Assembly (NCBI RefSeq): GCF_000174435.1
Contig: NZ_ACJN02000002.1
Span: forward strand, 1,059,490-1,123,489
Reading direction: 5' to 3'
Source of the DNA: Desulfonatronospira thiodismutans ASO3-1
GTDB taxonomy: Bacteria; Desulfobacterota; Desulfovibrionia; Desulfovibrionales; Desulfonatronovibrionaceae
DNA length: 64,000 bases
Shown here: piece by piece, positions 1-64,000 of the stretch
Layout: every line of letters starts with the position of its first letter
How positions within the stretch are numbered: position 1 is the stretch's first letter
Made by a program: the position numbers and the translations under genes
Notes under the pieces: generated by a model
Database searches by the model: none
Told to the model about the DNA's origin: nothing
Seen by the model: only the letters and a program-made list of their open reading frames with translations

Positions 1-956
1 GTGGACTCGGCTGAATCGGGGTGCATGTTTTCCAGCCTCTGGAGCTGTTTTTCTGCCTCTTTCATCACCTTGGCCGGGAGCCTGGCCTTTTTGAGGGACT
101 CGCGCAGCTGCTCCAGGTCATCACCGCTCTCGGTGACATCGCCCAGTTCCTTGCGGATGGCTTTTAGCTGCTCCCGGAGGAAATATTCGCGCTGGGCCTT
201 GTCCATGCCCTCCTTGGCCATGTTCTGGATCTTGGCCTGCATTGAGGCCACCTCCACCTCGCGCACCAGCTGCTCGTTGACCATCTTCAGGCGCTGCAGA
301 GGATCGTCGCACTCCAGGATCTGCTGGGCATCGGCGGGCTTCATCCTCAGGTTGGAGGCCACAAGGTCGGCCAGGCGGCCCGGATCGTCCACACTGTTTA
401 AAACGGCCATGATCTCTGAAGCATCCACACCGCGAAGACCCAGGAGCTTTTCACTCTGCTCCCGGGCGGCCCGCAGAAGGGCTTCGGACTCGGAAGTGGG
501 ATCGGTAAATTCCTTGTCCTTGATCACGTCTATTTCCACGATATCCATGGGATCCGTCTGGACGAATCTGCGGATCCTGGCCTTGTTGATGCCCTGGACC
601 AGGACCTTGAGGCGGCCGTCGGGCATTTTCAGCATGCGCATGATCATGACCACGGTACCGGTCTGGTACAGGTCGTCCGGACCAGGATTTTCCACCTGTT
701 CATCTTTCTGGGTGCTGATAAGCAGGTAGCGGTTGTTGTTCAGGGCGTGGTCAATGGCCTGGATGCTTTTGTCCCGCCCCACGAAAAGGGGAAGGATCAT
801 GTAGTTGAAAACCACAATATCGCGCACCGGCAGAAGCGGCAGGCTGGAGGGTATCTCCAGCTCTGACTCCTGGCCCGAGCTCTCAGACTTTGGGTTGTCT
901 TCCGCGGGATTAACTATCTCCCCGGGTTCGGCGAAAAATATCTTATCATCGCTCAT
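1..956 (-). CDS. lon: Lon ATP-dependent protease, N-terminal part (cut by window edge)
   Basis: Lon is a cytoplasmic AAA+ serine protease that degrades misfolded and regulatory proteins. Only the first 318 codons are here. After an acidic stretch of about 35 residues, the substrate-binding N domain opens with LPLLPVRDIVVFNYMILPLF and continues through a helical region to a MHPDSAES segment, which in Lon proteins lies just before the ATPase module; the AAA+ and protease domains lie beyond the left edge. The ATG is preceded by AGGAGA at a normal distance. A hairpin with a T tract lies between lon and the upstream acylphosphatase gene, so lon may have its own promoter, though I could not find a convincing one. 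The identification is secure from the N domain. Confidence 0.93.
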   Translation of the reverse strand, partial: MSDDKIFFAEPGEIVNPAEDNPKSESSGQESELEIPSSLPLLPVRDIVVFNYMILPLFVGRDKSIQAIDHALNNNRYLLISTQKDEQVENPGPDDLYQTGTVVMIMRMLKMPDGRLKVLVQGINKARIRRFVQTDPMDIVEIDVIKDKEFTDPTSESEALLRAAREQSEKLLGLRGVDASEIMAVLNSVDDPGRLADLVASNLRMKPADAQQILECDDPLQRLKMVNEQLVREVEVASMQAKIQNMAKEGMDKAQREYFLREQLKAIRKELGDVTESGDDLEQLRESLKKARLPAKVMKEAEKQLQRLENMHPDSAES

Positions 957-1007
957 GGCAAGTTTTCTCCTGAAAAAATGTATACCGGGTGTCCGGTTTC
1001 TGGACGC

Positions 1008-1051
1008 AAAAAACTGTGATCAGGCCCTGCAGGCGCTCAGCCGGGCCTGAT
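1008..1051 (-). terminator. Candidate intrinsic terminator after acyP
   Basis: A 9 bp perfect stem (1019-1027 with 1043-1051, ATCAGGCCC) is followed on the minus strand by CACAG and then six T residues. It would end the leftward radC-acyP transcript before lon. The five bases between stem and T tract make it imperfect. Confidence 0.42.
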
Positions 1052-1157
1052 TTTCAATTGTAAGCTGTATCGGGCATTAGTCAAGCTCGTCAGCGCAAAT
1101 ATCGCACTGGACGTGCTTCAATGCAAAGAAGCTTTTTTTCTCGAGGATGATGCAGGC

Positions 1158-1427
1158 TTACCTGATCTCGAATTTGGAATAGGTCTTGTCGTATTCCATG
1201 TCCTCGCACTTGATGTCTTTTACTTCGCTCATGGAAGAGCCCTGGATAAGTCTTTTCTTGAATTCGGCCAGGGCATTCTCATCCCCCTGGGCCAGGACTT
1301 CCACCCGGCCATCGTGCAGGTTTCTTACCCAGCCTTTTACTCCCAGGCTTTGAGCCTGTTCTTGGGTCCAGGATCTGAAAAAAACGCCTTGAACCTTGCC
1401 GCTGAGTATACAATGCATGGAATTCAT
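1158..1427 (-). CDS. acyP: Acylphosphatase
   Basis: This small cytosolic enzyme hydrolyses acyl phosphates such as carbamoyl or acetyl phosphate. The 89-residue product has the normal family length. It carries the signature GKVQGVFFR with the phosphate-binding arginine at residue 18, and GWVRN with the catalytic asparagine at residue 36. The ATG at 1427 follows AGGAGA with an 8-base spacer, which favours it over the methionine three codons later. It lies downstream of radC on the same strand, with about 85 bases between them, and may be the last gene of that transcript. Confidence 0.93.
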   Translation of the reverse strand: MNSMHCILSGKVQGVFFRSWTQEQAQSLGVKGWVRNLHDGRVEVLAQGDENALAEFKKRLIQGSSMSEVKDIKCEDMEYDKTYSKFEIR

Positions 1428-1511
1428 AGATTTTCTCCTGTTGGTTTTTGGCGTTGGACAAATTGAGGGGCCTGCAGCAGTCTGCTGACCGGCCCGGGCT
1501 ATTGAGAGTTA

Positions 1512-2228
1512 TTAAAGAAAACCGTGTTCCTGAAAACTGAAAAAACTGTCCTCGGAAATAATCACATGGTCCAGAAGCCTTACTCCCAGGGCTGTTGATA
1601 CCTCCCTGATTTTTCTGGTCAGTTCCCGGTCCTGAAAAGAGGGGTGCGGGTCGCCACCGGGATGGTTGTGCAGCAGAATAACCCCGCTGGCCCTTTTTTC
1701 CAGGGCAACCGTGAGGATTTCCCTGGGGAAGACCGGAGCCTGATCCACTGTGCCCCGGCTCATTTTTTCAAAGTCAATCAGCCGGTTTTTATTGTCCACC
1801 ATGATGGCCCAGAATTCTTCTATGGACTTGAATTGAAGCCTGGACCGGGCCAGGCGGGCCACCTTTTCCGGGGAGTCCAGGGTGCTTCTGGTACTAAGTC
1901 CGGACCTGTCCGTCCTGGCCCAGAATTCTCCCCAGAGTCTAAAAAATGTAATAATACCCGGACCGATGCCGTCAATAGCCTGCAGGTCGCCGGGCCTTGC
2001 AGCCAGCAGGTCCTTGAAGGTGGGGTACCGGTTGAGAAGGGCCTTGGCCAGGGGTTTGGTGTCTTTCCTGGGCAGGGCGTACCCCAGGACCAGCTCCAGG
2101 ATTTCATAGTCCTGCAGGCTGGAGGGATCGTTGTCGAGACGCTTTTTCAGTCTCTGGCGATGACCTGTATAGTGCGGCTTCTGGGAATCCATAATCGCTC
2201 GCTTCTCCATGCCCAGGGGGCTGATCAC
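1512..2228 (-). CDS. radC: RadC family JAB/MPN domain protein
   Basis: A RadC-family protein with an N-terminal helix-hairpin-helix region (about residues 40-90, with DGIGPG) and a C-terminal JAMM metalloprotease-like domain. The metal site is visible as H187, H189, S197 and D200 in the HxHx7Sx2D pattern. The family's cellular role is not settled despite its historic DNA-repair name. The GTG at 2228 overlaps the holA stop codon in a GTGA junction, suggesting translational coupling. ATG codons at 2210 and 2192 are alternative starts, and the last would begin directly at the conserved region. I am sure of the family, less so of the start. Confidence 0.9.
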   Translation of the reverse strand: MISPLGMEKRAIMDSQKPHYTGHRQRLKKRLDNDPSSLQDYEILELVLGYALPRKDTKPLAKALLNRYPTFKDLLAARPGDLQAIDGIGPGIITFFRLWGEFWARTDRSGLSTRSTLDSPEKVARLARSRLQFKSIEEFWAIMVDNKNRLIDFEKMSRGTVDQAPVFPREILTVALEKRASGVILLHNHPGGDPHPSFQDRELTRKIREVSTALGVRLLDHVIISEDSFFSFQEHGFL

Positions 2229-3196
2229 TTCTGCCTGAATAGCTGGTAGAGATCGGCGGTGAGCTTTTCCAGGGCCTGGTCCTGAAGGATGGTTCCTGAT
2301 TTTACTCCGGCTTCGGCTTCAAGGATCATGTCCCAGAGCCGGGCGATATTTCGGGGGCCAAGCTGCCTGGCCAGCCTTTTTTTTTCGTTTTTGGTCCTGG
2401 GATACAAAAACACCCTGTCCTCTTCACCGGCGGCCAGATGCCACAGGACACGGGCCTCGTGCAGAAGAAGCCCCAGAAAAGGGAACAGGGCCTCCTGGCC
2501 TGTCTGCTGATCCCTGAAAAACTTTTGCCATACCAGGGTAATGTTTTTCCCCTGCTGGATGCTCTGCATCTGGGCGAATATGTCCAGGTCGGCCCTGGGC
2601 TCGACTATGTCCAGGTGCTCTGCCTCGACTTTTCCCTGGTCATTGGCCAGAAGAAGAAGCTTTTCCAGTTCCTGGTCCACACCCAGGCTGTTAAGAGGCA
2701 GGATGTTCACCAGTTTCTCCTGCACACCGGGAGCAAATACAAGACCGGTTTCCCGGGCTCTTTTTTCCAGGTACCTGGGCAGGTTCTGCCTGGTAATTCC
2801 AGGAAACTGCCAGATCCAGCCCCTTTCCCGGGCGATTTTGAAAAACTTCTTATTTTCCAGGACAGCTGGAATTTTGGGTTTTTGTTTATCCCACTGGCCC
2901 TCCAGGCAGAAAAAAGGCCAGATTCCGGATTTGAATCCCTTGAGAGCCGGAGCCAGGGCTTTCCACTGGGCATCTTTGAAGACCTGGCAGTTGCGGACAA
3001 CAACCACTCTGGAAGGTCCCATCATATTGGCCATGTTCAGGGCCTTCCACAGCTTCTGATCAAGCTCCGGGTCATCGCTCCAGAGGGTGTTTATTTCCCA
3101 GGAGTCCGGGTCGTATGGTTCAAGGGTTTTGTGAATCTGTCTTTTGACAAGGCCCGCATCCGGGCAGAAAAAAAAGTAAAAACCGGGTCTGGACAT
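2225..3196 (-). CDS. holA: DNA polymerase III, delta subunit
   Basis: The delta subunit of the clamp loader opens the beta clamp during its loading onto primed DNA. The product (323 residues from this start) begins MSRPGFYFFFCPD and shows the HolA-like layout: an N-terminal nucleotide-fold region without a Walker A motif, a middle segment with PRYLEKRARETG, and a helical C-terminal collar domain with REARVLW-like and KLTADLYQLF segments. The open frame extends upstream to 3259 inside lptE, but the ATG at 3196 has GAGG upstream and starts at the first residues that look conserved. It lies 13 bases after lptE and overlaps radC by a few bases. The call rests on general family likeness and the conserved lptE-holA neighbourhood. 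Confidence 0.82.
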   Translation of the reverse strand: MSRPGFYFFFCPDAGLVKRQIHKTLEPYDPDSWEINTLWSDDPELDQKLWKALNMANMMGPSRVVVVRNCQVFKDAQWKALAPALKGFKSGIWPFFCLEGQWDKQKPKIPAVLENKKFFKIARERGWIWQFPGITRQNLPRYLEKRARETGLVFAPGVQEKLVNILPLNSLGVDQELEKLLLLANDQGKVEAEHLDIVEPRADLDIFAQMQSIQQGKNITLVWQKFFRDQQTGQEALFPFLGLLLHEARVLWHLAAGEEDRVFLYPRTKNEKKRLARQLGPRNIARLWDMILEAEAGVKSGTILQDQALEKLTADLYQLFRQK

Positions 3197-3209
3197 GGTG
3201 TGAACAGCC

Positions 3210-3734
3210 TCAAAATTCACTGCCCAGCCGGTCCGTGGCCAGGCGCAGGGCTTCTTCAACTGCTTCCTGTGCAGCCTGTCTTTCCCCTGGAGTGCTTTCT
3301 CCGGGTACAGGGGCCTGATCCTGGGCCAGGTAATAAGAACTGCTGCCGCGGACGCTGCCCGAGGACCACAGCAGTTCGTTGTCCCGGGAATGGTACATGT
3401 TCACCTCCAGATCCAGCCTGACGTCGGAGCGAACCGTTAGGTCTCCAGCGCCGGTGAGATCATCGGAAACCCTGTAGTTTTTAATGTCTATCTCAATATA
3501 GGCCTGGGACTGCTCCCGGTCCACCCAGGATATATCCGCCCGCCTGGAGAACTCGTCGCGGAAGTTGGAGCGAACGTAAGGCTCAAGCCATGCCTCCTGG
3601 GTGGGATTATTCACCTGGTCCAGGTGCAGGCGGCTTACCCCTTCCGGCATGTCCACCGGGGTCATGCCGGCGAAGTTGTAGCCGCATCCGGCGCAAAGGG
3701 TCAGACAGATAAAAAGTAATGCTGCAAGACGCAT
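3210..3734 (-). CDS. lptE: LPS-assembly lipoprotein LptE
   Basis: LptE plugs the LptD barrel in the outer membrane and helps insert lipopolysaccharide. The 174-residue product has a lipoprotein signal peptide with a lipobox ending LCAGC, so the lipidated cysteine is residue 17. The mature part begins CGYNF, typical of LptE (Pfam LptE/RlpB), followed by a compact mixed alpha-beta region and a charged C-terminal helix. The gene starts 2 bases after leuS and is followed by holA; the order leuS-lptE-holA is the common proteobacterial arrangement and supports the call. Confidence 0.87.
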   Translation of the reverse strand: MRLAALLFICLTLCAGCGYNFAGMTPVDMPEGVSRLHLDQVNNPTQEAWLEPYVRSNFRDEFSRRADISWVDREQSQAYIEIDIKNYRVSDDLTGAGDLTVRSDVRLDLEVNMYHSRDNELLWSSGSVRGSSSYYLAQDQAPVPGESTPGERQAAQEAVEEALRLATDRLGSEF

Positions 3735-3736
3735 GT

Positions 3737-6241
3737 TTAACGCACCACTATGTTCACCAGCTTCTTGGGCACAGAAATGACTTTGACCACGTCTTTGCCC
3801 TGGATATGCTTTTTGACTTTTTCATCTTCGAGGCAGAGGTTTTTAAGTTCTTCCTGATCCATTTCCGCTGGAACATTAATGCTGGAACGAAGCTTGCCGT
3901 TGACCTGGATGACCACGGTGATCTCCTGGCGAACCACGGCCCGGGGGTCATACTCCGGCCACCTGCTCCAGGCCAGGCTGTGCTGATAGCCCATGTGCGA
4001 CCAGAGTTCCTCGCAGATATGCGGGGTAATGGGTGCAAGCACGGTCAGAACCGTGGACAGGGCCGATGATAGCACCTGCGGCCCGCTGGGGCTTTGTCTG
4101 AGGGACTCACGGTGCTGGCCGATGGTGTTTAAAAGTTCCATGCAGGCGGCAATGGCGGTATTGAACTGAAACCTGTCCAGCATGTCCCGAGTGGCCCGGC
4201 GCATGGCCTCGTGTTCGGCAGCCCGCAGTTCTTTTTCTTCCGGGGTCAGGCCCTGGCCTTCCATGGCCAGGCATGGTCCAACCGGGGAGATAACTCCCGA
4301 CAGCTCGTGTACAGTCCTCCAGAGACGGTTTAAAAACCTGTAGGAGCCTTCAATGGCGGAATCGCTCCATTCCAGGTCCTTTTCCGGGGGAGAGGCGAAC
4401 AGGCAGTAGAGGCGGACGGTATCGGCTCCGAAGCGCCTTATCATTTCATCCGGGTCCACCACGTTGCCCTTGGATTTGGACATCTTGGCCCCGTCTTTGA
4501 GGACCATGCCCTGGGTGAGAAGATTGGCAAAGGGCTCATTCAGGTCCCAGTATCCAAGGTCGCGCAGGGCCTTGACAAAAAAACGGGCATAAAGAAGATG
4601 CAAAATGGCGTGTTCAATCCCGCCTATGTACTGGTCCACAGGAAGCCAGTATTTTATGGCTTCTGAATCAAAGGCACCGTCTGCCTTTCGAGGCGAGGTG
4701 AACCTGGCGAAATACCAGGAGGATTCAACAAAGGTGTCCATGGTGTCTGTTTCCCGCCTGGCCTCTTGGCCGCATTCAGGGCAGTCCACCCGGATAAAGC
4801 TTTCCATTTCCGGAAGGGGGGAGCGTCCGTCCCTGGGCAGCTCAGCCTCCTGGGGCAAAACAACGGGCAGCTCGCCGGCAGGTACGGGAACGATGCCGCA
4901 TTTTTCACAGTAGATTACCGGAATGGGAGCACCCCAGAAGCGCTGCCTGGAGATGTTCCAGTCCCGCAGGCGATAGTTGACGGCCCTGCGTCCGGCCTGA
5001 AGTCCTTCCAGGTAGTCGGCTATCTCCTCCTGCACCTGCGAAGTAGGCTTGTTGTTGAACCGCCCGGAATTGACAGCCAGCCCAGGATCGGCAAAGGCCT
5101 CGTCCAGCTCTTCAGGCAGAGGTTCGTCCATCTCCCGGGGTCTGACCACCACCCGCACCGGGAGACTGTACTTGCGCGCAAACTCCAGGTCCCTCTGGTC
5201 ATGTGCAGGCACGGCCATGACTGCACCGGTACCGTATTCGGCCAGGACGAAGTTGGCTAAGTAAATGGGCATTTTTTTCCCGGTGGCCGGGTTGATGCAG
5301 TAGCTTCCGGTGAATATGCCTTCCTTTTCCGTATCGTCTGCGGTGCGCTCTTCGTGTTCCTGGGAGGTGGTCCTGGAGATAAATTCCTGGATTTTTTCCT
5401 GGTCGGGGTTGTCCCGGATAAGCCGGGGCACCATTTCATGCTCCGGGGCCAGGCTCATGAAGGTGGCCCCGAACAGGGTGTCATGCCTGGTGGTAAAGAC
5501 CGTGATCTTTTCATCCAGCCCCTGAACCGGAAAGTCTATCTCCATGCCGGTGCTTTTCCCGATCCAGTTCTTCTGCATGCTGATGACCCGTTCCGGCCAG
5601 CCGCCTGAAAGCTGGTCCAGGTCTTTTAGCAGCTCTTCTGCATAATCTGTTATGCGCAGAAACCACTGTGAGAGTTCGCGTTTTTCCACCATGGAGTCGC
5701 AGCGCCAGCACTGTCCGGCCTCCACCTGCTCGTTGGCCAGAACGGTAACGCAGGTGGGACACCAGTTGACCGGGGCCTTTTTGCGGTAAACCAGGCCCTT
5801 TTCATAGAACTTGAGGAAAAAAAGCTGCTCCCACTGGTAATATCCAGGATGGCAGGTGGCCAGCTCCCTGCTCCAGTCGTAGGAGTATCCGAGCCTTTTG
5901 AGCTCGCTGCGCATGTAGTCGATGTTCTGGTAGGTCCAGTGGGCTGGATGGGTGTTGTTCTTGATGGCCGCGTTTTCCGCTGGCATGCCGAAAGCATCCC
6001 AGCCCATGGGGTGCAGGACGTTGTATCCCTGCATCATCTTCATCCTGGCCACCACGTCGCCGATGGAATAGTTGCGCACGTGGCCCATGTGAATACGTCC
6101 GGAGGGATAGGGAAACATTTCCAGGACGTAGTACCTGGGCCTGTCAGTCTCCCTGTGAGTGACTTCAAAGGTTTTGTGCTCCTCCCATATCTGCTGCCAC
6201 TTTTTTTCTATCTCCTCGGGACTGTACCTGCGTTCCTGCAT
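3737..6241 (-). CDS. leuS: Leucyl-tRNA synthetase
   Basis: Charges tRNA-Leu in the cytoplasm. The 834-residue class I synthetase has the ATP-binding HIGH-type motif as HMGH at residues 51-54, the zinc-type cysteine pairs (CPTC...CWRC) near residues 165-185, the CP1 editing domain with [11 protein letters not shown] and HDQRD, and the catalytic KMSKS at residues 586-590. A helical anticodon domain and a C-terminal tRNA-binding domain follow, so it is full length. It lies 13 bases downstream of an unknown gene and 2 bases upstream of lptE, in one leftward run. No feature suggests inactivity. Confidence 0.97.
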
Positions 6242-6254
6242 TTGATGTCATCCT

Positions 6255-6800
6255 TTAATAACTACTTTTAAGTCCGAGCCTGTTCCACAGACCCCTGCGG
6301 AACAGGCTCCACTTTATTTTCTGTGGTGTGTCCAGTGCCGGGTCGTTTATTTCCTGGAGTGTAAAATCATAATGTCTGCGCAGGCAGATGTTTGTTTCCC
6401 TGCGGTGCCACGATTCCAGGACCTCCCGCACCATGTGGTCGTCATTGCCGGTGGCGAAGACGAACACCGAGTCCATCCGGAAATGCGGCCAGAAAAGTTC
6501 TCCCCACCTGGACAGGGACTTCTCCAGGGGGAGGTTGAAAATCTGCACCAGGCCATGTGTGTCCACGCACCACCTGCTCTGTCCCAGGCCCTTGAGGCAT
6601 GCGGCAAGATCCCGGGCCCATGCGGCATGGTCCTGATCCTGCTGTAAGGGGAAAAACAGTTCCCAGATCCGGTCCTGCTGGACGGGCCAGGACCTTAAAA
6701 GAGGTCCCCGGGTGTCTTCGCCGGCCGGCAGAGCAAAGCCAAGCCTGGCGAAAAGGATGGGGCAGGAATCAGGCTCCCGCGTCAGTCCCAGGTTCACCAT
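6255..6800 (-). CDS. Conserved-looking protein of unknown function between nusB and leuS
   Basis: I do not recognise a family. The product is 181 residues, soluble, without a signal peptide or membrane segment, rich in tryptophan (eight residues) and arginine, with a basic C-terminal tail ending in RRGLWNRLGLKSSY. The frame begins inside the 3 prime end of nusB (32-base overlap) and ends 13 bases before leuS, so it is very likely co-transcribed and translationally coupled with both. Uninterrupted frame, tight spacing and codon use like its neighbours argue for a real gene. An ATG at 6800 is the assumed start. Confidence 0.68.
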   Translation of the reverse strand: MVNLGLTREPDSCPILFARLGFALPAGEDTRGPLLRSWPVQQDRIWELFFPLQQDQDHAAWARDLAACLKGLGQSRWCVDTHGLVQIFNLPLEKSLSRWGELFWPHFRMDSVFVFATGNDDHMVREVLESWHRRETNICLRRHYDFTLQEINDPALDTPQKIKWSLFRRGLWNRLGLKSSY

Positions 6801-7242
6801 GTCTCATATCCCTGGCAACGGCGTCCAGGATGCCATTGACAAAGTTGCGCGAATTGTTGTCCCCAAAGGTCTTGGCCAGTTCAATGGCTTCGTTGATGCC
6901 CACTTTAACCGGGATGTCCTCCCTGTAAATCATTTCGTAAACAGCCAGGCGCATTATGGTCAGCTCAACCATGGCGATGCGCTTGACCTTCCAGTTCTGG
7001 GAATGCCTGCCGATTGCGGCATCAAGCTCTTCCAGGTTTTCCCGGACACCGTTGATCAACTGCAGAGCATATGACATATCCTGCTGCACAGCGGTGTCCT
7101 GGTCATTTTTGAAATGATGGAAGGTGTCAAGTATATGGGTGCCCGTCTGGTCAAAGTGCAGGGAGTAAAGGACCTGAAAGGCGAACTCCCTCTGGGCGTG
7201 CCTTGAATGGGTCGTTTTTGTTCTGGGTTTATGTCTGGTCAT
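6769..7242 (-). CDS. nusB: Transcription antitermination protein NusB
   Basis: NusB pairs with NusE (S10) on boxA RNA to keep RNA polymerase processive, mainly on rRNA operons. From the ATG at 7242 the protein has 157 residues and opens with RHAQREFAFQVLYSLHF, the usual start of the all-helical NusB fold, and contains the signature VPVKVGINEAIELAKTFG near residues 112-130 and a final FVNGILDAVARD helix. The open frame continues upstream to 7350 inside ribH, but that extension is not NusB-like. It follows ribH by 16 bases; ribH-nusB is a widely conserved pair. The Shine-Dalgarno sequence is weak, consistent with coupling to ribH. Confidence 0.94.
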   Translation of the reverse strand: MTRHKPRTKTTHSRHAQREFAFQVLYSLHFDQTGTHILDTFHHFKNDQDTAVQQDMSYALQLINGVRENLEELDAAIGRHSQNWKVKRIAMVELTIMRLAVYEMIYREDIPVKVGINEAIELAKTFGDNNSRNFVNGILDAVARDMRHGEPGTDAGA

Positions 7243-7258
7243 TTGCTGTGATAAGATG

Positions 7259-7732
7259 TTAATCCACCTGCTCCATGACCCGGATAAGTTCCAGAACGGC
7301 TGCTGCTGCCTCAACTCCCTTGTTGCCGGCCTTGCTCCCGGCCCTTTCAATGGCCTGTTCCAAGCTGTCGGTGGTCAGCAGGCCGAAACCCACAGGCATG
7401 CCGCTCTCAATGGAACTCTGGGCGATACCCTTGGTGGCCTCGGAGGCGACATAGTCGAAATGCGGGGTTGCCCCGCGGATGACCGCACCCAGGCAGACTA
7501 TCCCGTCTATGTCTTTTTTGCCGGCCAGGCGCTTGACCAGGACAGGCATCTCAAAAGCCCCGGGCACCCGGTACAGGGTCAGGTTTTCTTTTTCCATTCC
7601 GTGACGCACTAAGTAGTCCACGGCCCCGCCTATGAGCTTGTCCACGATGAAGTCGTTGAACCTGCAGGCCACCAGGGCGATTTTAAGCCCCCTGGCATCC
7701 AGCCTGCCTTCTATGGTTTTTATGTGCAGCAT
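7259..7732 (-). CDS. ribH: 6,7-dimethyl-8-ribityllumazine synthase
   Basis: Condenses 5-amino-6-ribitylaminouracil with 3,4-dihydroxy-2-butanone 4-phosphate, the penultimate step of riboflavin synthesis, usually as a hollow 60-mer. The 157-residue product has FN near residue 21, VPGAFEMPV with the substrate loop around residue 56, and [16 protein letters not shown] containing the catalytic histidine. The start at 7732 has GGAGAG about 6 bases upstream; the frame extends to 7819 inside ribBA but without lumazine-synthase sequence. It lies 23 bases after ribBA and is followed by nusB. Confidence 0.96.
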
Positions 7733-7755
7733 TTTTTCTCTCCAATGGTCCTTGT

Positions 7756-8967
7756 TTACTGCTTGCTGGAAATACTGAGGATATGCCCCATTTTTTCCTT
7801 CTTGGTCAGCAGGTAGCACTGGTTCTGCTCGCAGGCAGGGACTTCTATGGATACCCTGTCCACAACCTCCAGAGCGAAACCTTCCAGGCCGATTATTTTC
7901 TTGGGATTGTTGGTCATAAGGCGCATTTTGGTAATGCCCAGGTCCACCAGAATCTGGGCCCCTATGCCGTAGTTGCGCAGGTCGGGGCCGAATCCCAGTT
8001 CCTCGTTGGCCTCCACAGTGTCCCGGCCCTGATCCTGAAGAGCATAGGCCTTTATCTTGTTGGCCAGGCCGATGCCCCGGCCTTCCTGGCTCATATAGAG
8101 AATTACGCCTTTTCCGGCCTGATCCACCATGCGCATGGCCGCCTTGAGCTGGTTGCCGCAGTCGCAGCGAAGGGAGCCGAAAACGTCACCCGTGAGGCAC
8201 TGGCTGTGCACCCGCACCAGTACAGGCTCGTGTTTTTTGAGCTTGCCCTTGACCAGGGCCACGTGGGTATGATCATCCACCTCGTTTTCATAGGCTATAG
8301 CCCGGAAATTGCCGCAGTCAGTGGGCAGATCAGCTTCAGCCACCCGCTTGACCATGGAGTCGAACCTGGAGCGGTAGCGGATAAGGTCCTCAATGGTGCA
8401 GATCTTGATACCGTGTTTTCCGGCGAATTCAATCAGGTCGGGCATGCGGGCCATTTCGCCGTCGTCACGCATTATTTCGCAGATAACAGCGGCGGGCTTG
8501 AGCCCTGCCAGACGGGCAAGGTCCATGCTGCCCTCGGTCTGCCCGGCCCGGACCAGCACCCCGCCTTTTTTGGCCCGCAGGGGGAAGATGTGGCCGGGAG
8601 TGGCGATGTCTTCCGGGACCACGTTGTCCTTGATGGCGGTGAGGATGGTGGTGGAGCGGTCATAGGCGGATATACCGGTGGTTACCCCCTGGGCTGCTTC
8701 TATGGAGACGGTGAAGGCGGTTTCAAACCTGGAGGTGTTTTTGGGGGCCATCATGGGCAGGCCGAGTTTGTCCACCCATTCCGGGGCCAGGGCCAGACAT
8801 ATGAGCCCGCGCCCGTACTTGGCCATGAAATTTATGACCTCGGGAGTTATGTGCTCGGCGGCTATGGTCAGGTCGCCCTCGTTTTCCCGGTCCTCGTCAT
8901 CCACCAGGATGACCATTTTGCCCCGCCGGATGTCTTCGATTGCTTCTTCAATGCTGCTGACTGACAT
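7756..8967 (-). CDS. ribBA: Bifunctional 3,4-dihydroxy-2-butanone 4-phosphate synthase / GTP cyclohydrolase II
   Basis: The 403-residue protein supplies both branches entering riboflavin synthesis. The N-terminal half (residues 1-200) has the DHBP synthase motif [11 protein letters not shown] and the [20 protein letters not shown] loop. The C-terminal half has the GTP cyclohydrolase II zinc site in [20 protein letters not shown] (three cysteines) and the [11 protein letters not shown] active-site segment. Both halves look intact, so it should be bifunctional. The ATG at 8967 follows GAGG at a 7-base distance; an upstream in-frame start at 8997 would add ten residues. It sits between ribE and ribH. 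Confidence 0.96.
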
Positions 8968-9013
8968 TTTTTGCCTCGTGTTTATTAATTTTCCCATAAA
9001 GGTGGATCAAGAC

Positions 9014-9670
9014 TTAAAAACCGTGCTGTCTCAAGAAATCCATGTCCAGCCTGCCGCCCTGGTCACGGGAGCGCCCCTCAAGCCAGGGGCCGAGCATGTT
9101 CTGGACGTATTTGCCGATGAGGTCGGTCTCCATGTTGACCTGGGTACCTTTTTTCCACCCGGCCAGGGTGGTTTCCTTCCAGGTGGCCGGGATAATGTTC
9201 ACCTGCAGCCAGCCTGGACCGCACCCGGTTATGGTCAGGCTTACTCCATCCAGGGCCACGGAACCCTTATCTATAACCTGGGGGCTTAATTCTTCAGGGA
9301 AAACAAGGGTGATCCGCCTGGACTCGCCGTCCGCCCGGATATCCTCCACCCGGGCCAGGCAGTCCACATGCCCGGACACTATGTGTCCTCCGAGTCTGTC
9401 TCCCAGGGCCAGGGCCCTTTCCAGGTTGACATGGCTGCCCGTGCCCAGGTCTTTTAGACTGGTAACCGAAATGGTCTGGGCAGAGGCATATACATGAAAA
9501 GCGTCCCGGCTGAAATTTTCCGCAGTGAGGCAGACCCCGTTGACAGCAATGCTTTCCCCGGGTCTGGGATCGCTCAGGACAAAGCCCGGTCTTATCGTGA
9601 ACCTGGTTTCCAGGCCCTTTTTCTCTGTGGCGGCGACTCTTCCTGTGCCTTGTATGAGGCCGGTAAACAT
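9014..9670 (-). CDS. ribE: Riboflavin synthase, alpha subunit
   Basis: Dismutates two 6,7-dimethyl-8-ribityllumazine molecules to riboflavin and the pyrimidine precursor. The 218-residue product starts with the diagnostic MFTGLIQGTGRV and shows the two tandem lumazine-binding barrels: the first with SIAVNGVCLT, the second with GHIVSGHVDC and SVALDGVSLTI. It is full length, ends 46 bases before ribBA and starts 41 bases after ribD. With ribD, ribBA and ribH the cluster encodes every dedicated riboflavin enzyme usually found in such operons. Confidence 0.96.
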   Translation of the reverse strand: MFTGLIQGTGRVAATEKKGLETRFTIRPGFVLSDPRPGESIAVNGVCLTAENFSRDAFHVYASAQTISVTSLKDLGTGSHVNLERALALGDRLGGHIVSGHVDCLARVEDIRADGESRRITLVFPEELSPQVIDKGSVALDGVSLTITGCGPGWLQVNIIPATWKETTLAGWKKGTQVNMETDLIGKYVQNMLGPWLEGRSRDQGGRLDMDFLRQHGF

Positions 9671-9711
9671 AACCTGAAATTATCACCCATTATGTAAAAA
9701 TGGTCAATGGA

Positions 9712-10827
9712 TTATTCCCGCTGCAGGGGGAAAAGCCTTAAGAGGATTTCCGGGCCGAGGTTCAGGATTTCTCCCGGGCGAAAGTCCAGGGTCTGGTCCA
9801 TAAGCTCCACTTCCCTGCCGCTGGTGACCGGCACCGCCAGTGAGTCTCCAAGGATCTTCAGGGCTACAAAGGCCCAGACTTCATCAGCCAGGCCCTGCTG
9901 CAAAAGACTGCTGGCCAGTTGTCCGCCCCCTTCGCACAAAAGGTAATATATTCCCGTCTCCCGCCTGAGCATTTCAAGGCCCAGCTTAAGGTCCAGACCG
10001 GGGCCTTCTGCGTCCAGCCCCATAACCCTGCAGCCCCGGGCCTCAAGGCCGGCGGCCCTGGGGGAAGCAGCAGAGTTCTTGTCGGTCCAGAAAATGGTCC
10101 GGGAGGCTCTTTTCTGCAACAGGTAAAAATCCTGGTCAGGATCCGGGAGCCTGGAGGTGAGAACCACTGCCCAGGGCTGGTTTTTAACTTCCTGTATGCG
10201 GCAGGTAAGGGCCGGATTGTCCTGGTAAAACGTGTTGCCGCCCACCAGGACCGCGCCCACAATGGATCTTAGCTGGTGGACCATCTGCCTGGCATTTGCC
10301 GATGTCACCCACCTGGAATGCCCGGTACGTGTGGCTATCCGTCCATCAAGAGTGGAGGCGGTCTTGAGGTAGACATATGGCCGGCCGGAATTCTGCCAAA
10401 GGGAAAAATCGGCTATGAGGTCCAGGCATTTTTGTTCCTCCACGCCCACAGTCACCCGCAATCCGTGATTTCTTAGAAACTCGGCCCCGCCGCCCTGGAC
10501 CTGGGAATTGGGGTCCCTGGCTCCTATGATTATTTCCGGGATGCCTGCCTGGATAACGGCGGCAGTGCAGGGAGGGGTCCGGCCGTGGTGGTTGCATGGC
10601 TCCAGAGTTACGTACATCCTGCAGGAGGAAAGATCAGCCCCGTTTTCCCTGGCGTTTTCTATGGCCTCAACCTCGGCATGGTTTTCACCGGGAGCCCTGT
10701 GCCATCCTTTGCCCATGATCCTGTCCCCGCAGGTCACCAGGGCCCCCACGCAGGGATTGGGAGCGGTAAAGCCTTTGGCCTGCCGTGCCAGACCAAGGGC
10801 TTTAAGCATAAATTCGCTCTGATTCAT
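9712..10827 (-). CDS. ribD: Bifunctional riboflavin deaminase/reductase RibD
   Basis: Carries out the deamination and the side-chain reduction that follow GTP cyclohydrolase II. The 371-residue product has an N-terminal zinc cytidine-deaminase fold with HAEVEAI and TLEPCNHHGRTPPC (zinc ligands H and two C) and a C-terminal reductase domain starting near residue 150 (KTASTLDGRIAT, then LCEGGGQLASSLLQQGLADE). It follows comEB by 20 bases. There is no room for an FMN riboswitch directly in front of it, so control must come from further upstream, or the genes are constitutive. Confidence 0.95.
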   Translation of the reverse strand: MNQSEFMLKALGLARQAKGFTAPNPCVGALVTCGDRIMGKGWHRAPGENHAEVEAIENARENGADLSSCRMYVTLEPCNHHGRTPPCTAAVIQAGIPEIIIGARDPNSQVQGGGAEFLRNHGLRVTVGVEEQKCLDLIADFSLWQNSGRPYVYLKTASTLDGRIATRTGHSRWVTSANARQMVHQLRSIVGAVLVGGNTFYQDNPALTCRIQEVKNQPWAVVLTSRLPDPDQDFYLLQKRASRTIFWTDKNSAASPRAAGLEARGCRVMGLDAEGPGLDLKLGLEMLRRETGIYYLLCEGGGQLASSLLQQGLADEVWAFVALKILGDSLAVPVTSGREVELMDQTLDFRPGEILNLGPEILLRLFPLQRE

Positions 10828-10847
10828 GGATTTATCCCCGGCTACGG

Positions 10848-11306
10848 TCAGTCCCCGACTATTTCCAAAAGTTCGAACTCCACCTGGGCCATGGTCAGCA
10901 TTTCCTGGGCCAGTGGGTCAGGGTAGCCCTGACTGAAATAAATTTTTTTAACTCCGCAGTTGATGAGCATCTTGGAGCATATGAGACAGGGCTGGGTGGT
11001 GCAGTAGATAAAGGAGCCGGTTATGCTCACCCCGTGTATTGCAGCCTGGATAATAACGTTTTGTTCCGCGTGCAGACCCCTGCACAATTCGTGTCTTTCG
11101 CCGGAGGGAATGCCCATTTCGTCGCGCAGACATCCTACATCCTGGCAATGTTCCAGTCCGGCCGGGGCTCCGTTGTAGCCGGTGGCCAGTATGCGCTTGT
11201 CCTTGACGGCCATGGCCCCCACCACCCGTCTCAGGCATGTGGAGCGCCGGGACACAAGATGGGTGATGCGCATGTAGTACTGGTCCCAGGAAAGCCTTTG
11301 CTGCAT
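10848..11306 (-). CDS. comEB: dCMP deaminase / ComE operon protein 2-like deaminase
   Basis: A zinc-dependent nucleotide deaminase that probably makes dUMP from dCMP for thymidylate synthesis. The 152-residue product carries the zinc site HAEQN and [16 protein letters not shown] (histidine and two cysteines), an extra zinc-type cysteine and histidine region in its middle, and [12 protein letters not shown], a dCMP-deaminase feature. The ATG at 11306 follows GGAGGT by 7 bases; a GTG lies immediately before it. It stands between glyA and ribD, a natural place because glyA feeds one-carbon units to thymidylate synthesis. Confidence 0.9.
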
Positions 11307-11329
11307 CACTTACACCTCCCGGCGTCTGC

Positions 11330-11395
11330 GGGACTGGCTACTAAGCCAGACCTGGGCCCGAGCCCCGGTGCGGCTATTGCGGCACAGCCAGTCCC
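11330..11395. other. Inverted repeat between glyA and comEB
   Basis: GGGACTGGCT at 11330-11339 is the exact reverse complement of 11386-11395, with GC-rich sequence between them that can fold further. No T tract follows on either side, so it may be an RNA processing or attenuation hairpin inside the leftward transcript and not a terminator. Confidence 0.4.
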
Positions 11396-11413
11396 CTGCC
11401 GCCTCTATAAATT

Positions 11414-12658
11414 CTACCATGCGAAAAGAGGAAAATCACCGGCGAATTTTTCCACCTCTTTGCTGATCTGGTTTAGACGTTCCTGGTTGCTGGCGTTTTC
11501 CAGGGCAGCGATCATCCAGTTGACCACCTGATCCATATGTTCGGGACGCATTCCCCGGGTGGTAAGGGCTGAACTGCCTATCCTGATGCCGGAAGTCACA
11601 AAGGGCGACCTGGTTTCAAAGGGCACAGTGTTTTTGTTTACGGTCATGCCCGCTGTATCCAGGGCGATCTCTGCATCCTTCCCGGTAATATCCTTGTTGG
11701 TCAGGTCCACCAGGAGGATATGATTGTCCGTGCCTCTGGAGACCAGGGTGAATCCGGCGTCCGTAAGCAGCCTGCCCATGGTGCGGGCATTGTCGATGAC
11801 CAGCTGCTGGTAGGTCTTGAATTCCGGGGCAAGTGCCTCTTTGAAGGCTATGGCCTTGGCCGCGATGACGTGCATGAGCGGGCCGCCCTGAATCCCTGGA
11901 AATATCTGGGAATTGAGGGTCCTTGCGTATTCGTCACGGCTGAGGATCATGCCTCCCCTGGGACCGCGCAGGGTCTTGTGCGTGGTGGTGGTCGTGAAAT
12001 GAGCATGGGGCACCGGCGACTGATGAAGCCCTGCTGCAATTATTCCGGCGATATGGGCCATATCCACTGTGAGCTTGGCATCCACCTTGTCCGCGATTTC
12101 CCGGAAGCGTTTGAAGTCGATTTCCCGGGGGTAAGCGCTGGCCCCGGCGATAATCATACTGGGCCTGTGTTTGAGGGCAAGCTCTTCCACCTGTTCGTAG
12201 TTTATATAACCGGTTTCTTTTTCCACGCCGTAAAAAACGGTCTGGTAAAGCTTGCCGGAAAAGTTGGCCGGGCAGCCGTGGGTCAGGTGCCCGCCGTGGG
12301 AAAGGTCCATGCCCATGATGGTGTCCCCGGGCTTGAGCATCCCGAAGAAAACCCCCATATTGGCCTGGGAGCCGGAGTGGGGCTGGACATTGACGTACTC
12401 GGCTTCAAAGAGCTCTCTCGCCCTGTCCCGGGCCAGGTCTTCGGCCATGTCCACGTATTCGCACCCGCCGTAGTATCTTTTTCCGGGATAACCTTCGGCG
12501 TATTTGTGGGTCAGGACCGTGCCCATGGCCTGCCTGACCGCCAGGGAGGTGAAGTTCTCGGAGGCAATGAGCTCAAGTTTGTTCAACTGGCGTTTTTCCT
12601 CCAGGTCGATGCTTCTGGCTATTTCCGGATCTACTCTTCTGATTTCATCCATATTCAT
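11414..12658 (-). CDS. glyA: Serine hydroxymethyltransferase
   Basis: A PLP enzyme that converts serine and tetrahydrofolate to glycine and 5,10-methylene-tetrahydrofolate. The 414-residue product is full length, with the PLP-lysine motif [14 protein letters not shown] around residue 225, the substrate-loop sequence [15 protein letters not shown] near residue 55, and [19 protein letters not shown] precedes the ATG. It lies in the leftward lipid and cofactor run, 38 bases after fabF. Nothing is unusual about the sequence. Confidence 0.97.
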
Positions 12659-12696
12659 GTTATATTTATCTCCTTATAAAGCAGGGTGGATAACCC

Positions 12697-13935
12697 TTAT
12701 TCTTCAAACCTTTTAAACAGGATACAGCCGTTGGTCCCGCCAAAGCCGAATGAGTTGCACAGGGCAAAATTGATGCTCCTGGTTACGCTGCCCCGGGAGC
12801 AATAGTCCAGATCGCAGTCGGGGTCGGCGGTGTCCAGGTTGATGGTTCCCGGAACCTGTCCATGATAGAGACTTTTGGCGCAGAATACTCCTTCAATGCC
12901 CCCTGCCGCCCCCAGGGTGTGCCCGATCATGGACTTGTTGGCTGTAAGCAGCATGTCGTAGGCATGTTTGCCGAAGACCTCCTTGATGGCCCTGGTTTCG
13001 GTTATGTCATTTAAGTAAGTGGAAGTCCCGTGGGCATTTATGTGATCCACCTGTTCGGGCGATACTCCGGCTTCGCGCAGGGCCTGTTTCATACAGCTGG
13101 CCATGCCCTCTCCGGAATCATCCGGGGCGGTTATATGAAATGCATCTGCTGTAGCCCCGAAACCGACGACTTCGGCGTAAATTCTGGCCCCTCTTGCCAG
13201 GGCGCTGTCCAGGGACTCCAGGATCATCTGTCCGCTGCCTTCGCCGATGACGAACCCGTCCCGGTCTTTGTCAAAGGGGCGGCTGGCCTTCTGCGGGTCG
13301 TCGTTTCTGGTGGACAGGGCCTTCATGGCGCTGAATCCGGACAGGGCCATGGGGGTTATGGTGGATTCCACTCCTCCGGTGATCATGGCCTGGGCCCGGC
13401 CCAGCCTTATGTCTGAATAGGCGTAGCCGATGGCGTGCATGCCCGAGGCGCATGCCGAGGTGGTCACCAGATTGGGCCCCTTTGCCCCTGTGGATATTGA
13501 TATCTGTCCGGCAACCATGTTGGCTATCAAAAGGGGAATATAAAAGGGGGAGACCCTTTTGGGGCCGGACTTGATCAGCTTGGAATGAAACTCCTCGATG
13601 GTTTCCAGGCCGCCCAGCCCGCATCCCAGCAGCACTCCGCACTGCTCCATGTCCATATTGTCCGGGGTCAGGCCGGAATCCTGCATAAGCATCTGCGCTC
13701 CAGCCACGCCCAGGTGACAGAAGCGGTCCATCCGTTTGGCTTCCTTGGCGCTCATGTAGGCTGTGGGATCAAAATCCCTGACTTCGGCTGCAATCCTGGA
13801 TGCATATCCTGTACAGTCGAAACGGGCCAGGTGATCCACGCCGCTTTTGCCGGCCAGAAGGTTTTCCCAGCTGCTGTCGAGGTCGTTGCCTATAGGAGTA
13901 AGGGCTGACAGGCCGGTAACAACTACTCTTGGCAT
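12697..13935 (-). CDS. fabF: Beta-ketoacyl-ACP synthase II
   Basis: Condenses malonyl-ACP with a growing acyl-ACP in fatty-acid elongation. The 412-residue thiolase-fold protein has the catalytic cysteine in TTSACASGMHAIG (about residue 163), and the two histidines in NAHGTSTYLND and KSMIGHTLGAAGG, giving the Cys-His-His triad of FabF and FabB. The C-terminal NSFGFGGTNG loop is intact. It lies downstream of acpP with 146 bases between, a normal acpP-fabF order, and is followed by glyA. Confidence 0.96.
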   Translation of the reverse strand: MPRVVVTGLSALTPIGNDLDSSWENLLAGKSGVDHLARFDCTGYASRIAAEVRDFDPTAYMSAKEAKRMDRFCHLGVAGAQMLMQDSGLTPDNMDMEQCGVLLGCGLGGLETIEEFHSKLIKSGPKRVSPFYIPLLIANMVAGQISISTGAKGPNLVTTSACASGMHAIGYAYSDIRLGRAQAMITGGVESTITPMALSGFSAMKALSTRNDDPQKASRPFDKDRDGFVIGEGSGQMILESLDSALARGARIYAEVVGFGATADAFHITAPDDSGEGMASCMKQALREAGVSPEQVDHINAHGTSTYLNDITETRAIKEVFGKHAYDMLLTANKSMIGHTLGAAGGIEGVFCAKSLYHGQVPGTINLDTADPDCDLDYCSRGSVTRSINFALCNSFGFGGTNGCILFKRFEE

Positions 13936-14081
13936 TGCTTGTTATCCTGCGATTGCTTTGGGTTTGCTCTTTCCTTTTTCTTTGCACCGGGAAAGAGTCA
14001 GCGGATTATTCCGCGTCCTGGCATTTGTTAAAAAGAAGGTTGATCAGCATGCCGGCGGGGGGATGCAGATGCCCTGACAGG

Positions 14082-14312
14082 CTACTGGTTGGCCTTTATA
14101 AATTCTATGGCCGACTGCACGGTAAGCAGTTCCTGGGCCTTTTCATCGTCGATTTCAATGTCGAATTCTTCTTCCATGGCCATGATAAGTTCTGTCAGGT
14201 CCAGGGAGTCAGCACCCAGGTCCTCTACAAATTTGGCCTCGGGCTTTACTTCTTCGGCGGAAATTCCAAGCTGGTCCACAACGATGTCCTTTACTTTTTG
14301 TTCTACTGACAT
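14082..14312 (-). CDS. acpP: Acyl carrier protein
   Basis: Carries fatty-acyl intermediates on a phosphopantetheine arm. The 76-residue acidic product contains [12 protein letters not shown], where the serine is the attachment site. The start at 14312 has AAGGAG 7 bases upstream; the frame runs on to 14360 without ACP-like sequence. Unusually, a 162 bp repeat element lies between fabG and acpP, so the small gene is separated by 315 bases from the upstream gene of the same run. Confidence 0.96.
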
Positions 14313-14354
14313 TGCTTTCTCCTTAATTGGTTGAGTTGACGATACATTTGCAGT

Positions 14355-14516
14355 AAGCATTCAGGGGGTGCCGGAAACGGCCCGGGGACAGCCCCGCACT
14401 TATTTTTTGATGAACAATTGACAGATGTAAGCGTTAGAAAATAAGTCCGGGACAGTCTCCAGTCACGCCAAAGGCGTGAGTGCCAGTAATCACCATCTAG
14501 GACCCCCTGAATGCTT
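14355..14516. repeat. 162 bp palindromic repeat element, copy A (intact ends)
   Basis: The element is bounded by a 15 bp perfect inverted repeat, AAGCATTCAGGGGGT at 14355-14369 and its complement at 14502-14516. Inside are a GGGGACAGCCCC near-palindrome (14384-14395), a second inverted pair (ACTTATTTT at 14398-14406 with 14438-14446) and a perfect TCACGCC/GGCGTGA hairpin (14463-14479). It has no open frame worth calling. Related copies lie at 26988-27158 and, split, near 23882 and 24380. It interrupts the fabG-acpP spacer, so it is likely transcribed with the fatty-acid genes. Confidence 0.8.
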
Positions 14517-14627
14517 CCCATTTGCAACAGTTGCCTTGAAGGCATTGTATGCTGAAAGCCAGATGTCTCCATATTACATGCCGGCCAAAGTTTCAAGTTG
14601 TGATAAAAGGGTCATGCCAGGCCCGGA

Positions 14628-15371
14628 TTACATATACAGTCCTCCGTTAATTCCAAGGACCTGTCCGGTTATGTATCCTGCTTCCCCGGAGGCCAGAAAG
14701 GCCACACATTCAGCTACGTCCCCGGGGGTGCCGAAACGCTGCAGGGGTATCATCTGCAAAAATCTGTCCCGGACATCTCCGGGCAGCTTGTCGGTCATAT
14801 CCGTGTCGATGAAACCTGGAGCCACGGCGTTCACGGTGATGTTTCTGGGGGCCAGTTCCTGGGCGGCTGTTTTGGTCAGACCTATGAGTCCTGCTTTGGC
14901 GGATGTGTAGTTGGCCTGGCCGGGGTTGCCGGTCTGTGCGGTTACAGAGGACAGATTTATGATGCGCCCCCGGCGGTTTCGCATCATGATTTTGGCTGCC
15001 TGCTGCAGGCAGATGAATGATCCCGTGAGATTTACCCGGATGACTTTTTCCCATTGCTCGGGCTTCATGCGCACCAGAAGGCCGTCCTGGGTCAGGCCGG
15101 CGTTGTTGACCAGTACCTGAAGGTCGACTCTGTCTTTTATTTCATTTTTGAAAAAATCAACAATGGCTTCCTGGTCTCCGACGTCAAGCTCAAAAGAAGC
15201 GGCCTGTACGCCCAGGTTTTCAATCTCGGTGCAGGTTTCCCGGGCCTGCTGGGGTTTGCTTACGTAGGTGATGTATACATTGTATCCATCCCGGGCCAGG
15301 CGCAGGGCGCATTCCCTGCCTATGCCGCGGGAGCCTCCGGTGACCAGGGCGGTTTTTAAAAGCTCGGACAT
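14628..15371 (-). CDS. fabG: 3-oxoacyl-ACP reductase
   Basis: NADPH-dependent reduction of 3-oxoacyl-ACP, the second step of each elongation cycle. The 247-residue short-chain dehydrogenase has the nucleotide motif TGGSRGIG near residue 12, NNAG near residue 90, and the catalytic Ser, Tyr and Lys in LSSVTAQ and YTSAK (about residues 140-160). GAGAGGT precedes the ATG. It lies 19 bases after fabH. The clear fab context makes FabG a safer reading than a generic dehydrogenase. Confidence 0.95.
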   Translation of the reverse strand: MSELLKTALVTGGSRGIGRECALRLARDGYNVYITYVSKPQQARETCTEIENLGVQAASFELDVGDQEAIVDFFKNEIKDRVDLQVLVNNAGLTQDGLLVRMKPEQWEKVIRVNLTGSFICLQQAAKIMMRNRRGRIINLSSVTAQTGNPGQANYTSAKAGLIGLTKTAAQELAPRNITVNAVAPGFIDTDMTDKLPGDVRDRFLQMIPLQRFGTPGDVAECVAFLASGEAGYITGQVLGINGGLYM

Positions 15372-15390
15372 GCTGACCTCTCTTCAGGAT

Positions 15391-16386
15391 TTAAAACTGC
15401 ACCAGCGCCGCACCCCAGGTAAATCCTCCCCCGAAAGCCACCATGAGTACCAGGTCTCCCGGGCTGATGCGGCCCTTTTCCCTGGCTTCGGCAAGGGCGA
15501 TGGGCACTGAAGCAGCTGAAGTGTTGCCGTATTTTTGAACATTAACAAATAAATTTGCCGGGTCAAGATTCATTTTTTTGGCCAGGGCCTCGATAATGCG
15601 GATATTGGCCTGATGCGGGACCACAAGGTCGATGTCCCCGGGCCGGACGTTGTTTCTCGCCATAACTTCCAGGGCAACATTGTACATGGAGCGAACCGCG
15701 TGCTTGAATACTTCCCGGCCTTCCATCTGGACAAAAAAGTTTTCACTGACTTTTTCCCCAAGGGCCAGGGGATAGGCAGATCCTCCGCCCTTGATGGTCA
15801 AAAGCTCGCCCAGCGCACCGTCAGCCTTGAGACTTACATCCAGAAGACGGCCGGGCATTGCGGCCGGGTTGTGACAGGTGTTGGATACCACTGCAGCACC
15901 GGCTCCATCCCCGAACAAAACGCAGGTGCTTCTGTCGGAAAAATTGACCCTGGTGGTCAGGGCCTCGGAGGCCACGACCAGCACATTGGCATCGCCTGGC
16001 AGCATGCAAAGTCCCCTGGCCAGTTCCAGGCCGTAGATAAAACCGGTGCAGGCGGTGTTGATGTCCAGGGCGGCAATATCTTTGTGCCCCAGCTTTTCCA
16101 GGAGCACGCAGGCTGCATTGGGGATCAGGGCGTCCGGGGTAAAGGTGGCCACGATGATGTGGGTAAGATCCTGAGGAGTAATTCCGGCTTCTTCCAGGGC
16201 CTGGATGGATGAATGGTATGCAAGGTCTGAACAGGCCTGGTCGGTGCATATATGGCGCTGCTTTATCCCTGTCCTGGTGGTGATCCATTCGTCGGAGGTA
16301 TCCATCAGGAGTTCGAAGTCATGGTTGGTTATGACTTTTTCCGGGACGTAATAGCCAAGTCCTGTCAGGCAGCAGTTTTTTTTCAT
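15391..16386 (-). CDS. fabH: Beta-ketoacyl-ACP synthase III
   Basis: Starts fatty-acid synthesis by condensing acetyl-CoA with malonyl-ACP. The 331-residue product shows the catalytic cysteine in NTACTGFIYGLE, the histidine in PHQANIRI and the asparagine in KYGNTSAAS, the Cys-His-Asn triad of FabH. I chose the ATG at 16386, which begins MKKNCCLTGLGYYVPE like other FabH proteins; a GTG at 16440 would add 18 unlike residues. No strong Shine-Dalgarno is visible. The gene is 186 bases downstream of plsX. Confidence 0.94.
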   Translation of the reverse strand: MKKNCCLTGLGYYVPEKVITNHDFELLMDTSDEWITTRTGIKQRHICTDQACSDLAYHSSIQALEEAGITPQDLTHIIVATFTPDALIPNAACVLLEKLGHKDIAALDINTACTGFIYGLELARGLCMLPGDANVLVVASEALTTRVNFSDRSTCVLFGDGAGAAVVSNTCHNPAAMPGRLLDVSLKADGALGELLTIKGGGSAYPLALGEKVSENFFVQMEGREVFKHAVRSMYNVALEVMARNNVRPGDIDLVVPHQANIRIIEALAKKMNLDPANLFVNVQKYGNTSAASVPIALAEAREKGRISPGDLVLMVAFGGGFTWGAALVQF

Positions 16387-16572
16387 TTGAAAAGTATCAG
16401 GTCGAGGTCTTTTGCAGGGCCATCGACGCCAGCAGAGCACTGTTAGAGGATTAAGAAAACCAGGGAATTAAGGATTATGGATTAATGCTGAAGCAGGATC
16501 TGAAGTTTTTTACAATACATTTCCGTGTTCTTTCCTCTGCTTCTGCACGTAAATAAAGGCGGCTCACCCTGG

Positions 16573-17631
16573 CTAAGCCGAGTGGTTTTTGGCCTGGGGG
16601 CGTCTGCCGAACATGTTTATCTCCTGGTTTTGTCCCAGGCCTTCGGCCAGGTGCTCATTTGCCCGGTTGCGCACGAATTCTCCGGCCATGAGTACTGCAT
16701 TGGTAATGGCCTTGGAGTTGGAGGAACCGTGGCAAACAATGCCGATGCCGTTTAAGCCCAGCAGAGGTGCGCCTCCGTACTCGGCGTAATCAATGTGCCT
16801 GCCGAATCTCTTAAGAGCCCTTATGCCCAGAAGAAAACCAAGCCTGGCCAGCAGGCTTTTCTTTACCTCCGCCTTGAGGATGCGGCTTAAAGACATGGCC
16901 AGCCCTTCCATGAGCTTCAGGGAGACATTGCCCACGAAGCCGTCGCAAACAACCACATCGGCTTTACCGGCAAAAAAGTCTCTGCCTTCAACATTGCCGA
17001 TGAAGTTCATGGATGAGGACCTGAAGAGCTTTATGGTTTCCAGTACCAGCTTGTTGCCTTTGCCCTCTTCCTCACCGATGGTCAGGACCCCGATTCGCGG
17101 GTTTTTAATGTGCAGGACATCCCGGGCAAAGACATCGGCCATAAGACCGAACTGAATGAGGTGATAAGGCTTGCATTCAACATTGGCCCCGACATCCACC
17201 AGGACCAGGGGTTCTTTTTTTTCCGTGGGCAGTATGGAAGCCAGAGCCGGACGTTCAATGCCTTTTATGCGGCCCAGAGTAAACATGCCGCAGGCCAGGG
17301 TGGCCCCGGAATTGCCGGCGCTGACCACGCCATGGGCCGTTTTTTCGCGCACGGACTTAAAGGCGGCCTGAATGGAGGAGTTTTTCTTACGGCGAAGGGC
17401 CTCTGAAGGTTTGTCATTCATGGCCACCACTTCAGGGGCATGCAGGACTTCCAGCTGGAGATCGCCGGTCTTCTGTTTTGAAAGGGCCTGCTCGATCTTT
17501 TCCTGATCTCCCACCAGAACCAGGCCCAGGTTGTCCTGCCTGGCGGCTTCCAGGCTGCCGGGGATGACTATATCCGGGCCGGAATCACCGCCCATGGCAT
17601 CTACTGCGATCCAGGGTTTAATCGGCTTCAT
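16573..17631 (-). CDS. plsX: Phosphate acyltransferase PlsX
   Basis: Makes acyl-phosphate from acyl-ACP, the donor for PlsY in phospholipid synthesis. The 352-residue product begins with the family signature IAVDAMGGDSGPDIVIPG and contains SAGNSGATLA and VDVGANVECKP. It is slightly long at the C-terminus, with a charged tail. The start overlaps the end of rpmF by 14 bases, so the two are translationally coupled, as in many bacteria where rpmF-plsX is conserved. Confidence 0.96.
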   Translation of the reverse strand: MKPIKPWIAVDAMGGDSGPDIVIPGSLEAARQDNLGLVLVGDQEKIEQALSKQKTGDLQLEVLHAPEVVAMNDKPSEALRRKKNSSIQAAFKSVREKTAHGVVSAGNSGATLACGMFTLGRIKGIERPALASILPTEKKEPLVLVDVGANVECKPYHLIQFGLMADVFARDVLHIKNPRIGVLTIGEEEGKGNKLVLETIKLFRSSSMNFIGNVEGRDFFAGKADVVVCDGFVGNVSLKLMEGLAMSLSRILKAEVKKSLLARLGFLLGIRALKRFGRHIDYAEYGGAPLLGLNGIGIVCHGSSNSKAITNAVLMAGEFVRNRANEHLAEGLGQNQEINMFGRRPQAKNHSA

Positions 17632-17806
17632 CCGCGGTGGATTTGATGTATGTCCGGCTTCTGTAGGTGCCGCACTGAGGGCAAACCCTGTGGGACAGGG
17701 AAGCTTCCCCGCAGTCGCAGTATATTACATTGGGTGCGGGAATGTGGTCGTGTGACCGGCGCATCCCCTTTTTGGATCTGGAAGTTTTCTTCTTGGGTAA
17801 AGCCAT
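17618..17806 (-). CDS. rpmF: 50S ribosomal protein L32
   Basis: A small large-subunit ribosomal protein. The 62 residues begin MALPKKKTSRSKKGMRRSHD, the L32 signature, and carry a zinc-type cysteine set (CDC and CPQC). GAGAGG precedes the start. It sits between yceD and plsX, the classic order, and its 3 prime end overlaps plsX. Confidence 0.97.
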   Translation of the reverse strand: MALPKKKTSRSKKGMRRSHDHIPAPNVIYCDCGEASLSHRVCPQCGTYRSRTYIKSTADEAD

Positions 17807-17817
17807 TATGAACCTCT

Positions 17818-18345
17818 CTATCGATTTATTTTAAGATTTCTGAACACGGCCAGCCTGGGATCGAAGGATTCTTCAGGGCAGGCGCAAAGGCCGGTGTTGA
17901 TATTTTCCCCGCAGGCAGGGCAGATCCCTTTGCAGTCCCCGGAGCACAGCGGCTTGTCCGGAAGGGCCAGGACAAAATGTTCCCAGGCCAGTTGTTCCGG
18001 GCTGAACCACCATTGACCGTCTTCGAACTTGAGGGGGCTGTAGCCGGGTGGATCTTCAGGGTCTGCTTCAAAGCTCTCGTACACGTCTATGTTGTAATCT
18101 ATGTCCACGGTGCCCGGTTCCAGGCATCGAGAGCAGGTCATGGCCACCTGTCCCTGGATCCGGCCCCGGAAATAGACTCCATCGGGCTGGGGCAGGACTT
18201 CCAGGTTGGACACCAGGCTTTTTTCCATGCCACAGTCGAGTCCGAATTTCTCCCACAACAGGATCCACCTGGAATCGTCCTGAAAAAAATATTTCACCCC
18301 CTGGTCCGGGATTTCTGATAAGGGCAGCCAGTCTGAAAGCAACAT
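17818..18345 (-). CDS. yceD: YceD/DUF177 family protein
   Basis: DUF177 (YceD) proteins are implicated in 23S rRNA maturation; the molecular role here is inferred from the family only. The 175-residue product has a central CSRC motif near residue 74 and a C-terminal cysteine cluster (CSGDCKGICPACG), a zinc-ribbon-like arrangement found in many members, then the FDPRLAVFRNL ending typical of the family. It is the first gene of the leftward yceD-rpmF-plsX-fab run, with a promoter just upstream that leaves a leader of only about 15 bases. Confidence 0.9.
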   Translation of the reverse strand: MLLSDWLPLSEIPDQGVKYFFQDDSRWILLWEKFGLDCGMEKSLVSNLEVLPQPDGVYFRGRIQGQVAMTCSRCLEPGTVDIDYNIDVYESFEADPEDPPGYSPLKFEDGQWWFSPEQLAWEHFVLALPDKPLCSGDCKGICPACGENINTGLCACPEESFDPRLAVFRNLKINR

Positions 18346-18366
18346 ATTTTAACCCAGAAAAATTTT

Positions 18367-18394
18367 ATTATCCTGTTATACCGGAGTATGTCAA
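18367..18394 (-). promoter_or_regulatory. Sigma-70-type promoter of yceD-rpmF-plsX-fab run
   Basis: On the minus strand a perfect TTGACA (18389-18394) is separated by 16 bases from GATAAT (18367-18372). The expected start of transcription lies 10-15 bases before the yceD ATG. It is one of the best promoter matches noticed in the window and is placed to drive the whole lipid and cofactor run. Confidence 0.7.
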
Positions 18395-18562
18395 GATTTT
18401 ACTCTTGCCATTTTGAAACCAAACAGATAATGTAATCTTTTTTGCCTTGCGGCTGTTTAATAAATGGCATCCGTCTTCCTGCCGAAAGAAATGATTAAGT
18501 CATGGAGCAGGGTGTGTAAACAGCAGGCCTGAAATATTTTTTAATGCCAAGGAGATAGTGTT

Positions 18563-18769
18563 ATGACCAAGCAATGTGAAGTGTGCGGCAAAAAGCCCGC
18601 AACCGGTAATAATGTCAGCCACGCCAACAACCATACCAGAAGAAGGTTTATGCCCAACCTGCGCCGGGTCAGGGCCCAACTGCCCCAGGGCCGGGTCAGA
18701 AAGATCCGGGTCTGCACCAGGTGCCTGCGCTCCGGTGCAGTAGTCAAGCCCGCAGCCGGTTCCGCCTGA
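18563..18769 (+). CDS. rpmB: 50S ribosomal protein L28
   Basis: The 68-residue basic protein begins [23 protein letters not shown], the L28 signature, and has the cysteine pairs CEVC and CTRC of the zinc-binding form. AAGGAGA precedes the ATG. It is divergent from yceD across a 217-base spacer. In related genomes rpmB lies at this boundary as well, from memory. Confidence 0.97.
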
Positions 18770-18780
18770 GGGAGGGGGTT

Positions 18781-19611
18781 ATGCAGAGCAGGATCGCATC
18801 CATCCTGAAGCTCAAATATCAGCCGGCAGCCCTGACCTGGTCCGATGAAAAGCCGTCCGGGGCAATTGAGTTCAAGGCGGATCGGTGGGGCTGCGTAATG
18901 TTTTCCTTAGCCAGCGTGGTCAAGGGCAAAACCGCGGTATTCAGCCGTCAGACCTATGGATGCTGGGGCGGAGGCGTGGGCCTTGGCTTCGGCAACAAAT
19001 ACCAGGATTTTCCCGGCGGCGAGGAATGCTTTTACAACTTTCTGTCCAGCGGGAACAAAAATTCAGAGCAGGGCAGAGCTGTGGGCGAAAAGATCAGGGA
19101 AGCCGGCCTGGGCGAGTTCGGTGATGATTTTATGGAAGGGGAACGTTACATCAAAACCCCTGATCATGTGCGCTCATTTGTGGAGTCCCTGCCCATTACC
19201 GAGGTACCTGCAAAGTACGTGGTACTCAAGCCTCTGCAGGAGATCCAGGAGGAAACTGATAACGTGCAGGTGGTTACTTTCCTGGTGGATGCGGATCAGT
19301 TGTGCGCCTTAGTGGTCCTGGCCAATTACGGCAGGCACAGTTTTGAAAATGTAAGCATCCCCTTTGTAGCCGGATGTCAGGCCATTGCTCTTCTGCCTTA
19401 CGCCGAGGCCCTGAAGGAAGAGCCCAGGGCAGTGGTAGGGCTCATGGACCCATCAGCCCGCAAACACCTGCGCAGGATGCTGGACAGAAATCTCATGTCC
19501 TTTTCCATGCCCCTGGCCCTTTTCAGGGAAATGGAAAACAATGTGGATGACAGCTTTTTGTTCAGGAATACGTGGCAGGCCATAACCGGCGACTGGAAAG
19601 AAAAAAAGTAA
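18781..19611 (+). CDS. DUF169 family protein
   Basis: I place the 276-residue product in DUF169 (COG2043) from its glycine-rich QTYGCWGGGVGLGFGNKY segment with a cysteine near residue 60 and a second cysteine in VAGCQAIALLPY. The family has no agreed biochemical role. The ATG at 18781 follows a strong GGAGGGGG and lies 11 bases after the rpmB stop, so it is co-transcribed with rpmB; the frame extends upstream into rpmB but that is a shadow. No signal peptide or membrane segment is visible. Confidence 0.78.
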   Translation: MQSRIASILKLKYQPAALTWSDEKPSGAIEFKADRWGCVMFSLASVVKGKTAVFSRQTYGCWGGGVGLGFGNKYQDFPGGEECFYNFLSSGNKNSEQGRAVGEKIREAGLGEFGDDFMEGERYIKTPDHVRSFVESLPITEVPAKYVVLKPLQEIQEETDNVQVVTFLVDADQLCALVVLANYGRHSFENVSIPFVAGCQAIALLPYAEALKEEPRAVVGLMDPSARKHLRRMLDRNLMSFSMPLALFREMENNVDDSFLFRNTWQAITGDWKEKK

Positions 19612-19776
19612 AAGAAACGCAGCATGCGGGCGAAAACCTCTATACAACCACAAACAGACAACCCTGTACAGCCGTAGTTTATTACCTGATGCAGGGGATC
19701 AGTCCATACTTGACATTTAATGTGCTGAATGTGAGCCATGAGCCTGGAAACACAATATTACCAGTTGCTTAGAATC

Positions 19777-20631
19777 TTATGACGTAGCCACTCCCTTGCG
19801 GTAGTTCTCCATGTAGCGCCTGTAGGTCCAGTTGCCCAGGGGCTCAATGTTGTGGTCGCGTACAGCCTGCCATTTCATTTTTTTGTCCGGGCTTATCTGG
19901 CCGTAATGGGTGAACTCTACTCCCATGTCCACATCCTTGGAAAAAAAATCCTCCATGCTGTACCTTATCCGGCCCTTGATCCAGAAATCCTGGCTTTTTG
20001 CTTTCTCCGGGTCGTCCAGGTTCATCCAGATGACCAGGACCAGGCCCCTGTTCCAGTCCAGTTCCAGTTCCTTGATAAGCCTGGAAGTCGCTCTTACCTT
20101 CATCCCTCCTGCAGAAAGATCCACCACGCTAAAGCTTCCTTCCTGGATATAATCCAGGTTTATCCTGGGACTGTAGAGACCGGTCTTTGTGTCTTTGGTC
20201 CTGGGGCGGATAAAGCGGTGTTCTTCCCATATGCAGAAGTTCACCATCAGATTCTGGTCCATTTCAATGCGCATGCTGGAGCGTCGCTGGCCGATATCCA
20301 GCTTTTGGGGCCGTTGGAGGACCATCTTGACTATTTTTTCTTTTTTGGCCAGCTCCACAATTCTTGCCCCGAAATTGAAGAACATCTCTTTTTGAGGCCC
20401 TTTTTTCTGAGTAAGACGGAAGTAACAGATTATTTCCAGGTCGTGCCAGCTGTTGCTGTAATTTTCCAGGGTGGAGATTTCCAGGTAAAGGTGATTTTCA
20501 TCAAAGTCTTCTAAGGAGGCCTCAAGACTGTCCATGCTTGTTGCCTCCTGGGGCATGACGATGATGAGCTTGGAGCGCTGGTCCTGGGCCGCCTGAAAAC
20601 AGGCCTGAAGTTTATCCGGAGAAGTAATCAT
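19777..20631 (-). CDS. PilZ domain protein, probable c-di-GMP receptor
   Basis: A 284-residue cytoplasmic protein with an N-terminal YcgR-like region (residues 1-110) and a C-terminal PilZ domain. The c-di-GMP-binding residues are present: RxxxR as R117-SSM-R121 and DxSxxG as D171-LSAG-G176. Such proteins usually couple c-di-GMP to motility or adhesion. It is convergent with the DUF169 gene and lies 192 bases downstream of a hybrid histidine kinase on the same strand. Two hairpins lie in the leader region. No output domain beyond PilZ is recognisable. Confidence 0.83.
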   Translation of the reverse strand: MITSPDKLQACFQAAQDQRSKLIIVMPQEATSMDSLEASLEDFDENHLYLEISTLENYSNSWHDLEIICYFRLTQKKGPQKEMFFNFGARIVELAKKEKIVKMVLQRPQKLDIGQRRSSMRIEMDQNLMVNFCIWEEHRFIRPRTKDTKTGLYSPRINLDYIQEGSFSVVDLSAGGMKVRATSRLIKELELDWNRGLVLVIWMNLDDPEKAKSQDFWIKGRIRYSMEDFFSKDVDMGVEFTHYGQISPDKKMKWQAVRDHNIEPLGNWTYRRYMENYRKGVATS

Positions 20632-20663
20632 GTAGTGTTGCCGTAAGTTTTTTCTTTGGTTAT

Positions 20664-20735
20664 CTGCAGGGCATTCCTGCAGAATAGTATTTTGATCGGT
20701 TGCTTAAACGATTGCCGCCTCAAGGCGTCAGTCGT
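20664..20735 (-). other. Two hairpins between the hybrid kinase gene and the PilZ gene
   Basis: CTGCAGG/CCTGCAG (20664-20670 with 20676-20682) forms a perfect stem, and 20708-20735 folds as an imperfect stem with CGCCT/AGGCG at its core. Neither is followed by a T tract on the minus strand. They may be leader structures of the PilZ gene or the processed end of the kinase transcript. Confidence 0.35.
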
Positions 20736-20823
20736 TCAGTTATAATGATATTTTCTGAATTTCAACAGCGGATTCGGGGAAAATATCCGGGGACCGCCGG
20801 CAGAGCCAGGTTGCAGGCTACGC

Positions 20824-22692
20824 TCACGGAGTCGCCCATTTCTGGACGATTTGATTTAAGCTGTCGGGCATGATGGGTTTGGGCAGGTAGTCATTCATGC
20901 CCGCTTTAATAAAGCGCTCCCTGTCTCCCTCTCCGGCATGGGCTGTAAGGGCGATTACAGGGATCTCGGGGTTCAGCACCCTGGTCTGTCCGGTACGCAA
21001 GCTTCTGATGGCAGTAATTCCGTCCATTACCGGCATCTGCACATCCATGAGTACCAGGTGGTAATGTTTTTTCTGCAGGGCTTCAAGGGCCTGCCGGCCG
21101 TCAGAGACCACATCTGCATGAAAACCGTTTTTTTCCAGGACCTTTGTGGCCAGCAACTGGTTTACAGAATTGTCTTCTGCGATGAGAATCCTGATACCTG
21201 TATTGACTGCCGGATTTTCAGGGGCTGGATCTTCTGAAGCCTGTTTTGGCTGCCAGGAATCGTGGGTGGTTTTCTCCTGCAGGCCAAACCATACTTTAAA
21301 CCAGAAAGTGGAACCAGTGCCCGGTGAACTCTCAAGCCCGATTTCTCCGTGCATCAGTTCCACCAGGCTTTTACTTATGGACAGGCCCAGGCCACTGCCC
21401 CCGTACTCACGGCTGGTGGAACTCTCGGCCTGCTGGTAAGCAGTAAAAAGCCGGTTCTTTGTTTCCTGGTCAATCCCAGGCCCGGTGTCTGTAATTTCAA
21501 AAAGAATCTGGATACTCTTCTCAAGTTTGGTCAGTGGCGAAACCTCCAGCCGGACTCCGCCCTGAGCGGTGAATTTGACGGCATTGCCGGACAGGTTGAA
21601 AAGTATCTGGCGAAGCCTTCCCGGGTCACCCTGAAGACTGGTTTCAAGGGCCGGGTCTATCCGGCTGACAAAGTCAATATCCTTCTCCCCGGCATTAATC
21701 TTCATTATATGGGTGATTTCGTCCATCATCGTGCGCAGGTCGAAATCCACCTGCTCCAACACAAGCCGGTCTGCTTCAATTTTGGAAAAGTCCAGGATAT
21801 TGTTGATGATGTCCAGAAGGTTTTCGCCGCTGGATCGGATCAGTCCGGCAAGATGGCGCTGCTCGGTGTTCAGGGGGGTTTCCAGGAGAAGCTGGCTGAG
21901 CCCCATGACACCATTCATGGGGGTTCTTATTTCGTGGCTCATGGTGGCCAGAAACATGCTCTTGGCGCTGGTAGCCTCTTCTGCCTCGTTTTTGGCTGCA
22001 GCCAGGTTCTGTTCCTGTATCCTTAATTTTTCATGGTCCCGCAGGCTGACCATGGCCCAGGCAAAAGTCTCGGCAAAGTGTTCAACAAAGTCTGTGGCCA
22101 CTTCCCTGGTATAGCGGTTTGAATCCCGGTCATAAAACATGAGCAGCCCTACGGGTCTCTGGGACCTGAAGCGGTCATGCAAAGAAAAGACAATGGCGGA
22201 TCCGGTGCGAAGCGATCCCTGAGGAGTAAAGCCAAGATCCTCCAGCAGACCCGAAGCCCTGAGGTCTTCAGCAGAATGTATGGTGCATCCGGAAAAGTGA
22301 TCCAGGTCCAGTACAGCCCGCAGTTTATGCAGTCCGGACTGGGGCATGGTGGTTACAGAATCGGGGACAAGGCCGTCGTACTCTTCACTGGCCAGAACCA
22401 GGTGTATTCCGTCCAGCCTGAGTTCTTTTTTCAGGCTCTGCAGCAGTCCGGGAAGCCGGGCAAGGGTGGTTGTGGAGTGCACAATGGAGCAGCATTTTCT
22501 AAATCGCTGAAAAGCGGCCATGCTGTCCTGGTAGGTGGATACTATTTCTTCCACCTGAGAACGCAGCTTGCGGGAGCTTTTCCTGGAGGGGGGCATAAAT
22601 GCATCCCTGGCAGGATTTTTTTCGGCAGCAGGAAAGCTGTCCTCTCCTGCGGCTTTTTTAAATGAAGGCCTGGAAAACACTTCCCTGGGCAT
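20824..22692 (-). CDS. Hybrid sensor histidine kinase (GAF-like sensor, HisKA, HATPase, receiver)
   Basis: A 622-residue soluble hybrid kinase. Residues 40-220 form a DUF484/GAF-like sensor, followed by a short coiled coil; no membrane segment is present. The HisKA box is [11 protein letters not shown] with the phospho-histidine at residue 253. The ATPase boxes are [13 protein letters not shown] and [11 protein letters not shown]-terminal receiver ends the protein, with the phospho-acceptor aspartate at residue 550 (DVQMPVMDG). The output partner is not encoded beside it. It is divergent from a second, smaller kinase-like gene. Confidence 0.9.
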
Positions 22693-22835
22693 AACAGGTC
22701 TCCTTCCGGTCTTTTGCCGCCTGTACGTTTTTCCAGTTTTGAAGAAATCTCAGGTTCGTCTGCAGATTTTTTATATGTTAACAAAAACAGGGTGTTTTGA
22801 CAATTTGACTAATGCCCCGGCCAAAAAGGGTCTGA

Positions 22836-22864
22836 TTGACCTCTTATCTTAACTGGGATAGAAA
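22836..22864 (+). promoter_or_regulatory. Weak candidate promoter for the small histidine kinase gene
   Basis: TTGACC (22836-22841) and TAGAAA (22859-22864) are 17 bases apart, about 105 bases upstream of the chosen ATG. The -10 match is poor and the call is tentative. Confidence 0.28.
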
Positions 22865-22970
22865 AACAACCAGCAGATTTTATGGCAGGGTGTGGCCGTT
22901 GCCCTGCTTTAAGGTACAAAGCAGAACATTTGGCCGGTTGGATGCCTATGAAAAAACAGGGAGGATAGTC

Positions 22971-23873
22971 ATGCAGGTTGAGATCCAAAAAGATATAAGT
23001 CTGACCCCGGAGGACAGCATCTTCCTGGATATGCACAGTTTTTACAATATTATCAATATTATTTCCGGAGAACTGCAGATCCTGGAAATGATGTCCGGGG
23101 ATGAGAGAGCACTTCAGGACTGTGTGGACCTTTGTTTCAGGATAAAGGACGGTATGAGCAGCAGGGACAGCATACTGGAATATGCAGGAAGCGTGGAAAA
23201 GCATGCCGCATTTATCCAGGATCGCCTGCAGGAGTTTTTAAAAAGTCGCCCGGGGCTTACAGATGATCCAGAGGTCCGGGAATCCAGAGCCAACATAGAC
23301 TCAGTGCTGGACATACTCAGGGTGCGGGCCGGGGAAATCGTCAACCGCCTGGAGAATCCGGACAAATGGGAGGATCATGATTTAAGCCGGCTCATGCAGA
23401 ACTTTCTGGATGTATTCAGCGCCATTGAAAAAAACAGCAAGGGACGCTACCGCTTTGTATACAACCTGGCCCGACAGGGTCCGACGGATTACTTTATCCA
23501 CCTCAATTTCCAGGGCACCCGCCAGGACAGTATCAATATGCCCCCGGTCCTGCAGGACGTCATGCGCGATCTGGTGGCCAATGCCCGAAAATACACCGAG
23601 CCTGGGGGAAAGGTCCTGGCCGGTCTTTATGATGACGGTAAAGATATTCGCTTTGCAGTGGAGGACACCGGCAGGGGCATTCCTGAAAATGAAATCGAGA
23701 ATGTAGTGGATTTCGGCGTCCGGGGCAGCAACGTGCAGGAAAAACGGACCATGGGGGGCGGATTCGGCCTGACCAAGGCCTACAGCGTTGTCAGGCAGTT
23801 TGGAGGCAGGATGTGGATAGATTCTGCACAAGACCGCGGGACCCGCATAACCCTGATTCTGCCCAGGCCTTAA
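22971..23873 (+). CDS. Small cytoplasmic histidine kinase
   Basis: A 300-residue protein with no membrane segment. The N-terminus carries an H-box-like HSFYNIINIISGELQIL with a histidine at residue 22, resembling the HDFNNLL type of box. A helical region follows, and the C-terminal ATPase has N box DLVANARKYTEPGG, G1 box VEDTGRGIPE and G2 box GGGFGLTKAYSVV. It has no sensor domain, so it probably takes its signal from a partner. The ATG at 22971 follows GGGAGGATAG; the frame continues upstream but without conserved sequence. No receiver partner is adjacent. Confidence 0.83.
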   Translation: MQVEIQKDISLTPEDSIFLDMHSFYNIINIISGELQILEMMSGDERALQDCVDLCFRIKDGMSSRDSILEYAGSVEKHAAFIQDRLQEFLKSRPGLTDDPEVRESRANIDSVLDILRVRAGEIVNRLENPDKWEDHDLSRLMQNFLDVFSAIEKNSKGRYRFVYNLARQGPTDYFIHLNFQGTRQDSINMPPVLQDVMRDLVANARKYTEPGGKVLAGLYDDGKDIRFAVEDTGRGIPENEIENVVDFGVRGSNVQEKRTMGGGFGLTKAYSVVRQFGGRMWIDSAQDRGTRITLILPRP

Positions 23874-23881
23874 CCCATAAC

Positions 23882-24026
23882 CATTCAGGGGATGCCTTGA
23901 TCGGCCCTGGGGACAGTCCCCGCGATACCTTTTCAGCACAAACACAGAAAGTACAGACGCGAAGTTTTGTGAGCATGCACAGTTAGACTTACTCCTAAAA
24001 CCCTGTCATAAAAAACAAGAAACTTA
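23882..24026. repeat. Repeat element copy B, left half
   Basis: Starts with CATTCAGGGG, the end sequence of copies A and D, and has a perfect GGGGACAGTCCCC palindrome at 23909-23921. The similarity fades before a 244 bp foldback that begins at 24027. It lies 8 bases after the stop of the small kinase gene. I take it as the left part of an element whose right part is at 24271-24380. Confidence 0.6.
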
Positions 24027-24270
24027 GACAGGATTAACAGGATTGACAGGATAAGCAATCAGCGGCCCCGGTGAAATCAGCTGCGCTGTCCTTCGGAATT
24101 TCACAGGGCAAGCCGGAAGCCGCAGATTGCATTAGCCATCCAGCACTCACTTTCTTCTTCATGAGTGCCGGAAAAAAGTGAGTGCTGGAGTGATAACCTT
24201 TTGGCCTGGCTTCCGGCCAGGACAAAAATGTTTTTCTCTTAATCAATCTCTTAATCCTGTTAATCCTGTC
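24027..24270. repeat. 244 bp nested foldback element
   Basis: Bounded by an 18 bp perfect inverted repeat (GACAGGATTAACAGGATT at 24027-24044, complement at 24253-24270). Nested within it are further perfect stems: 24112-24121 with 24208-24217 (GCCGGAAGCC), 24140-24153 with 24175-24188 (CCAGCACTCACTTT), and a side hairpin 24071-24077 with 24098-24104. No protein is encoded. The shape fits a non-autonomous foldback or MITE-like element, or a structured RNA. Confidence 0.75.
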
Positions 24271-24380
24271 AAAAAAGCTCTTTCCTTTATTGGGTTGCGG
24301 GCATGGCCCGCGTTAGTACTTAGCGGGGGACAGTCCCCTGTCACGCCAGAGGCGTGAGTGCCAGTAATCACCACCGAGAA
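24271..24380. repeat. Repeat element copy C, right half
   Basis: Contains GGGGACAGTCCCC at 24326-24338 followed by a hairpin and flank (24340-24373) that match copy A at 14462-14495 in 33 of 34 bases. The terminal inverted repeat seen in copy A is lost; the sequence runs straight into the ferritin terminator. Confidence 0.68.
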
Positions 24381-24384
24381 CCCA

Positions 24385-24417
24385 TAAAAAAACGCCTGCA
24401 AAATTCTTTGCAGGCGT
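24385..24417 (-). terminator. Intrinsic terminator of the ferritin gene
   Basis: An 11 bp perfect stem (24392-24402 with 24407-24417, ACGCCTGCAAA) with a 4-base loop is followed on the minus strand by seven T residues (24385-24391). It lies 28 bases after the ferritin stop codon and is a textbook rho-independent terminator. Confidence 0.9.
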
Positions 24418-24444
24418 AAAAACCGTCCCGGTTGACTGTTCAGC

Positions 24445-24963
24445 TTATACCTGGCCCTGGCCACAGGGGCAGGCCATGGTTCTCTGGCCAAGCTCCTGGT
24501 CTATTGCGAAAAGACCTCCCGGGGCGTCAGCAGTGAGCTTCAGCTTCTGCAGCACTGCATCGGCACTGGCCTCTTCTTCCACCTGTTCAGTCACAAACCA
24601 CTGTAAAAAGATGTTGGAGGCATGGTCCTTCTCCTGGATGGCCAGATCCACCAGCTCATTTATCAGGCCGGTGACCTTTTTTTCGTGAGAGAGCACGTTT
24701 TCAAAGACAGCCAGGGCTGAATCCCAGTTTCCGGGGGGTTCTTCAATGGCCCTTAGCTGGGCCCGGCCTCCGCGTTCATGTATGAAGTCGTAAATCTTCA
24801 TGGCGTGCATCAGCTCCTCCTGGGCCTGCATGCGCATCCACCTGGCGCATCCGGCCAGGCTTTTATCCTCGAACCAGCCAGACATGGACAGGTACATATA
24901 AGAGGAATACATTTCCGCGTTTACCTGCTGGTTCAGGGCTTCCTGCATTTTCGGGGTCAGCAT
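24445..24963 (-). CDS. ftnA: Bacterial ferritin
   Basis: A non-haem ferritin storing iron as a 24-mer in the cytoplasm. The 172-residue four-helix protein starts MLTPKMQEALNQQVNAEMYSSYMYL with ferroxidase glutamate E17, and has the second-helix EELMHAMK segment (E50, H53) and later QWFVTEQVEEE. The C-terminal tail is unusual, ending CPCGQGQV with two cysteines. A strong terminator follows and no partner gene precedes, so it is monocistronic. I saw no clear Fur box in the short upstream spacer. Confidence 0.93.
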   Translation of the reverse strand: MLTPKMQEALNQQVNAEMYSSYMYLSMSGWFEDKSLAGCARWMRMQAQEELMHAMKIYDFIHERGGRAQLRAIEEPPGNWDSALAVFENVLSHEKKVTGLINELVDLAIQEKDHASNIFLQWFVTEQVEEEASADAVLQKLKLTADAPGGLFAIDQELGQRTMACPCGQGQV

Positions 24964-25026
24964 GGTTTACTCCTTGTGGTTAAGGTTTGGTTGATCTGTT
25001 TTCAGGGGACAATGGTCCTTTTTCTT

Positions 25027-25686
25027 TCATGATTCTGCAAGCTTTTCAGCAGTCTTGGTCTCAATTTTTTTGACCTTTATAAGCACCAGGTTGCCCAGGT
25101 AAAAATATTCAGTCCCCACCGTCTGCAGTCCAGGCCAGGACATCAAGAGCCCGTGCAGTCCACCTTTTTTAATGAATTCCTGGTAATACTGGTAATGCTT
25201 TTTTCCTGCCAGGCGCTCCGGGATGTGTGCCGGAAGGCTTGTTATTCTGCCGCAAACACCGAGGGGCAGAGCGTGTTCCAGTATGACCACATGTCCTGCA
25301 GGCCTGGTTATGCGCAGGGCCTCTGCCATTATCTGCTTCTGCACAGGCCATGGGTTTTCATGCAGGGCCAGGCAGAGAAGGGCGCAATCAAAGCTCCGGC
25401 TGGAGAATGGCGTACTGGTCAGGTCCGCCTGAACCACGACGGTACGGGGAGAAAAGCCAGCAGCTTTTTTAAGCATTGCAGCGGAAAAATCAACCCCGCA
25501 GGCCTGAAAGCCGTACCTGCTTAAAAGCCGGAGCTGACGGCCGGTGCCGCAGCCCAGGTCCACCACTTTTTCTGCCTGCAGTGTTTTTAGCCTGGTGCAT
25601 ATTGTCTTTCTTATGCGGTGTAGAAAAGGGGTTACCGCCAGGTCGTAAAGAGGGGCTATTGCTGAGTAGGGATCAAGTCTGTTCAT
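25027..25686 (-). CDS. SAM-dependent methyltransferase, coupled to bioF
   Basis: A 219-residue class I methyltransferase with the SAM-binding motif VVDLGCGTGRQLRLL (about residue 41) and acidic loop GVDFS, an ADLTSTPFSSRSFDCALL segment and a C-terminal part with HYQYYQEFIKKGG. The start codon overlaps the stop of bioF (ATGA), so the two are co-translated. A BioC role (malonyl-ACP O-methyltransferase, one step upstream of BioF) is tempting from the pairing, but I see no BioC-specific signature; a small-molecule methyltransferase of the UbiE type is as likely. Confidence 0.8.
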   Translation of the reverse strand: MNRLDPYSAIAPLYDLAVTPFLHRIRKTICTRLKTLQAEKVVDLGCGTGRQLRLLSRYGFQACGVDFSAAMLKKAAGFSPRTVVVQADLTSTPFSSRSFDCALLCLALHENPWPVQKQIMAEALRITRPAGHVVILEHALPLGVCGRITSLPAHIPERLAGKKHYQYYQEFIKKGGLHGLLMSWPGLQTVGTEYFYLGNLVLIKVKKIETKTAEKLAES

Positions 25687-26849
25687 GTCTGGTATTGCCT
25701 GGCAGAGATGGTGCTGAAGGCTTTTTGCACAACTTCTATCTCCTTGTGGGTCATGTCCGCTCGAAGGCAGATCCTCAGTCTTGCCGAATCTTCCGGGACA
25801 GTGGGCGGACGGATGGCCCCTGCATAAATGCCGGCCCTGACCAGATCCTCCCGGGCCTGCAGCACTGCCCTGCTTTTTTTCATTATTACCGGGATAATCT
25901 GAGTGGTGCTTTTGCCGGTATCATATCCCAGTCTTTGCAAAAAAGACCTGATCTGTCTGGACAGGTCCAAAAGCTTTTCCCCCTGTTGCGGACTGGCCTG
26001 TACCTGGCGCAGGGCCTCCAGGCAGGCACCCACAACAGCAGGGGGCAGGGAGGTGGAGTAGATGAAGCTGCGCGCCCTGTTTACCAGAAGGTCTATTAGT
26101 TCTCTGGACCCGGCCACATAGCCGCCGTAGGACCCCAGGGCCTTGCTGAAGGTCCCCATGTGCAGGTCCATTTCCTGCTCAAGATCCAGTTCATGGACCA
26201 GACCTCGGCCTCTGCCCAGTATGCCGGTGGCATGGGCCTCGTCTGCAATGGTAAGCACCCTGTACTTTTTGCACAGGTTTAATATTTCCGGTAAAGGGGC
26301 TCTGTCTCCGTCCATGCTGAAAACAGTGTCTGTGATGAGGATCTTGGGAGCCTGGACGGGTTTTTGGGCCAGAAGATATTCCAGGTGTTCTGGATCGGCG
26401 TGCCTGTAGCGCACGTGAGTCGCCCTGGACAGGGTGATGCCGTCAATTATGCTGGCGTGATTGAGCCTGTCCGAAAAGACCAGGCATTTTCTGTGGGCCA
26501 GGGTGCTTAATATCCCCAGGTTGGCAGCGTATCCGGAACCGAATACCAGGGCTGCGTCAGTGCCTTTGAACCGGCAGAGTTCTTCTTCCAGGGCGGTGTA
26601 AAGAGAGTAGTTTCCGGAAATAAGCCGGGATGCACCGCTGGACGTGCCGAATTCTTCCACGGCCCGGATGGATGCTTCTTTCATCTCTTTTGAACCGGCC
26701 AGTCCCAGGTAGTTGTTGGAAGCCAGGTTTAAAAGCCTTTGTCCCTGAAAATCCAGGTACAGGTCCGGACCGTGATCTACAGCGGGAATGCTTCGTTCGT
26801 GGGACTGCGGCATTTTTTTTCCGGGTGGGGGATAGTGTTTTGTGGTCAT
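25683..26849 (-). CDS. bioF: 8-amino-7-oxononanoate synthase (alpha-oxoamine synthase)
   Basis: PLP enzyme condensing pimeloyl-ACP/CoA with alanine, the first ring-forming step of biotin synthesis. The 388-residue product shows SNNYLGLAG near residue 41, HASIIDG, the PLP aspartate-histidine motif DEAHATG, and the PLP-lysine segment TFSKALGSYGG near residue 235. It could instead be 2-amino-3-ketobutyrate CoA ligase, which shares these motifs, but no tdh is adjacent. It is followed by a coupled methyltransferase gene and preceded by a repeat element. Confidence 0.85.
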   Translation of the reverse strand: MTTKHYPPPGKKMPQSHERSIPAVDHGPDLYLDFQGQRLLNLASNNYLGLAGSKEMKEASIRAVEEFGTSSGASRLISGNYSLYTALEEELCRFKGTDAALVFGSGYAANLGILSTLAHRKCLVFSDRLNHASIIDGITLSRATHVRYRHADPEHLEYLLAQKPVQAPKILITDTVFSMDGDRAPLPEILNLCKKYRVLTIADEAHATGILGRGRGLVHELDLEQEMDLHMGTFSKALGSYGGYVAGSRELIDLLVNRARSFIYSTSLPPAVVGACLEALRQVQASPQQGEKLLDLSRQIRSFLQRLGYDTGKSTTQIIPVIMKKSRAVLQAREDLVRAGIYAGAIRPPTVPEDSARLRICLRADMTHKEIEVVQKAFSTISARQYQT

Positions 26850-26987
26850 TTTACTCTGCCTGGCTGCTTAGAGGTTCTGGAAAAAAGGAAGGAAAGGCCC
26901 GTGGATTTAAAAAACTGCTCAGCATCATTTAGGAGAAAAGCACCCTCGAAGCAAGGTCCTCTCGGGAGCTGCAATATTTTTGAGTCA

Positions 26988-27158
26988 GCATTCAGGAGAT
27001 CTTAAGTGATGGTTCCTGGTCCTCACGCCTTTGGCGACACCTTTCCTGTACAGTTAAAATATGACAAACGCTAAGTTGTGTGAACCTTCAAAGAAGTGCT
27101 TAGCGGGGACAGTCCCCAGGCCCTGCGCCAGGAACTACAACTGAGTGCCCCCTGAATG
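26988..27158. repeat. Palindromic repeat element, copy D (opposite orientation)
   Basis: Runs from GCATTCAGG (26988) to CCTGAATG (27158), matching the ends of copy A inverted. It holds the perfect palindrome GGGGACAGTCCCC at 27105-27117 and a diverged CTCACGCCTTTGGCGA hairpin near 27023-27038 that corresponds to the TCACGCC hairpin of copy A. It fills much of the divergent spacer between bioF and ugd, so it sits within or beside the promoter region of both. Confidence 0.7.
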
Positions 27159-27307
27159 GTTACCGAATGGTTACTTTTTTGGGATGAGCCCTGCAAAACA
27201 CCTTTTACAGGCGGATGTTTTTCAGTTAAGAACAAAAACGGATGACAGGTTCTTTTGTATCTGCGGGGCATTTTTCTGGAGCAAGAAACTATATCAGGAG
27301 TTGATGA

Positions 27308-28687
27308 ATGGATATATGCATAGTGGGTACGGGGTATGTCGGCCTGGTGAGTGCGGCCTGCTTTGCGGAGATGGGCAACAACGTGTATTGCGTGGATGTA
27401 AATCCGGATGTGGTTGAGACCCTGAACCAGGGCCGGGTGCATATATTCGAGCCCGGTCTTGAAGAGCTGGTGCGCAGGAACAGGGACCAGGGCCGGCTTC
27501 ATTTTACCCCGGATATTCGCGAAGGCCTGGATAACAGCCTGTTTGTTTTCATCTGCGTGGGCACTCCCCCCGGGGAAGACGGCCGGGCGGATCTTGGTTT
27601 TGTCCGCCAGGTGGCCAGGGATGTGGGACGCAGCATGCAGGAGTATAAAATAGTGGTGGACAAGTCCACGGTGCCTGTGGGTACTGCGGACATGGTGCGT
27701 GAACTTATTCAGTCTGAGCTGGACAGCAGGGGGTTGGAACTGGAATTCGACGTGGTTTCCAACCCGGAGTTTCTCAAGGAAGGTGACGCGGTTTCCGATT
27801 TCATGAAGCCCGACAGAGTTATCGTGGGTACAGACAATATCCGGACAGCGGAACTCTTAAGAGTGCTTTACTCGCCCTTTGCCCGCAGCCGGGAAAAGAT
27901 GATGGTCATGGGGGTCCGCAGCGCCGAGATGACCAAGTATGCCGCCAACTGCATGCTGGCCACCAAAATTTCCTTCATCAACGAGATAGCCAACATATGT
28001 GAAAAGGTGGGGGCTGACATAGGCGATGTGCGCAGGGGGATAGGCTCAGACCACCGCATAGGGTATCACTTTATTTATCCGGGGGTGGGTTTTGGCGGTT
28101 CATGTTTTCCCAAGGATGTCTCGGCCCTTATCAGTACCGCCCATGAACAGGAATACACCCCCAGCCTGCTCAGGGCAGTTGAGGATGTCAACCGTTCTCA
28201 GAAGAAGGTGCTGGCCCGCAAGGTGCAGGAATACTTTTCGGAACTGGGAGGAGTACAGGGCAAAACCCTGGCCATGTGGGGGCTGGCCTTCAAGGCCAAT
28301 ACCGACGACGTGCGCGAGGCCCCGGCCCTGGAAATTATAAAGGAACTCACAGCCAGTGGCATGCAGATAAAGGCATATGATCCTCAGGCGGGTGAGAATG
28401 CCGCCCGGGTGCTGCAGGACAATCCGGGGGTGGAGGTGGTTAAGGACCAGTACAGTGTGCTCCAGGGGGCTCACGCACTTGCAGTGGTCACGGAATGGAA
28501 CCAGTTCAGAAACCCGGACCTAAAGCGCATAAAATCCGAACTTGAGATCCCGGTGATATTTGACGGGCGCAACCTTTATCCTCCACGGATGCTGGAGGAG
28601 ATGGGATTTTCCTATTTCTGCATGGGCAGACAACCGGTTTTAAACAGTCTGGCTGGTAAAGCAGAAGGCCAGTCTTTAATCTCTTGA
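27308..28687 (+). CDS. ugd: UDP-glucose 6-dehydrogenase
   Basis: Oxidises UDP-glucose to UDP-glucuronate for capsule or LPS precursors. The 459-residue product has the Rossmann start ICIVGTGYVGLV-like (MDICIVGTGYVGLVSAACFA), EPGLEEL, the substrate segment PEFLKEGDAV, and the catalytic cysteine in GFGGSCFPKD near residue 262. AGGAG lies 9 bases upstream of the ATG. No glycosyltransferase genes adjoin it. It is monocistronic between a repeat and a tRNA gene on the other strand. Confidence 0.95.
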   Translation: MDICIVGTGYVGLVSAACFAEMGNNVYCVDVNPDVVETLNQGRVHIFEPGLEELVRRNRDQGRLHFTPDIREGLDNSLFVFICVGTPPGEDGRADLGFVRQVARDVGRSMQEYKIVVDKSTVPVGTADMVRELIQSELDSRGLELEFDVVSNPEFLKEGDAVSDFMKPDRVIVGTDNIRTAELLRVLYSPFARSREKMMVMGVRSAEMTKYAANCMLATKISFINEIANICEKVGADIGDVRRGIGSDHRIGYHFIYPGVGFGGSCFPKDVSALISTAHEQEYTPSLLRAVEDVNRSQKKVLARKVQEYFSELGGVQGKTLAMWGLAFKANTDDVREAPALEIIKELTASGMQIKAYDPQAGENAARVLQDNPGVEVVKDQYSVLQGAHALAVVTEWNQFRNPDLKRIKSELEIPVIFDGRNLYPPRMLEEMGFSYFCMGRQPVLNSLAGKAEGQSLIS

Positions 28688-28809
28688 ACACGGATTTTTG
28701 ACCGCTTATGGATTTTCTGCCTGCAACTGAGTGTTCAGGGGTTATTTGTATTTAAAAATGCCAACACTAACACTGCAGCTGAGCTGAGAACGGATGGGGG
28801 ATGCGTGGA

Positions 28810-28887
28810 TGGTCGGGATGGCAGGATTCGAACCTGCGGCCTCAGCGTCCCGAACGCTGCGCTCTAGCCAGACTGAGCCACATCCCG
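28810..28887 (-). tRNA. tRNA-Pro (anticodon CGG)
   Basis: The minus strand folds as a cloverleaf: acceptor stem CGGGATG/CATCCCG, D arm GGCTCAGTCTGGCTAGAGC, anticodon stem CAGCG/CGCTG with loop TTCGGGA giving anticodon CGG, T arm with GGTTCGAATCC. The discriminator is A and the CCA end is encoded in the gene (28810-28812). A good promoter lies 12 bases upstream. Confidence 0.95.
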
Positions 28888-28899
28888 ACATAAAAAAGT

Positions 28900-28928
28900 A
28901 ATATAAAGCAGGCCGGATAAAAAATCAA
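28900..28928 (-). promoter_or_regulatory. Promoter of tRNA-Pro
   Basis: On the minus strand TTGATT (28923-28928) and TATATT (28900-28905) are separated by 17 bases. The predicted transcription start is about 6 bases before the mature 5 prime end of the tRNA. Confidence 0.62.
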
Positions 28929-29030
28929 GACCCTGTACTCTGAAAACCAGGCCCGGGTTTTTCGGTGTCTGTTTTGGTCAATCGCAGCCAGCTTGTTTGA
29001 AGTCAGGCAATGAGTTATCAAGGAAGAACT

Positions 29031-30539
29031 ATGCAAAAATATGATCAGGGGAAAAAAGCTACGGTCCTGGTGGTGGACGATGAAGAAAGCCTGCGCGAGA
29101 TTTGCCAGGATGCCCTGAAGGATGAAGGATACGAGGTATTGCAGGCTGAAGACGGCGTGCAGGCAAAGGAGCAGATTGCCAGGCATCAGGATATTGACCT
29201 GATTATTTCCGATCTTCGAATGCCCCGCCTGGGAGGCCTGGAGCTTCTGCAGTATACAGCCGAGCACAATCTGGATATAGATTTTCTGGTTATGACCGGT
29301 TTTGCCAGTATTGAAACCGCTGTGGAGTGCATCAAGACCGGGGCAGCGGATTATCTGCCCAAGCCTTTCAATATCAGCCATCTGCTGGTCAAAGTGGACA
29401 AGGTCATCAGAAACAGGCAGTCCCGCCAGGAGCGCAACCGCCTGAGCAATATCGTCAGGATGCTAAATGTCAGCAATGCCCTGAACGCCCAGCTGGACCT
29501 GAAATCCATCTGCTACGAATTTGTATCCCAGGTCCAGAAGAATTTCCGGCCCGACAGCGTGGTCCTTTTTCTAATCAAGGAGGAAAAGAATTCTCTGGTC
29601 AAATATGTGGTCAGGGGCAGAACATTAAGGGAGAATCCGAAACTTTTCTCTGAACTCAAAGGCCTTGGGGAAAAATCTGTCCGGGAGAGCAGGTCCTTCC
29701 TTCTGGACAAGGGCAATGCCAGGGAATATCTCAAGGCTGATCCTGGAAAGTTTCAGCATTCCATCTTGATCTCCCCCCTTTATTCCCAGCACAACAGGGT
29801 TGGGGCCGTGGTTCTCCTGCGCGAGGAAGACAACCTGTTCACCAATGAAGACCTCCAGCTTCTGGGAGTTTTTGCCGCCCATGCGGCTACAGCCATGCAA
29901 AACGCCAGAATGTACGGCAAGATGCGGGATAAAAACCTGGACATCATCAGGTCCTACGCCAAGGCGGTGGAAGCCAAGGATTATTATACAAAGGGGCATT
30001 CCGAGCGGGTGGCGGTTTATGCCATGAAGCTCGGAAGCAGGCTCAAGCTTGACTCCAAGGAACTGGAAGACCTGTACACAGCAGGGGTGCTGCACGATAT
30101 TGGGAAAATAGGAATCCCTGATCATATCCTGAACAAACCATCCCAGCTGACAGATGAAGAGTTCAGGGTCATGCAGAGCCATCCCGGCATTGCCAGGGAT
30201 ATCCTGGCCCAGCTCTGGTCCTTAAACGACATTCTGCCCGTGGTATATCATCATCACGAACGTGTGGATGGCGGAGGTTATCCAGAAAGTTTGAGCAACG
30301 GCCAGATTCCCTTTCTGGCCAAACTTATAAGCGTTGTGGATGCCTTTGAAGCCATGACTTCTGACCGGGCCTACCGCGACGCCCTGACCTGGGAGAAGGC
30401 CAGAGATATCCTGGAACAGGGAAGCGGAACCCAGTGGGAAGATGAGCTGGTGCAGGAGTGGATCAAGCTGGTCCAGGAGACAGGCCTGGAGAATATCCAG
30501 AAGGATATTCAATCAAGTCCCGCAGCCTTCAAGGGGTAA
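29031..30539 (+). CDS. Response regulator with GAF-like and HD-GYP domains
   Basis: A 502-residue probable cyclic-di-GMP phosphodiesterase under phosphorelay control. The receiver (residues 10-125) has the phospho-acceptor aspartate at residue 61 (SDLRMP). A GAF-like region (about 150-300) follows. The C-terminal HD-GYP domain has GHSERV, LHDIGKIGIPDHIL, and HHHERVDGGGYP with the GYP triplet intact. I chose ATG 29031 because AAGGAAG precedes it; ATG 29010 would add seven residues. It opens the chemosensory operon, 90 bases before cheB, suggesting that c-di-GMP breakdown is one output of the pathway. Confidence 0.9.
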   Translation: MQKYDQGKKATVLVVDDEESLREICQDALKDEGYEVLQAEDGVQAKEQIARHQDIDLIISDLRMPRLGGLELLQYTAEHNLDIDFLVMTGFASIETAVECIKTGAADYLPKPFNISHLLVKVDKVIRNRQSRQERNRLSNIVRMLNVSNALNAQLDLKSICYEFVSQVQKNFRPDSVVLFLIKEEKNSLVKYVVRGRTLRENPKLFSELKGLGEKSVRESRSFLLDKGNAREYLKADPGKFQHSILISPLYSQHNRVGAVVLLREEDNLFTNEDLQLLGVFAAHAATAMQNARMYGKMRDKNLDIIRSYAKAVEAKDYYTKGHSERVAVYAMKLGSRLKLDSKELEDLYTAGVLHDIGKIGIPDHILNKPSQLTDEEFRVMQSHPGIARDILAQLWSLNDILPVVYHHHERVDGGGYPESLSNGQIPFLAKLISVVDAFEAMTSDRAYRDALTWEKARDILEQGSGTQWEDELVQEWIKLVQETGLENIQKDIQSSPAAFKG

Positions 30540-30629
30540 ATGCCGGATGACCAGTGCCCGGTGCGGATCTTTTTTCCGGAGCCATGTGGCCCGGACAATC
30601 GAGTACAGCGAGAAACCAAGGTGGCAAAA

Positions 30630-31691
30630 GTGATCAGAGTCGTAGTAGTTGACGATTCGGCCTTCATGCGCAAGGCAATCAGCACCATGCTTCAGAAGGA
30701 CCCCGAGATCGAAGTGGCGGGGGTGGCCAGAAACGGCCAGGAAGGCTTAGATATGGTGCGCAAGCTGAATCCGGATGTAGTTACTCTGGATATTGAGATG
30801 CCGGTCATGGACGGGCTTACCGCCCTGAAACACATCATGATGGAAATGCCCAGGCCGGTGATTATGGTCAGCTCACTGACCACCGAAGGCGGAGAGGCCA
30901 CCCTGAAGGCCATGGAATACGGGGCGGTGGACTTTATCCCCAAGCAGCTCTCCAAGGTCAGCCTGGACATAGTAAAGATCGAGAAGACCCTGCAGTCCAA
31001 GGTCAAGACAGTGGTTCAGAAAAAGGGGAGTCAGGCCGGAGCCGTGGCCAGGAGCAAACCAAGAACAGCTAAGGAGGTTTCCAGAACCATTCAGGACAGG
31101 CCCAGGGGAAAAGTGGTCCGGGACATAGTGGTTATAGGGGTTTCCACGGGAGGACCTCCGGCGGTGCAGAAGGTGCTCTGCGAACTCCCCCCGGATTTCC
31201 CCGCCGGGATCCTCATCGCCCAGCATATGCCGGGTGCATTCACGGGTCCCTTTGCCAAACGTCTGAACGACGCTTCTTCCCTCTGGGTAAAGGAGGCTGA
31301 AGACGGGGATGTCTTGTCCCCGGGGCGGGTCTTTATAGCCCCCGGTGGCAGGCACCTGATTCTAAACCCCAGGGCTTCAAGGATCGAACTGTCCGTAACA
31401 GCCAAGCCCGAGGATGTTATATACAAACCCTCGGTCAATGTGCTTTTCAGTTCTGCGGCCAGCGGCCCGGGGCACAGGACGGTTGGGGTTGTCATGACCG
31501 GAATGGGCAGCGACGGCCTGCTCGGGGCCAGGGACCTCAAGGCGAAAAAGGGTGTGCTCCTGGCTCAGAGCGAAGAGACCTGTGTGGTATACGGCATGCC
31601 CCGGGCGGTCATAGAAGAGGGGCTGGCCGACCAGGTGCTAAGCCTTGACGACATGGCCCAGGCCATTACAAACCACCTGTACGAGACGTGA
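30630..31691 (+). CDS. cheB: Chemotaxis methylesterase CheB
   Basis: CheB removes methyl groups from chemoreceptor glutamates when phosphorylated. From GTG 30630 the product has 353 residues: receiver with D54 (LDIEMPVMDG), a linker rich in basic residues, and the esterase domain with catalytic S172 (GVSTGGP), H199 (AQHMP) and D295 (GMGSDG). AAGGTGG lies 6 bases before this GTG; a GTG at 30621 and an ATG at 30540 directly after the upstream stop are alternatives, but the residues encoded before 30621 are not CheB-like. No receptor gene is nearby, so it must act on receptors encoded elsewhere. Confidence 0.93.
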   Translation: MIRVVVVDDSAFMRKAISTMLQKDPEIEVAGVARNGQEGLDMVRKLNPDVVTLDIEMPVMDGLTALKHIMMEMPRPVIMVSSLTTEGGEATLKAMEYGAVDFIPKQLSKVSLDIVKIEKTLQSKVKTVVQKKGSQAGAVARSKPRTAKEVSRTIQDRPRGKVVRDIVVIGVSTGGPPAVQKVLCELPPDFPAGILIAQHMPGAFTGPFAKRLNDASSLWVKEAEDGDVLSPGRVFIAPGGRHLILNPRASRIELSVTAKPEDVIYKPSVNVLFSSAASGPGHRTVGVVMTGMGSDGLLGARDLKAKKGVLLAQSEETCVVYGMPRAVIEEGLADQVLSLDDMAQAITNHLYET

Positions 31692-31847
31692 CTTTTTTCC
31701 AGCCACAGGGTCGGATGGCGGGAGGCATTGGCTGACTTGCCTTCAGGCAACTGCCGGGCATGTTTTGTATCTGCTTTTATCTTGAAAAACCGTCAAAAGC
31801 AGAAGCATGCAGAAGCTGCCTTTTGCAGCAGATAAACAGGAGCAAAA

Positions 31848-33785
31848 ATGCATCAGGACCAACAGGAGATACTAAGGCTCTTGCAGAGCGAAAACCAGGC
31901 GGACCAGCGTGAAGGGGCCTTTCTGGCCCGGGATATAAAACTGGCGGCGGCGGTTCCCCACCTGGTGGAACTTTTGCAAAGCCGAAGCATCGGGGTGCAG
32001 GAGGCTTCGGACATGGCCCTGCGCAAGATCGGCGGTGCCGGAAGCGTAAACGCTCTCATCCCCCTTCTGTCCAGCGATTCCCCCCCGGTGCGCAATCTGG
32101 CCATGGATATCCTGAGGCATATCGGACACCAGGACATGGACGCCCTGCTGGGACTGCTCAAGAACGAAGACCCGGACCTGCGGATTTTTGCCGCGGACAT
32201 CCTGGGCTCCACCAGATCCTACCTGGCTGTGAGCCCCCTGTGCGAGCTTCTTCTCAAGGACCCGGAGGTCAATGTCCGCTACCAGGCTGCTGTGAGCCTG
32301 GGGGATCTGGGCAGATCCGGGGCCACGGAGTGTCTGAACCGGGCCTTCATGGATGAGGAATGGGTGCAGTATGCAGTGGTGGAAGCCCTGTCCAAGCTGC
32401 GGGACGAGTCTTCGGTCAAGGTGCTTATTCAGGCCCTGGGCAACAGTTCGGAACTGGTGTGCTCCATGATAGTCGACGCCCTGGGGGAGATGGGCAACAT
32501 TAAATCCGTGCCCATGCTGCTCAAGCGCATGGAGGATTCTCCGGCGGCCCTGCGCAACAAGATAGTCAAGGCAGTGATCAAGATCCTGGGCGGCAAGGCC
32601 CTGACATTCCTGAGCAACAAGGAAAAGGAAAAACTGCATGAATATCTGCTGGCGGCTGTAAACGACGATGAGACTGATATACAGGACGCGGCGATACTGG
32701 GGCTTGGCTACGTGGGCCAGGAAAGGGCGACCCGCAAGATTCTGGAGCGCGCGACCCGGATGGATCCGGAGCATGAAGAGGACAGGCTGAACAGAGCCCA
32801 GCAGTCCCTGGTATCCATAGGTTGCAATGAGTCCCTGGTGGAGGGCCTTTTCTCGGATGACGAAACCCTGTCCTTACTGGCGGTAAAGGCTCTGGGCAGC
32901 ATCGGCGGCAATGAGGCGGTGACAAACCTCATGAGCGCTTTTCCCCGGAAACACCGTGATCTGCAAAGGGAGATCGCCTGGGTGCTTCATGACTGTGCCG
33001 GCTGGGAGGCCAGGGATTTTTTTGTGCAGATTCTGCGGGAACATCAGGACGGGGATGTGCTCAAGGCGGGACTGGGCTTTATCGGAAACAGACTGCAGGA
33101 CGAAGACAGTGTTTTTGTTCTCATGGGGTTTCTGGAGCACCCCTGGGACGACGTCAAGGAGACCGCCCTGGAAGCAGTTTTGAGTATCGGCGGGGACAAG
33201 GTCCTGGAGCACTTTCAGAATATGCTCACCAGCCGGGAGATCATTCACAGGGTCATGGCGGTTTACGCCATGGGCAAGCTGGGCGCTGCCAGCAGCCTTG
33301 AGAGCCTTTCCAGGGCCCTGGGTGACGAGGCTTACGAGGTCAGAAAAATCGCCCTGGAGGCCCTGGGCCATATCTGTCCCGAAGACAGAAATGTTCTGCC
33401 CCTGGTGGTCCAGGCCCTTCAGGATGAAAACAGGGAAGTCAGACGGGGGGTTGTGGAGCTTCTGGATGAATGCCCTCACCCGGATACCCATTTTTACCTG
33501 CTCAAGGCCCTGGAAGATCCCGATGAATGGGTCAGAGTCAGGGTGATAGAGGCCCTGGGCAGAAACCGGGTCAAGGAGCACATCCCGGAGATGCTGTCCA
33601 TCTGGGAGAGAAGTTCCCAGCTGGTGAAGATAAAGATCGTGGAGGCCCTGGGCAGTATTGGTGGGCAGACGGCATTCAGGTCTCTTCTGGACATTCTCGA
33701 CTATGGCGATCCGGAAATCCAGGATGCAGCGGAAAGAGCGCTGGATAAACTTCAGGAACAAGGTACGGAGCAGGGGCAAGAATGA
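31848..33785 (+). CDS. HEAT-repeat scaffold protein in chemosensory operon
   Basis: A 645-residue soluble protein built almost entirely of HEAT or PBS-lyase-type repeats of about 31 residues, for example the recurring pattern VxxLIxALxDxxxxVRxxAxxALGxIG seen from residue 20 to the C-terminus. There is no enzyme motif, signal peptide or membrane segment. Such solenoids bind protein partners. It overlaps cheR by 4 bases and follows cheB, so it is part of the operon and may organise the CheB, CheR and receptor complex. That role is inference. AGGAG lies about 6 bases before the ATG. Confidence 0.85.
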   Translation: MHQDQQEILRLLQSENQADQREGAFLARDIKLAAAVPHLVELLQSRSIGVQEASDMALRKIGGAGSVNALIPLLSSDSPPVRNLAMDILRHIGHQDMDALLGLLKNEDPDLRIFAADILGSTRSYLAVSPLCELLLKDPEVNVRYQAAVSLGDLGRSGATECLNRAFMDEEWVQYAVVEALSKLRDESSVKVLIQALGNSSELVCSMIVDALGEMGNIKSVPMLLKRMEDSPAALRNKIVKAVIKILGGKALTFLSNKEKEKLHEYLLAAVNDDETDIQDAAILGLGYVGQERATRKILERATRMDPEHEEDRLNRAQQSLVSIGCNESLVEGLFSDDETLSLLAVKALGSIGGNEAVTNLMSAFPRKHRDLQREIAWVLHDCAGWEARDFFVQILREHQDGDVLKAGLGFIGNRLQDEDSVFVLMGFLEHPWDDVKETALEAVLSIGGDKVLEHFQNMLTSREIIHRVMAVYAMGKLGAASSLESLSRALGDEAYEVRKIALEALGHICPEDRNVLPLVVQALQDENREVRRGVVELLDECPHPDTHFYLLKALEDPDEWVRVRVIEALGRNRVKEHIPEMLSIWERSSQLVKIKIVEALGSIGGQTAFRSLLDILDYGDPEIQDAAERALDKLQEQGTEQGQE

Positions 33786-34663
33786 ATTCGCCATTTTCCC
33801 AAAGCATAACCTTCAAGAAAGAACTGAAGATCGATGACCAGGAATTCAAGCAGCTGCGCGACTTTATATATGAAAAAAGCGGCATCTATATCGGGGACAA
33901 CAGGAAATACCTTCTGGAAAACAGGCTGGGCAACAGGCTCAAGGCCCACAACCTCAAGAGCTTTAAAGAGTATGCCTATTTTTTGCGCTATGATTCCCAG
34001 CGCAATGAGGAGCTGGCCAAGCTTTTCGAGGTGATAACCACCAATGAGACCAGCTTTTTCCGCAATCCGCCCCAGATAAAGATTTTTCAGGACCAGATCC
34101 TCAAGGATATTATAAAGGCCAAAAAGGCCAGAGGTGAAAAAAAGCTGACCATTTGGTCCGCCGGATGCTCCACAGGAGAGGAGCCGTATACCCTGTCCAT
34201 AGTGCTGCATGAGGTCCTGCAGCACGAGCTCGGCTCCTGGAAGCCAAAAATCATCGCCAACGACCTGTCCAATGCGGTTCTCTCGGCGGCCAGGCGGGGC
34301 ATATACACGCAGTATGCCCTGAGAACCACCCCGCCGGAAATCATCAAAAGGTATTTTGTTGAAGAATCCGAGGGCAAGTTCAGAGTCCAGGACAGGGTCA
34401 AGGACCTGGTGCAGTTCGGCCAGATCAACCTGAGCGACCGTTTTCAGCTCAAAAAGGTGGAGCGCTCAGACGTGATTTTCTGCCGCAATGTGATTATATA
34501 TTTTGACGACGAAATGAAAAAGAACGTCATAAATTCATTTTATGACAACCTGTTGCCGGGGGGATACCTTTTTATCGGCCATTCCGAGTCTTTGCACAAC
34601 ATCAGCCGGGCCTTCAAACCCCTGCATTATCCGGGGTCCATTGTGTACCTCAAGGAAAAATAA
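33782..34663 (+). CDS. cheR: Chemotaxis methyltransferase CheR
   Basis: Methylates glutamates on chemoreceptors using SAM. The 293-residue product has the N-terminal helical domain and the SAM-binding fold with WSAGCSTGEEPYTLSIVLHE near residue 125, NDLSNAVLSAARRGIY, and the FCRNVIIYFDD motif near residue 237. No C-terminal TPR or pentapeptide-binding extension is present. Its ATG overlaps the stop of the HEAT gene (ATGA), which implies coupled translation. Confidence 0.95.
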   Translation: MNSPFSQSITFKKELKIDDQEFKQLRDFIYEKSGIYIGDNRKYLLENRLGNRLKAHNLKSFKEYAYFLRYDSQRNEELAKLFEVITTNETSFFRNPPQIKIFQDQILKDIIKAKKARGEKKLTIWSAGCSTGEEPYTLSIVLHEVLQHELGSWKPKIIANDLSNAVLSAARRGIYTQYALRTTPPEIIKRYFVEESEGKFRVQDRVKDLVQFGQINLSDRFQLKKVERSDVIFCRNVIIYFDDEMKKNVINSFYDNLLPGGYLFIGHSESLHNISRAFKPLHYPGSIVYLKEK

Positions 34664-34692
34664 ACCGAAGTTTGTGATCCGGGAGACTGCTT

Positions 34693-35088
34693 ATGCAGAA
34701 GCAAGAAGAGCGCAGGCAGTATGTGCGCATTCCAAAGAACTACAGGGTGGAGCTTCAACCTCTGGAATTTCCCCTGGCCGCCCAGAAAAAGATCAGGGTG
34801 GAGTCAGCGGATATAAGTTCCGGGGGACTCAGGCTCAGCTGCGATGAAAAGTTCGGTGAAGGCCAGACAGTCCAGGTCCGGGTATATATTTCCGGGCTGA
34901 ACAAACATCACCCCGGTTTTTTCAAGGTGTTTGAAAGCGATGCCGGGCAGTATCTTCAGGCGGTGTCAGAGGTGAGCTGGGTCCGGGAGAAGGTTGCTTT
35001 TGAGCTCTACGAGATGGGGCTTAAGTTCGTGGATGTCTACGAGGACGACTGGCAGGCCCTGAAGACCATGCTGGACAGGATGCAGTAA
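34693..35088 (+). CDS. PilZ domain protein
   Basis: A 131-residue stand-alone PilZ protein. The c-di-GMP-binding residues are present: RxxxR as R8-QYV-R12, and DxSxxG as D40-ISSG-G45. It is 30 bases after cheR and just before the ParA gene, so it is part of the chemosensory operon and a likely c-di-GMP-responsive element in it, complementing the HD-GYP regulator at the operon start. GGGAGA precedes the ATG. Confidence 0.86.
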   Translation: MQKQEERRQYVRIPKNYRVELQPLEFPLAAQKKIRVESADISSGGLRLSCDEKFGEGQTVQVRVYISGLNKHHPGFFKVFESDAGQYLQAVSEVSWVREKVAFELYEMGLKFVDVYEDDWQALKTMLDRMQ

Positions 35089-35130
35089 AGGCTCAAGCCG
35101 GGTTTGCACCCCGGTGCAGGAGGGGTTTCA

Positions 35131-35907
35131 TTGCCTGGAGAGGTGCTTGCAATAGCCAACCAGAAAGGCGGGGTGGGCAAGACGACTACAGCGCTGAATC
35201 TGGGTTCGTCTCTGGCCGGGCTCAAGAAAAAGGTCCTGGTCATGGATCTTGATCCCCATGCCTGCGCCTCCATTCACCTGGCCTTTTACCCGGAACAGGT
35301 GACTCATTCCGCCCTTGACATTTTTAAGGCATACCCGGATTTTGAAGGCACGTACAATACCTGTGTGTATAAAAACAGGCAGGGCCTTCTTTTCGATTTT
35401 GTCCCCAGCAGCATTCAGCTCTCGGAACTGGACGCGGATCTGCGGGACGTTTCCGGAAAAGGGCTGATTCTTAAAAAATGGATTGACGGACTACGAAATG
35501 ATTATGATGTCATAATCATAGACTGCCCTCCGCAGATGGGCATTATCCTGGTGAATTCACTGGTGGCCGCCGACCTGGTGATTATTCCCACGCAGACCGA
35601 TTTTCTCGCCCTGCACGGGTTCAAGCTCATTTTCGATACCATGCGGCTGTTAAACAAAGCCCTGAAAAGGCCGATAAAATATAAAGTGCTGGCTACAATG
35701 TACGACAGAAGGGCCAGTGCCTGCCGCCGGGTTCTAAATACCCTGCACAGGAAAATGGGGCCGGAAAGACTTTTCGAGACAGTGATAAACACTGATACCA
35801 AGTTCAGGGAAGCAAGCGCCAGGGGCAGGGTCATACATGACTATGCCCCGAGGTCCAGGGGCGCTTTGGAGTATTACAAGCTGGCCCGGGAGATACTTAA
35901 AAAATGA
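35131..35907 (+). CDS. ParA/Soj-family ATPase of chemosensory operon
   Basis: A 258-residue MinD/ParA-type ATPase with the deviant Walker A motif KGGVGKTT at residues 12-19, DLDPHACAS and IIDCPPQMG (Walker B). In Vibrio and Rhodobacter, ParA homologues encoded in che operons (ParC, PpfA) place chemosensory arrays in the cell; the same role is inferred here. The start is a TTG at 35131 preceded by AGGAGGGG at an 8-base distance, a strong site that outweighs an upstream TTG at 35104. It overlaps cheW by 4 bases. No ParB is adjacent, as in other che-linked ParA loci. Confidence 0.88.
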   Translation: MPGEVLAIANQKGGVGKTTTALNLGSSLAGLKKKVLVMDLDPHACASIHLAFYPEQVTHSALDIFKAYPDFEGTYNTCVYKNRQGLLFDFVPSSIQLSELDADLRDVSGKGLILKKWIDGLRNDYDVIIIDCPPQMGIILVNSLVAADLVIIPTQTDFLALHGFKLIFDTMRLLNKALKRPIKYKVLATMYDRRASACRRVLNTLHRKMGPERLFETVINTDTKFREASARGRVIHDYAPRSRGALEYYKLAREILKK

Positions 35908-36629
35908 AAACTCCAGAACAGTACTTTCAGGAGCAGGTGTTTGACTCTGATGCCCTCCTGGATCAAAAAGAGGTTTCGGACCAGGAACAGGCGTTTATCC
36001 AGAAATACCTCGGAGAACTCGCCGAAAATCTTCCTGACGTGGGTCCCCAGGCCAGGCAGACTCATGCTTTTCCTCCCCCGGCAAAAGAAGAAAGCGTGGA
36101 TGCAGGAGATGATGAGCAGACGTTTGAGGGGGGCCGGGAGGAAAAATACGGGGCTGCAGGCCTCTCAGAGGACCTGCGCCGGCGTCAGGAAGTGCAGTTA
36201 GTGAGTTTTTTCATGGGGCAACAGGAGTATGCCCTGCCCATAGATGCGGTCCAGGAGGTGATCAAGTATATCCAGCCCTCCAGGCTGCCCACGGCCCCGG
36301 CGCATGTGGAAGGAGTGATAAACCTGCGCCGCAAGATCACCCCGGTGGTGGATCTGCCGGGTTTTATGCGTATAAAAAAGTCTGACAGAGATGAACACAG
36401 GTTCATGGTGGTCTGCAGGCACTCAGGGTTCCAGGTTGCTCTTTTGGTGGAGCGTATTGCTACTATGTACCGCATATCCGACAGTGATATCGAGTGGAAC
36501 GTGGACAGTGCCCTGGGTGGCGGTTCAGGTGTGGTGGAGGCTTTGATCAAGAATAGAGAGAGGATTATCTCCGTACTGAGCATTGAAAAGATAGTCCAGC
36601 ATCTGCTGGGGGACCATAAAGACCTATAA
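35904..36629 (+). CDS. cheW: CheW-like coupling protein with N-terminal extension
   Basis: CheW couples CheA to receptors. The 241-residue product is longer than the usual 150-160: residues 1-93 are a variable acidic extension rich in Q, E and P, and the CheW domain follows (VSFFMGQQEYALPIDAVQEV, then VEGVINLRRKITPVVDLP). The extension could bind the neighbouring ParA ATPase, as ParA-binding extensions are known on partner proteins in other che systems; this is speculation. Its ATG overlaps the ParA stop. Confidence 0.92.
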   Translation: MKTPEQYFQEQVFDSDALLDQKEVSDQEQAFIQKYLGELAENLPDVGPQARQTHAFPPPAKEESVDAGDDEQTFEGGREEKYGAAGLSEDLRRRQEVQLVSFFMGQQEYALPIDAVQEVIKYIQPSRLPTAPAHVEGVINLRRKITPVVDLPGFMRIKKSDRDEHRFMVVCRHSGFQVALLVERIATMYRISDSDIEWNVDSALGGGSGVVEALIKNRERIISVLSIEKIVQHLLGDHKDL

Positions 36630-36649
36630 ACCATGGAGCAGCACCGAAA

Positions 36650-37018
36650 ATGGCCAAACATATTCTCATGGTGGATGATTCCAAGACAGTGCGAAACCTC
36701 ATTGCCTTTATCGTCAAGAAGGAGGGGTTTCATGTGACCACTGCCGAAGACGGCCTGGACGCCCTGGAAAAGCTTTATGCCGCCTCAAACGTTGACCTGA
36801 TAATAACGGACATCAACATGCCCCGCATGGACGGTTTTACCTTCGTGCAGAACCTGAGAGAGCAGGAGGCATTCCGGGATGTGCCCGTAATCATTTTGTC
36901 CACGGAAGGGCAGGAAAAGGATAAGGAGCAGGGTCTCAGCCTGGGGGCCAATCTGTACATGGTCAAGCCGGCCCAGCCGGAATGGCTTTTGAAAAATGTA
37001 AAGATGCTTCTGGGGTAA
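36650..37018 (+). CDS. cheY: Single-domain response regulator CheY
   Basis: A 122-residue stand-alone receiver that would carry the CheA signal to the flagellar motor or another target. The acidic pocket D9-D10, phospho-acceptor D54 (TDINMPRMDGF), a conserved threonine/serine in ILSTEG and the lysine in VKPA are all present. It lies between cheW and cheA, as in many che operons. No cheZ, cheC or cheX phosphatase gene is in the cluster. Confidence 0.94.
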   Translation: MAKHILMVDDSKTVRNLIAFIVKKEGFHVTTAEDGLDALEKLYAASNVDLIITDINMPRMDGFTFVQNLREQEAFRDVPVIILSTEGQEKDKEQGLSLGANLYMVKPAQPEWLLKNVKMLLG

Positions 37019-37075
37019 TTTAAAGGTGTCGTTTTCAAGGCGCAGGCATGTAAGAAACCGGGCGCGGAGTAATAT

Positions 37076-39853
37076 ATGAGCCAAGACTTTTTCGACCCGG
37101 AAGTGTATTCCGACTTTGTAGTGGAAGCCAGGGAGCACCTGGAGACCATCGAGCCCAAGCTTTTGGAGCTGGAGAATAATCCCGGCAACCTGAGTCTTCT
37201 AAACGATATCTTCCGGCCCATGCATTCCCTCAAGGGGGCTTCAGGCTTTTTAGGTCTAAAGGACATGAATGCCCTGGCCCACAAGGGCGAAAATATCCTG
37301 GACGAACTGAGGCAGGGCCGCATCCAGGCCAACTCCTCCATTATGGACCTGATCCTGGAAGCCACCGATGCCTTGCGCACCATGGTGGACAACCTGGAAA
37401 GCATGGGGCACGAGGGCAGCCTGGAAGTAGGGCACATAATCGAGCACATTGACGAAATTTTAAAAAACAAGGATGAGCAGGCCTCATCAGGTGCTCCGGC
37501 TCAAGAAGTTCAAAAGGAAGAGCAGGACTTTTCCCATCCTGCAGCAGAACAGAACTATCTCCTGAACATGGTCAGCCTGGATCATTTGAGCGACTTCATA
37601 GAAGAGGCCCAGGAAAACCTGACGGCCATAAACTCCTTGCTCCTGGAAATGGAGAAAGGTGAAGGCAGCAGCCAGGACCGGATAAACGACCTGTTCCGCA
37701 ATTTTCACAATCTCAAAGGCAACAGCGGCATTATAGGGTATATAGAACTCAATGCACTGGCCCATGAAGTGGAGACATTCTTAAACACCATCCGCTCCGG
37801 AGAACAGGTCCTGGACCCGGAGGCTGTGGACGTCCTCCTGGAGACGGTTGATGTCCTGGAATCTCTGCTTGGCAATATCGACAGGGAGACTGGAGAAGTG
37901 CAGCCGGAAAGCATATCCGGCATTACCTCGCGCATAAAGGAATTGAAAAAGCGTTTCCAGGTGCACCAGGACGAAGAAGACAAAGCAAAGGACAACGGGG
38001 CCCGGGAAGAGGCAGAAAACATTTTTGCTCAAGCCCCGGCGGATAATGAGGTTGCAGGGCAACAACAGGGAGACAATGATCCGGAGGTGGATCCCCAAGA
38101 CCTGCAGATTTTCAGGCAGACTGTGGACCAGCAGTTTTCCAATATGAAACACGCCCTGGACAAATTAGAAAAGGAGGGCACGGACAAGGAACTGGTTGAC
38201 GGTCTCTACAGGTCGCTGGTGACGGTGCAGAATTCCACCGGGTACATGGGATTTGAAGAACTCAAGAATTATGCTTCCAATACCGCCAACCTTGTGGACC
38301 AGGGCCGGAAGACGGATACAGACTTTTCCCTGATGCACGGTATCCTCAAGCAGGAAGTGGACATACTGGAATCCATGATCAACAGGCATCTCTCAGGGCT
38401 GTCTTCAACGGTCCAGGACCTTCCTGCACAGCCCTCCCCGGAGCCTGACAGGGAAACCTCTGCAGAAAAGCCGTCGGAGGCTTCCCGGGTCAGCTCCGAT
38501 CCACAGGAAGAAGCAGAGCCCTTTGCACCAGCAATGGATATCCCGGAGCAGCAGCAAGCCCAGGCAGCCAGTCAGGCCGGGGAATCTGCAGAGCCATCAG
38601 GAGCCGGCAAAAGCGCAGACCAGGGAGCGGGCAGTGAGCCCCAGGCCAAAAGCCAGGGAAGCACTACATCCACCATCAGGGTGGACCACGGCAAGCTGGA
38701 TGAGCTTATGAACCTCATCGGGGAGCTGATTATAAACCGCAACAGGTTCGCAATGCTCTCCAGGTCCCTGGAAGAGGGGCAGGATGTAATGGAGGTGGCC
38801 CAGCAGCTTAATGAGACCACCAACTCCATGGCCCGCATTTCCGACGATCTGCAGGTGACCATAATGAATGTGCGCATGGTGCCCGTACGTTCGGTGTTTA
38901 CCAAGTTTCCCCGGTTAGTGCGTGATCTGAGCCGCAAGAACAACAAGAACATTCAGCTCATCACTGAAGGTGAGGAAACCGAGCTGGACAAAAGCGTTGT
39001 GGAGCTCATAGGCGATCCCCTGGTGCATCTGATCCGCAATGCAGTGGATCATGGCCTGGAACTGCCGCAAGAGCGAAAAGACCGGGGCAAGGAGGAAAAA
39101 GGGACAGTATGGCTGCGGGCAGCACATAAAGGCAACTCCGTGGTTATCGAGATAGAGGATGACGGCAAGGGGATAGATCCGGAAAAGATGAAAGCCAAGG
39201 CAGTGGAAAAAGGGATCATAGACCGGGAGGAAGCCAGGAACATGGAGGAAGATCAGGCGGTGGATCTTATTTTCGCACCGGGCTTTTCCACGGCCGAGAC
39301 CATTACTGATGTATCCGGGCGCGGTGTGGGCATGGATGTGGTCAAAAACAATATCAAGAGCCTGAAAGGCAATATATCCGTGACCTCTGCTGTGGGCCAG
39401 GGGACCAGGTTCTCCATAGCCCTGCCTCTGACCCTGGCCATAATAGACGCCCTTATGGTCAAGGTGAACGGGCAGGTCTACGCCATTCCCTTAGACGCGG
39501 TATCCGAGACCACCAAGATCCAAGCCGGCAGGCTAAATGAGATCAACAACCGCAAGGTAATAACCCTGCGCGGGGAGGTTCTGGGTATTTCCGATCTGGC
39601 GGAGCTGCTGGAACTGCCTGTGGACCAGGCAGACAGGGATGAGCTGCCCTTAGTCATAATCAAGGTCGGAGACCGCAGGATGGGCTTCATTGTGGAAGAC
39701 CTGCTGGAAAGGCAGGAGGTGGTCATCAAGTCCCTGGGAGAATACCTGGGGGACCAGCCAGGAATTTCAGGAGCTACTATCATGGGCGATGGAAGTGTGG
39801 TACTCATCCTTGATCCCAACGAAATCTACAGGATCGCCACCAGCAGGAGTTGA
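37076..39853 (+). CDS. cheA: Chemotaxis histidine kinase CheA with three HPt modules
   Basis: A 925-residue CheA. HPt 1 has H50 (MHSLKG) and HPt 2 has H211 (FHNLKG). A third HPt-like bundle (residues 340-440) aligns well, but its equivalent position is V382 in YRSLVTVQNSTGYMG, so it cannot be phosphorylated there. A Pro, Ala, Glu and Gln-rich linker of about 90 residues follows, without a recognisable P2 domain. Then come the dimerisation helices (ELMNLIGELIINRNRF), the ATPase (HLIRNAVDHGLE, DDGKGIDPEKM, GRGVGMDVVK) and a CheW-like C-terminus. It lies 57 bases after cheY and is followed by a TPR gene. Confidence 0.95.
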   Translation: MSQDFFDPEVYSDFVVEAREHLETIEPKLLELENNPGNLSLLNDIFRPMHSLKGASGFLGLKDMNALAHKGENILDELRQGRIQANSSIMDLILEATDALRTMVDNLESMGHEGSLEVGHIIEHIDEILKNKDEQASSGAPAQEVQKEEQDFSHPAAEQNYLLNMVSLDHLSDFIEEAQENLTAINSLLLEMEKGEGSSQDRINDLFRNFHNLKGNSGIIGYIELNALAHEVETFLNTIRSGEQVLDPEAVDVLLETVDVLESLLGNIDRETGEVQPESISGITSRIKELKKRFQVHQDEEDKAKDNGAREEAENIFAQAPADNEVAGQQQGDNDPEVDPQDLQIFRQTVDQQFSNMKHALDKLEKEGTDKELVDGLYRSLVTVQNSTGYMGFEELKNYASNTANLVDQGRKTDTDFSLMHGILKQEVDILESMINRHLSGLSSTVQDLPAQPSPEPDRETSAEKPSEASRVSSDPQEEAEPFAPAMDIPEQQQAQAASQAGESAEPSGAGKSADQGAGSEPQAKSQGSTTSTIRVDHGKLDELMNLIGELIINRNRFAMLSRSLEEGQDVMEVAQQLNETTNSMARISDDLQVTIMNVRMVPVRSVFTKFPRLVRDLSRKNNKNIQLITEGEETELDKSVVELIGDPLVHLIRNAVDHGLELPQERKDRGKEEKGTVWLRAAHKGNSVVIEIEDDGKGIDPEKMKAKAVEKGIIDREEARNMEEDQAVDLIFAPGFSTAETITDVSGRGVGMDVVKNNIKSLKGNISVTSAVGQGTRFSIALPLTLAIIDALMVKVNGQVYAIPLDAVSETTKIQAGRLNEINNRKVITLRGEVLGISDLAELLELPVDQADRDELPLVIIKVGDRRMGFIVEDLLERQEVVIKSLGEYLGDQPGISGATIMGDGSVVLILDPNEIYRIATSRS

Positions 39854-39859
39854 CCCCAT

Positions 39860-40405
39860 ATGAGCGCCGGCAGCAGAAAGGAGTCCGGTTCAGATAAAAA
39901 CCGCAAAATGTCCCGCAGAGATCTGTTCAAGGGGGTATTCAATAAGGTCCGGGGCAACAAAGCCCCGGAAAGGGAATCAAGCGGGCTGGATCCGGACATG
40001 GCTTACGCGGACAGGCTGATCAGGCAGGGAGAGTACGAAAAGGCCGCCCACCTGTACTCCAGAAGGCTCAAGAAAGAACCAAGGCACCTGGAGGCCATGC
40101 GCAGCATGGGGTACTGCCATTTCATGCAGGGGGATTATTCCAGGGCCAGAGAGGCCTGGGAAAAGCTTCTGGGATTTCGCCCCAGGGACAACTTCGCCCT
40201 TCTCTACACAGGCCTTGCCTGCGCCAGGCAGGGGGACGTCCATGAAGCCCTGGAAAACTGGAAGCTATACTATGATATCCGCAAACCCGCGGTGCAAAGA
40301 GCGATAAATCTCTTTCTGGCCAGGCAGGAGAGAGGTGAGGAGCTGGACGCCCGGGAAATGGCGGACTCGGTTCAGGAGGCCCTGGAAAAGCAGAAAGATG
40401 TCTGA
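39860..40405 (+). CDS. TPR-repeat protein at end of chemosensory operon
   Basis: A 181-residue soluble protein with a basic N-terminus (RKESGSDKNRKMSRRDLFK) that could be read as a twin-arginine-like stretch but lacks a hydrophobic core, so I treat it as cytoplasmic. Residues 52-130 hold about two and a half TPR units (YADRLIRQGEYEKAAHLYSR, AMRSMGYCHFMQGDYSRARE). It starts 6 bases after the cheA stop and is probably the last gene of the operon; a tandem repeat and a foldback follow directly. Its partner is unknown. Confidence 0.82.
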   Translation: MSAGSRKESGSDKNRKMSRRDLFKGVFNKVRGNKAPERESSGLDPDMAYADRLIRQGEYEKAAHLYSRRLKKEPRHLEAMRSMGYCHFMQGDYSRAREAWEKLLGFRPRDNFALLYTGLACARQGDVHEALENWKLYYDIRKPAVQRAINLFLARQERGEELDAREMADSVQEALEKQKDV

Positions 40406-40411
40406 AATGGG

Positions 40412-40495
40412 CAGAAGCCAGAAGTCAGAGATCAGAAGTCAGAAGTCAGAAGTCAGAGGTCAGAAGGCAGATGTCAGAAGGCAGAGGTCAGGGGG
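40412..40495. repeat. Tandem heptamer repeat (CAGAAGT), 12 units
   Basis: Twelve 7-base units with consensus CAGAAGT run without a gap from 40412; units vary at positions 5-7 (for example CAGAGGT, CAGAAGG, CAGATGT). The array begins 6 bases after the stop codon of the TPR gene and ends beside a foldback. It is outside any coding region. Confidence 0.88.
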
Positions 40496-40498
40496 CAG

Positions 40499-40600
40499 CC
40501 AGCACTCAACTTGAGGCAGTGATTTTGCCCTCCGTAGGCGTAGGCTCCTCTGAGCCGGAGGCCGGGCCCGGCTGGACCGGCAGCTCAAGTTGAGTGCTGG
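40499..40600. repeat. 102 bp foldback between convergent genes
   Basis: A 17 bp perfect inverted repeat (CCAGCACTCAACTTGAG at 40499-40515, complement at 40584-40600) encloses a GC-rich centre that can fold again. The right arm and flank read on the minus strand as AGCCATCCAGCACTCA, identical over 16 bases to 24135-24150 in the other foldback element. Its place between convergent genes suits a bidirectional terminator, but no T tract follows. Confidence 0.78.
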
Positions 40601-40612
40601 ATGGCTGAAAAC

Positions 40613-41119
40613 TCAGTTTGTCTTGTCTGATCCGGGATGATGGTGTTCAGTATCCTGGATATTCAGGGCCAGGTTTACCTTCTGAGCGCTTTCACTGGCC
40701 TTCCATTCTTCATAGATCTCAATCCACCTGTCGAAATCCAGGACCTTGCGATCCAGCTGCTCTTCGTGCAGCCCGGCCCAGGTATTGAAGAGCTGGATCT
40801 CGCCCTTGAATACAGCATGGTCCATAATCCGGGGGACAAAGCCCACATCGTACTTTATTCCGTCGAACTGGTGCATGATATGCTCCACAATGGCCTGGCG
40901 GCACACTTCAGGGGTTATTTCCTTTTCACACAGGGTCCTGGCCAGATCAGCCAGGTGGCCGTATTTTTCCTGCATTTTCTCAAGCAGTTCCTCGTCCAGG
41001 TTTATGGAAAGACTGCCTTCATCATCACTGATGAAGTAAAACCTGAGCCATAACTCAAACTGAAATACACGGGTAAGGTCCCTGATGGCCTCTTTGGTTT
41101 TCTCTTCACTGGTCTGCAT
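40613..41119 (-). CDS. Hypothetical acidic protein
   Basis: I do not recognise this 168-residue soluble protein. It is acidic, mainly helical by composition, has no signal peptide, and ends in a histidine-rich tail (TEHHHPGSDKTN). It is convergent with the TPR gene of the chemosensory operon and 69 bases downstream of the copZ-like gene, on the same strand. Codon use matches the neighbours and the frame is clean, so a real gene is likely. Confidence 0.7.
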   Translation of the reverse strand: MQTSEEKTKEAIRDLTRVFQFELWLRFYFISDDEGSLSINLDEELLEKMQEKYGHLADLARTLCEKEITPEVCRQAIVEHIMHQFDGIKYDVGFVPRIMDHAVFKGEIQLFNTWAGLHEEQLDRKVLDFDRWIEIYEEWKASESAQKVNLALNIQDTEHHHPGSDKTN

Positions 41120-41188
41120 TCAATACTCCGTATACAGCCGGTTCATCTGTTGAAGTTTTTAAACAGCTGCAATTTAAGCTTGATTATT

Positions 41189-41389
41189 TTATTCGATCAC
41201 CTTGTAGCCCGCGTCCTCAACCGCCTTTTTCACCGCTGCCATATCAAGGTCCTCTCCGGCATCAATATCTGCATGCCCGCTTTCCAGGCTGACCTGGACA
41301 CCGGACACACCGGGCATCTTGTTCAGGGCATCGGTTACAGCTTTTACACAATGTCCGCATGACATGCCTTCTATTTTTATTCTGGCCAT
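41189..41389 (-). CDS. copZ: Heavy-metal-associated domain protein (CopZ-like)
   Basis: A 66-residue single HMA domain with the metal-binding motif GMSCGHC at residues 8-14 (CxxC) and the ferredoxin-like pattern ending in VEDAGYKVIE. Such proteins carry Cu(I) to P-type ATPases. No copper ATPase or CsoR regulator lies next to it, so the metal and partner are inferred from the family. AGGGAGG precedes the ATG. Confidence 0.88.
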   Translation of the reverse strand: MARIKIEGMSCGHCVKAVTDALNKMPGVSGVQVSLESGHADIDAGEDLDMAAVKKAVEDAGYKVIE

Positions 41390-41687
41390 GGTGACCTCCC
41401 TTTGGGTTTAAATTCGGCAGCCGGGCAGAGCTGCAGGGTCAAAAATACCAATCGCCGGAGTGAAAACAGAGTCAAAACAGCAGTATCTGTTTCGGCCCTG
41501 TTTGTATCCTGAGTGCCATACATACTGCCTTGATATAAACCCCCGGGTCAAGAGGAAAACGTCACGGGCCAGGGCGTAAAAGCTGTAAGCTGCAGGCTTG
41601 ACTTTTTTGAATCCTTAAGAGAATATCCTCTATTTACTTTACATGTCTGGTTTGCGCAAGAAAGCCGGGCTTAAGCAGGAGATTTGT
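41390..41687. other. Spacer between copZ-like gene and pdxJ, no gene seen
   Basis: About 300 bases of divergent spacer. A possible TTGACT lies near 41598 on the plus strand, with a poor -10 sequence (GAATAT) 17 bases on, so a pdxJ promoter is plausible but not convincing. I see no small gene, repeat or RNA in it. Confidence 0.5.
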
Positions 41688-42413
41688 ATGCCGGTACTGG
41701 TAGTTAATGTCGACCACGTTGCCACTTTAAGGCAGGCCCGCATGGGGAGCGAGCCTGAGCCGGTCACAGCGGCCCACCTGGCGGAAATTGGCGGTGCCCG
41801 TGGCATCATCGTTCATCTGCGTGAGGATCGCAGGCATATACAGGACCGGGATCTGAGGCTTTTAAAATCCACTCTTACAGCCAATCTGCACCTGGAAATG
41901 GCTGCAACAGAAGAGATGCAGGGCATAGCCTTAGATGTGCTGCCGCACATGGTCTGCCTGGTCCCGGAAAAACGCGAGGAGCTCACTACCGAGGGAGGCC
42001 TGGAGTGCAGGGGGCGCGAAGGCTTTATCAGGGATTATCTGGAACCGTTCAAAGAAAGAAATATCCATACCAGTCTTTTTATAGATGCAGAGCCGGACCA
42101 GATAGAAGCTGCTGCTTCAAGCGGTACCGAATATATCGAGATTCACACAGGCCATTATGCCGATGCCCCGGATTCCCCGTCCAAAAAGACAGAGCTGGAT
42201 AAAATACTGGCCGGGATCAGATATGCCCACTTGCTGGGCCTCAAGGTCAATCTGGGCCATGGTCTGAACTATCAGAACATTCTGGCTTTTGCTGCAGTGG
42301 AAAATATCTGCGAATACTCCATCGGCCACAGTATTATATCCAGGGCGGTGATGGTGGGCATGGTCAGGGCCGTGGAGCAGATGAACGAAATCATCCGCGG
42401 CTTTGCCAGATAG
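41688..42413 (+). CDS. pdxJ: Pyridoxine 5-phosphate synthase
   Basis: Closes the pyridoxine ring from 1-deoxyxylulose 5-phosphate and 3-amino-2-oxopropyl phosphate. The 241-residue TIM barrel starts [18 protein letters not shown], with [17 protein letters not shown] and [11 protein letters not shown] motifs of the family. The ATG at 41688 has AGGAG 7 bases upstream; the frame runs back to 41643 without conserved sequence. It is the first gene of the block pdxJ-nnr-CBS-tsaE-lysC, with about 110 bases before nnr. Confidence 0.96.
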
Positions 42414-42526
42414 GGTAAGCTTCCGGCAGTAAGAGGGTTTCCGGCAAAAGCAGAAGAGCTTTAAACAGTTTCGACTGACAGGCATTTCTGGATAAAATGT
42501 TCTAATAACAGCAGGAGAAAGGTAAT

Positions 42527-44104
42527 ATGTATCTGCCCTTGCCCACTCCGCAGGAAATGGCTGCCTGGGACAAAAGAAGCATGGACGACTTCGATCTCAG
42601 GCCGGAACTGTTAATGGAGAACGCCAGCCGCGAGGCCTTCAGCCAGATCAAGCACAGGTTTGCTGATCTTGCCGGGCGTTCCGCCCTGCTCTTTGCAGGT
42701 CCGGGCAATAACGGCGGCGATGCCTTTGCCCTGGCCAGGCACCTGTGGATCAGCGGGGTCAAGGTCATGACCCTGCACTCCAAAAGGCTCAAGGAGTATG
42801 ACGGTGCTTCGGGTTATCACCTTTCAGTACTGCGCAAGCTGGAAGTGCCCTATGCCCATCTTTCTGAATACAACTTTGATTTTATCAGAGACGTGGACAT
42901 TATCGTGGATGGGCTCCTGGGCACGGGTTTTACAGGGGAACTGCGCCAGGACTACGTGGACTGGATAAAATCCATCAACAAAATGGGAGAAAAGGCTTAC
43001 GTCATCTCCCTGGATATTCCTTCAGGCATCGATGGTATAACCGGCGAGCCCAGCCCTGTGGCTGTAAGGGCCGACGATACCGTGGCCTTTGAAGAGGCCA
43101 AGCTGGGTCTTATGCAGCCGGAAGCCAGAGAGTACGTGGGTTGCCTGAGCATTAAAAAAATCGGTATTCCTCAGAGCATCAAGCATGACAGCCCCCCGGA
43201 ACATTATGTCCTGGATGTTGATATACTGGACAGGCTGGTAATCCCCAGACGGACGATGCACAAGGGAGAGGGAGGGCACGTGCTGGTGCTGGGAGGGTCC
43301 CAGGCCCTTTCGGGTGCGGCTGTGCTCACCTGCCTGGGTGCCCTGCGCGCGGGTGCCGGCCTGGTGACCCTGGCCTGCCCGGCTGATCTTGCCCGGCAGA
43401 TAAGATGCGGATGGCCCGAGATCATGACAATCCCTCTGGGTGAAGGATTTGATTGGCGCCGGGAAATGTTCAGCCAGCTAAAGGACGAGCTGCCCCGTTT
43501 CGATTCTGTGGTGGTGGGCCCGGGCATGGGCCGTGACGACGATACCAGGGCGTTTTTTTGCGACTACCTGGAGAATGTGCATCAAAGGACACTTTTTGAT
43601 GCTGATGCCCTTTATTTTCTGGCCGGGGACGATTCCCTCATGCAGCGGATCTCCCGTTCCAGCGAGGTGATCCTTACTCCGCATCCCGGGGAAATGGCCA
43701 GATTTTTCCATGTTTCTGCCGCCCAGATCAACCAGGAACGCAGCCGTTTTGTCCGTGAATTCTCAGAAAAATACAACGTCAACCTGGTGCTCAAAGGGGC
43801 ATCCACGCTTATTTCCGGGGTGGACAGGCATTTCTATATATCGCCTTTTGCTACCTCAAACCTGGCCGTGGGTGGGTCAGGGGATGTCCTGGCCGGTATC
43901 ATCGGCAGTCTCATGGCCCAGAGCTTAAGCACCCTGGATGCGGCCAGCCTGGGAGTATACTGGCACGGCCTGGCTGGAAAGGATCTTGAAAATACTTATC
44001 CCTTCAGGGGTAACCTGGCCAGGGAGATCGCGGACATTCTGCCCGGGGTGCTGGCCAGATACAAGGGCAAGAAGGTCGGGGACAGGGTTTTTTTCTTCTG
44101 TTAA
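42527..44104 (+). CDS. nnr: Bifunctional NAD(P)HX epimerase / ADP-dependent dehydratase
   Basis: Repairs hydrated NADH and NADPH. The 525-residue protein has an N-terminal YjeF epimerase domain (FAGPGNNGGDAFALARHL near residue 63, DGLLGTGFTG) and a C-terminal carbohydrate-kinase-like domain (VGPGMG, LTPHPGEMAR, SGDVLAGIIGSLMAQ) that dehydrates NAD(P)HX with ADP. AGGAGAAAGG precedes the ATG. It is followed by a CBS-domain gene after about 27 bases. Both halves look intact. Confidence 0.95.
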   Translation: MYLPLPTPQEMAAWDKRSMDDFDLRPELLMENASREAFSQIKHRFADLAGRSALLFAGPGNNGGDAFALARHLWISGVKVMTLHSKRLKEYDGASGYHLSVLRKLEVPYAHLSEYNFDFIRDVDIIVDGLLGTGFTGELRQDYVDWIKSINKMGEKAYVISLDIPSGIDGITGEPSPVAVRADDTVAFEEAKLGLMQPEAREYVGCLSIKKIGIPQSIKHDSPPEHYVLDVDILDRLVIPRRTMHKGEGGHVLVLGGSQALSGAAVLTCLGALRAGAGLVTLACPADLARQIRCGWPEIMTIPLGEGFDWRREMFSQLKDELPRFDSVVVGPGMGRDDDTRAFFCDYLENVHQRTLFDADALYFLAGDDSLMQRISRSSEVILTPHPGEMARFFHVSAAQINQERSRFVREFSEKYNVNLVLKGASTLISGVDRHFYISPFATSNLAVGGSGDVLAGIIGSLMAQSLSTLDAASLGVYWHGLAGKDLENTYPFRGNLAREIADILPGVLARYKGKKVGDRVFFFC

Positions 44105-44131
44105 AATGACGTGTTAATCAACGGGGTGATA

Positions 44132-44605
44132 ATGACAACTGCTGAAGACTTGATGACCAGTGATCCCATCAGGGTGCATCCGGAAACGGACATATCCGAA
44201 GCCATTCACCTTCTTCTGGAGAAAAATATCAACGGTGTCCCGGTGGTGGACCAGGAGGACAACCTGGTGGGAATAATCTGCCAGAGCGACCTGGTGGCCA
44301 TGCAGAAGAAGATCCCTTTGCCCTCCATGTTCACAGTGCTGGACAGCATCCTCCCCCTTGGCTCAACAGCAAAAATGGACAGGGAAATAAAGAAGATAGC
44401 GGCCACCAGGGTTGAAGATGCCATGACCCCGGAGCCTGTGGCGGTAAAAAAAGATACCCCCCTGGAAGAGCTGGCCGAAATAATGGTGGACAAAAAGTAC
44501 CACACCCTGCCGGTGACGGAAGGGGGCAAGCTTGTGGGTGTAGTGGGCAAATCCGACGTTTTGAAGACCCTGGTGGGTCCCGCAAAATCGAATCAGCCCG
44601 GATAG
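44132..44605 (+). CDS. Tandem CBS domain protein
   Basis: A 157-residue cytoplasmic protein of two CBS motifs forming one Bateman module (AEDLMTSDPIRVHPETDISEA-type start, then TRVEDAMTPEPVAVKKDTPL), split into pieces shorter than 20 in the description only. Bateman modules usually bind adenosine nucleotides. The ATG at 44132 follows ACGGGGTGAT; the frame begins with a GTG at 44111. It ends directly before tsaE with no gap. Target and ligand are unknown. Confidence 0.88.
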   Translation: MTTAEDLMTSDPIRVHPETDISEAIHLLLEKNINGVPVVDQEDNLVGIICQSDLVAMQKKIPLPSMFTVLDSILPLGSTAKMDREIKKIAATRVEDAMTPEPVAVKKDTPLEELAEIMVDKKYHTLPVTEGGKLVGVVGKSDVLKTLVGPAKSNQPG

Positions 44606-45091
44606 ATGGTTGATTTGTCTTTCGTTAAGCCTTTGTTTCTCCCGGACGAGGAGGCTACTCTGGAACTGGGCAGAAAGCTGGGCCTTTTTTTTACCAGCCG
44701 GGGTTTTTTCCCGGCGGTCTTTTTTTGCGGGGAGCTGGGAACGGGCAAGACCACCATGATCCGCGGCATTGTTTCCGCCCTGCCCGGGGGCGATGAGGCA
44801 GAGGTAAGCAGTCCCAGCTTCAACCTGGCCAATATCTACCCCACCCGCCCCGAGACTTTGCATGTGGATCTATACAGGCTGCAGGGACTGGAGCCCGACC
44901 AGGACGTGGAGGAGCTCCTGGCTGGACAGGAGCGGCTTATCCTGTTGGAATGGGGGGATTTTCTGCCTGAGAGCCAAAGACCCCGGGACCGGGTGGATAT
45001 CTCTTTGAAATTTTGCAACGGTTCAAGAGAGGCTTTGATCACTCTTTCCGGGGAAGGGGAAAAGTTAAGGAGCAGCAGTATATGCGGGTGA
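44606..45091 (+). CDS. tsaE: tRNA threonylcarbamoyladenosine biosynthesis ATPase TsaE
   Basis: With TsaB and TsaD it makes the t6A modification at position 37 of ANN-decoding tRNAs. The 161-residue product has the Walker A motif GELGTGKTT near residue 46, SSPSFNLANIY, and HVDLYRL with the LLEWGDFLP motif. It follows the CBS gene with no gap and overlaps lysC by 10 bases. Confidence 0.95.
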   Translation: MVDLSFVKPLFLPDEEATLELGRKLGLFFTSRGFFPAVFFCGELGTGKTTMIRGIVSALPGGDEAEVSSPSFNLANIYPTRPETLHVDLYRLQGLEPDQDVEELLAGQERLILLEWGDFLPESQRPRDRVDISLKFCNGSREALITLSGEGEKLRSSSICG

Positions 45092-46350
45092 TAGTACAGA
45101 AATACGGCGGCACATCTGTGGCTGATGTGGAGTGTATGCTAAAGGTCAGGGAGCGGGTGCTCAAGGCCCTGGACAAAGGCTACAAGGTGGTGGTGGTTCT
45201 TTCGGCCATGTCCGGGGAGACCGATCGGCTACTCAGCCTGGCCAGGACCTGGTCCAAGCGTCCGGATCCTTCGGAGATGGATGTAATTCTTTCCACAGGG
45301 GAACAGACCTCGGTGGCTCTTTTTTCCATGCTGCTCAAGGACTGCGGGGTAAAGGCAAGGTCTTTTCTGGGGTTTCAGATCCCCATTCAGACAGACCGCA
45401 GTTTCGGCAAGGCCAGGATACTGGATATTGAAAAGGATTATATTTTTGATATCCTCAAGGATTACGATGTGCTGGCGGTAGCAGGCTTTCAGGGCTGCGA
45501 CTGTGAAAAGCGCATCACTACTCTGGGCCGGGGAGGTTCGGACACTTCGGCTGTGGCCCTGGCCGCTGCCCTGGATGCCGAGGTCTGCGAAATATATACG
45601 GACGTGGACGGGGTGTACACTACTGATCCCAATATCTGTTCCCAGGCCAGAAAGCTTAAAAAGATAGCCTATGATGAAATGCTGGAAATGGCCAGTATGG
45701 GGGCCAAGGTGCTGCAGATCCGTTCCGTGGAATTTGCCAAGAAATACAACGTCCCGGTGCATGTACGCTCCACGTTCACGCAGAACCCGGGAACTTTAGT
45801 CGTACAGGAGGATAAAAGCATGGAAGCTGCAATGGTCTCCGGAGTGGCTTATGACAAGGATCAGGCCAGGATAACCCTGGTGGATGTCGTTGATGCCCCG
45901 GGCAGCGCGGCTGCGATTTTTGAGCCCATATCCAGGGCTAATATAGTTGTGGACATGATAGTGCAGAACCCAAGCCGGGAAAGCGGCCGTACGGATATGA
46001 CCTTTACCGTGCCCAAGGGCAGCAGCGAAGACACTCTGAATATTCTCAAGAAGATCAAGGACAAGATCGGGGCCAGGGAGATACTGCATGATTCTGGGGT
46101 GGCCAAGGTTTCCGTCATCGGCGTGGGCATGCGCAACCACTCAGGGGTGGCGGCCATCGCTTTTTCCGCCCTGAAAAGGGAAAATATCAACATCAAGATC
46201 ATCAGTACCTCCGAGATCAAGATCTCCTGTCTTATCGAGGAAAAGTATACCGAGCTTGCCGTCCGTACCCTGCACGAGGCTTTCGGCCTGGCGGATATGC
46301 AGGAGGGCGCGGTAGAGGACAGGGCACAGTGCAAGGTTGAGGACCGGTAG
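45082..46350 (+). CDS. lysC: Aspartate kinase
   Basis: Phosphorylates aspartate, the first step to lysine, threonine, methionine and diaminopimelate. The 422-residue product begins MRVIVQKYGGTSVAD with the KYGGTS signature, has LGRGGSDTSAVALAAAL and DVDGVYTTDP, and ends with two ACT domains (from about residue 265) for feedback control. The ATG at 45082 follows AAGGAG; the frame extends back to 45013 inside tsaE. It overlaps tsaE by 10 bases, which implies coupling. A terminator-like hairpin lies about 65 bases after the stop. Confidence 0.95.
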   Translation: MRVIVQKYGGTSVADVECMLKVRERVLKALDKGYKVVVVLSAMSGETDRLLSLARTWSKRPDPSEMDVILSTGEQTSVALFSMLLKDCGVKARSFLGFQIPIQTDRSFGKARILDIEKDYIFDILKDYDVLAVAGFQGCDCEKRITTLGRGGSDTSAVALAAALDAEVCEIYTDVDGVYTTDPNICSQARKLKKIAYDEMLEMASMGAKVLQIRSVEFAKKYNVPVHVRSTFTQNPGTLVVQEDKSMEAAMVSGVAYDKDQARITLVDVVDAPGSAAAIFEPISRANIVVDMIVQNPSRESGRTDMTFTVPKGSSEDTLNILKKIKDKIGAREILHDSGVAKVSVIGVGMRNHSGVAAIAFSALKRENINIKIISTSEIKISCLIEEKYTELAVRTLHEAFGLADMQEGAVEDRAQCKVEDR

Positions 46351-46414
46351 ACCAGGCTGGCCACATTAGTAAACGCGGCTTAGAAGCGTGGTCAGGCGAA
46401 TGCTCAAGAATGGA

Positions 46415-46440
46415 CCGGGGTTTGCCCGGGCTCTTTTTGT
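46415..46440 (+). terminator. Candidate intrinsic terminator after lysC
   Basis: The stem CCGGG (46415-46419) with CCCGG (46425-46429) is followed by GCTCTTTTTGT. The stem is short but GC-rich and the T tract follows at once. It would end the pdxJ-lysC transcript before cimA. Confidence 0.55.
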
Positions 46441-46503
46441 ATTGCCGGGCATGTAAGTTCAATCACGAACAGGGCCTTTTTAAAACCAGTAGTAGAGTGA
46501 TTT

Positions 46504-48129
46504 ATGTCAAAGATACAGATATATGACACCACCCTTAGAGACGGCACCCAGGCGGAAGACGTGCATCTTTCAACCGAGGACAAGGTCCGCATCGCACGCA
46601 AGCTGGACACCCTGGGCATAGATTATATAGAAGGCGGGTGGCCGGGATCCAATCCCACGGACCAGCGTTTTTTCCAGGAAATCCAGAATTATGCCCTGAA
46701 TCATTCCCGGGTGGTGTCTTTCGGCAGTACCCATTCCACCAAGAAGACCCCTGAGAATGACCCCAACCTGGATGCCTTGATCAAATCCAGGACCAAAGCC
46801 ATTACCATATTCGGCAAGACCTGGGATGTGCATGTAAAAGACGCCCTGCGCACCACACAGGAGCGCAACCTGGAGATCATTTACAATTCTGTGGGCTTTC
46901 TGCGCCCCAGAGTGGAGGAGCTCTTTTTCGATGCCGAGCATTTCTTTGACGGCTTCAAGGCCAACAAGGAATTCGCCCTGGCCTGCCTGGGCAGGGCCAT
47001 GGAAGGCGGGGCGGATATCCTGGTGCTTTGTGATACCAACGGAGGCACCACACCCATGGAACTGTGCCGGATCATCCAGGAGGTTCAAGCAAGCCTGCCC
47101 GAGGCCAGGCTGGGCATCCATGCCCACAACGATTCCGAGACAGCGGTGGCCAACTCCCTGCTGGCGGTGGATCTGGGGGCTGTTCAGGTGCAGGGGACCA
47201 TCAACGGGTATGGAGAAAGGTGCGGCAACGCCAATCTGTGCTCCATCATTCCCAGTCTGGAACTGAAAATGGGATACACCTGCCTGCCTGAAAACAACCT
47301 AAGCCTCTTGACCTCCACCTCGCACTTCGTGGCCGAGGTAGCCAATATCGGGGCATTTCACCGTCAGCCTTTCGTGGGCAAGTCCGCCTTCGCTCACAAG
47401 GGCGGAGTGCATGTAAGCGCAGTGCGCAAGAACCCCCGGACATACGAGCATATTGTCCCGGAGGAGGTGGGCAACAAGCAGCGCATCCTGCTTTCGGATC
47501 TGGCCGGGCAGAGCAATATCCTGTTCAAGGCCAGGCAGTACGGTTTTCAGCTGGACAAGGACGATCCCTTTGTGCTGGACCTGTTGTCCAAGCTGAAGGA
47601 CCTGGAAAGTCAGGGATATGAATATGCAGTGGCCGAGGCCTCTTTCGAGCTGCTTTTAAACCGCACTCTGGGCCGGGCGCGCAAGTATTTCACCCTGGAT
47701 TCATACCGGGTGCTGGAGAGCAAAAGCGATAAAAAGGACCAGCCTTTTTCCGAAGCCACGGTCATGGTCAGGGTGGGCGGCCTGCAGGAACACACCGCCG
47801 CCACGGGCAAGGGTCCGGTGAATGCCCTGGACAGTGCTTTACGCAAGGCTCTGGAGAAATTTTATCCCACGCTTGCAGAGATGCACCTGGTGGATTTCAA
47901 GGTCCGTGTCTTTGCCATAAACGATTCCGGGACCTACTCCGGCACAGCCTCCAGGGTCAGGGTGCTTATCGAGTCCGCGGATCACAATGCCCAGTGGGTC
48001 ACCGTGGGGGTATCCTTCAATATTATCGAGGCCAGCCGTCAGGCCCTGGAGGATTCCCTGAACTACAAGCTGTTCAAGGATGACCAGGCCAAGCTGACCA
48101 AGGCCATCAAGGAAGCGGAGCAGGTTTGA
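46504..48129 (+). CDS. cimA: (R)-citramalate synthase
   Basis: Condenses pyruvate with acetyl-CoA to citramalate, the threonine-independent route to 2-oxobutyrate and isoleucine. The 541-residue protein belongs to the LeuA/CimA family: YDTTLRDGTQAEDVHLS near residue 7, IEGGWPGSNP, HAHNDSETAVANSL and NGYGERCGNANL, and a C-terminal LeuA dimerisation domain for feedback control. The GGWPGSNP-type segment is typical of CimA type, as opposed to isopropylmalate synthase. It has its own spacer of 153 bases after lysC and stands before rarA. Confidence 0.94.
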   Translation: MSKIQIYDTTLRDGTQAEDVHLSTEDKVRIARKLDTLGIDYIEGGWPGSNPTDQRFFQEIQNYALNHSRVVSFGSTHSTKKTPENDPNLDALIKSRTKAITIFGKTWDVHVKDALRTTQERNLEIIYNSVGFLRPRVEELFFDAEHFFDGFKANKEFALACLGRAMEGGADILVLCDTNGGTTPMELCRIIQEVQASLPEARLGIHAHNDSETAVANSLLAVDLGAVQVQGTINGYGERCGNANLCSIIPSLELKMGYTCLPENNLSLLTSTSHFVAEVANIGAFHRQPFVGKSAFAHKGGVHVSAVRKNPRTYEHIVPEEVGNKQRILLSDLAGQSNILFKARQYGFQLDKDDPFVLDLLSKLKDLESQGYEYAVAEASFELLLNRTLGRARKYFTLDSYRVLESKSDKKDQPFSEATVMVRVGGLQEHTAATGKGPVNALDSALRKALEKFYPTLAEMHLVDFKVRVFAINDSGTYSGTASRVRVLIESADHNAQWVTVGVSFNIIEASRQALEDSLNYKLFKDDQAKLTKAIKEAEQV

Positions 48130-48215
48130 GGGTATTTTCAAGCCGGGATCAATGGATTTTTTCAAGGCAAACGGCCCGGGGGCAAAAATCAACTGCCCCG
48201 CGGGCATAAGTATTC

Positions 48216-49418
48216 ATGCAAAAACCCCTGGCTGAAAAGATCAGGCCTCAGAGCATCGAGGACTTTGTTGGTCAGAGCCATCTCAGGACCAGGCTCAGGG
48301 CCATGGGCCAGAGTCAGAGGCTTCAAAGCACTCTTTTTTTCGGGCCTCCAGGGTGCGGCAAATCCACCCTGGCCCTGATCATTGCCGGAAACCAGGGCAA
48401 GTCCCACCTAAGGCTCAGCGCTCCCGAGATCGGGCTGGCCGAGCTTCGCAAAAAGCTCGAGGGCCTGGAGATACTTATCCTGGATGAGCTGCACCGCTTC
48501 TCCAAGGCGCAGCAGGACTTCTTTCTGCCCCTGCTTGAAACCGGGGAAATCATCCTTCTGGCTACAACCACGGAAAATCCGTCCTTCAGCGTCACCCGCC
48601 AGCTTTTATCCAGAATGAATGTTTTGCGCCTCAGATCTCTTAGTATGCCTGAGCTAAGGCAGATCGGGGAACGCGCAGTCAAAGAGCTGGATGTGAGCAT
48701 TCCGGAGAAGAGCCTGGATCTGCTGGCCTCCCTTTCTGGAGGAGACGCCCGCACCTTTCTGAATCTCATGGAGTATGTGCGCGAGCTTGACCAGGAGAAC
48801 CTGGAACCGGACAAGCTCAAGACCGTTCTACCGGAAGCGGTGATAAAGGGCGACCGGGACGGGGACATGCACTATGAACTGGCCTCGGCCATGATCAAGT
48901 CCATTCGCGGCAGTGATCCTGATGCAGCCCTGTACTACCTGGCCTGCCTGCTGGAAGCGGGGGAGGACCCCAGGTTTGTCTGCCGCAGGCTGATCCTGTC
49001 TGCTTCCGAGGATGTGGGCCTGGCCGATCCCATGGCCCTGCCCCTGGCTGTATCCTGTCAGCATGCCGTGGAATTCGTGGGCATGCCCGAAGGTTTCATC
49101 CCCCTGGCCGAAGCTGCGGTCTATCTGGCCCTGGCTCCCAAATCCAATTCCACCTATGCCGCATATCTGTCCGCTCAGAAGGAAATCCGGCACCACGGCC
49201 CCAGACCGGTTCCCCTGCACCTGAGAAATGCCTCCACCACCCTGCAGAAGGAATGGGGCTACGGTCAGGGCTACAAGTATCCGCATCTCTATCCGGGAGC
49301 ATGGATTGAGCAGGAATACCTGCCTTCTGAGCTTGCCGGGCGCAGGTTCTACGAGCCCAAAGACCAGGGCCAGGAGCCAAGGCTTCTGGCCTGGCTAAGA
49401 AAGAGAAAAAAGATATAG
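48216..49418 (+). CDS. rarA: Replication-associated recombination protein RarA
   Basis: A clamp-loader-like AAA+ ATPase (MgsA/RarA) that acts at stalled replication forks. The 400-residue product has the N-terminal RPQSIEDFVGQSHL, Walker A GPPGCGKST near residue 48, Walker B LDELHRFSKAQQD, sensor 1 ATTENPSF and the C-terminal tetramerisation part ending in RRFYEPKDQGQE, a RarA feature. It is 86 bases after cimA, with unrelated function, and convergent with the GGDEF gene. Confidence 0.94.
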   Translation: MQKPLAEKIRPQSIEDFVGQSHLRTRLRAMGQSQRLQSTLFFGPPGCGKSTLALIIAGNQGKSHLRLSAPEIGLAELRKKLEGLEILILDELHRFSKAQQDFFLPLLETGEIILLATTTENPSFSVTRQLLSRMNVLRLRSLSMPELRQIGERAVKELDVSIPEKSLDLLASLSGGDARTFLNLMEYVRELDQENLEPDKLKTVLPEAVIKGDRDGDMHYELASAMIKSIRGSDPDAALYYLACLLEAGEDPRFVCRRLILSASEDVGLADPMALPLAVSCQHAVEFVGMPEGFIPLAEAAVYLALAPKSNSTYAAYLSAQKEIRHHGPRPVPLHLRNASTTLQKEWGYGQGYKYPHLYPGAWIEQEYLPSELAGRRFYEPKDQGQEPRLLAWLRKRKKI

Positions 49419-49454
49419 ACATCTTCAGAGTAAGTGTCTTTCCCTGGAAAAGCC

Positions 49455-50738
49455 TTATTCAACGCAAACCTGGTTGCGGCCCTGATTTTTGGCCTTGTAG
49501 AGCATGTCGTCGGCGCAGGTTATCATTTCCTCGAGGCTGCTTTTCAGGGTGGAACATACTCCGATGCTTACAGTGACCCGCATTTCATGCTCCCCGGACC
49601 TGATTACCGAGTTTTCAATGTCTGCACGGATTTTCTCGAATACTTCCGTGATGTTTTCAGAGTGCATGTTGACACCCACAACGCAGAATTCTTCACCACC
49701 AAACCGGGCCACCAGGTCGGACTGTCTCAGGCTGGACTTGAGCCTGTCTGCTACAAAACAAATGACCTCGTCCCCGGCATCATGGCCGTACTTATCATTG
49801 CATTTCTTGAAATGATCGATATCCATCATGGATACAACAAGATTCAGGTTTCCCCGCAGGGCATTGGCAAACAGCTTTTCACCAGAATTGAAAAAAGAAC
49901 GCCGGTTTAAAAGCCCGGTGAGAAAATCCTTTTCAGCCAACTCCCTTATGGTCAGGATGTACTCGGTGGTTTCCAGGTTGTGCCTTACGCGGCAGTACAA
50001 TTCTTCAGCCAGGAAAGGCTTGTGCATGTAATCGTTTGCCCCGGCCTTGAGAAAATGAGCCGAGGTGGTTGCGCCCCCTGCACCCGACAGGCCGATTATG
50101 GGCAGCCGGGTCTTTGAAAATGTGCGGCGGAGTTCCTTGACCAGTTCCATGCCGTCCATTTCGGGCATGTTGTAATCTGCCAGAACGATTCCTATCCTGT
50201 CCTGCCTATTGAGAATGTCCAGTGCTTCCCGGCCGTCTCCGGCCTCCAGGACGGTAAAGTTCCATACCTCCAAAAGATCCCTGATTATCTTTCTGCTGAC
50301 GGAAGAGTCGTCCGCCACCAGTACTTTTATCCCGGTATTCAGCTGGAGCCGCTTTACAATATCCACCACCTGCTGGACGTTGTGCCTGTTGTCCTTTAAT
50401 ATATAATCCACAATATGCTTGGACCACATTCGATCGCGCAGATCGTCGGATATTTCCCCGGTAAAGACTATGGATGCTATGCCTTTTCCAACCACCAGGT
50501 CCACCACTTGGCCATAGGGTGCGTCGGGGAGGTTGAGGTCGAGAAGTGCGGCAAAAAGGTCCTGCGAACCGTGCTCCAGGTAGTCCCGGGCCTCCTGATA
50601 GCATGAACAGACCACGGCTTCCAGGCCCAGTTCTTTTTTTACCGCGTTACTCAATACGTGGGAAAATATCTTGCTGTCCTCGACAATGAGGATGGTTTTT
50701 TCTTTAGCAGCAGCTGGCGATGAAGAAATGTTGCGCAT
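49455..50738 (-). CDS. Response regulator diguanylate cyclase, REC-REC-GGDEF
   Basis: A 427-residue PleD-like cyclase making c-di-GMP. Receiver 1 has D67 (LLDLNLPD), receiver 2 has D188 (LADYNMPEMDG), and the GGDEF domain carries GGEEF at residues 347-351 with DxLTGLxNRR-type motif DFLTGLLNRR. An inhibitory I site RxxD (R338-QS-D341) lies five residues before it, so product inhibition is likely. The ATG at 50738 follows AGGA; an upstream start at 50810 lacks conserved residues. It stands alone, convergent with rarA and divergent from a GalT-like gene, so its kinase is encoded elsewhere. Confidence 0.93.
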   Translation of the reverse strand: MRNISSSPAAAKEKTILIVEDSKIFSHVLSNAVKKELGLEAVVCSCYQEARDYLEHGSQDLFAALLDLNLPDAPYGQVVDLVVGKGIASIVFTGEISDDLRDRMWSKHIVDYILKDNRHNVQQVVDIVKRLQLNTGIKVLVADDSSVSRKIIRDLLEVWNFTVLEAGDGREALDILNRQDRIGIVLADYNMPEMDGMELVKELRRTFSKTRLPIIGLSGAGGATTSAHFLKAGANDYMHKPFLAEELYCRVRHNLETTEYILTIRELAEKDFLTGLLNRRSFFNSGEKLFANALRGNLNLVVSMMDIDHFKKCNDKYGHDAGDEVICFVADRLKSSLRQSDLVARFGGEEFCVVGVNMHSENITEVFEKIRADIENSVIRSGEHEMRVTVSIGVCSTLKSSLEEMITCADDMLYKAKNQGRNQVCVE

Positions 50739-50891
50739 GAAGGTTTCCTGTGAAGGTGTTTTTTTCCTGCTTTTAAACAATGGAGCCCCGAAAGTCAAAA
50801 TTTTTGTCACATATCCCCACCTGCACCCTTGTGTGTTTTATTTCCGGGCCGCAGATGAAGCATTGCCCGCCCCGGGTGGCTCCTTTCCCGG

Positions 50892-50928
50892 CCGGTTTTT
50901 TAGCGCGGCGGCGGAACAAAAAAACCGG
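50892..50928. other. Hairpin in spacer upstream of the GGDEF and GalT-like genes
   Basis: CCGGTTTTTT (50892-50901) pairs perfectly with 50919-50928. It lies in the 329-base divergent spacer, about 155 bases before the ATG of the GGDEF gene and 140 before the other. Because it has an AT-rich inner stem, it could be a terminator on either strand or an operator. Apart from it I see no gene in this spacer. Confidence 0.35.
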
Positions 50929-51067
50929 GCCACAAAAGCGGGAAAGGCGAATTGATAATTTGAACCTGCTGTTTTAGGATCATGTGCAACGCGTCTGCAA
51001 AAGCCGGCTTTGTAATGCCGGGAGCGTGAGAGTTTTTTAAATTCAAAAGGCTCCAGGAGGGCTTTAG

Positions 51068-52729
51068 ATGAAAATGCGAACCTGCGTGACCCCGGAAGGG
51101 AAGTTTCGCTACGGGGTGCACCACCCCTCTTATCAGGTATGTAATCTCAGGCAGAAGGACCATCACTTCTGCCTGGGCAGGCTGCCGGATGAAACCATGG
51201 TCCATAACCAGGACAATTTCCCGGAAGGGGATCTCCAGGTAAACGGGGCTTTTACTGTTTACGAAATACCCAATGCCTTCAGCTTCCGGGGAAGCACATT
51301 TATCGATTCCGGCTGGGCTGCCTCCAGGGCCAAAGACCCTTTATCCATCCGCATTTCCCCTCCAGGTGAAGTATCCCTGTTAAAGAGTCTTGACTCCTGG
51401 GCAGCTAAGGAAAATATGTCCAGCCAGTCAGTGCAGGGGCTTTTCCAGGAGTTGCCTCATTCTCTGCTTCTGGCCCTGGCCACCACGTCCACTGATCCGC
51501 AGGACCTTGTCCGGCTGGCCCATTTGTCGTGTGATTTTATAAAAGACAGCCAAAGGGCGGAACCAGTCGGGCTTGCATACTCCCGCCGGGAAGACGGCTC
51601 CCCGTTGCCGGTGATACATGACCGTGATCTGTTCGAGGCTGTGGGTAACAACCCCTTTCTACCGGATATATATAAAGAAATCATGCTGCTTCGTCCCGGG
51701 GTACAGGGCAGAAGCGAGATCGTGGGAGATGTCTGTGAAGGGGAGCAGAGCACGCGGGTCTTTGAGTATCTGCGCCGCAACAGTTACATACCCTGGGGGC
51801 ACTACGCCTCCAACATGAGCCACCAGGAGGTGCGCTACCGGGCCGCAGACCTCTCTTTAAAGGATATGCAGGGGCTCAGGCACCTGTATTATCAAAGAAC
51901 CTACGTACGCCTGGCCCGGGAGCTGGGCCTTGAACCGGCAGCAGGGCCCATGTCCCCCCAGGAAATGGAACAGCTGAGGCAGGCCATCCTTGCACAGATT
52001 GAAAAAAAGCCGGAGCAGGTATCTTTTACCAGCACCTTGTGGGGCTGGAATTTCGGTTTTGATTTTGCACCCACCAGGTACAGGCTGCATGGCTCTCACC
52101 AGCAGGTTCATCAGCAGCATGCCATGGTGCCGCAGCGTGTGCCGCAGGCAGAGCAGGGTCGTTTGACAGGAGAAGAGTTTCAGGGATTCAGTGCCGGGGA
52201 TATGATCGCGGAGACCGTAAAGGAGTATCTGGAAGAAACCGGACAGGATTTTTTCCGGGACTATATCCGTTGTCTGCGCAACAATACCCGCCTGGACGGA
52301 GGCAAAGGCGAGGAAAGCCTTGTTGTGCACGAGGACAAACACGTCCTGCTCTTTGTTCCCAAGGCCCAGGTCTCCCAGTGGGAGCTGCAGCTTTTGCCCC
52401 AAGAGCAGGTGGGAAGCATCCTGGAGGCGGATGACGAGTGCAGGCGGTCTCTGGACCGGGCCATGCTGCTGGCCCTGCAGATACTCGAGGGGCTGGGAGC
52501 CAGGATGGTTACGAGTATAGAATATTCCGGCAGATTCACCAGTCCCGGCCTGCAGCGCCTCATGTACTCTTTTCTGCCCAAACTGCCCTGGTCGCCAGGG
52601 TCCTTCAGCGAGGCTCAACACCGGTTTATCTGCGGGCATTACCCCGAGGATTTTGCAGCGGCCTGCAGGAACCAGGCTGCTGAAATTCTTCAGGATCCGG
52701 GATTATTTGAGCCAAAGAGCATATCCTGA
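51068..52729 (+). CDS. GalT/HIT-superfamily-like protein of unknown function
   Basis: A 553-residue cytoplasmic protein. I recognise no exact family, but the C-terminal half resembles galactose-1-phosphate uridylyltransferase: a histidine-rich motif HGSHQQVHQQHAMVPQ (about residues 340-355) stands where GalT has HPHGQ, then a helical stretch, then HEDKHVLLFVPKAQ and WELQLLP (about 420-440), as in the second GalT half. The N-terminal 330 residues are unfamiliar. The active site differs from known GalT, so the substrate cannot be named. CAGGAGG precedes the ATG. Its last 40 bases overlap the convergent radA. Confidence 0.6.
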   Translation: MKMRTCVTPEGKFRYGVHHPSYQVCNLRQKDHHFCLGRLPDETMVHNQDNFPEGDLQVNGAFTVYEIPNAFSFRGSTFIDSGWAASRAKDPLSIRISPPGEVSLLKSLDSWAAKENMSSQSVQGLFQELPHSLLLALATTSTDPQDLVRLAHLSCDFIKDSQRAEPVGLAYSRREDGSPLPVIHDRDLFEAVGNNPFLPDIYKEIMLLRPGVQGRSEIVGDVCEGEQSTRVFEYLRRNSYIPWGHYASNMSHQEVRYRAADLSLKDMQGLRHLYYQRTYVRLARELGLEPAAGPMSPQEMEQLRQAILAQIEKKPEQVSFTSTLWGWNFGFDFAPTRYRLHGSHQQVHQQHAMVPQRVPQAEQGRLTGEEFQGFSAGDMIAETVKEYLEETGQDFFRDYIRCLRNNTRLDGGKGEESLVVHEDKHVLLFVPKAQVSQWELQLLPQEQVGSILEADDECRRSLDRAMLLALQILEGLGARMVTSIEYSGRFTSPGLQRLMYSFLPKLPWSPGSFSEAQHRFICGHYPEDFAAACRNQAAEILQDPGLFEPKSIS

Positions 52730-54036
52730 AGCTCCATGATGGTGGATATGCCGGTGTCCGACTCGGGGCTTCTGGGGCAGAAGACGGGTTTATAACCCAG
52801 CCTGAAGGCCTGTTTTAGGCGGATATCCTGCCCCAGTACCGGCCTGATCTGACCGTTTAAATCCACCTCCCCCCAGAAAATGGCCCTTTCGGGCAGGCTC
52901 TGGTTGTGAAACGAGGAGAGAACCGCCGCCACAAGGCCCAGATCAAGACCCGGATCCACCAGTTTAAGCCCGCCCCCTATCTTGGTGTATATATCCGACT
53001 GGGCCAGGCTGCGCTGCAGTTTCTTTTCCATGACCGCCAGGAGAAGGTGCAGGCGGTTCAGGTCAAAACCCAGGGCTGTGCGCCTGGGGATGCTCAGAAA
53101 ACTGGGCGTGGCCAGGGCCTGGACTTCCACTGCAAAGGGCTTGTGCCCGTCCACGGCCATGACCACTGCTGTCCCGCTGAGGGCCGGGTCCCTGGCCTGC
53201 AGGAAAAAGGTCGAGGGGTCCTGGATTACTTCCAGTCCCAGAGCGCCCATCTGAAACATGACCAGCTCGTCGGTGGGTCCGAACCTGTTTTTAATGACCC
53301 GCAGAATACGGAAAAGATGCTCCTTGTCCCCTTCCAGGTAAATGACCGTGTCCACCATGTGTTCCAGGAGCTTGGGACCGGCAATCTGGCCTTCCTTGGT
53401 CACGTGTCCCACCAGGAAGATGCAGGTTCCGGATTCCTTGGCGGCTTTGATGAGGCTGGATGAGACCTGTCGGATCTGTGTGGGGGCCCCGGGCATGGAA
53501 TCGGATTCAGAACTGCTTATGGTCTGCACTGAATCGATTATCACCAGTTGATACGGGCCGTGGGACGAGAGGGCGGCCAGAATATCCTCCAGGGAACCGG
53601 TGGCCATGGCCTGGAGGTTCTCCTGGTCCAGGCCGAGCCTCTGGGCCCGGGATCTGATCTGGGGCAGGGATTCTTCGCCGCTTATGTAAAGAGTGTGACC
53701 ATCCTTTGTCCCTGCAAGGCTTAGAAGCTGTAAAAGTAGTGTGGATTTACCGATACCCGGCTCACCTCCCAGAAGTACGACACCCCCCGGGACCAGCCCT
53801 CCTCCCAGTACGTCGTCCAGTTCCTGCATGCCGGTGGGCATATGGTCCGCCCGGGTGAGGTCCACACTGGAGAGTCTGCTTGGGCGGCTGGCGGGGGAGA
53901 CGTTTTGTGTCTTGCCCTGCGTGGAACCGGACCTGGCCTCCAGGGTGTTCCACTCGCCGCAGCCCGGGCATTGCCCCTGCCAGCGCATGGCACTGGACCC
54001 GCAGGAGGTGCACACATGTATAGTTCTGGTTTTCAT
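52690..54036 (-). CDS. radA: DNA repair protein RadA
   Basis: A RecA-like ATPase that promotes branch migration in recombination. The 448-residue product has an N-terminal zinc finger (CTSCG and CPGCGEW), Walker A GEPGIGKST near residue 90, the RadA-specific KNRFG motif near residue 250, and a C-terminal Lon-type domain. It is full length. Its 3 prime end overlaps the GalT-like gene by 40 bases in convergent orientation, and it lies 5 bases after the zinc-ribbon membrane protein gene. Confidence 0.95.
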   Translation of the reverse strand: MKTRTIHVCTSCGSSAMRWQGQCPGCGEWNTLEARSGSTQGKTQNVSPASRPSRLSSVDLTRADHMPTGMQELDDVLGGGLVPGGVVLLGGEPGIGKSTLLLQLLSLAGTKDGHTLYISGEESLPQIRSRAQRLGLDQENLQAMATGSLEDILAALSSHGPYQLVIIDSVQTISSSESDSMPGAPTQIRQVSSSLIKAAKESGTCIFLVGHVTKEGQIAGPKLLEHMVDTVIYLEGDKEHLFRILRVIKNRFGPTDELVMFQMGALGLEVIQDPSTFFLQARDPALSGTAVVMAVDGHKPFAVEVQALATPSFLSIPRRTALGFDLNRLHLLLAVMEKKLQRSLAQSDIYTKIGGGLKLVDPGLDLGLVAAVLSSFHNQSLPERAIFWGEVDLNGQIRPVLGQDIRLKQAFRLGYKPVFCPRSPESDTGISTIMELQDMLFGSNNPGS

Positions 54037-54041
54037 GCGGC

Positions 54042-54854
54042 CTATTCCGGAATGTGGGCCTCTATTACCTCCAGGCCGAATTCCTGGACTTCTTCAGGGG
54101 GATTGAAAAAAACGGTCATAAAGGGAGTGGATTCCCCCGGCTCAATATGCTTATTGTTGGTCAGGATGCCCAGCTGGGAGGTCAGAGTGGACTCAAGCTC
54201 GTCTCTCGAGGAAACCTGCAGCTGGAAAAGTGAGGCGGCATTTCCGGCCAGAAACTCCTTTTCCTGGACCACCTGTTCCTGATTATCGTACAGGGCCGCC
54301 CGGAGTTTGATGCGGGCGCGGGGCGAGTCGAATTCGTTCACGGCCCGGCCCTCCACCACGAAAAGCTGCCCTGTTTCCTCGTTGTTTACAAAGTACTGCC
54401 GGACATTCTCCAGGGAAATATCCCGGACGTCCTCTTCTGTAAACACCTCTTTGCGGGGAACTTCTTCAGCGTCTCTTTCAGAGCTGACAAAGGGAATATA
54501 GACGTGCTGGGCGATTTTGGGCAGGGCTACGTAAAGACTGGCGGCGACGATTAAAAAAAGCGCCAGGACCGCCCCGATCTTTTTCAGCCTGGGCCTGCCT
54601 GCTTTGCCGGTTTTTTCCTCCGGGGTGATCTCAACATGCATGTCGTCCCGGGAGGGTTTTTCCGGGGCAGTGTCTGCGCTTTCCCGGAGAGAATCGCCGG
54701 GGTCCGGCGGCTGCTGGTAAGCCTGGTCTTCATCGTTTAGGAATGAAAGGGTGAAGACATGCTTGCAGCGGGTACACCGGACTTTTTGATCCTCTTTGAG
54801 CCTGGAGTCGTCAAAGCGGTACTTGGTGCTGCAGTTTGGGCACTGAACTGTCAT
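54042..54854 (-). CDS. Zinc-ribbon, single-pass membrane protein (DUF3426-like)
   Basis: A 270-residue protein with an N-terminal MJ0042-type zinc ribbon (MTVQCPNCSTKYRFDDSRL, then VRCTRCKHVF; four cysteines), an acidic linker, one membrane helix around residues 92-112 (GAVLALFLIVAASLYVALP), and a C-terminal extracytoplasmic beta-rich domain of the DUF3426 kind. The family's function is unknown. It is 5 bases before radA and 27 bases after hpt, so it is probably co-transcribed with them. Confidence 0.84.
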   Translation of the reverse strand: MTVQCPNCSTKYRFDDSRLKEDQKVRCTRCKHVFTLSFLNDEDQAYQQPPDPGDSLRESADTAPEKPSRDDMHVEITPEEKTGKAGRPRLKKIGAVLALFLIVAASLYVALPKIAQHVYIPFVSSERDAEEVPRKEVFTEEDVRDISLENVRQYFVNNEETGQLFVVEGRAVNEFDSPRARIKLRAALYDNQEQVVQEKEFLAGNAASLFQLQVSSRDELESTLTSQLGILTNNKHIEPGESTPFMTVFFNPPEEVQEFGLEVIEAHIPE

Positions 54855-54881
54855 AGCTGGTTCTCATGCATTTTTGGCTGA

Positions 54882-55406
54882 TTATTCTTGCGATGGGTCA
54901 ATGGCATAAATGCCTGGAAGGTTTCTGTATTTTTGAGCCATATCCAGGCCGTAGCCCACCAGGAAGCCTTTTTGCACACGAAAGCCGCAGAAATCCACAC
55001 TGACTGGAAGCTGCCTGCGCTCATGCTTGTCTATCAGGGCACAGATCCGAACAGAGCTAGCCCCTCTGGAAAGGAGCATCTGTCTGAAGTAATACAAAGA
55101 AACCCCGGTATCAACTATATCTTCCACCACCAGCACGTTTTTTTCCCAGACATCGGTCTCCAGATCGTTTTTGACGGTCACCTCGCCTGAGGTGACCGTA
55201 TCGTCCCCATAGCTGGACAGACGGACAAAATCAATCTCCATGTCTATTTCCAGGCTTCTCACCAGGTCTGCAAAAAAAACAAAAGCCCCCTTGAGCACGC
55301 ACACTCCCAGGACTTTTTCCCGGCCGTAAAAAATGGAGATTTCCCGGCCGAGATCCTGCACTCGTTTTTTTATTTCATCCCGGGCAAAGACCTCTCTTAA
55401 ATTCAA
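54882..55406 (-). CDS. hpt: Hypoxanthine phosphoribosyltransferase
   Basis: Purine salvage enzyme making IMP from hypoxanthine and PRPP. The 174-residue product has the PRPP loop VLVVEDIVDTGVSL near residue 95, VLKGAFVFFADLVR (loop I) and VDFCGFRVQKGFLVGYGLD. The frame extends upstream to 55715 across the acetyltransferase gene, but that is a shadow. The start is most likely a TTG at 55406 with AAGGAC 7 bases upstream, because the homologous sequence begins there and no ATG or GTG is close. It starts 14 bases after the GNAT gene. Confidence 0.92.
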   Translation of the reverse strand: MNLREVFARDEIKKRVQDLGREISIFYGREKVLGVCVLKGAFVFFADLVRSLEIDMEIDFVRLSSYGDDTVTSGEVTVKNDLETDVWEKNVLVVEDIVDTGVSLYYFRQMLLSRGASSVRICALIDKHERRQLPVSVDFCGFRVQKGFLVGYGLDMAQKYRNLPGIYAIDPSQE

Positions 55407-55420
55407 GGCAAAGTCCTTTT

Positions 55421-55888
55421 TTACATTTCCATAAGCATGGCAATTTCGTCGCAATCGGGGAACTTGGGGCAATTGAGGCAATCGGCCCACACCTTCTGGG
55501 GCAGCATGTCCTTGGAGATTTCCCTGAAACCCTGCCTGGCGAAAAACTCCGTCTGGTAAGTCAGGGTAAAGACCCTGTATATCCCCAGGGTCAAAGCTTC
55601 GCTTAGGCAGGCCTCCACCAGCCTGCCCCCCCAGCCCATGTGCCGTATGCTGGAAACTATGGCCAGGGAACGGATTTCGGCCAGGTTGTCCCAGACAATG
55701 CTCAGGGCGCAGCACCCCATTATATTGTTGCCGGGATCATCGCACACCACGAAATAGTCCCTCAAATGACTGTAAAGGTCGCTGTAGGACCTGGGCAGGA
55801 GCAGGTCCTGCCTCGAGCAGTTCATGAGGATCCCGTGAATGGACTTGACGTCCCCGATTCTGGCTTTGCGTAAGTAAAGCTTGTCCAA
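55421..55888 (-). CDS. GNAT N-acetyltransferase with C-terminal cysteine cluster
   Basis: A 155-residue GNAT-fold acetyltransferase with the acetyl-CoA-binding turn RHMGWGGRLVEA near residue 85 and a C-terminal WADCLNCPKFPDCDEIAM that holds three cysteines and may bind zinc or a cluster. The C-terminal pattern recalls short N-acetylglutamate synthases of deltaproteobacteria, so a role in arginine synthesis is likely but unproven. The start is a TTG at 55888 overlapping the tail of the TlpA-like gene, with GGCGGA upstream; the frame extends to 55981 without family sequence. Confidence 0.8.
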   Translation of the reverse strand: MDKLYLRKARIGDVKSIHGILMNCSRQDLLLPRSYSDLYSHLRDYFVVCDDPGNNIMGCCALSIVWDNLAEIRSLAIVSSIRHMGWGGRLVEACLSEALTLGIYRVFTLTYQTEFFARQGFREISKDMLPQKVWADCLNCPKFPDCDEIAMLMEM

Positions 55889-55889
55889 T

Positions 55890-56405
55890 TTAATCCGCCA
55901 GCAGCCGGTCCAGTTCTTCCTGCAGGATTTCATAGTCCACGAGGCTTTCATGGACTTCGGCCAGGTTTCCTTCTGCGTCATATATCAAGGTGTAAGGAAT
56001 GCCGGTGATATCGTAGGCATCCATAACATCCTGGGATGATATATACACCGGGTAGTTCATGTTTTTTCTTTCCATGAAGTCAGGAACAGCCCGGGGGTTA
56101 AAATCAAGTGAAATGCCTATGATGCTCACCCGATCCGGGCTGTAGTCCTGCCTGATTCTTACCAGGTCTCGAATTTCCGCCCTGCACGGCGCACACCAGG
56201 TTGCCCAGAAGTTGAGGATAAGCACCTTGCCTTTTTCATCTTCAACGAGTTTTTCAATTTCCTCCGGGTCCACCTCTTCCGGTACAGAGCTGTCATCTGC
56301 AGTGGCTGCCAGAGGCAGGGCAAGCAGCAGAGCCAGGCAGATACATGCAGAAAGGGCCGCTGCATGAAGGTTCTGGAAGGTTCCCCGGCAGTATTTTTTG
56401 TGCAT
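55890..56405 (-). CDS. TlpA-like thiol:disulfide oxidoreductase
   Basis: A 171-residue periplasmic thioredoxin-fold protein. A signal peptide covers residues 1-37 (hydrophobic core CICLALLLALPLAA), and the redox motif WATWCAPCRAEI (CxxC) lies near residues 68-79. A cis-proline follows at GIPYTLIYD. It may reduce cytochrome c maturation intermediates or other periplasmic disulfides; the target is unknown. It lies 3 bases downstream of the metH C-terminal part and overlaps the GNAT gene. Confidence 0.9.
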   Translation of the reverse strand: MHKKYCRGTFQNLHAAALSACICLALLLALPLAATADDSSVPEEVDPEEIEKLVEDEKGKVLILNFWATWCAPCRAEIRDLVRIRQDYSPDRVSIIGISLDFNPRAVPDFMERKNMNYPVYISSQDVMDAYDITGIPYTLIYDAEGNLAEVHESLVDYEILQEELDRLLAD

Positions 56406-56408
56406 GAT

Positions 56409-56998
56409 CTACTCCGAACAAAGCTTGCGGGCGAGTTTAACCGCGGACACGGCATCCCGGGCAAATCCGTGCGCCCCGATTCTTTCGGCATAAGCCTGGG
56501 TGACCACGGCACCGCCTATCATTACCTTGCACTTCAGTCCCTCTTTGTGCAGAAGCTCCACGCAGTCCTGCATTTTGACCATGGTAGTGGTCATGAGGGC
56601 TGACAGGCCGATGACGCTGGCTTTTTCCTCCCTGGCCTTTTTTACTATTTCTTCCGCCGGGATGTCTATGCCCAGATCCACCACGTTGAATCCGTAGTTC
56701 TTGAGCATCAGGCAGACGATGTTTTTGCCTATGTCGTGGATGTCCCCCTCCACTGTGGCCATGAGGACCGTGGGGCCCTGCTCCTGCTCGTCCTGCTGCA
56801 AAAGGGGCTGCAGGTATTCAAAGCCCTTTTTCATGGTCTCGGCGCTTAAGATCAGCTGAGGCAGAAACAGTTCGCGTTTTTCGTATTTTTCCCCGACGAT
56901 GTTAATGGCCGGGATCATCTCGCCGTCCACAAGCTGGAAGGCCTGTTGCCCGTCCTGGATTTCCTTTTCCAGAAGTGGGACTATATTGTCTTTTTTTG
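56409..56998 (-). CDS. metH: MetH C-terminal part (cobalamin-binding), out of frame with N-terminal part
   Basis: This frame continues MetH after an apparent frameshift. It holds the helical cap (LLEKEIQDGQQAFQLVDGEM) and the B12-binding domain with MATVEGDIHDIGKNI, where the DxHxxG histidine ligates cobalt, then LGIDIPAEEIV and the conserved SALMTTTM segment. The activation domain found in E. coli MetH is absent, as in several anaerobes. The open frame reaches back to 57146 but the sequence there is the wrong frame of the pterin domain. No own Shine-Dalgarno is evident. Ends 3 bases before the TlpA-like gene. Confidence 0.85.
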
Positions 56999-58803
56999 CC
57001 CCGGATGACGGCTTCCTGGATCGGGGATTCAAACTCCTGGCCGTCCTGCTCCCCGGGTGCATGCATTTCCCCGGATTCCCAACCGGCGTAGCGCATGGTG
57101 AATTCCTGGGCCTGGCTGTCATGTCCCAGCAGGGCGCTACAGGCATCCATGGCTTCCTTCATGCGGGTGGAGCGGGGGTCGCCGATGAAGGCGTTGAGCC
57201 CAGCCCCGGCGCACATGCTGAAGAAGTGTGCGTTAATGAGTTCCCTGGCCGGAAGTCCAAAGGATATGTTGGAAAGACCGGCCAGAGTGGCCAGCCCCCA
57301 TTTTTCCCGGCAGTGTCTTATGGTCTCCAGGCAGTCCATGGCCGCCATGGGGTGTGATGAGACGGTCATGATGAGTACGTCAACGATGATCAGCCTGCGG
57401 GGAATGTTCAGCCTGTCTGCCCTTTCCAGGAGGTCTTCGATGATCTGGAGACGTTCGGCGGTGCTTTTCGGCATCCTGCCTCCGCTTAAAGGCAGCAGGA
57501 TGAAAGGAGCGCCGAAGTCGCGGCAGATGGGCCCCAGGCGCTCCATCTTGTCCTTTTCTCCGCTTATGGAATTGACCAGGGCGCTGCCCGGGTATTCCAG
57601 GAGGGCATTGTGAATGGCCTGTACATTGCTTGAATCTATGGCCAGGGGAGAGTCGAACCTGGATACCAGTTCACGGCAAAGGGCCGGCAGTACCTTTTCT
57701 TCTTCCACCATGGGCGCACCCACATTGACGTCCATGATCCGGGCGCCGGAAGTAAACTGTTCTTCGGCGATCTCCAGGGCCCGGGTAAGCTGAAATCCCT
57801 GCAGCTGGGCAGCCAGGTCCTCCTTGCCCGTGGGATTTATCTTTTCCCCGATAAGGACAGGTGCAAACTGATGGCCAAAGGGCAGGGTCCTGCTTCTGGA
57901 GGTAAGAACTATTCCCGGCTGCTCTGTGGGTGTATTGGGCTTGTAAGAAGCACTGGCGGCCATGTTTTTCAGGGCCTTGATGTGCTCCGGAGTAGTCCCG
58001 CAGCATCCGCCCAGGAACTTGGCCCCCATGTCCAGGAAGACCCGCAGCTTGTCCGCGAATTCCTCCGGGCCTACTTTGAAAACTGTTTCCCCGTCCTCCA
58101 GTACAGGTATGCCGGCATTGGGCTGAATAAGAAGAGGTGTGCAAAGCCTTGGCTGCATGGCCTGAACCAGGGGGACGAATTCTTCGGGTCCACAGCTGCA
58201 GTTGATGGCGATTATGTCCGCACCCAGGTTCTGCATTGTGTCCACAAAGACTTCCGGGGAGGTCCCGGTAAGGCTGGTCCCTTTTTCAAAGGTCATGGAG
58301 ATGGCCACGGGCAGGCTGGATTCAAAGCGGGCAGCCATGACCACTGCCCGGGCCTCTGCCAGGTCCAGGTGGGTTTCCCCAAGGATCAGGTCCGCGCCTC
58401 CACGGGCCAGCCCGCGCACCTGCTGCCTGTATGCCTCCAGAACTTTGTCAAAGGTCATGTCTCCCAAGGGAGGGAGCATTTTGCCGGTGGGGCCGATGCT
58501 TCCAGCCACGAAGCCGTGGTCACCGGCAGCCTGCCTGGCTATCCCGGCCATTTTTTCGTTGAATTTTTCCGCATCCACCCCGGGGTCCAGCTTGAAGGTG
58601 CTGCCGCCGAAGGTATTGGTGGTGATAACCCCTGCCCCTGCCTGGAGATAAAGAGAGTGTACTTCGCGGATGGCTTCCGGGTTTTCCTGCCCGAATTTTT
58701 CAGGGGAGTACCCTGCCTTGAGCCCCTTTGACTGCAACAGGGTGCCCATGCCTCCGTCAAATATCCCGATTTCGTTGTTGGATAAAAATTTTGTGAATTG
58801 CAT
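56902..58803 (-). CDS. metH: B12-dependent methionine synthase, homocysteine- and pterin-binding part (frameshifted)
   Basis: Methylates homocysteine from methyltetrahydrofolate via cobalamin. This frame encodes the homocysteine-binding barrel (residues 1-285, zinc ligands in NCSCG and GGCCG) and the pterin-binding barrel (from about 310, GEKINPTGK, DVNVGAPM). It stays in register to IQEAVIRGKK, then one extra base in a seven-A run (T7 at 56991-56997 on the plus strand) shifts it, and 30 unrelated residues follow before a stop at 56902. With six A the two parts would join as a protein of about 797 residues. Sequencing error, real mutation or slippage remain possible. Confidence 0.9.
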   Translation of the reverse strand: MQFTKFLSNNEIGIFDGGMGTLLQSKGLKAGYSPEKFGQENPEAIREVHSLYLQAGAGVITTNTFGGSTFKLDPGVDAEKFNEKMAGIARQAAGDHGFVAGSIGPTGKMLPPLGDMTFDKVLEAYRQQVRGLARGGADLILGETHLDLAEARAVVMAARFESSLPVAISMTFEKGTSLTGTSPEVFVDTMQNLGADIIAINCSCGPEEFVPLVQAMQPRLCTPLLIQPNAGIPVLEDGETVFKVGPEEFADKLRVFLDMGAKFLGGCCGTTPEHIKALKNMAASASYKPNTPTEQPGIVLTSRSRTLPFGHQFAPVLIGEKINPTGKEDLAAQLQGFQLTRALEIAEEQFTSGARIMDVNVGAPMVEEEKVLPALCRELVSRFDSPLAIDSSNVQAIHNALLEYPGSALVNSISGEKDKMERLGPICRDFGAPFILLPLSGGRMPKSTAERLQIIEDLLERADRLNIPRRLIIVDVLIMTVSSHPMAAMDCLETIRHCREKWGLATLAGLSNISFGLPARELINAHFFSMCAGAGLNAFIGDPRSTRMKEAMDACSALLGHDSQAQEFTMRYAGWESGEMHAPGEQDGQEFESPIQEAVIRGKKRQYSPTSGKGNPGRATGLPACGRRDDPGH

Positions 58804-58974
58804 TCAAATGTCTATATACCTAATCCGGCTCAAGGTAAAGGGAAGTTTTGCTGGTCTGCCGGCCAGCACGTCCTTTCCCTCGAGCTGGTTGTAAGCATCC
58901 ATCTTGGCCCTGAACTTCTTGGCAAAATCAATACAGTATAAAACACTATCATCTTCGATTGCTACTTTTTTAAA
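58804..58974 (-). pseudogene. Short open frame directly upstream of metH, possible gene remnant
   Basis: Stop-to-stop, 56 sense codons read as a plausible protein tail (FAKKFRAKMDAYNQLEGK, then a basic end SRIRYIDI) that stops directly before the metH ATG. There is no in-frame ATG before codon 25, and the upstream sequence is AT-rich and non-coding. It looks like the 3 prime end of a lost gene, once coupled to metH. I do not recognise the family, and chance is not excluded. Confidence 0.35.
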
Positions 58975-59250
58975 TTAGGCTGGCACGCTAACCACATTGA
59001 ACACCAGAAGTCAAACAGGCGCAACGAAAACAGGGATTAAGCGGGGTCAGGTCTTCTCTTGATATTTACCTGTTGAAAAACATTGATAATGGATGATAAA
59101 AGATTTATAAAATTATTTCTGAACCAGAGCTGAGTATGTTTTGATTTTAAAATCTCCACGCATTGGGGTATATAAGTTGTATGGACATAAACAACAAACA
59201 AAGGCGGTCACTCAAATAATTTTTGAAATATAATACGATTAAAGGGTCTT
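58975..59250. other. AT-rich spacer upstream of rpoH
   Basis: About 275 bases, markedly more AT-rich than the flanking genes. It contains GGGGTCAGGTCTTCTCTTGA near 59043-59062, a type of sequence I recall next to REP-associated transposase genes elsewhere, but no transposase is here. A likely rpoH promoter ends the stretch. No gene or cloverleaf was found. Confidence 0.5.
59229..59234 (+). promoter_or_regulatory. Probable -10 element of the rpoH promoter
   Basis: A perfect TATAAT in an AT-rich context, 17 bases before the first candidate ATG of rpoH. The -35 position holds only GGTCA-like sequence, so it is either a weak promoter or one helped by an activator. Confidence 0.45.
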
Positions 59251-60261
59251 ATGACCATAGACAAGGATAATATGACTCAAAGAAAAAAAGAAAGACAGGA
59301 TATAAAAGCACCTGAAGAAGGTCAGCTGGATGAAAAGAAGGTGGCTGAGAAGCTGGAGAGTGCCGTGGGCAAAGAGGTCAGTCCGTTGCCGGGCAATACT
59401 CCCATGCCCATGGACGCCCTGCGCATTTACCTGCGCCAGGTGGGCAATTTCCCCACCATGTCCGCTGAAGAGGAATTCGAGCTGGCCAGGAAGTTCAGGG
59501 ATGAGGGCAACCAGGATGCTGCGTTCATGCTCATTACCTCCAACCTGCGCCTGGTGGTCAAGATCGCCATGGAATTTCAGCGAAAATGGATGAAAAACGT
59601 CCTGGACCTGATCCAGGAAGGCAATGTAGGCTTGATGAAGGCCCTGAAAAAATTCGATCCGGACAAGGGAATCAAGTTTTCCTATTATGCCTCTTTCTGG
59701 ATCCGGGCCTATATCCTGAAATTCATCATGGACAACTGGCGTATGGTCAAAGTAGGCACCACTCAGGCCCAGCGCAAGCTCTTCTACAATCTGAGCAAGG
59801 AGAAGCAGAGGCTGGAGTCCATGGGCATAACTGCGGACGCGGATGCCATATCCCAGAGCCTGGATGTTTCCGAAACAGACGTGGTGGAAATGGGCCAGCG
59901 CCTGGGCCAGCATGACCTCTCCCTGGACATGCCTTACAACGAAGATTCTGATGTGACTCCCATGAATGTAATCCCGGCCCTGGGCGACGGGGCCGAAGAG
60001 ATACTTCTGCAGGGAGAAACGGCCCAGCTTCTGCAGCAGAACATAAAGGAGCTGATGCCGAAGCTCAGCGACAAGGAAAAAGATATTATTGAAATGCGGC
60101 TGCTGGCGGAAAGCCCGGTCACCCTTCGAGAGATCGGTGAAAAATACGGCATAACCAGGGAAAGGGTCCGCCAGATAGAATCCAGGCTGCTTGGCAAGAT
60201 CAAGGCCCATATCCAGGAAAACATCGATGATTTTTCCAGGGAGTGGATCGAGGATGCTTGA
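59251..60261 (+). CDS. rpoH: RNA polymerase heat-shock sigma factor RpoH
   Basis: A 336-residue group 3/heat-shock sigma-70 protein. Region 2 has DLIQEGNVGLMKALKKFDP and FSYYASFWIRAYI; the RpoH box QRKLFYNLSK (about residues 171-180) marks it as sigma-32 and not RpoD or RpoS; region 4.2 ends TLREIGEKYGITRERVRQIE. The N-terminal 45 residues are lysine- and glutamate-rich. Alternative starts are ATG 59251 (AAAGGG upstream) and ATG 59272 (AAGGAT upstream). It overlaps the HD-domain gene, so both are expressed together. Confidence 0.92.
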   Translation: MTIDKDNMTQRKKERQDIKAPEEGQLDEKKVAEKLESAVGKEVSPLPGNTPMPMDALRIYLRQVGNFPTMSAEEEFELARKFRDEGNQDAAFMLITSNLRLVVKIAMEFQRKWMKNVLDLIQEGNVGLMKALKKFDPDKGIKFSYYASFWIRAYILKFIMDNWRMVKVGTTQAQRKLFYNLSKEKQRLESMGITADADAISQSLDVSETDVVEMGQRLGQHDLSLDMPYNEDSDVTPMNVIPALGDGAEEILLQGETAQLLQQNIKELMPKLSDKEKDIIEMRLLAESPVTLREIGEKYGITRERVRQIESRLLGKIKAHIQENIDDFSREWIEDA

Positions 60262-61027
60262 GGAACTGAAAAGCGTTCAGGAGCAGGCCCGGGTCATGGC
60301 AGGGAAGTACAGTCTGGGCTTTTACACCCGCTACAGCAGGGAGCATGCCCGCTCCAAAGAAATCTTCTTCAGTCACCCGCTTATACAGCGCCTGCGCGAG
60401 GACGTTGTGCCCTTTCTCAATGATGGATTCGGGCACGGGATAGAGCACTGCAAGAAGGTCAGTATTGACGCCGGCACACTTGCACTCATCGAAACCAGGT
60501 CGTGGCTGGATGTCAAGGCCGGCAAGCGCATCACCCTTCTGGCCCAGATGGCCGGCCTTCTGCATGACATCAGCCGGCATGAAAGGGATCATGCCCGGAA
60601 GGGGGCGGAATTTTCAAGGATAATCCTGCAGTATTACCCTCTCGGACCGGAAGAGCTGGATGGACTGGCATTTGCCGTGCGCAACCACGAAGCGTTCAGA
60701 GAGGTTCTCGAACCTGCAGATCAAAGGCAGGCGGTTTTAAGCGACGTACTTTATGACGCGGACAAGTTCAGATGGGGACCGGACAATTTCGTCACCACCC
60801 TCTGGGAGATATGCTCCTGCGAGGAATGGTCCCTGGAAGATATCATAGACAGGTTCCCAAAGGGACTGTCATACATTGAAAAGGTGCAGGAAACCTTCAG
60901 GACTTCCACTGGACGCCTTTACGGCCCGGAATTCATCCAGTGCGGCCTGGAAATGGGCAGGGCCCTGTACAGGAACCTGAGGGATCAGTACAGTGACAGC
61001 CTGGAGCATAATCTGCTCAGGGATTGA
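60254..61027 (+). CDS. HD-domain phosphohydrolase-like protein, coupled to rpoH
   Basis: A 257-residue soluble protein with an HD metal-binding pattern: HGIEHCKKVS, LLHDISRHERDHA (HD pair), a later NHE in AVRNHEAF and DADKFRWGP. The set of H, HD and D residues is that of an active HD hydrolase, but the substrate is unknown. The ATG lies inside the rpoH end (overlap of 8 bases), so translation is coupled. A link to heat-shock control or to nucleotide turnover is possible but only suggested by position. Confidence 0.8.
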   Translation: MLEELKSVQEQARVMAGKYSLGFYTRYSREHARSKEIFFSHPLIQRLREDVVPFLNDGFGHGIEHCKKVSIDAGTLALIETRSWLDVKAGKRITLLAQMAGLLHDISRHERDHARKGAEFSRIILQYYPLGPEELDGLAFAVRNHEAFREVLEPADQRQAVLSDVLYDADKFRWGPDNFVTTLWEICSCEEWSLEDIIDRFPKGLSYIEKVQETFRTSTGRLYGPEFIQCGLEMGRALYRNLRDQYSDSLEHNLLRD

Positions 61028-61030
61028 AGA

Positions 61031-62737
61031 ATGGGTAAAAAAATTCTGGTTATCATGATTGCGGCTGTGGTCCTGGGCTGCGCCCCTAAAACCCAGCAGC
61101 CCGAGACGGCGAAAACAGGCCGGGAGCTGACTCCCCAGGCCCAGGTTACCTACCATTACCTGAAGTCCCTGGACTATCAGGCCGCAGGGGACCACGAAAA
61201 GGCCGCCCTTGCCCTGGAAAAGGCTCTGGTTCTGGGTCCGTCTGTGCGCCTGTATCAGGATCTGGCCAGGGAGTATCTGCGTCAGGGGGAAAAACAAAAG
61301 GCCGTGGATATTCTGCAGGATGCCACCGGGATTTATCCCCGTACCCCTGAACTGTATTTTCAGATGGCTGAATTTTACCTGGTCAAAGGTGACAGGTCCG
61401 GGGCTGTAAAGGCCCTGGAAAAATACAAGGATCTGGTGCCGGAGGATCTTGACGTTTACGAGGACCTGGCTGCATTTTATATCGAAATGCGTGATTATGC
61501 CGGAGCAGTGGATCTTTTGCAGGAAATCCCCCCGGATGAAATGACCCCGGAGATGCATTACTATATGGGCCGGGCCAAAAGCGAACTCGGCGAGAAGACA
61601 GACGCGGTGGCTTACCTGGATAAAGCGGTGCAGGCCCGACCGGGATTTATGCAGGCCTGGGCTGAAAAGGCCTTTATATATGAGCAGGAAAGGGATTACC
61701 TCCAGGCCGAGAGAATTTATCAGCAGCTGCTCAAGATGGGCGAGAGAAGCCCGGACCTGATTCTTCGAATTGTGGAGCTGAACCTGCTTTTGAATGATCC
61801 TGAAAGGGCCGTGGCCATGTTCGGCAAAGGCCCGGATGAAGTCCGTTTTCAGCTGGATATGGTGAACCAGTTTATCCGCAATGAGTTTTACGAGCATGCA
61901 GATATTTTACTGCAGGACATCGCTGCTGAGAGTGATTACCCGGACACCATGTATTTTTACTTTGCTCTCATAGCCTACGAGGGCCGAAACGATCCACAGC
62001 TGGCCCTGGACTATCTTTCCAGGATTTCCAAAGAGGATTCTTATCATCTGCAGGCCCTTTCCTTCAGGGTCCAGATCCTTTTTCATGAAAAGAACTACCA
62101 GGAAGCCCTTGAATTGTCCCGCAAGGGCCAGGAGCTTCATCCCGGGGAGGACAGGGTTCACCTCTTTGAAGCCATTGTCCTGGAAGCCATGGAAGAATAC
62201 CAGGAAGCCAGGAAAGTTCTGGAAAAAGCCCTGGAAAAATGGCCCGGGCAGACTGATTTCCTGTTCCGCAAGGGTGTAGTGCTGGATAAAAGCGGCAAAA
62301 CAGAAAAGTCTCTGCAGATAATGGAAGAGATCATCGCCCTGGACCAGGAGCATCACGAGGCCCTCAACTACGTGGGCTACACTCTGGCCGACCAGGACAG
62401 GGACCTGGACCGGGCCATGATCCTTATCAAGAGGGCGCTGGAGCTGGATCCTGGAAATGGCTACTATATTGATTCACTGGCCTGGGTATATTACCGGCAG
62501 GGAAGCTATGAAAAGGCCTGGGAGGAGATTCTGGCTGCAGTGGAACAGGTGGATGACGAGGCGGTGATCTGGGAGCATTACGGGGATATAGCCAAGGCCC
62601 TGGGAAAACGCGAACATGCCCTGCATGGTTATGAAAAGGCCCTGGAACTGGACCCGGAAAACCCCGAACACCTCAGGGAACAAAGGGCAAAAGTCAAGGA
62701 TATGCCTGAAAACGAGTCAGCAAAGGCCGGTCCATGA
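61031..62737 (+). CDS. TPR-repeat lipoprotein
   Basis: A 568-residue lipoprotein: short signal peptide with lipobox VLGC (cysteine near residue 17), then about 14 TPR units covering most of the protein (for example YEDLAAFYIEMRDYAGAVDL and WVYYRQGSYEKAWEEI). It is likely anchored in the outer membrane and scaffolds periplasmic or surface complexes; no exact homologue is assigned. It starts 3 bases after the HD gene and overlaps the next lipoprotein gene by 4 bases. Confidence 0.85.
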   Translation: MGKKILVIMIAAVVLGCAPKTQQPETAKTGRELTPQAQVTYHYLKSLDYQAAGDHEKAALALEKALVLGPSVRLYQDLAREYLRQGEKQKAVDILQDATGIYPRTPELYFQMAEFYLVKGDRSGAVKALEKYKDLVPEDLDVYEDLAAFYIEMRDYAGAVDLLQEIPPDEMTPEMHYYMGRAKSELGEKTDAVAYLDKAVQARPGFMQAWAEKAFIYEQERDYLQAERIYQQLLKMGERSPDLILRIVELNLLLNDPERAVAMFGKGPDEVRFQLDMVNQFIRNEFYEHADILLQDIAAESDYPDTMYFYFALIAYEGRNDPQLALDYLSRISKEDSYHLQALSFRVQILFHEKNYQEALELSRKGQELHPGEDRVHLFEAIVLEAMEEYQEARKVLEKALEKWPGQTDFLFRKGVVLDKSGKTEKSLQIMEEIIALDQEHHEALNYVGYTLADQDRDLDRAMILIKRALELDPGNGYYIDSLAWVYYRQGSYEKAWEEILAAVEQVDDEAVIWEHYGDIAKALGKREHALHGYEKALELDPENPEHLREQRAKVKDMPENESAKAGP

Positions 62738-63489
62738 AATTTTACTGCGGCATTTTGTGCCTTCTGCTATCCACATTTCTTGTTTTTTCCTGCGCCCCCA
62801 AGCGCATCCCCGTGGAGAGGCCCCCGGAGGTGGTATGGCAGGATTTCTGGGAGCAAAGCTCCAGTTTCCAGGAAGACCAGGAGTTTTATATCCAGACCAG
62901 CGTGAACTATTCCACCCCGGACCAGCAGCGCAGGGTGCAGGCGGCGATATGGGGTTTTGCAGGTTATCCGGTACGCATGGACATCTCTGCCGGTTTCGGC
63001 CAGACAGTTTCCATGTGGCTGGAGGATGAACTGAGGTGGCAAGCCTATAATCCCGGAGAAAACACCCGCTACATACATCACGACGGAAGCAGGGGGGCGA
63101 CCCTCCTGGGTTTTCCCACACCCATGGGCCTGAGGGAGACCAGCCTTGTACTTCTGGGGGATTTCCAGCATCTTGTCCCCCGGGAGTATCACCGGGTTGA
63201 ATCCCATGAGAATATGTGGAAGTATTACTTTGAAGACGAAAACATCACGAGCGTTGTACTGGAGCAGGACGGCAGTCTGAACATGATCAAGGGTGATGGA
63301 TGGCATGTGGAGTTCAAGGGTATTGAGCAGGAAAACGACCTGTTTTATTTCTCCAGGCTGGATATGCATCTGTCCGAGGACAAGGAGGCCGTAATCCGCA
63401 TCAGGTCTGTGGATGTGGACAGAACCTGGGATCAAGAGCAGATGAGCCTGGACCCTCCAGATGGGACACGGACTATATTCCTGCATTAG
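62734..63489 (+). CDS. Outer-membrane lipoprotein, possibly LolB-like
   Basis: A 251-residue lipoprotein with a signal peptide and lipobox ending FSC (cysteine near residue 20). The mature protein is beta-rich with a hydrophobic barrel-like pattern (VNYSTPDQQRRVQAAIWGF, VRMDISAGFGQTVSMW), reminiscent of LolB or LolA folds, but I cannot see the LolB-specific protruding loop clearly. Its ATG overlaps the TPR lipoprotein stop, so the pair may act together at the outer membrane. Confidence 0.68.
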   Translation: MKFYCGILCLLLSTFLVFSCAPKRIPVERPPEVVWQDFWEQSSSFQEDQEFYIQTSVNYSTPDQQRRVQAAIWGFAGYPVRMDISAGFGQTVSMWLEDELRWQAYNPGENTRYIHHDGSRGATLLGFPTPMGLRETSLVLLGDFQHLVPREYHRVESHENMWKYYFEDENITSVVLEQDGSLNMIKGDGWHVEFKGIEQENDLFYFSRLDMHLSEDKEAVIRIRSVDVDRTWDQEQMSLDPPDGTRTIFLH

Positions 63490-63518
63490 TCAACTTCCAA
63501 AACACACGGAGTAATCAC

Positions 63519-63890
63519 ATGAGCTTTCGGGAACAAATGGATCGTCTGGTGCGCAGCTTCGAGCTTAATCCCTGGCAACTCTTTCTGGTGGGCTGGCGTC
63601 TTATTCTAAGCGAGATACGCTGGAATTTCACCCGTATGTTCAGGCAGTGGGAGATCCGGCAGATGAAAAAAAGGCTGGACCAGGAGAAGCTCAAGCTGGC
63701 TGAGGCGGTGGTTTCCGGTACCTCAGGCCGGCAGGAGGCCCTGAACCTGAAAGATTCGGATCTCGATCTGGTCCTGGGTCAGGTGAGCTTTCTGGAAGAG
63801 GAAATATCCCACCTGGAAAACGAACTCCAGGCCCGGCGCAGAGCCTTTCTGGAAAACCGCATGTCCAGATACCTGGGCCGGCAGGATTAG
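63519..63890 (+). CDS. Small coiled-coil protein
   Basis: A 123-residue protein with a tryptophan-rich N-terminal stretch (PWQLFLVGWRLILSEIRWNF) that could be an amphipathic or membrane-edge helix, followed by a charged coiled coil (residues 45-115, IRQMKKRLDQEKLKLAEAV and EEEISHLENEL). I do not recognise it. It lies 29 bases after the LolB-like gene and 26 before rpiB, so it is in the same run. CDS status is likely from codon use and spacing. Confidence 0.68.
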   Translation: MSFREQMDRLVRSFELNPWQLFLVGWRLILSEIRWNFTRMFRQWEIRQMKKRLDQEKLKLAEAVVSGTSGRQEALNLKDSDLDLVLGQVSFLEEEISHLENELQARRRAFLENRMSRYLGRQD

Positions 63891-63916
63891 ACCGCTTGCA
63901 TAAAGGCGAAAGAATC

Positions 63917-64000
63917 ATGAATAAAACCGTGGTCTTTGGTTCGGACCATGCAGGGCTGTGGCTGAAAAGGGTCCTGATGGACCGTCTAAGTAATGACCGG
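63917..64000 (+). CDS. rpiB: Ribose 5-phosphate isomerase B, start only (cut by window edge)
   Basis: Only 28 codons are visible. They read MNKTVVFGSDHAGLWLKRVL, the N-terminus of the RpiB/LacAB family with the GSDHAG motif that holds the substrate-binding aspartate and histidine. The rest lies beyond the right edge. The enzyme interconverts ribose and ribulose 5-phosphates. Confidence 0.85.
   Translation, partial: MNKTVVFGSDHAGLWLKRVLMDRLSNDR

Follow-up and report, generated by a model that had tools for sequence, protein, structure and literature searches.

A cheA3-type chemotaxis operon in Desulfonatronospira thiodismutans with a putative ParP-like adaptor for ParA and a conserved HEAT-repeat protein

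We analyzed a 64,000-nucleotide stretch of the Desulfonatronospira thiodismutans ASO3-1 genome (hereafter the window), in which ten co-directional genes on the + strand occupy positions 29010-40405 and encode a REC-GAF-HD-GYP regulator, CheB, a HEAT protein, CheR, a PilZ protein, a ParA-type ATPase, an extended CheW, CheY, CheA, and a TPR protein (Table 1). A first-pass annotation made from the sequence alone had proposed a one-directional operon of ten genes with these domains, and our domain searches confirmed all ten on this strand. The junctions measure -4 to +57 bp, except for CheB-HEAT, where 156 bp separate the genes. The HD-GYP gene has two possible starts (29010 or 29031), and for CheB the choice is between 30540 and a GTG further downstream (about 30621-30630). 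For ParA, a TTG at 35131 with GGAGG in front is the more likely start compared with the TTG at 35104. Upstream, the operon is set apart from a UDP-glucose dehydrogenase gene by a tRNA-Pro gene that runs in the other direction (28810-28887). We make no claim for a FliA (sigma-28) promoter upstream of CheB and HD-GYP: the signal in the window does not rise above that of shuffled sequences, and a FliA-type site with at least 10 of 12 matches occurs in just 3 of 60 relatives.

Table 1. Genes of the chemosensory operon, with window coordinates and domain evidence
Feature	Position	Strand	Evidence
REC-GAF-HD-GYP response regulator, predicted c-di-GMP phosphodiesterase	29010..30539	+	Pfam HD_5 1e-37, Response_reg, GAF
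CheB methylesterase	30540..31691	+	Pfam CheB_methylest 3e-62; NCBIfam CheB above cut-off
HEAT-repeat alpha-solenoid, predicted CheY/CheR-associated chemotaxis protein, unnamed family	31848..33785	+	Pfam HEAT_2 x6
CheR methyltransferase	33782..34663	+	Pfam CheR 4e-58; 4 bp overlap with HEAT
Single-domain PilZ protein, predicted c-di-GMP-dependent CheR regulator	34693..35088	+	Pfam PilZ 1e-11
ParA-type positioning ATPase	35104..35907	+	Pfam AAA_31 1e-46
Extended CheW, proposed ParP-like adaptor	35904..36629	+	Pfam CheW over residues 98-233
CheY	36650..37018	+	Pfam Response_reg
CheA kinase	37076..39853	+	Pfam Hpt, H-kinase_dim, HATPase_c, CheW
Small TPR protein, N-terminal SRRDLF(K/R)G motif	39860..40405	+	Pfam TPR

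We compared the window locus with a sample of 68 loci from relatives (69 in total), which were located via the HEAT gene with their che context left free. Of 120 genomes surveyed in the order, 92 have a HEAT orthologue, which is nearly always single-copy and full-length. The gene order CheB-HEAT-CheR-(PilZ)-ParA-CheW-CheY-CheA is kept in nearly all 68 relatives' loci, and among pairs present the genes are adjacent for CheB-HEAT in 60/60, HEAT-CheR in 67/68, CheR-PilZ in 23/23, ParA-CheW in 52/53, CheW-CheY in 54/54, and CheY-CheA in 68/68 cases. CheY, CheA, CheR, and HEAT are retained in all 69 loci; ParA and a motif-bearing CheW (see below) are missing from 15, and CheB was not seen within the fetched stretch at a few. 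HD-GYP is present in 9 loci, PilZ in 24. Among the extra genes, HEAT alone is universal, ParA is frequent, and PilZ and HD-GYP behave as optional additions. TPR is by its distribution a recent accessory: just 4 of the 69 loci have it, all of them in the same genus or in one sister genus. The catalytic or phosphorylation residues of CheY, CheB, CheR, ParA, HD-GYP, and PilZ are retained among orthologues, with the CheY phosphorylation residues invariant across the 69 loci and the ParA Walker motifs invariant in 54 sequences. Two Hpt domains of CheA are intact, and a third, Hpt-like region has glutamine in place of the histidine in most orthologues. Overlapping reading frames in L146 and L150 suggested a HEAT-CheR fusion, which we rejected since the frames differ. 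The first-pass annotation had joined a chemosensory core to ParA-type positioning, with the proviso that a scattering of the extra genes in relatives would leave the functional link unsupported; we find HEAT and ParA conserved with the che genes, in order and co-occurrence, so this objection does not apply.

That annotation also pointed to a similar locus around cheA3 of Desulfovibrio vulgaris, and the published locus bears this out. There, cheA3 (DVU2072) closes an operon that contains a parA homologue along with other che genes; DVU2075 belongs to the ParA family, and the operon has been described as conserved among Desulfovibrio (PMC3944678, PMC11784015). The distance of three locus numbers between DVU2075 and DVU2072 agrees with the order ParA-CheW-CheY-CheA seen here, whereas in our operon a TPR gene comes after cheA. 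The D. vulgaris cheA3 mutant is flagellated and can swim in liquid, yet it shows no directed motility to sulfate and lactate (PMC3944678). We conclude that the operon is the principal flagellar chemotaxis operon, of the cheA3 type of Desulfovibrionales.

The operon itself contains no receptor, CheZ, or CheD gene, as had been stated. Genome-wide, this holds for CheZ, of which no copy was found, but not for the others: there are 14 MCP signalling-domain matches and one CheD copy outside the operon, and several CheX-type phosphatases are encoded as well. We therefore rejected the missing receptor as a special trait; with receptors encoded in trans, the wording 'without a receptor' carries little meaning. 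The genome holds three further CheA genes. Seven MCPs (L108-L114) have signalling domains of a common type, and none of them adjoins a cheA. Since the MCPs beside two other cheA clusters belong to other signalling-domain types, these seven are, by elimination, candidate receptors for the operon's CheA.

We next consider ParA and the extended CheW. A ParA orthologue occurs in 77 of 92 HEAT-bearing genomes and in 0 of 28 genomes without HEAT (120 genomes), with bimodal scores (E <=6e-60 versus >=2e-49). In the ParA-bearing loci, the extended CheW carries two conserved N-terminal blocks, KT[PL]EEYF and then AExAFLxKYLG, which in the window read KTPEQYF (residues 2-8) and EQAFIQKYLG (about residues 27-37). 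This N-terminal motif, defined on the same sequences that were counted, is found in 54/54 ParA-bearing and 0/15 ParA-less loci: 54 loci have both ParA and the motif-bearing CheW, 15 have neither, and none of the 69 is discordant. On the HEAT gene tree, which we used for counting losses in place of a species tree, this distribution needs about five changes, and both traits shift together; the events are few, and a sign test over independent pairs gives p 0.125 for their co-change. The CheW extension, the feature that tracks ParA, had been overlooked in the first-pass annotation.

Such a distribution might also arise if the extended CheW served as coupling protein of the operon and its tail were a lineage-specific addition, with ParA having some other partner such as HEAT, TPR, or a receptor. 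Joint loss would then follow from adjacency, since the ParA and CheW genes overlap by 4 bp and a single deletion could remove both; the position of its CheW domain apart from ParP in an unconstrained tree (see below) would also agree with this explanation. Several observations argue against it. In L068, ParA and the first block are gone and the second block is just partly recognizable, yet the CheW domain is kept; this locus is the sole case that separates ParA loss from CheW loss and is hence informative. The extended CheW diverges faster than the other core genes (median 36% identity to the window versus 47-73%), yet its N-terminal motif is near-invariant. Each of the 14 genomes checked, among them the ParA-less ones that were searched, encodes at another site a much stronger stand-alone CheW (E about 1e-40 to 1e-46), so the extended CheW looks dispensable. 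As for the suggested partners, HEAT persists in all ParA-less loci, and TPR is missing from nearly all ParA-bearing ones. We thus regard a coupling protein with a tail as an unlikely explanation that nevertheless deserves to be kept in mind. Given that the motif tracks ParA, the pattern in L068, the separate CheW elsewhere, and the fast divergence, the extended CheW looks like a ParP-type ParA adaptor derived from CheW rather than a coupling protein.

We compared this putative adaptor to known ParA-linked chemosensory systems; such parA homologues are carried by the che operons of 37% of surveyed species (PMC2829493). In Vibrio, ParP binds ParC through its N-terminus and inserts into the array through a C-terminal CheW-like domain (PMC5706961). 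The locus described here likewise contains, within a che operon, a ParA-like gene directly followed by a putative adaptor gene with an N-terminal extension and a C-terminal CheW-like domain, and in both systems a separate CheW exists besides the adaptor. Our scan for ParA relatives returned gammaproteobacterial loci of the order CheY-...-CheA-CheB-ParC-ParP-CheW, including those of Photobacterium, Moritella, Shewanella, and Pseudomonas, where the names ParC and ParP were assigned from position and likeness to the published system. In these loci the ordinary CheW is encoded next door, whereas here it lies elsewhere in the genome. The domain of the putative adaptor matches PF01584 strongly, whereas hits of ParP to the CheW model of the operon are weak or absent. 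ParP proteins possess an N-terminal block (e.g. ALDDYFDALL) resembling TLEEYF, and the weak profile match between them (hhalign P 0.033) provides a hint. In the ParA tree, the protein falls in a separate clade, where a grouping with ParC has a support of 0 and a grouping with Soj is not rejected (p-AU 0.661). The residues DPH, QT(D/E)FLA, and DTxFR(E/D)AS are common to this ParA and ParC and absent from Soj, and may be ancestral. The CheW domain also forms its own clade when the tree is left free, and its grouping with ParP AIF domains is not rejected (p-AU 0.712). By analogy, ParA and the extended CheW would work like ParC and ParP, and the trees are compatible with either a common or a separate origin. 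Another precedent, PpfA of Rhodobacter sphaeroides (the ParA of the cytoplasmic array), differs in serving a cytoplasmic receptor cluster, while our operon is without a receptor gene.

The HEAT protein has homologues in many families of the phylum, which share 22-32% identity outside the order and are mostly nearly full-length. Of 32 such homologues, 29 were examined; each of these has che genes no more than 5 kb away, with a cheY within 1.8 kb in 28 cases and a cheR nearby in 25. Many relatives reside in operons of the form FlhA-FlhF-FlhG-FliA-...-HEAT-CheR-CheY-...-CheA-CheB-MotA, and in one other family HEAT and CheY are found with an HD-GYP regulator and a kinase, with CheR and CheA not nearby. 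This association with CheR and CheY far outside the order had escaped the first-pass annotation; adjacency alone cannot tell which of the two is the partner. Sequence conservation of the HEAT protein is highest in its N-terminal half. A single-sequence AF2 model, calculated with no alignment, is all-helical with a mean pLDDT of 68.7, too weak for placing a binding site. No fitting model was found in NCBIfam, and we rejected homology to NblB/CpcE or to designed alphaRep proteins, where the matches are repeat-driven and fall under curated cut-offs. The Myxococcus HEAT protein Cpc7 interacts with CheY7, as cited in PMC11514114, and the haloarchaeal HEAT protein OE2401F is required for flagellar motor switching (PMC2666748). 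The protein described here (its family measures about 645 amino acids and is encoded beside cheR and cheY) is likewise HEAT-only, and the proximity of its gene to cheY suggests that it may have a similar tie to CheY. From its genomic neighbors, we consider CheY the most likely partner, with CheR as the alternative. A text search of the open-licence literature found no paper on this HEAT family, or on the ParA-linked CheW motif, in Desulfovibrio, and HEAT proteins go unmentioned in a survey of chemotaxis in Geobacter.

The first-pass annotation had further suggested an array tuned by c-di-GMP. The HD-GYP regulator contains the HD and HHExxDGxGYP motifs together with the phosphorylatable receiver Asp, the HD and GYP motifs are retained in every orthologue covering them, and the protein is predicted to be an active phosphodiesterase. 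The PilZ protein retains the RxxxR and (D/N)xSxxG motifs, has no detectable sequence match to any PilZ structure in the PDB, and is encoded after CheR even in L065, a locus that has lost both ParA and CheW. In Pseudomonas aeruginosa, the single-domain PilZ protein MapZ inhibits CheR1 together with c-di-GMP (PMC6370697). The protein described here shares the single PilZ domain and the c-di-GMP motifs with MapZ, a likeness by functional analogy, and its position directly after cheR in 23/23 clear cases suggests that it could be a MapZ-like CheR brake. In the same species, a phosphodiesterase localizes with CheA and depends on CheA phosphorylation (PMC3861689). By these precedents, HD-GYP and PilZ have plausible roles as optional modules.

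The c-di-GMP genes might instead represent the main output of the system, with CheA phosphorylating the HD-GYP regulator and PilZ reading the result, as the first-pass annotation implied. The intact receiver and HD-GYP motif, the position of the gene directly before CheB in 8/8 scored loci, the two intact Hpt domains of CheA, and the P. aeruginosa phosphodiesterase are all compatible with this scenario, and so is the presence, next to HEAT-CheY in a different family of the phylum, of an HD-GYP protein with identical domain architecture and about 29% sequence identity. We nevertheless find it improbable, as HD-GYP and PilZ occur in 9 and 24 of the 69 loci, while CheY, CheA, CheR, and HEAT occur in all, and as the orthologous cheA3 governs flagellar directed motility (PMC3944678). 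Genes for c-di-GMP turnover and sensing are thus present but do not define the system, the core of which persists without them. Control of a non-flagellar process such as pili or surface polysaccharide, to which the unlinked receptors and the upstream UDP-glucose dehydrogenase gene in close kin might point, is very improbable given the intervening opposite-strand tRNA gene, the FlhA-FlhF-FlhG-FliA operons that harbor the HEAT-CheR-CheY relatives, and the phenotype of the D. vulgaris cheA3 mutant (PMC3944678).

Taken together, we favor, with a fair degree of reservation, a flagellar cheA3-type operon in which ParA positions arrays via the extended CheW, HEAT acts on CheY or CheR, and PilZ acts on CheR. 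From the observed gene content and order, the co-occurrence of ParA and the motif-bearing CheW, and the linkage of HEAT to CheY and CheR, we infer the following interactions and functions. The trans-encoded receptors, an ordinary CheW from elsewhere in the genome, and the operon's CheA would form arrays, with CheY relaying the signal to the flagellar motor and CheB and CheR adapting the receptors. The ParA ATPase would position or partition these arrays, and the extended CheW would link the two, with the CheW domain residing in the array and the peptide KT[PL]EEYF at the N-terminus binding ParA, modeled on the Vibrio system in which ParP joins arrays to ParC. For the HEAT solenoid, CheY (or CheR) is the most likely binding partner, and the effect would be to tune adaptation or output. 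PilZ most likely acts as a brake on CheR at high c-di-GMP, and the HD-GYP regulator may lower c-di-GMP once phosphorylated by CheA. The combined proposal that a CheW became a ParP-like adaptor, tethered by KT[PL]EEYF to a dedicated ParA, and that HEAT is a core, phylum-wide flagellar chemotaxis protein acting on CheY/CheR, is put forward more tentatively, as possible rather than probable.

If correct, this would represent a second, perhaps independent way for a ParA positioning system to be coupled to chemosensory arrays, and the link between array and ParA would be reduced to a mutable seven-residue peptide. The CheY output pathway is poorly known in sulfate reducers and their relatives, and CheZ was not found in this genome. 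The HEAT solenoid would be a testable chemotaxis component in these organisms.

The gap between the PilZ and ParA genes of the operon contains a small GC-rich hairpin (CCGGG...CCCGG), which is placed just 5' of the ParA ribosome-binding site. Short, tandem-like repeat units immediately follow the operon's final gene, which encodes the small TPR protein. A short way downstream of this gene we also found a perfect 16-bp inverted repeat, with its arms separated by about 70 bp. A 20-base arm of this repeat has one exact occurrence in the genome searched, together with two occurrences carrying 2-3 mismatches. In homologues, the TPR protein starts with an N-terminal SRRDLF(K/R)G sequence, which is similar to a twin-arginine motif but comes without a hydrophobic stretch.

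Sequence elements and additional genes (G000, C3 and C4 denote genome and contigs)
Feature	Coordinates	Sequence
PilZ-ParA hairpin	window 35099-35115	
Tandem-like units	window 40410-40497	AGAAGTCAG/AGAGGTCAG
Inverted repeat, first arm	window 40500-40515	CAGCACTCAACTTGAG
Inverted repeat, second arm	window 40584-40599	CTCAAGTTGAGTGCTG
TPR gene	window 39860-40405	
ParA relative L239	G000:C4:243420-244199	
CheA gene L011	G000:C3:91320	
CheA gene L012	G000:C4:122405	

An additional ParA relative (L239) contains two in-frame TAA codons and is probably a decayed gene. Two large CheA genes, L011 and L012, are alike, with open frames of 1128 and 1112 amino acids, respectively, and are likely duplicates; MCP genes are found near L012 only.

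At four loci from another family of the same phylum (L126, L127, L131 and L133), HEAT and CheY cluster with an HD-GYP protein, a kinase and a REC-TPR protein. Neither CheR nor CheA is present near these clusters, which represent a HEAT-CheY system separate from chemotaxis.
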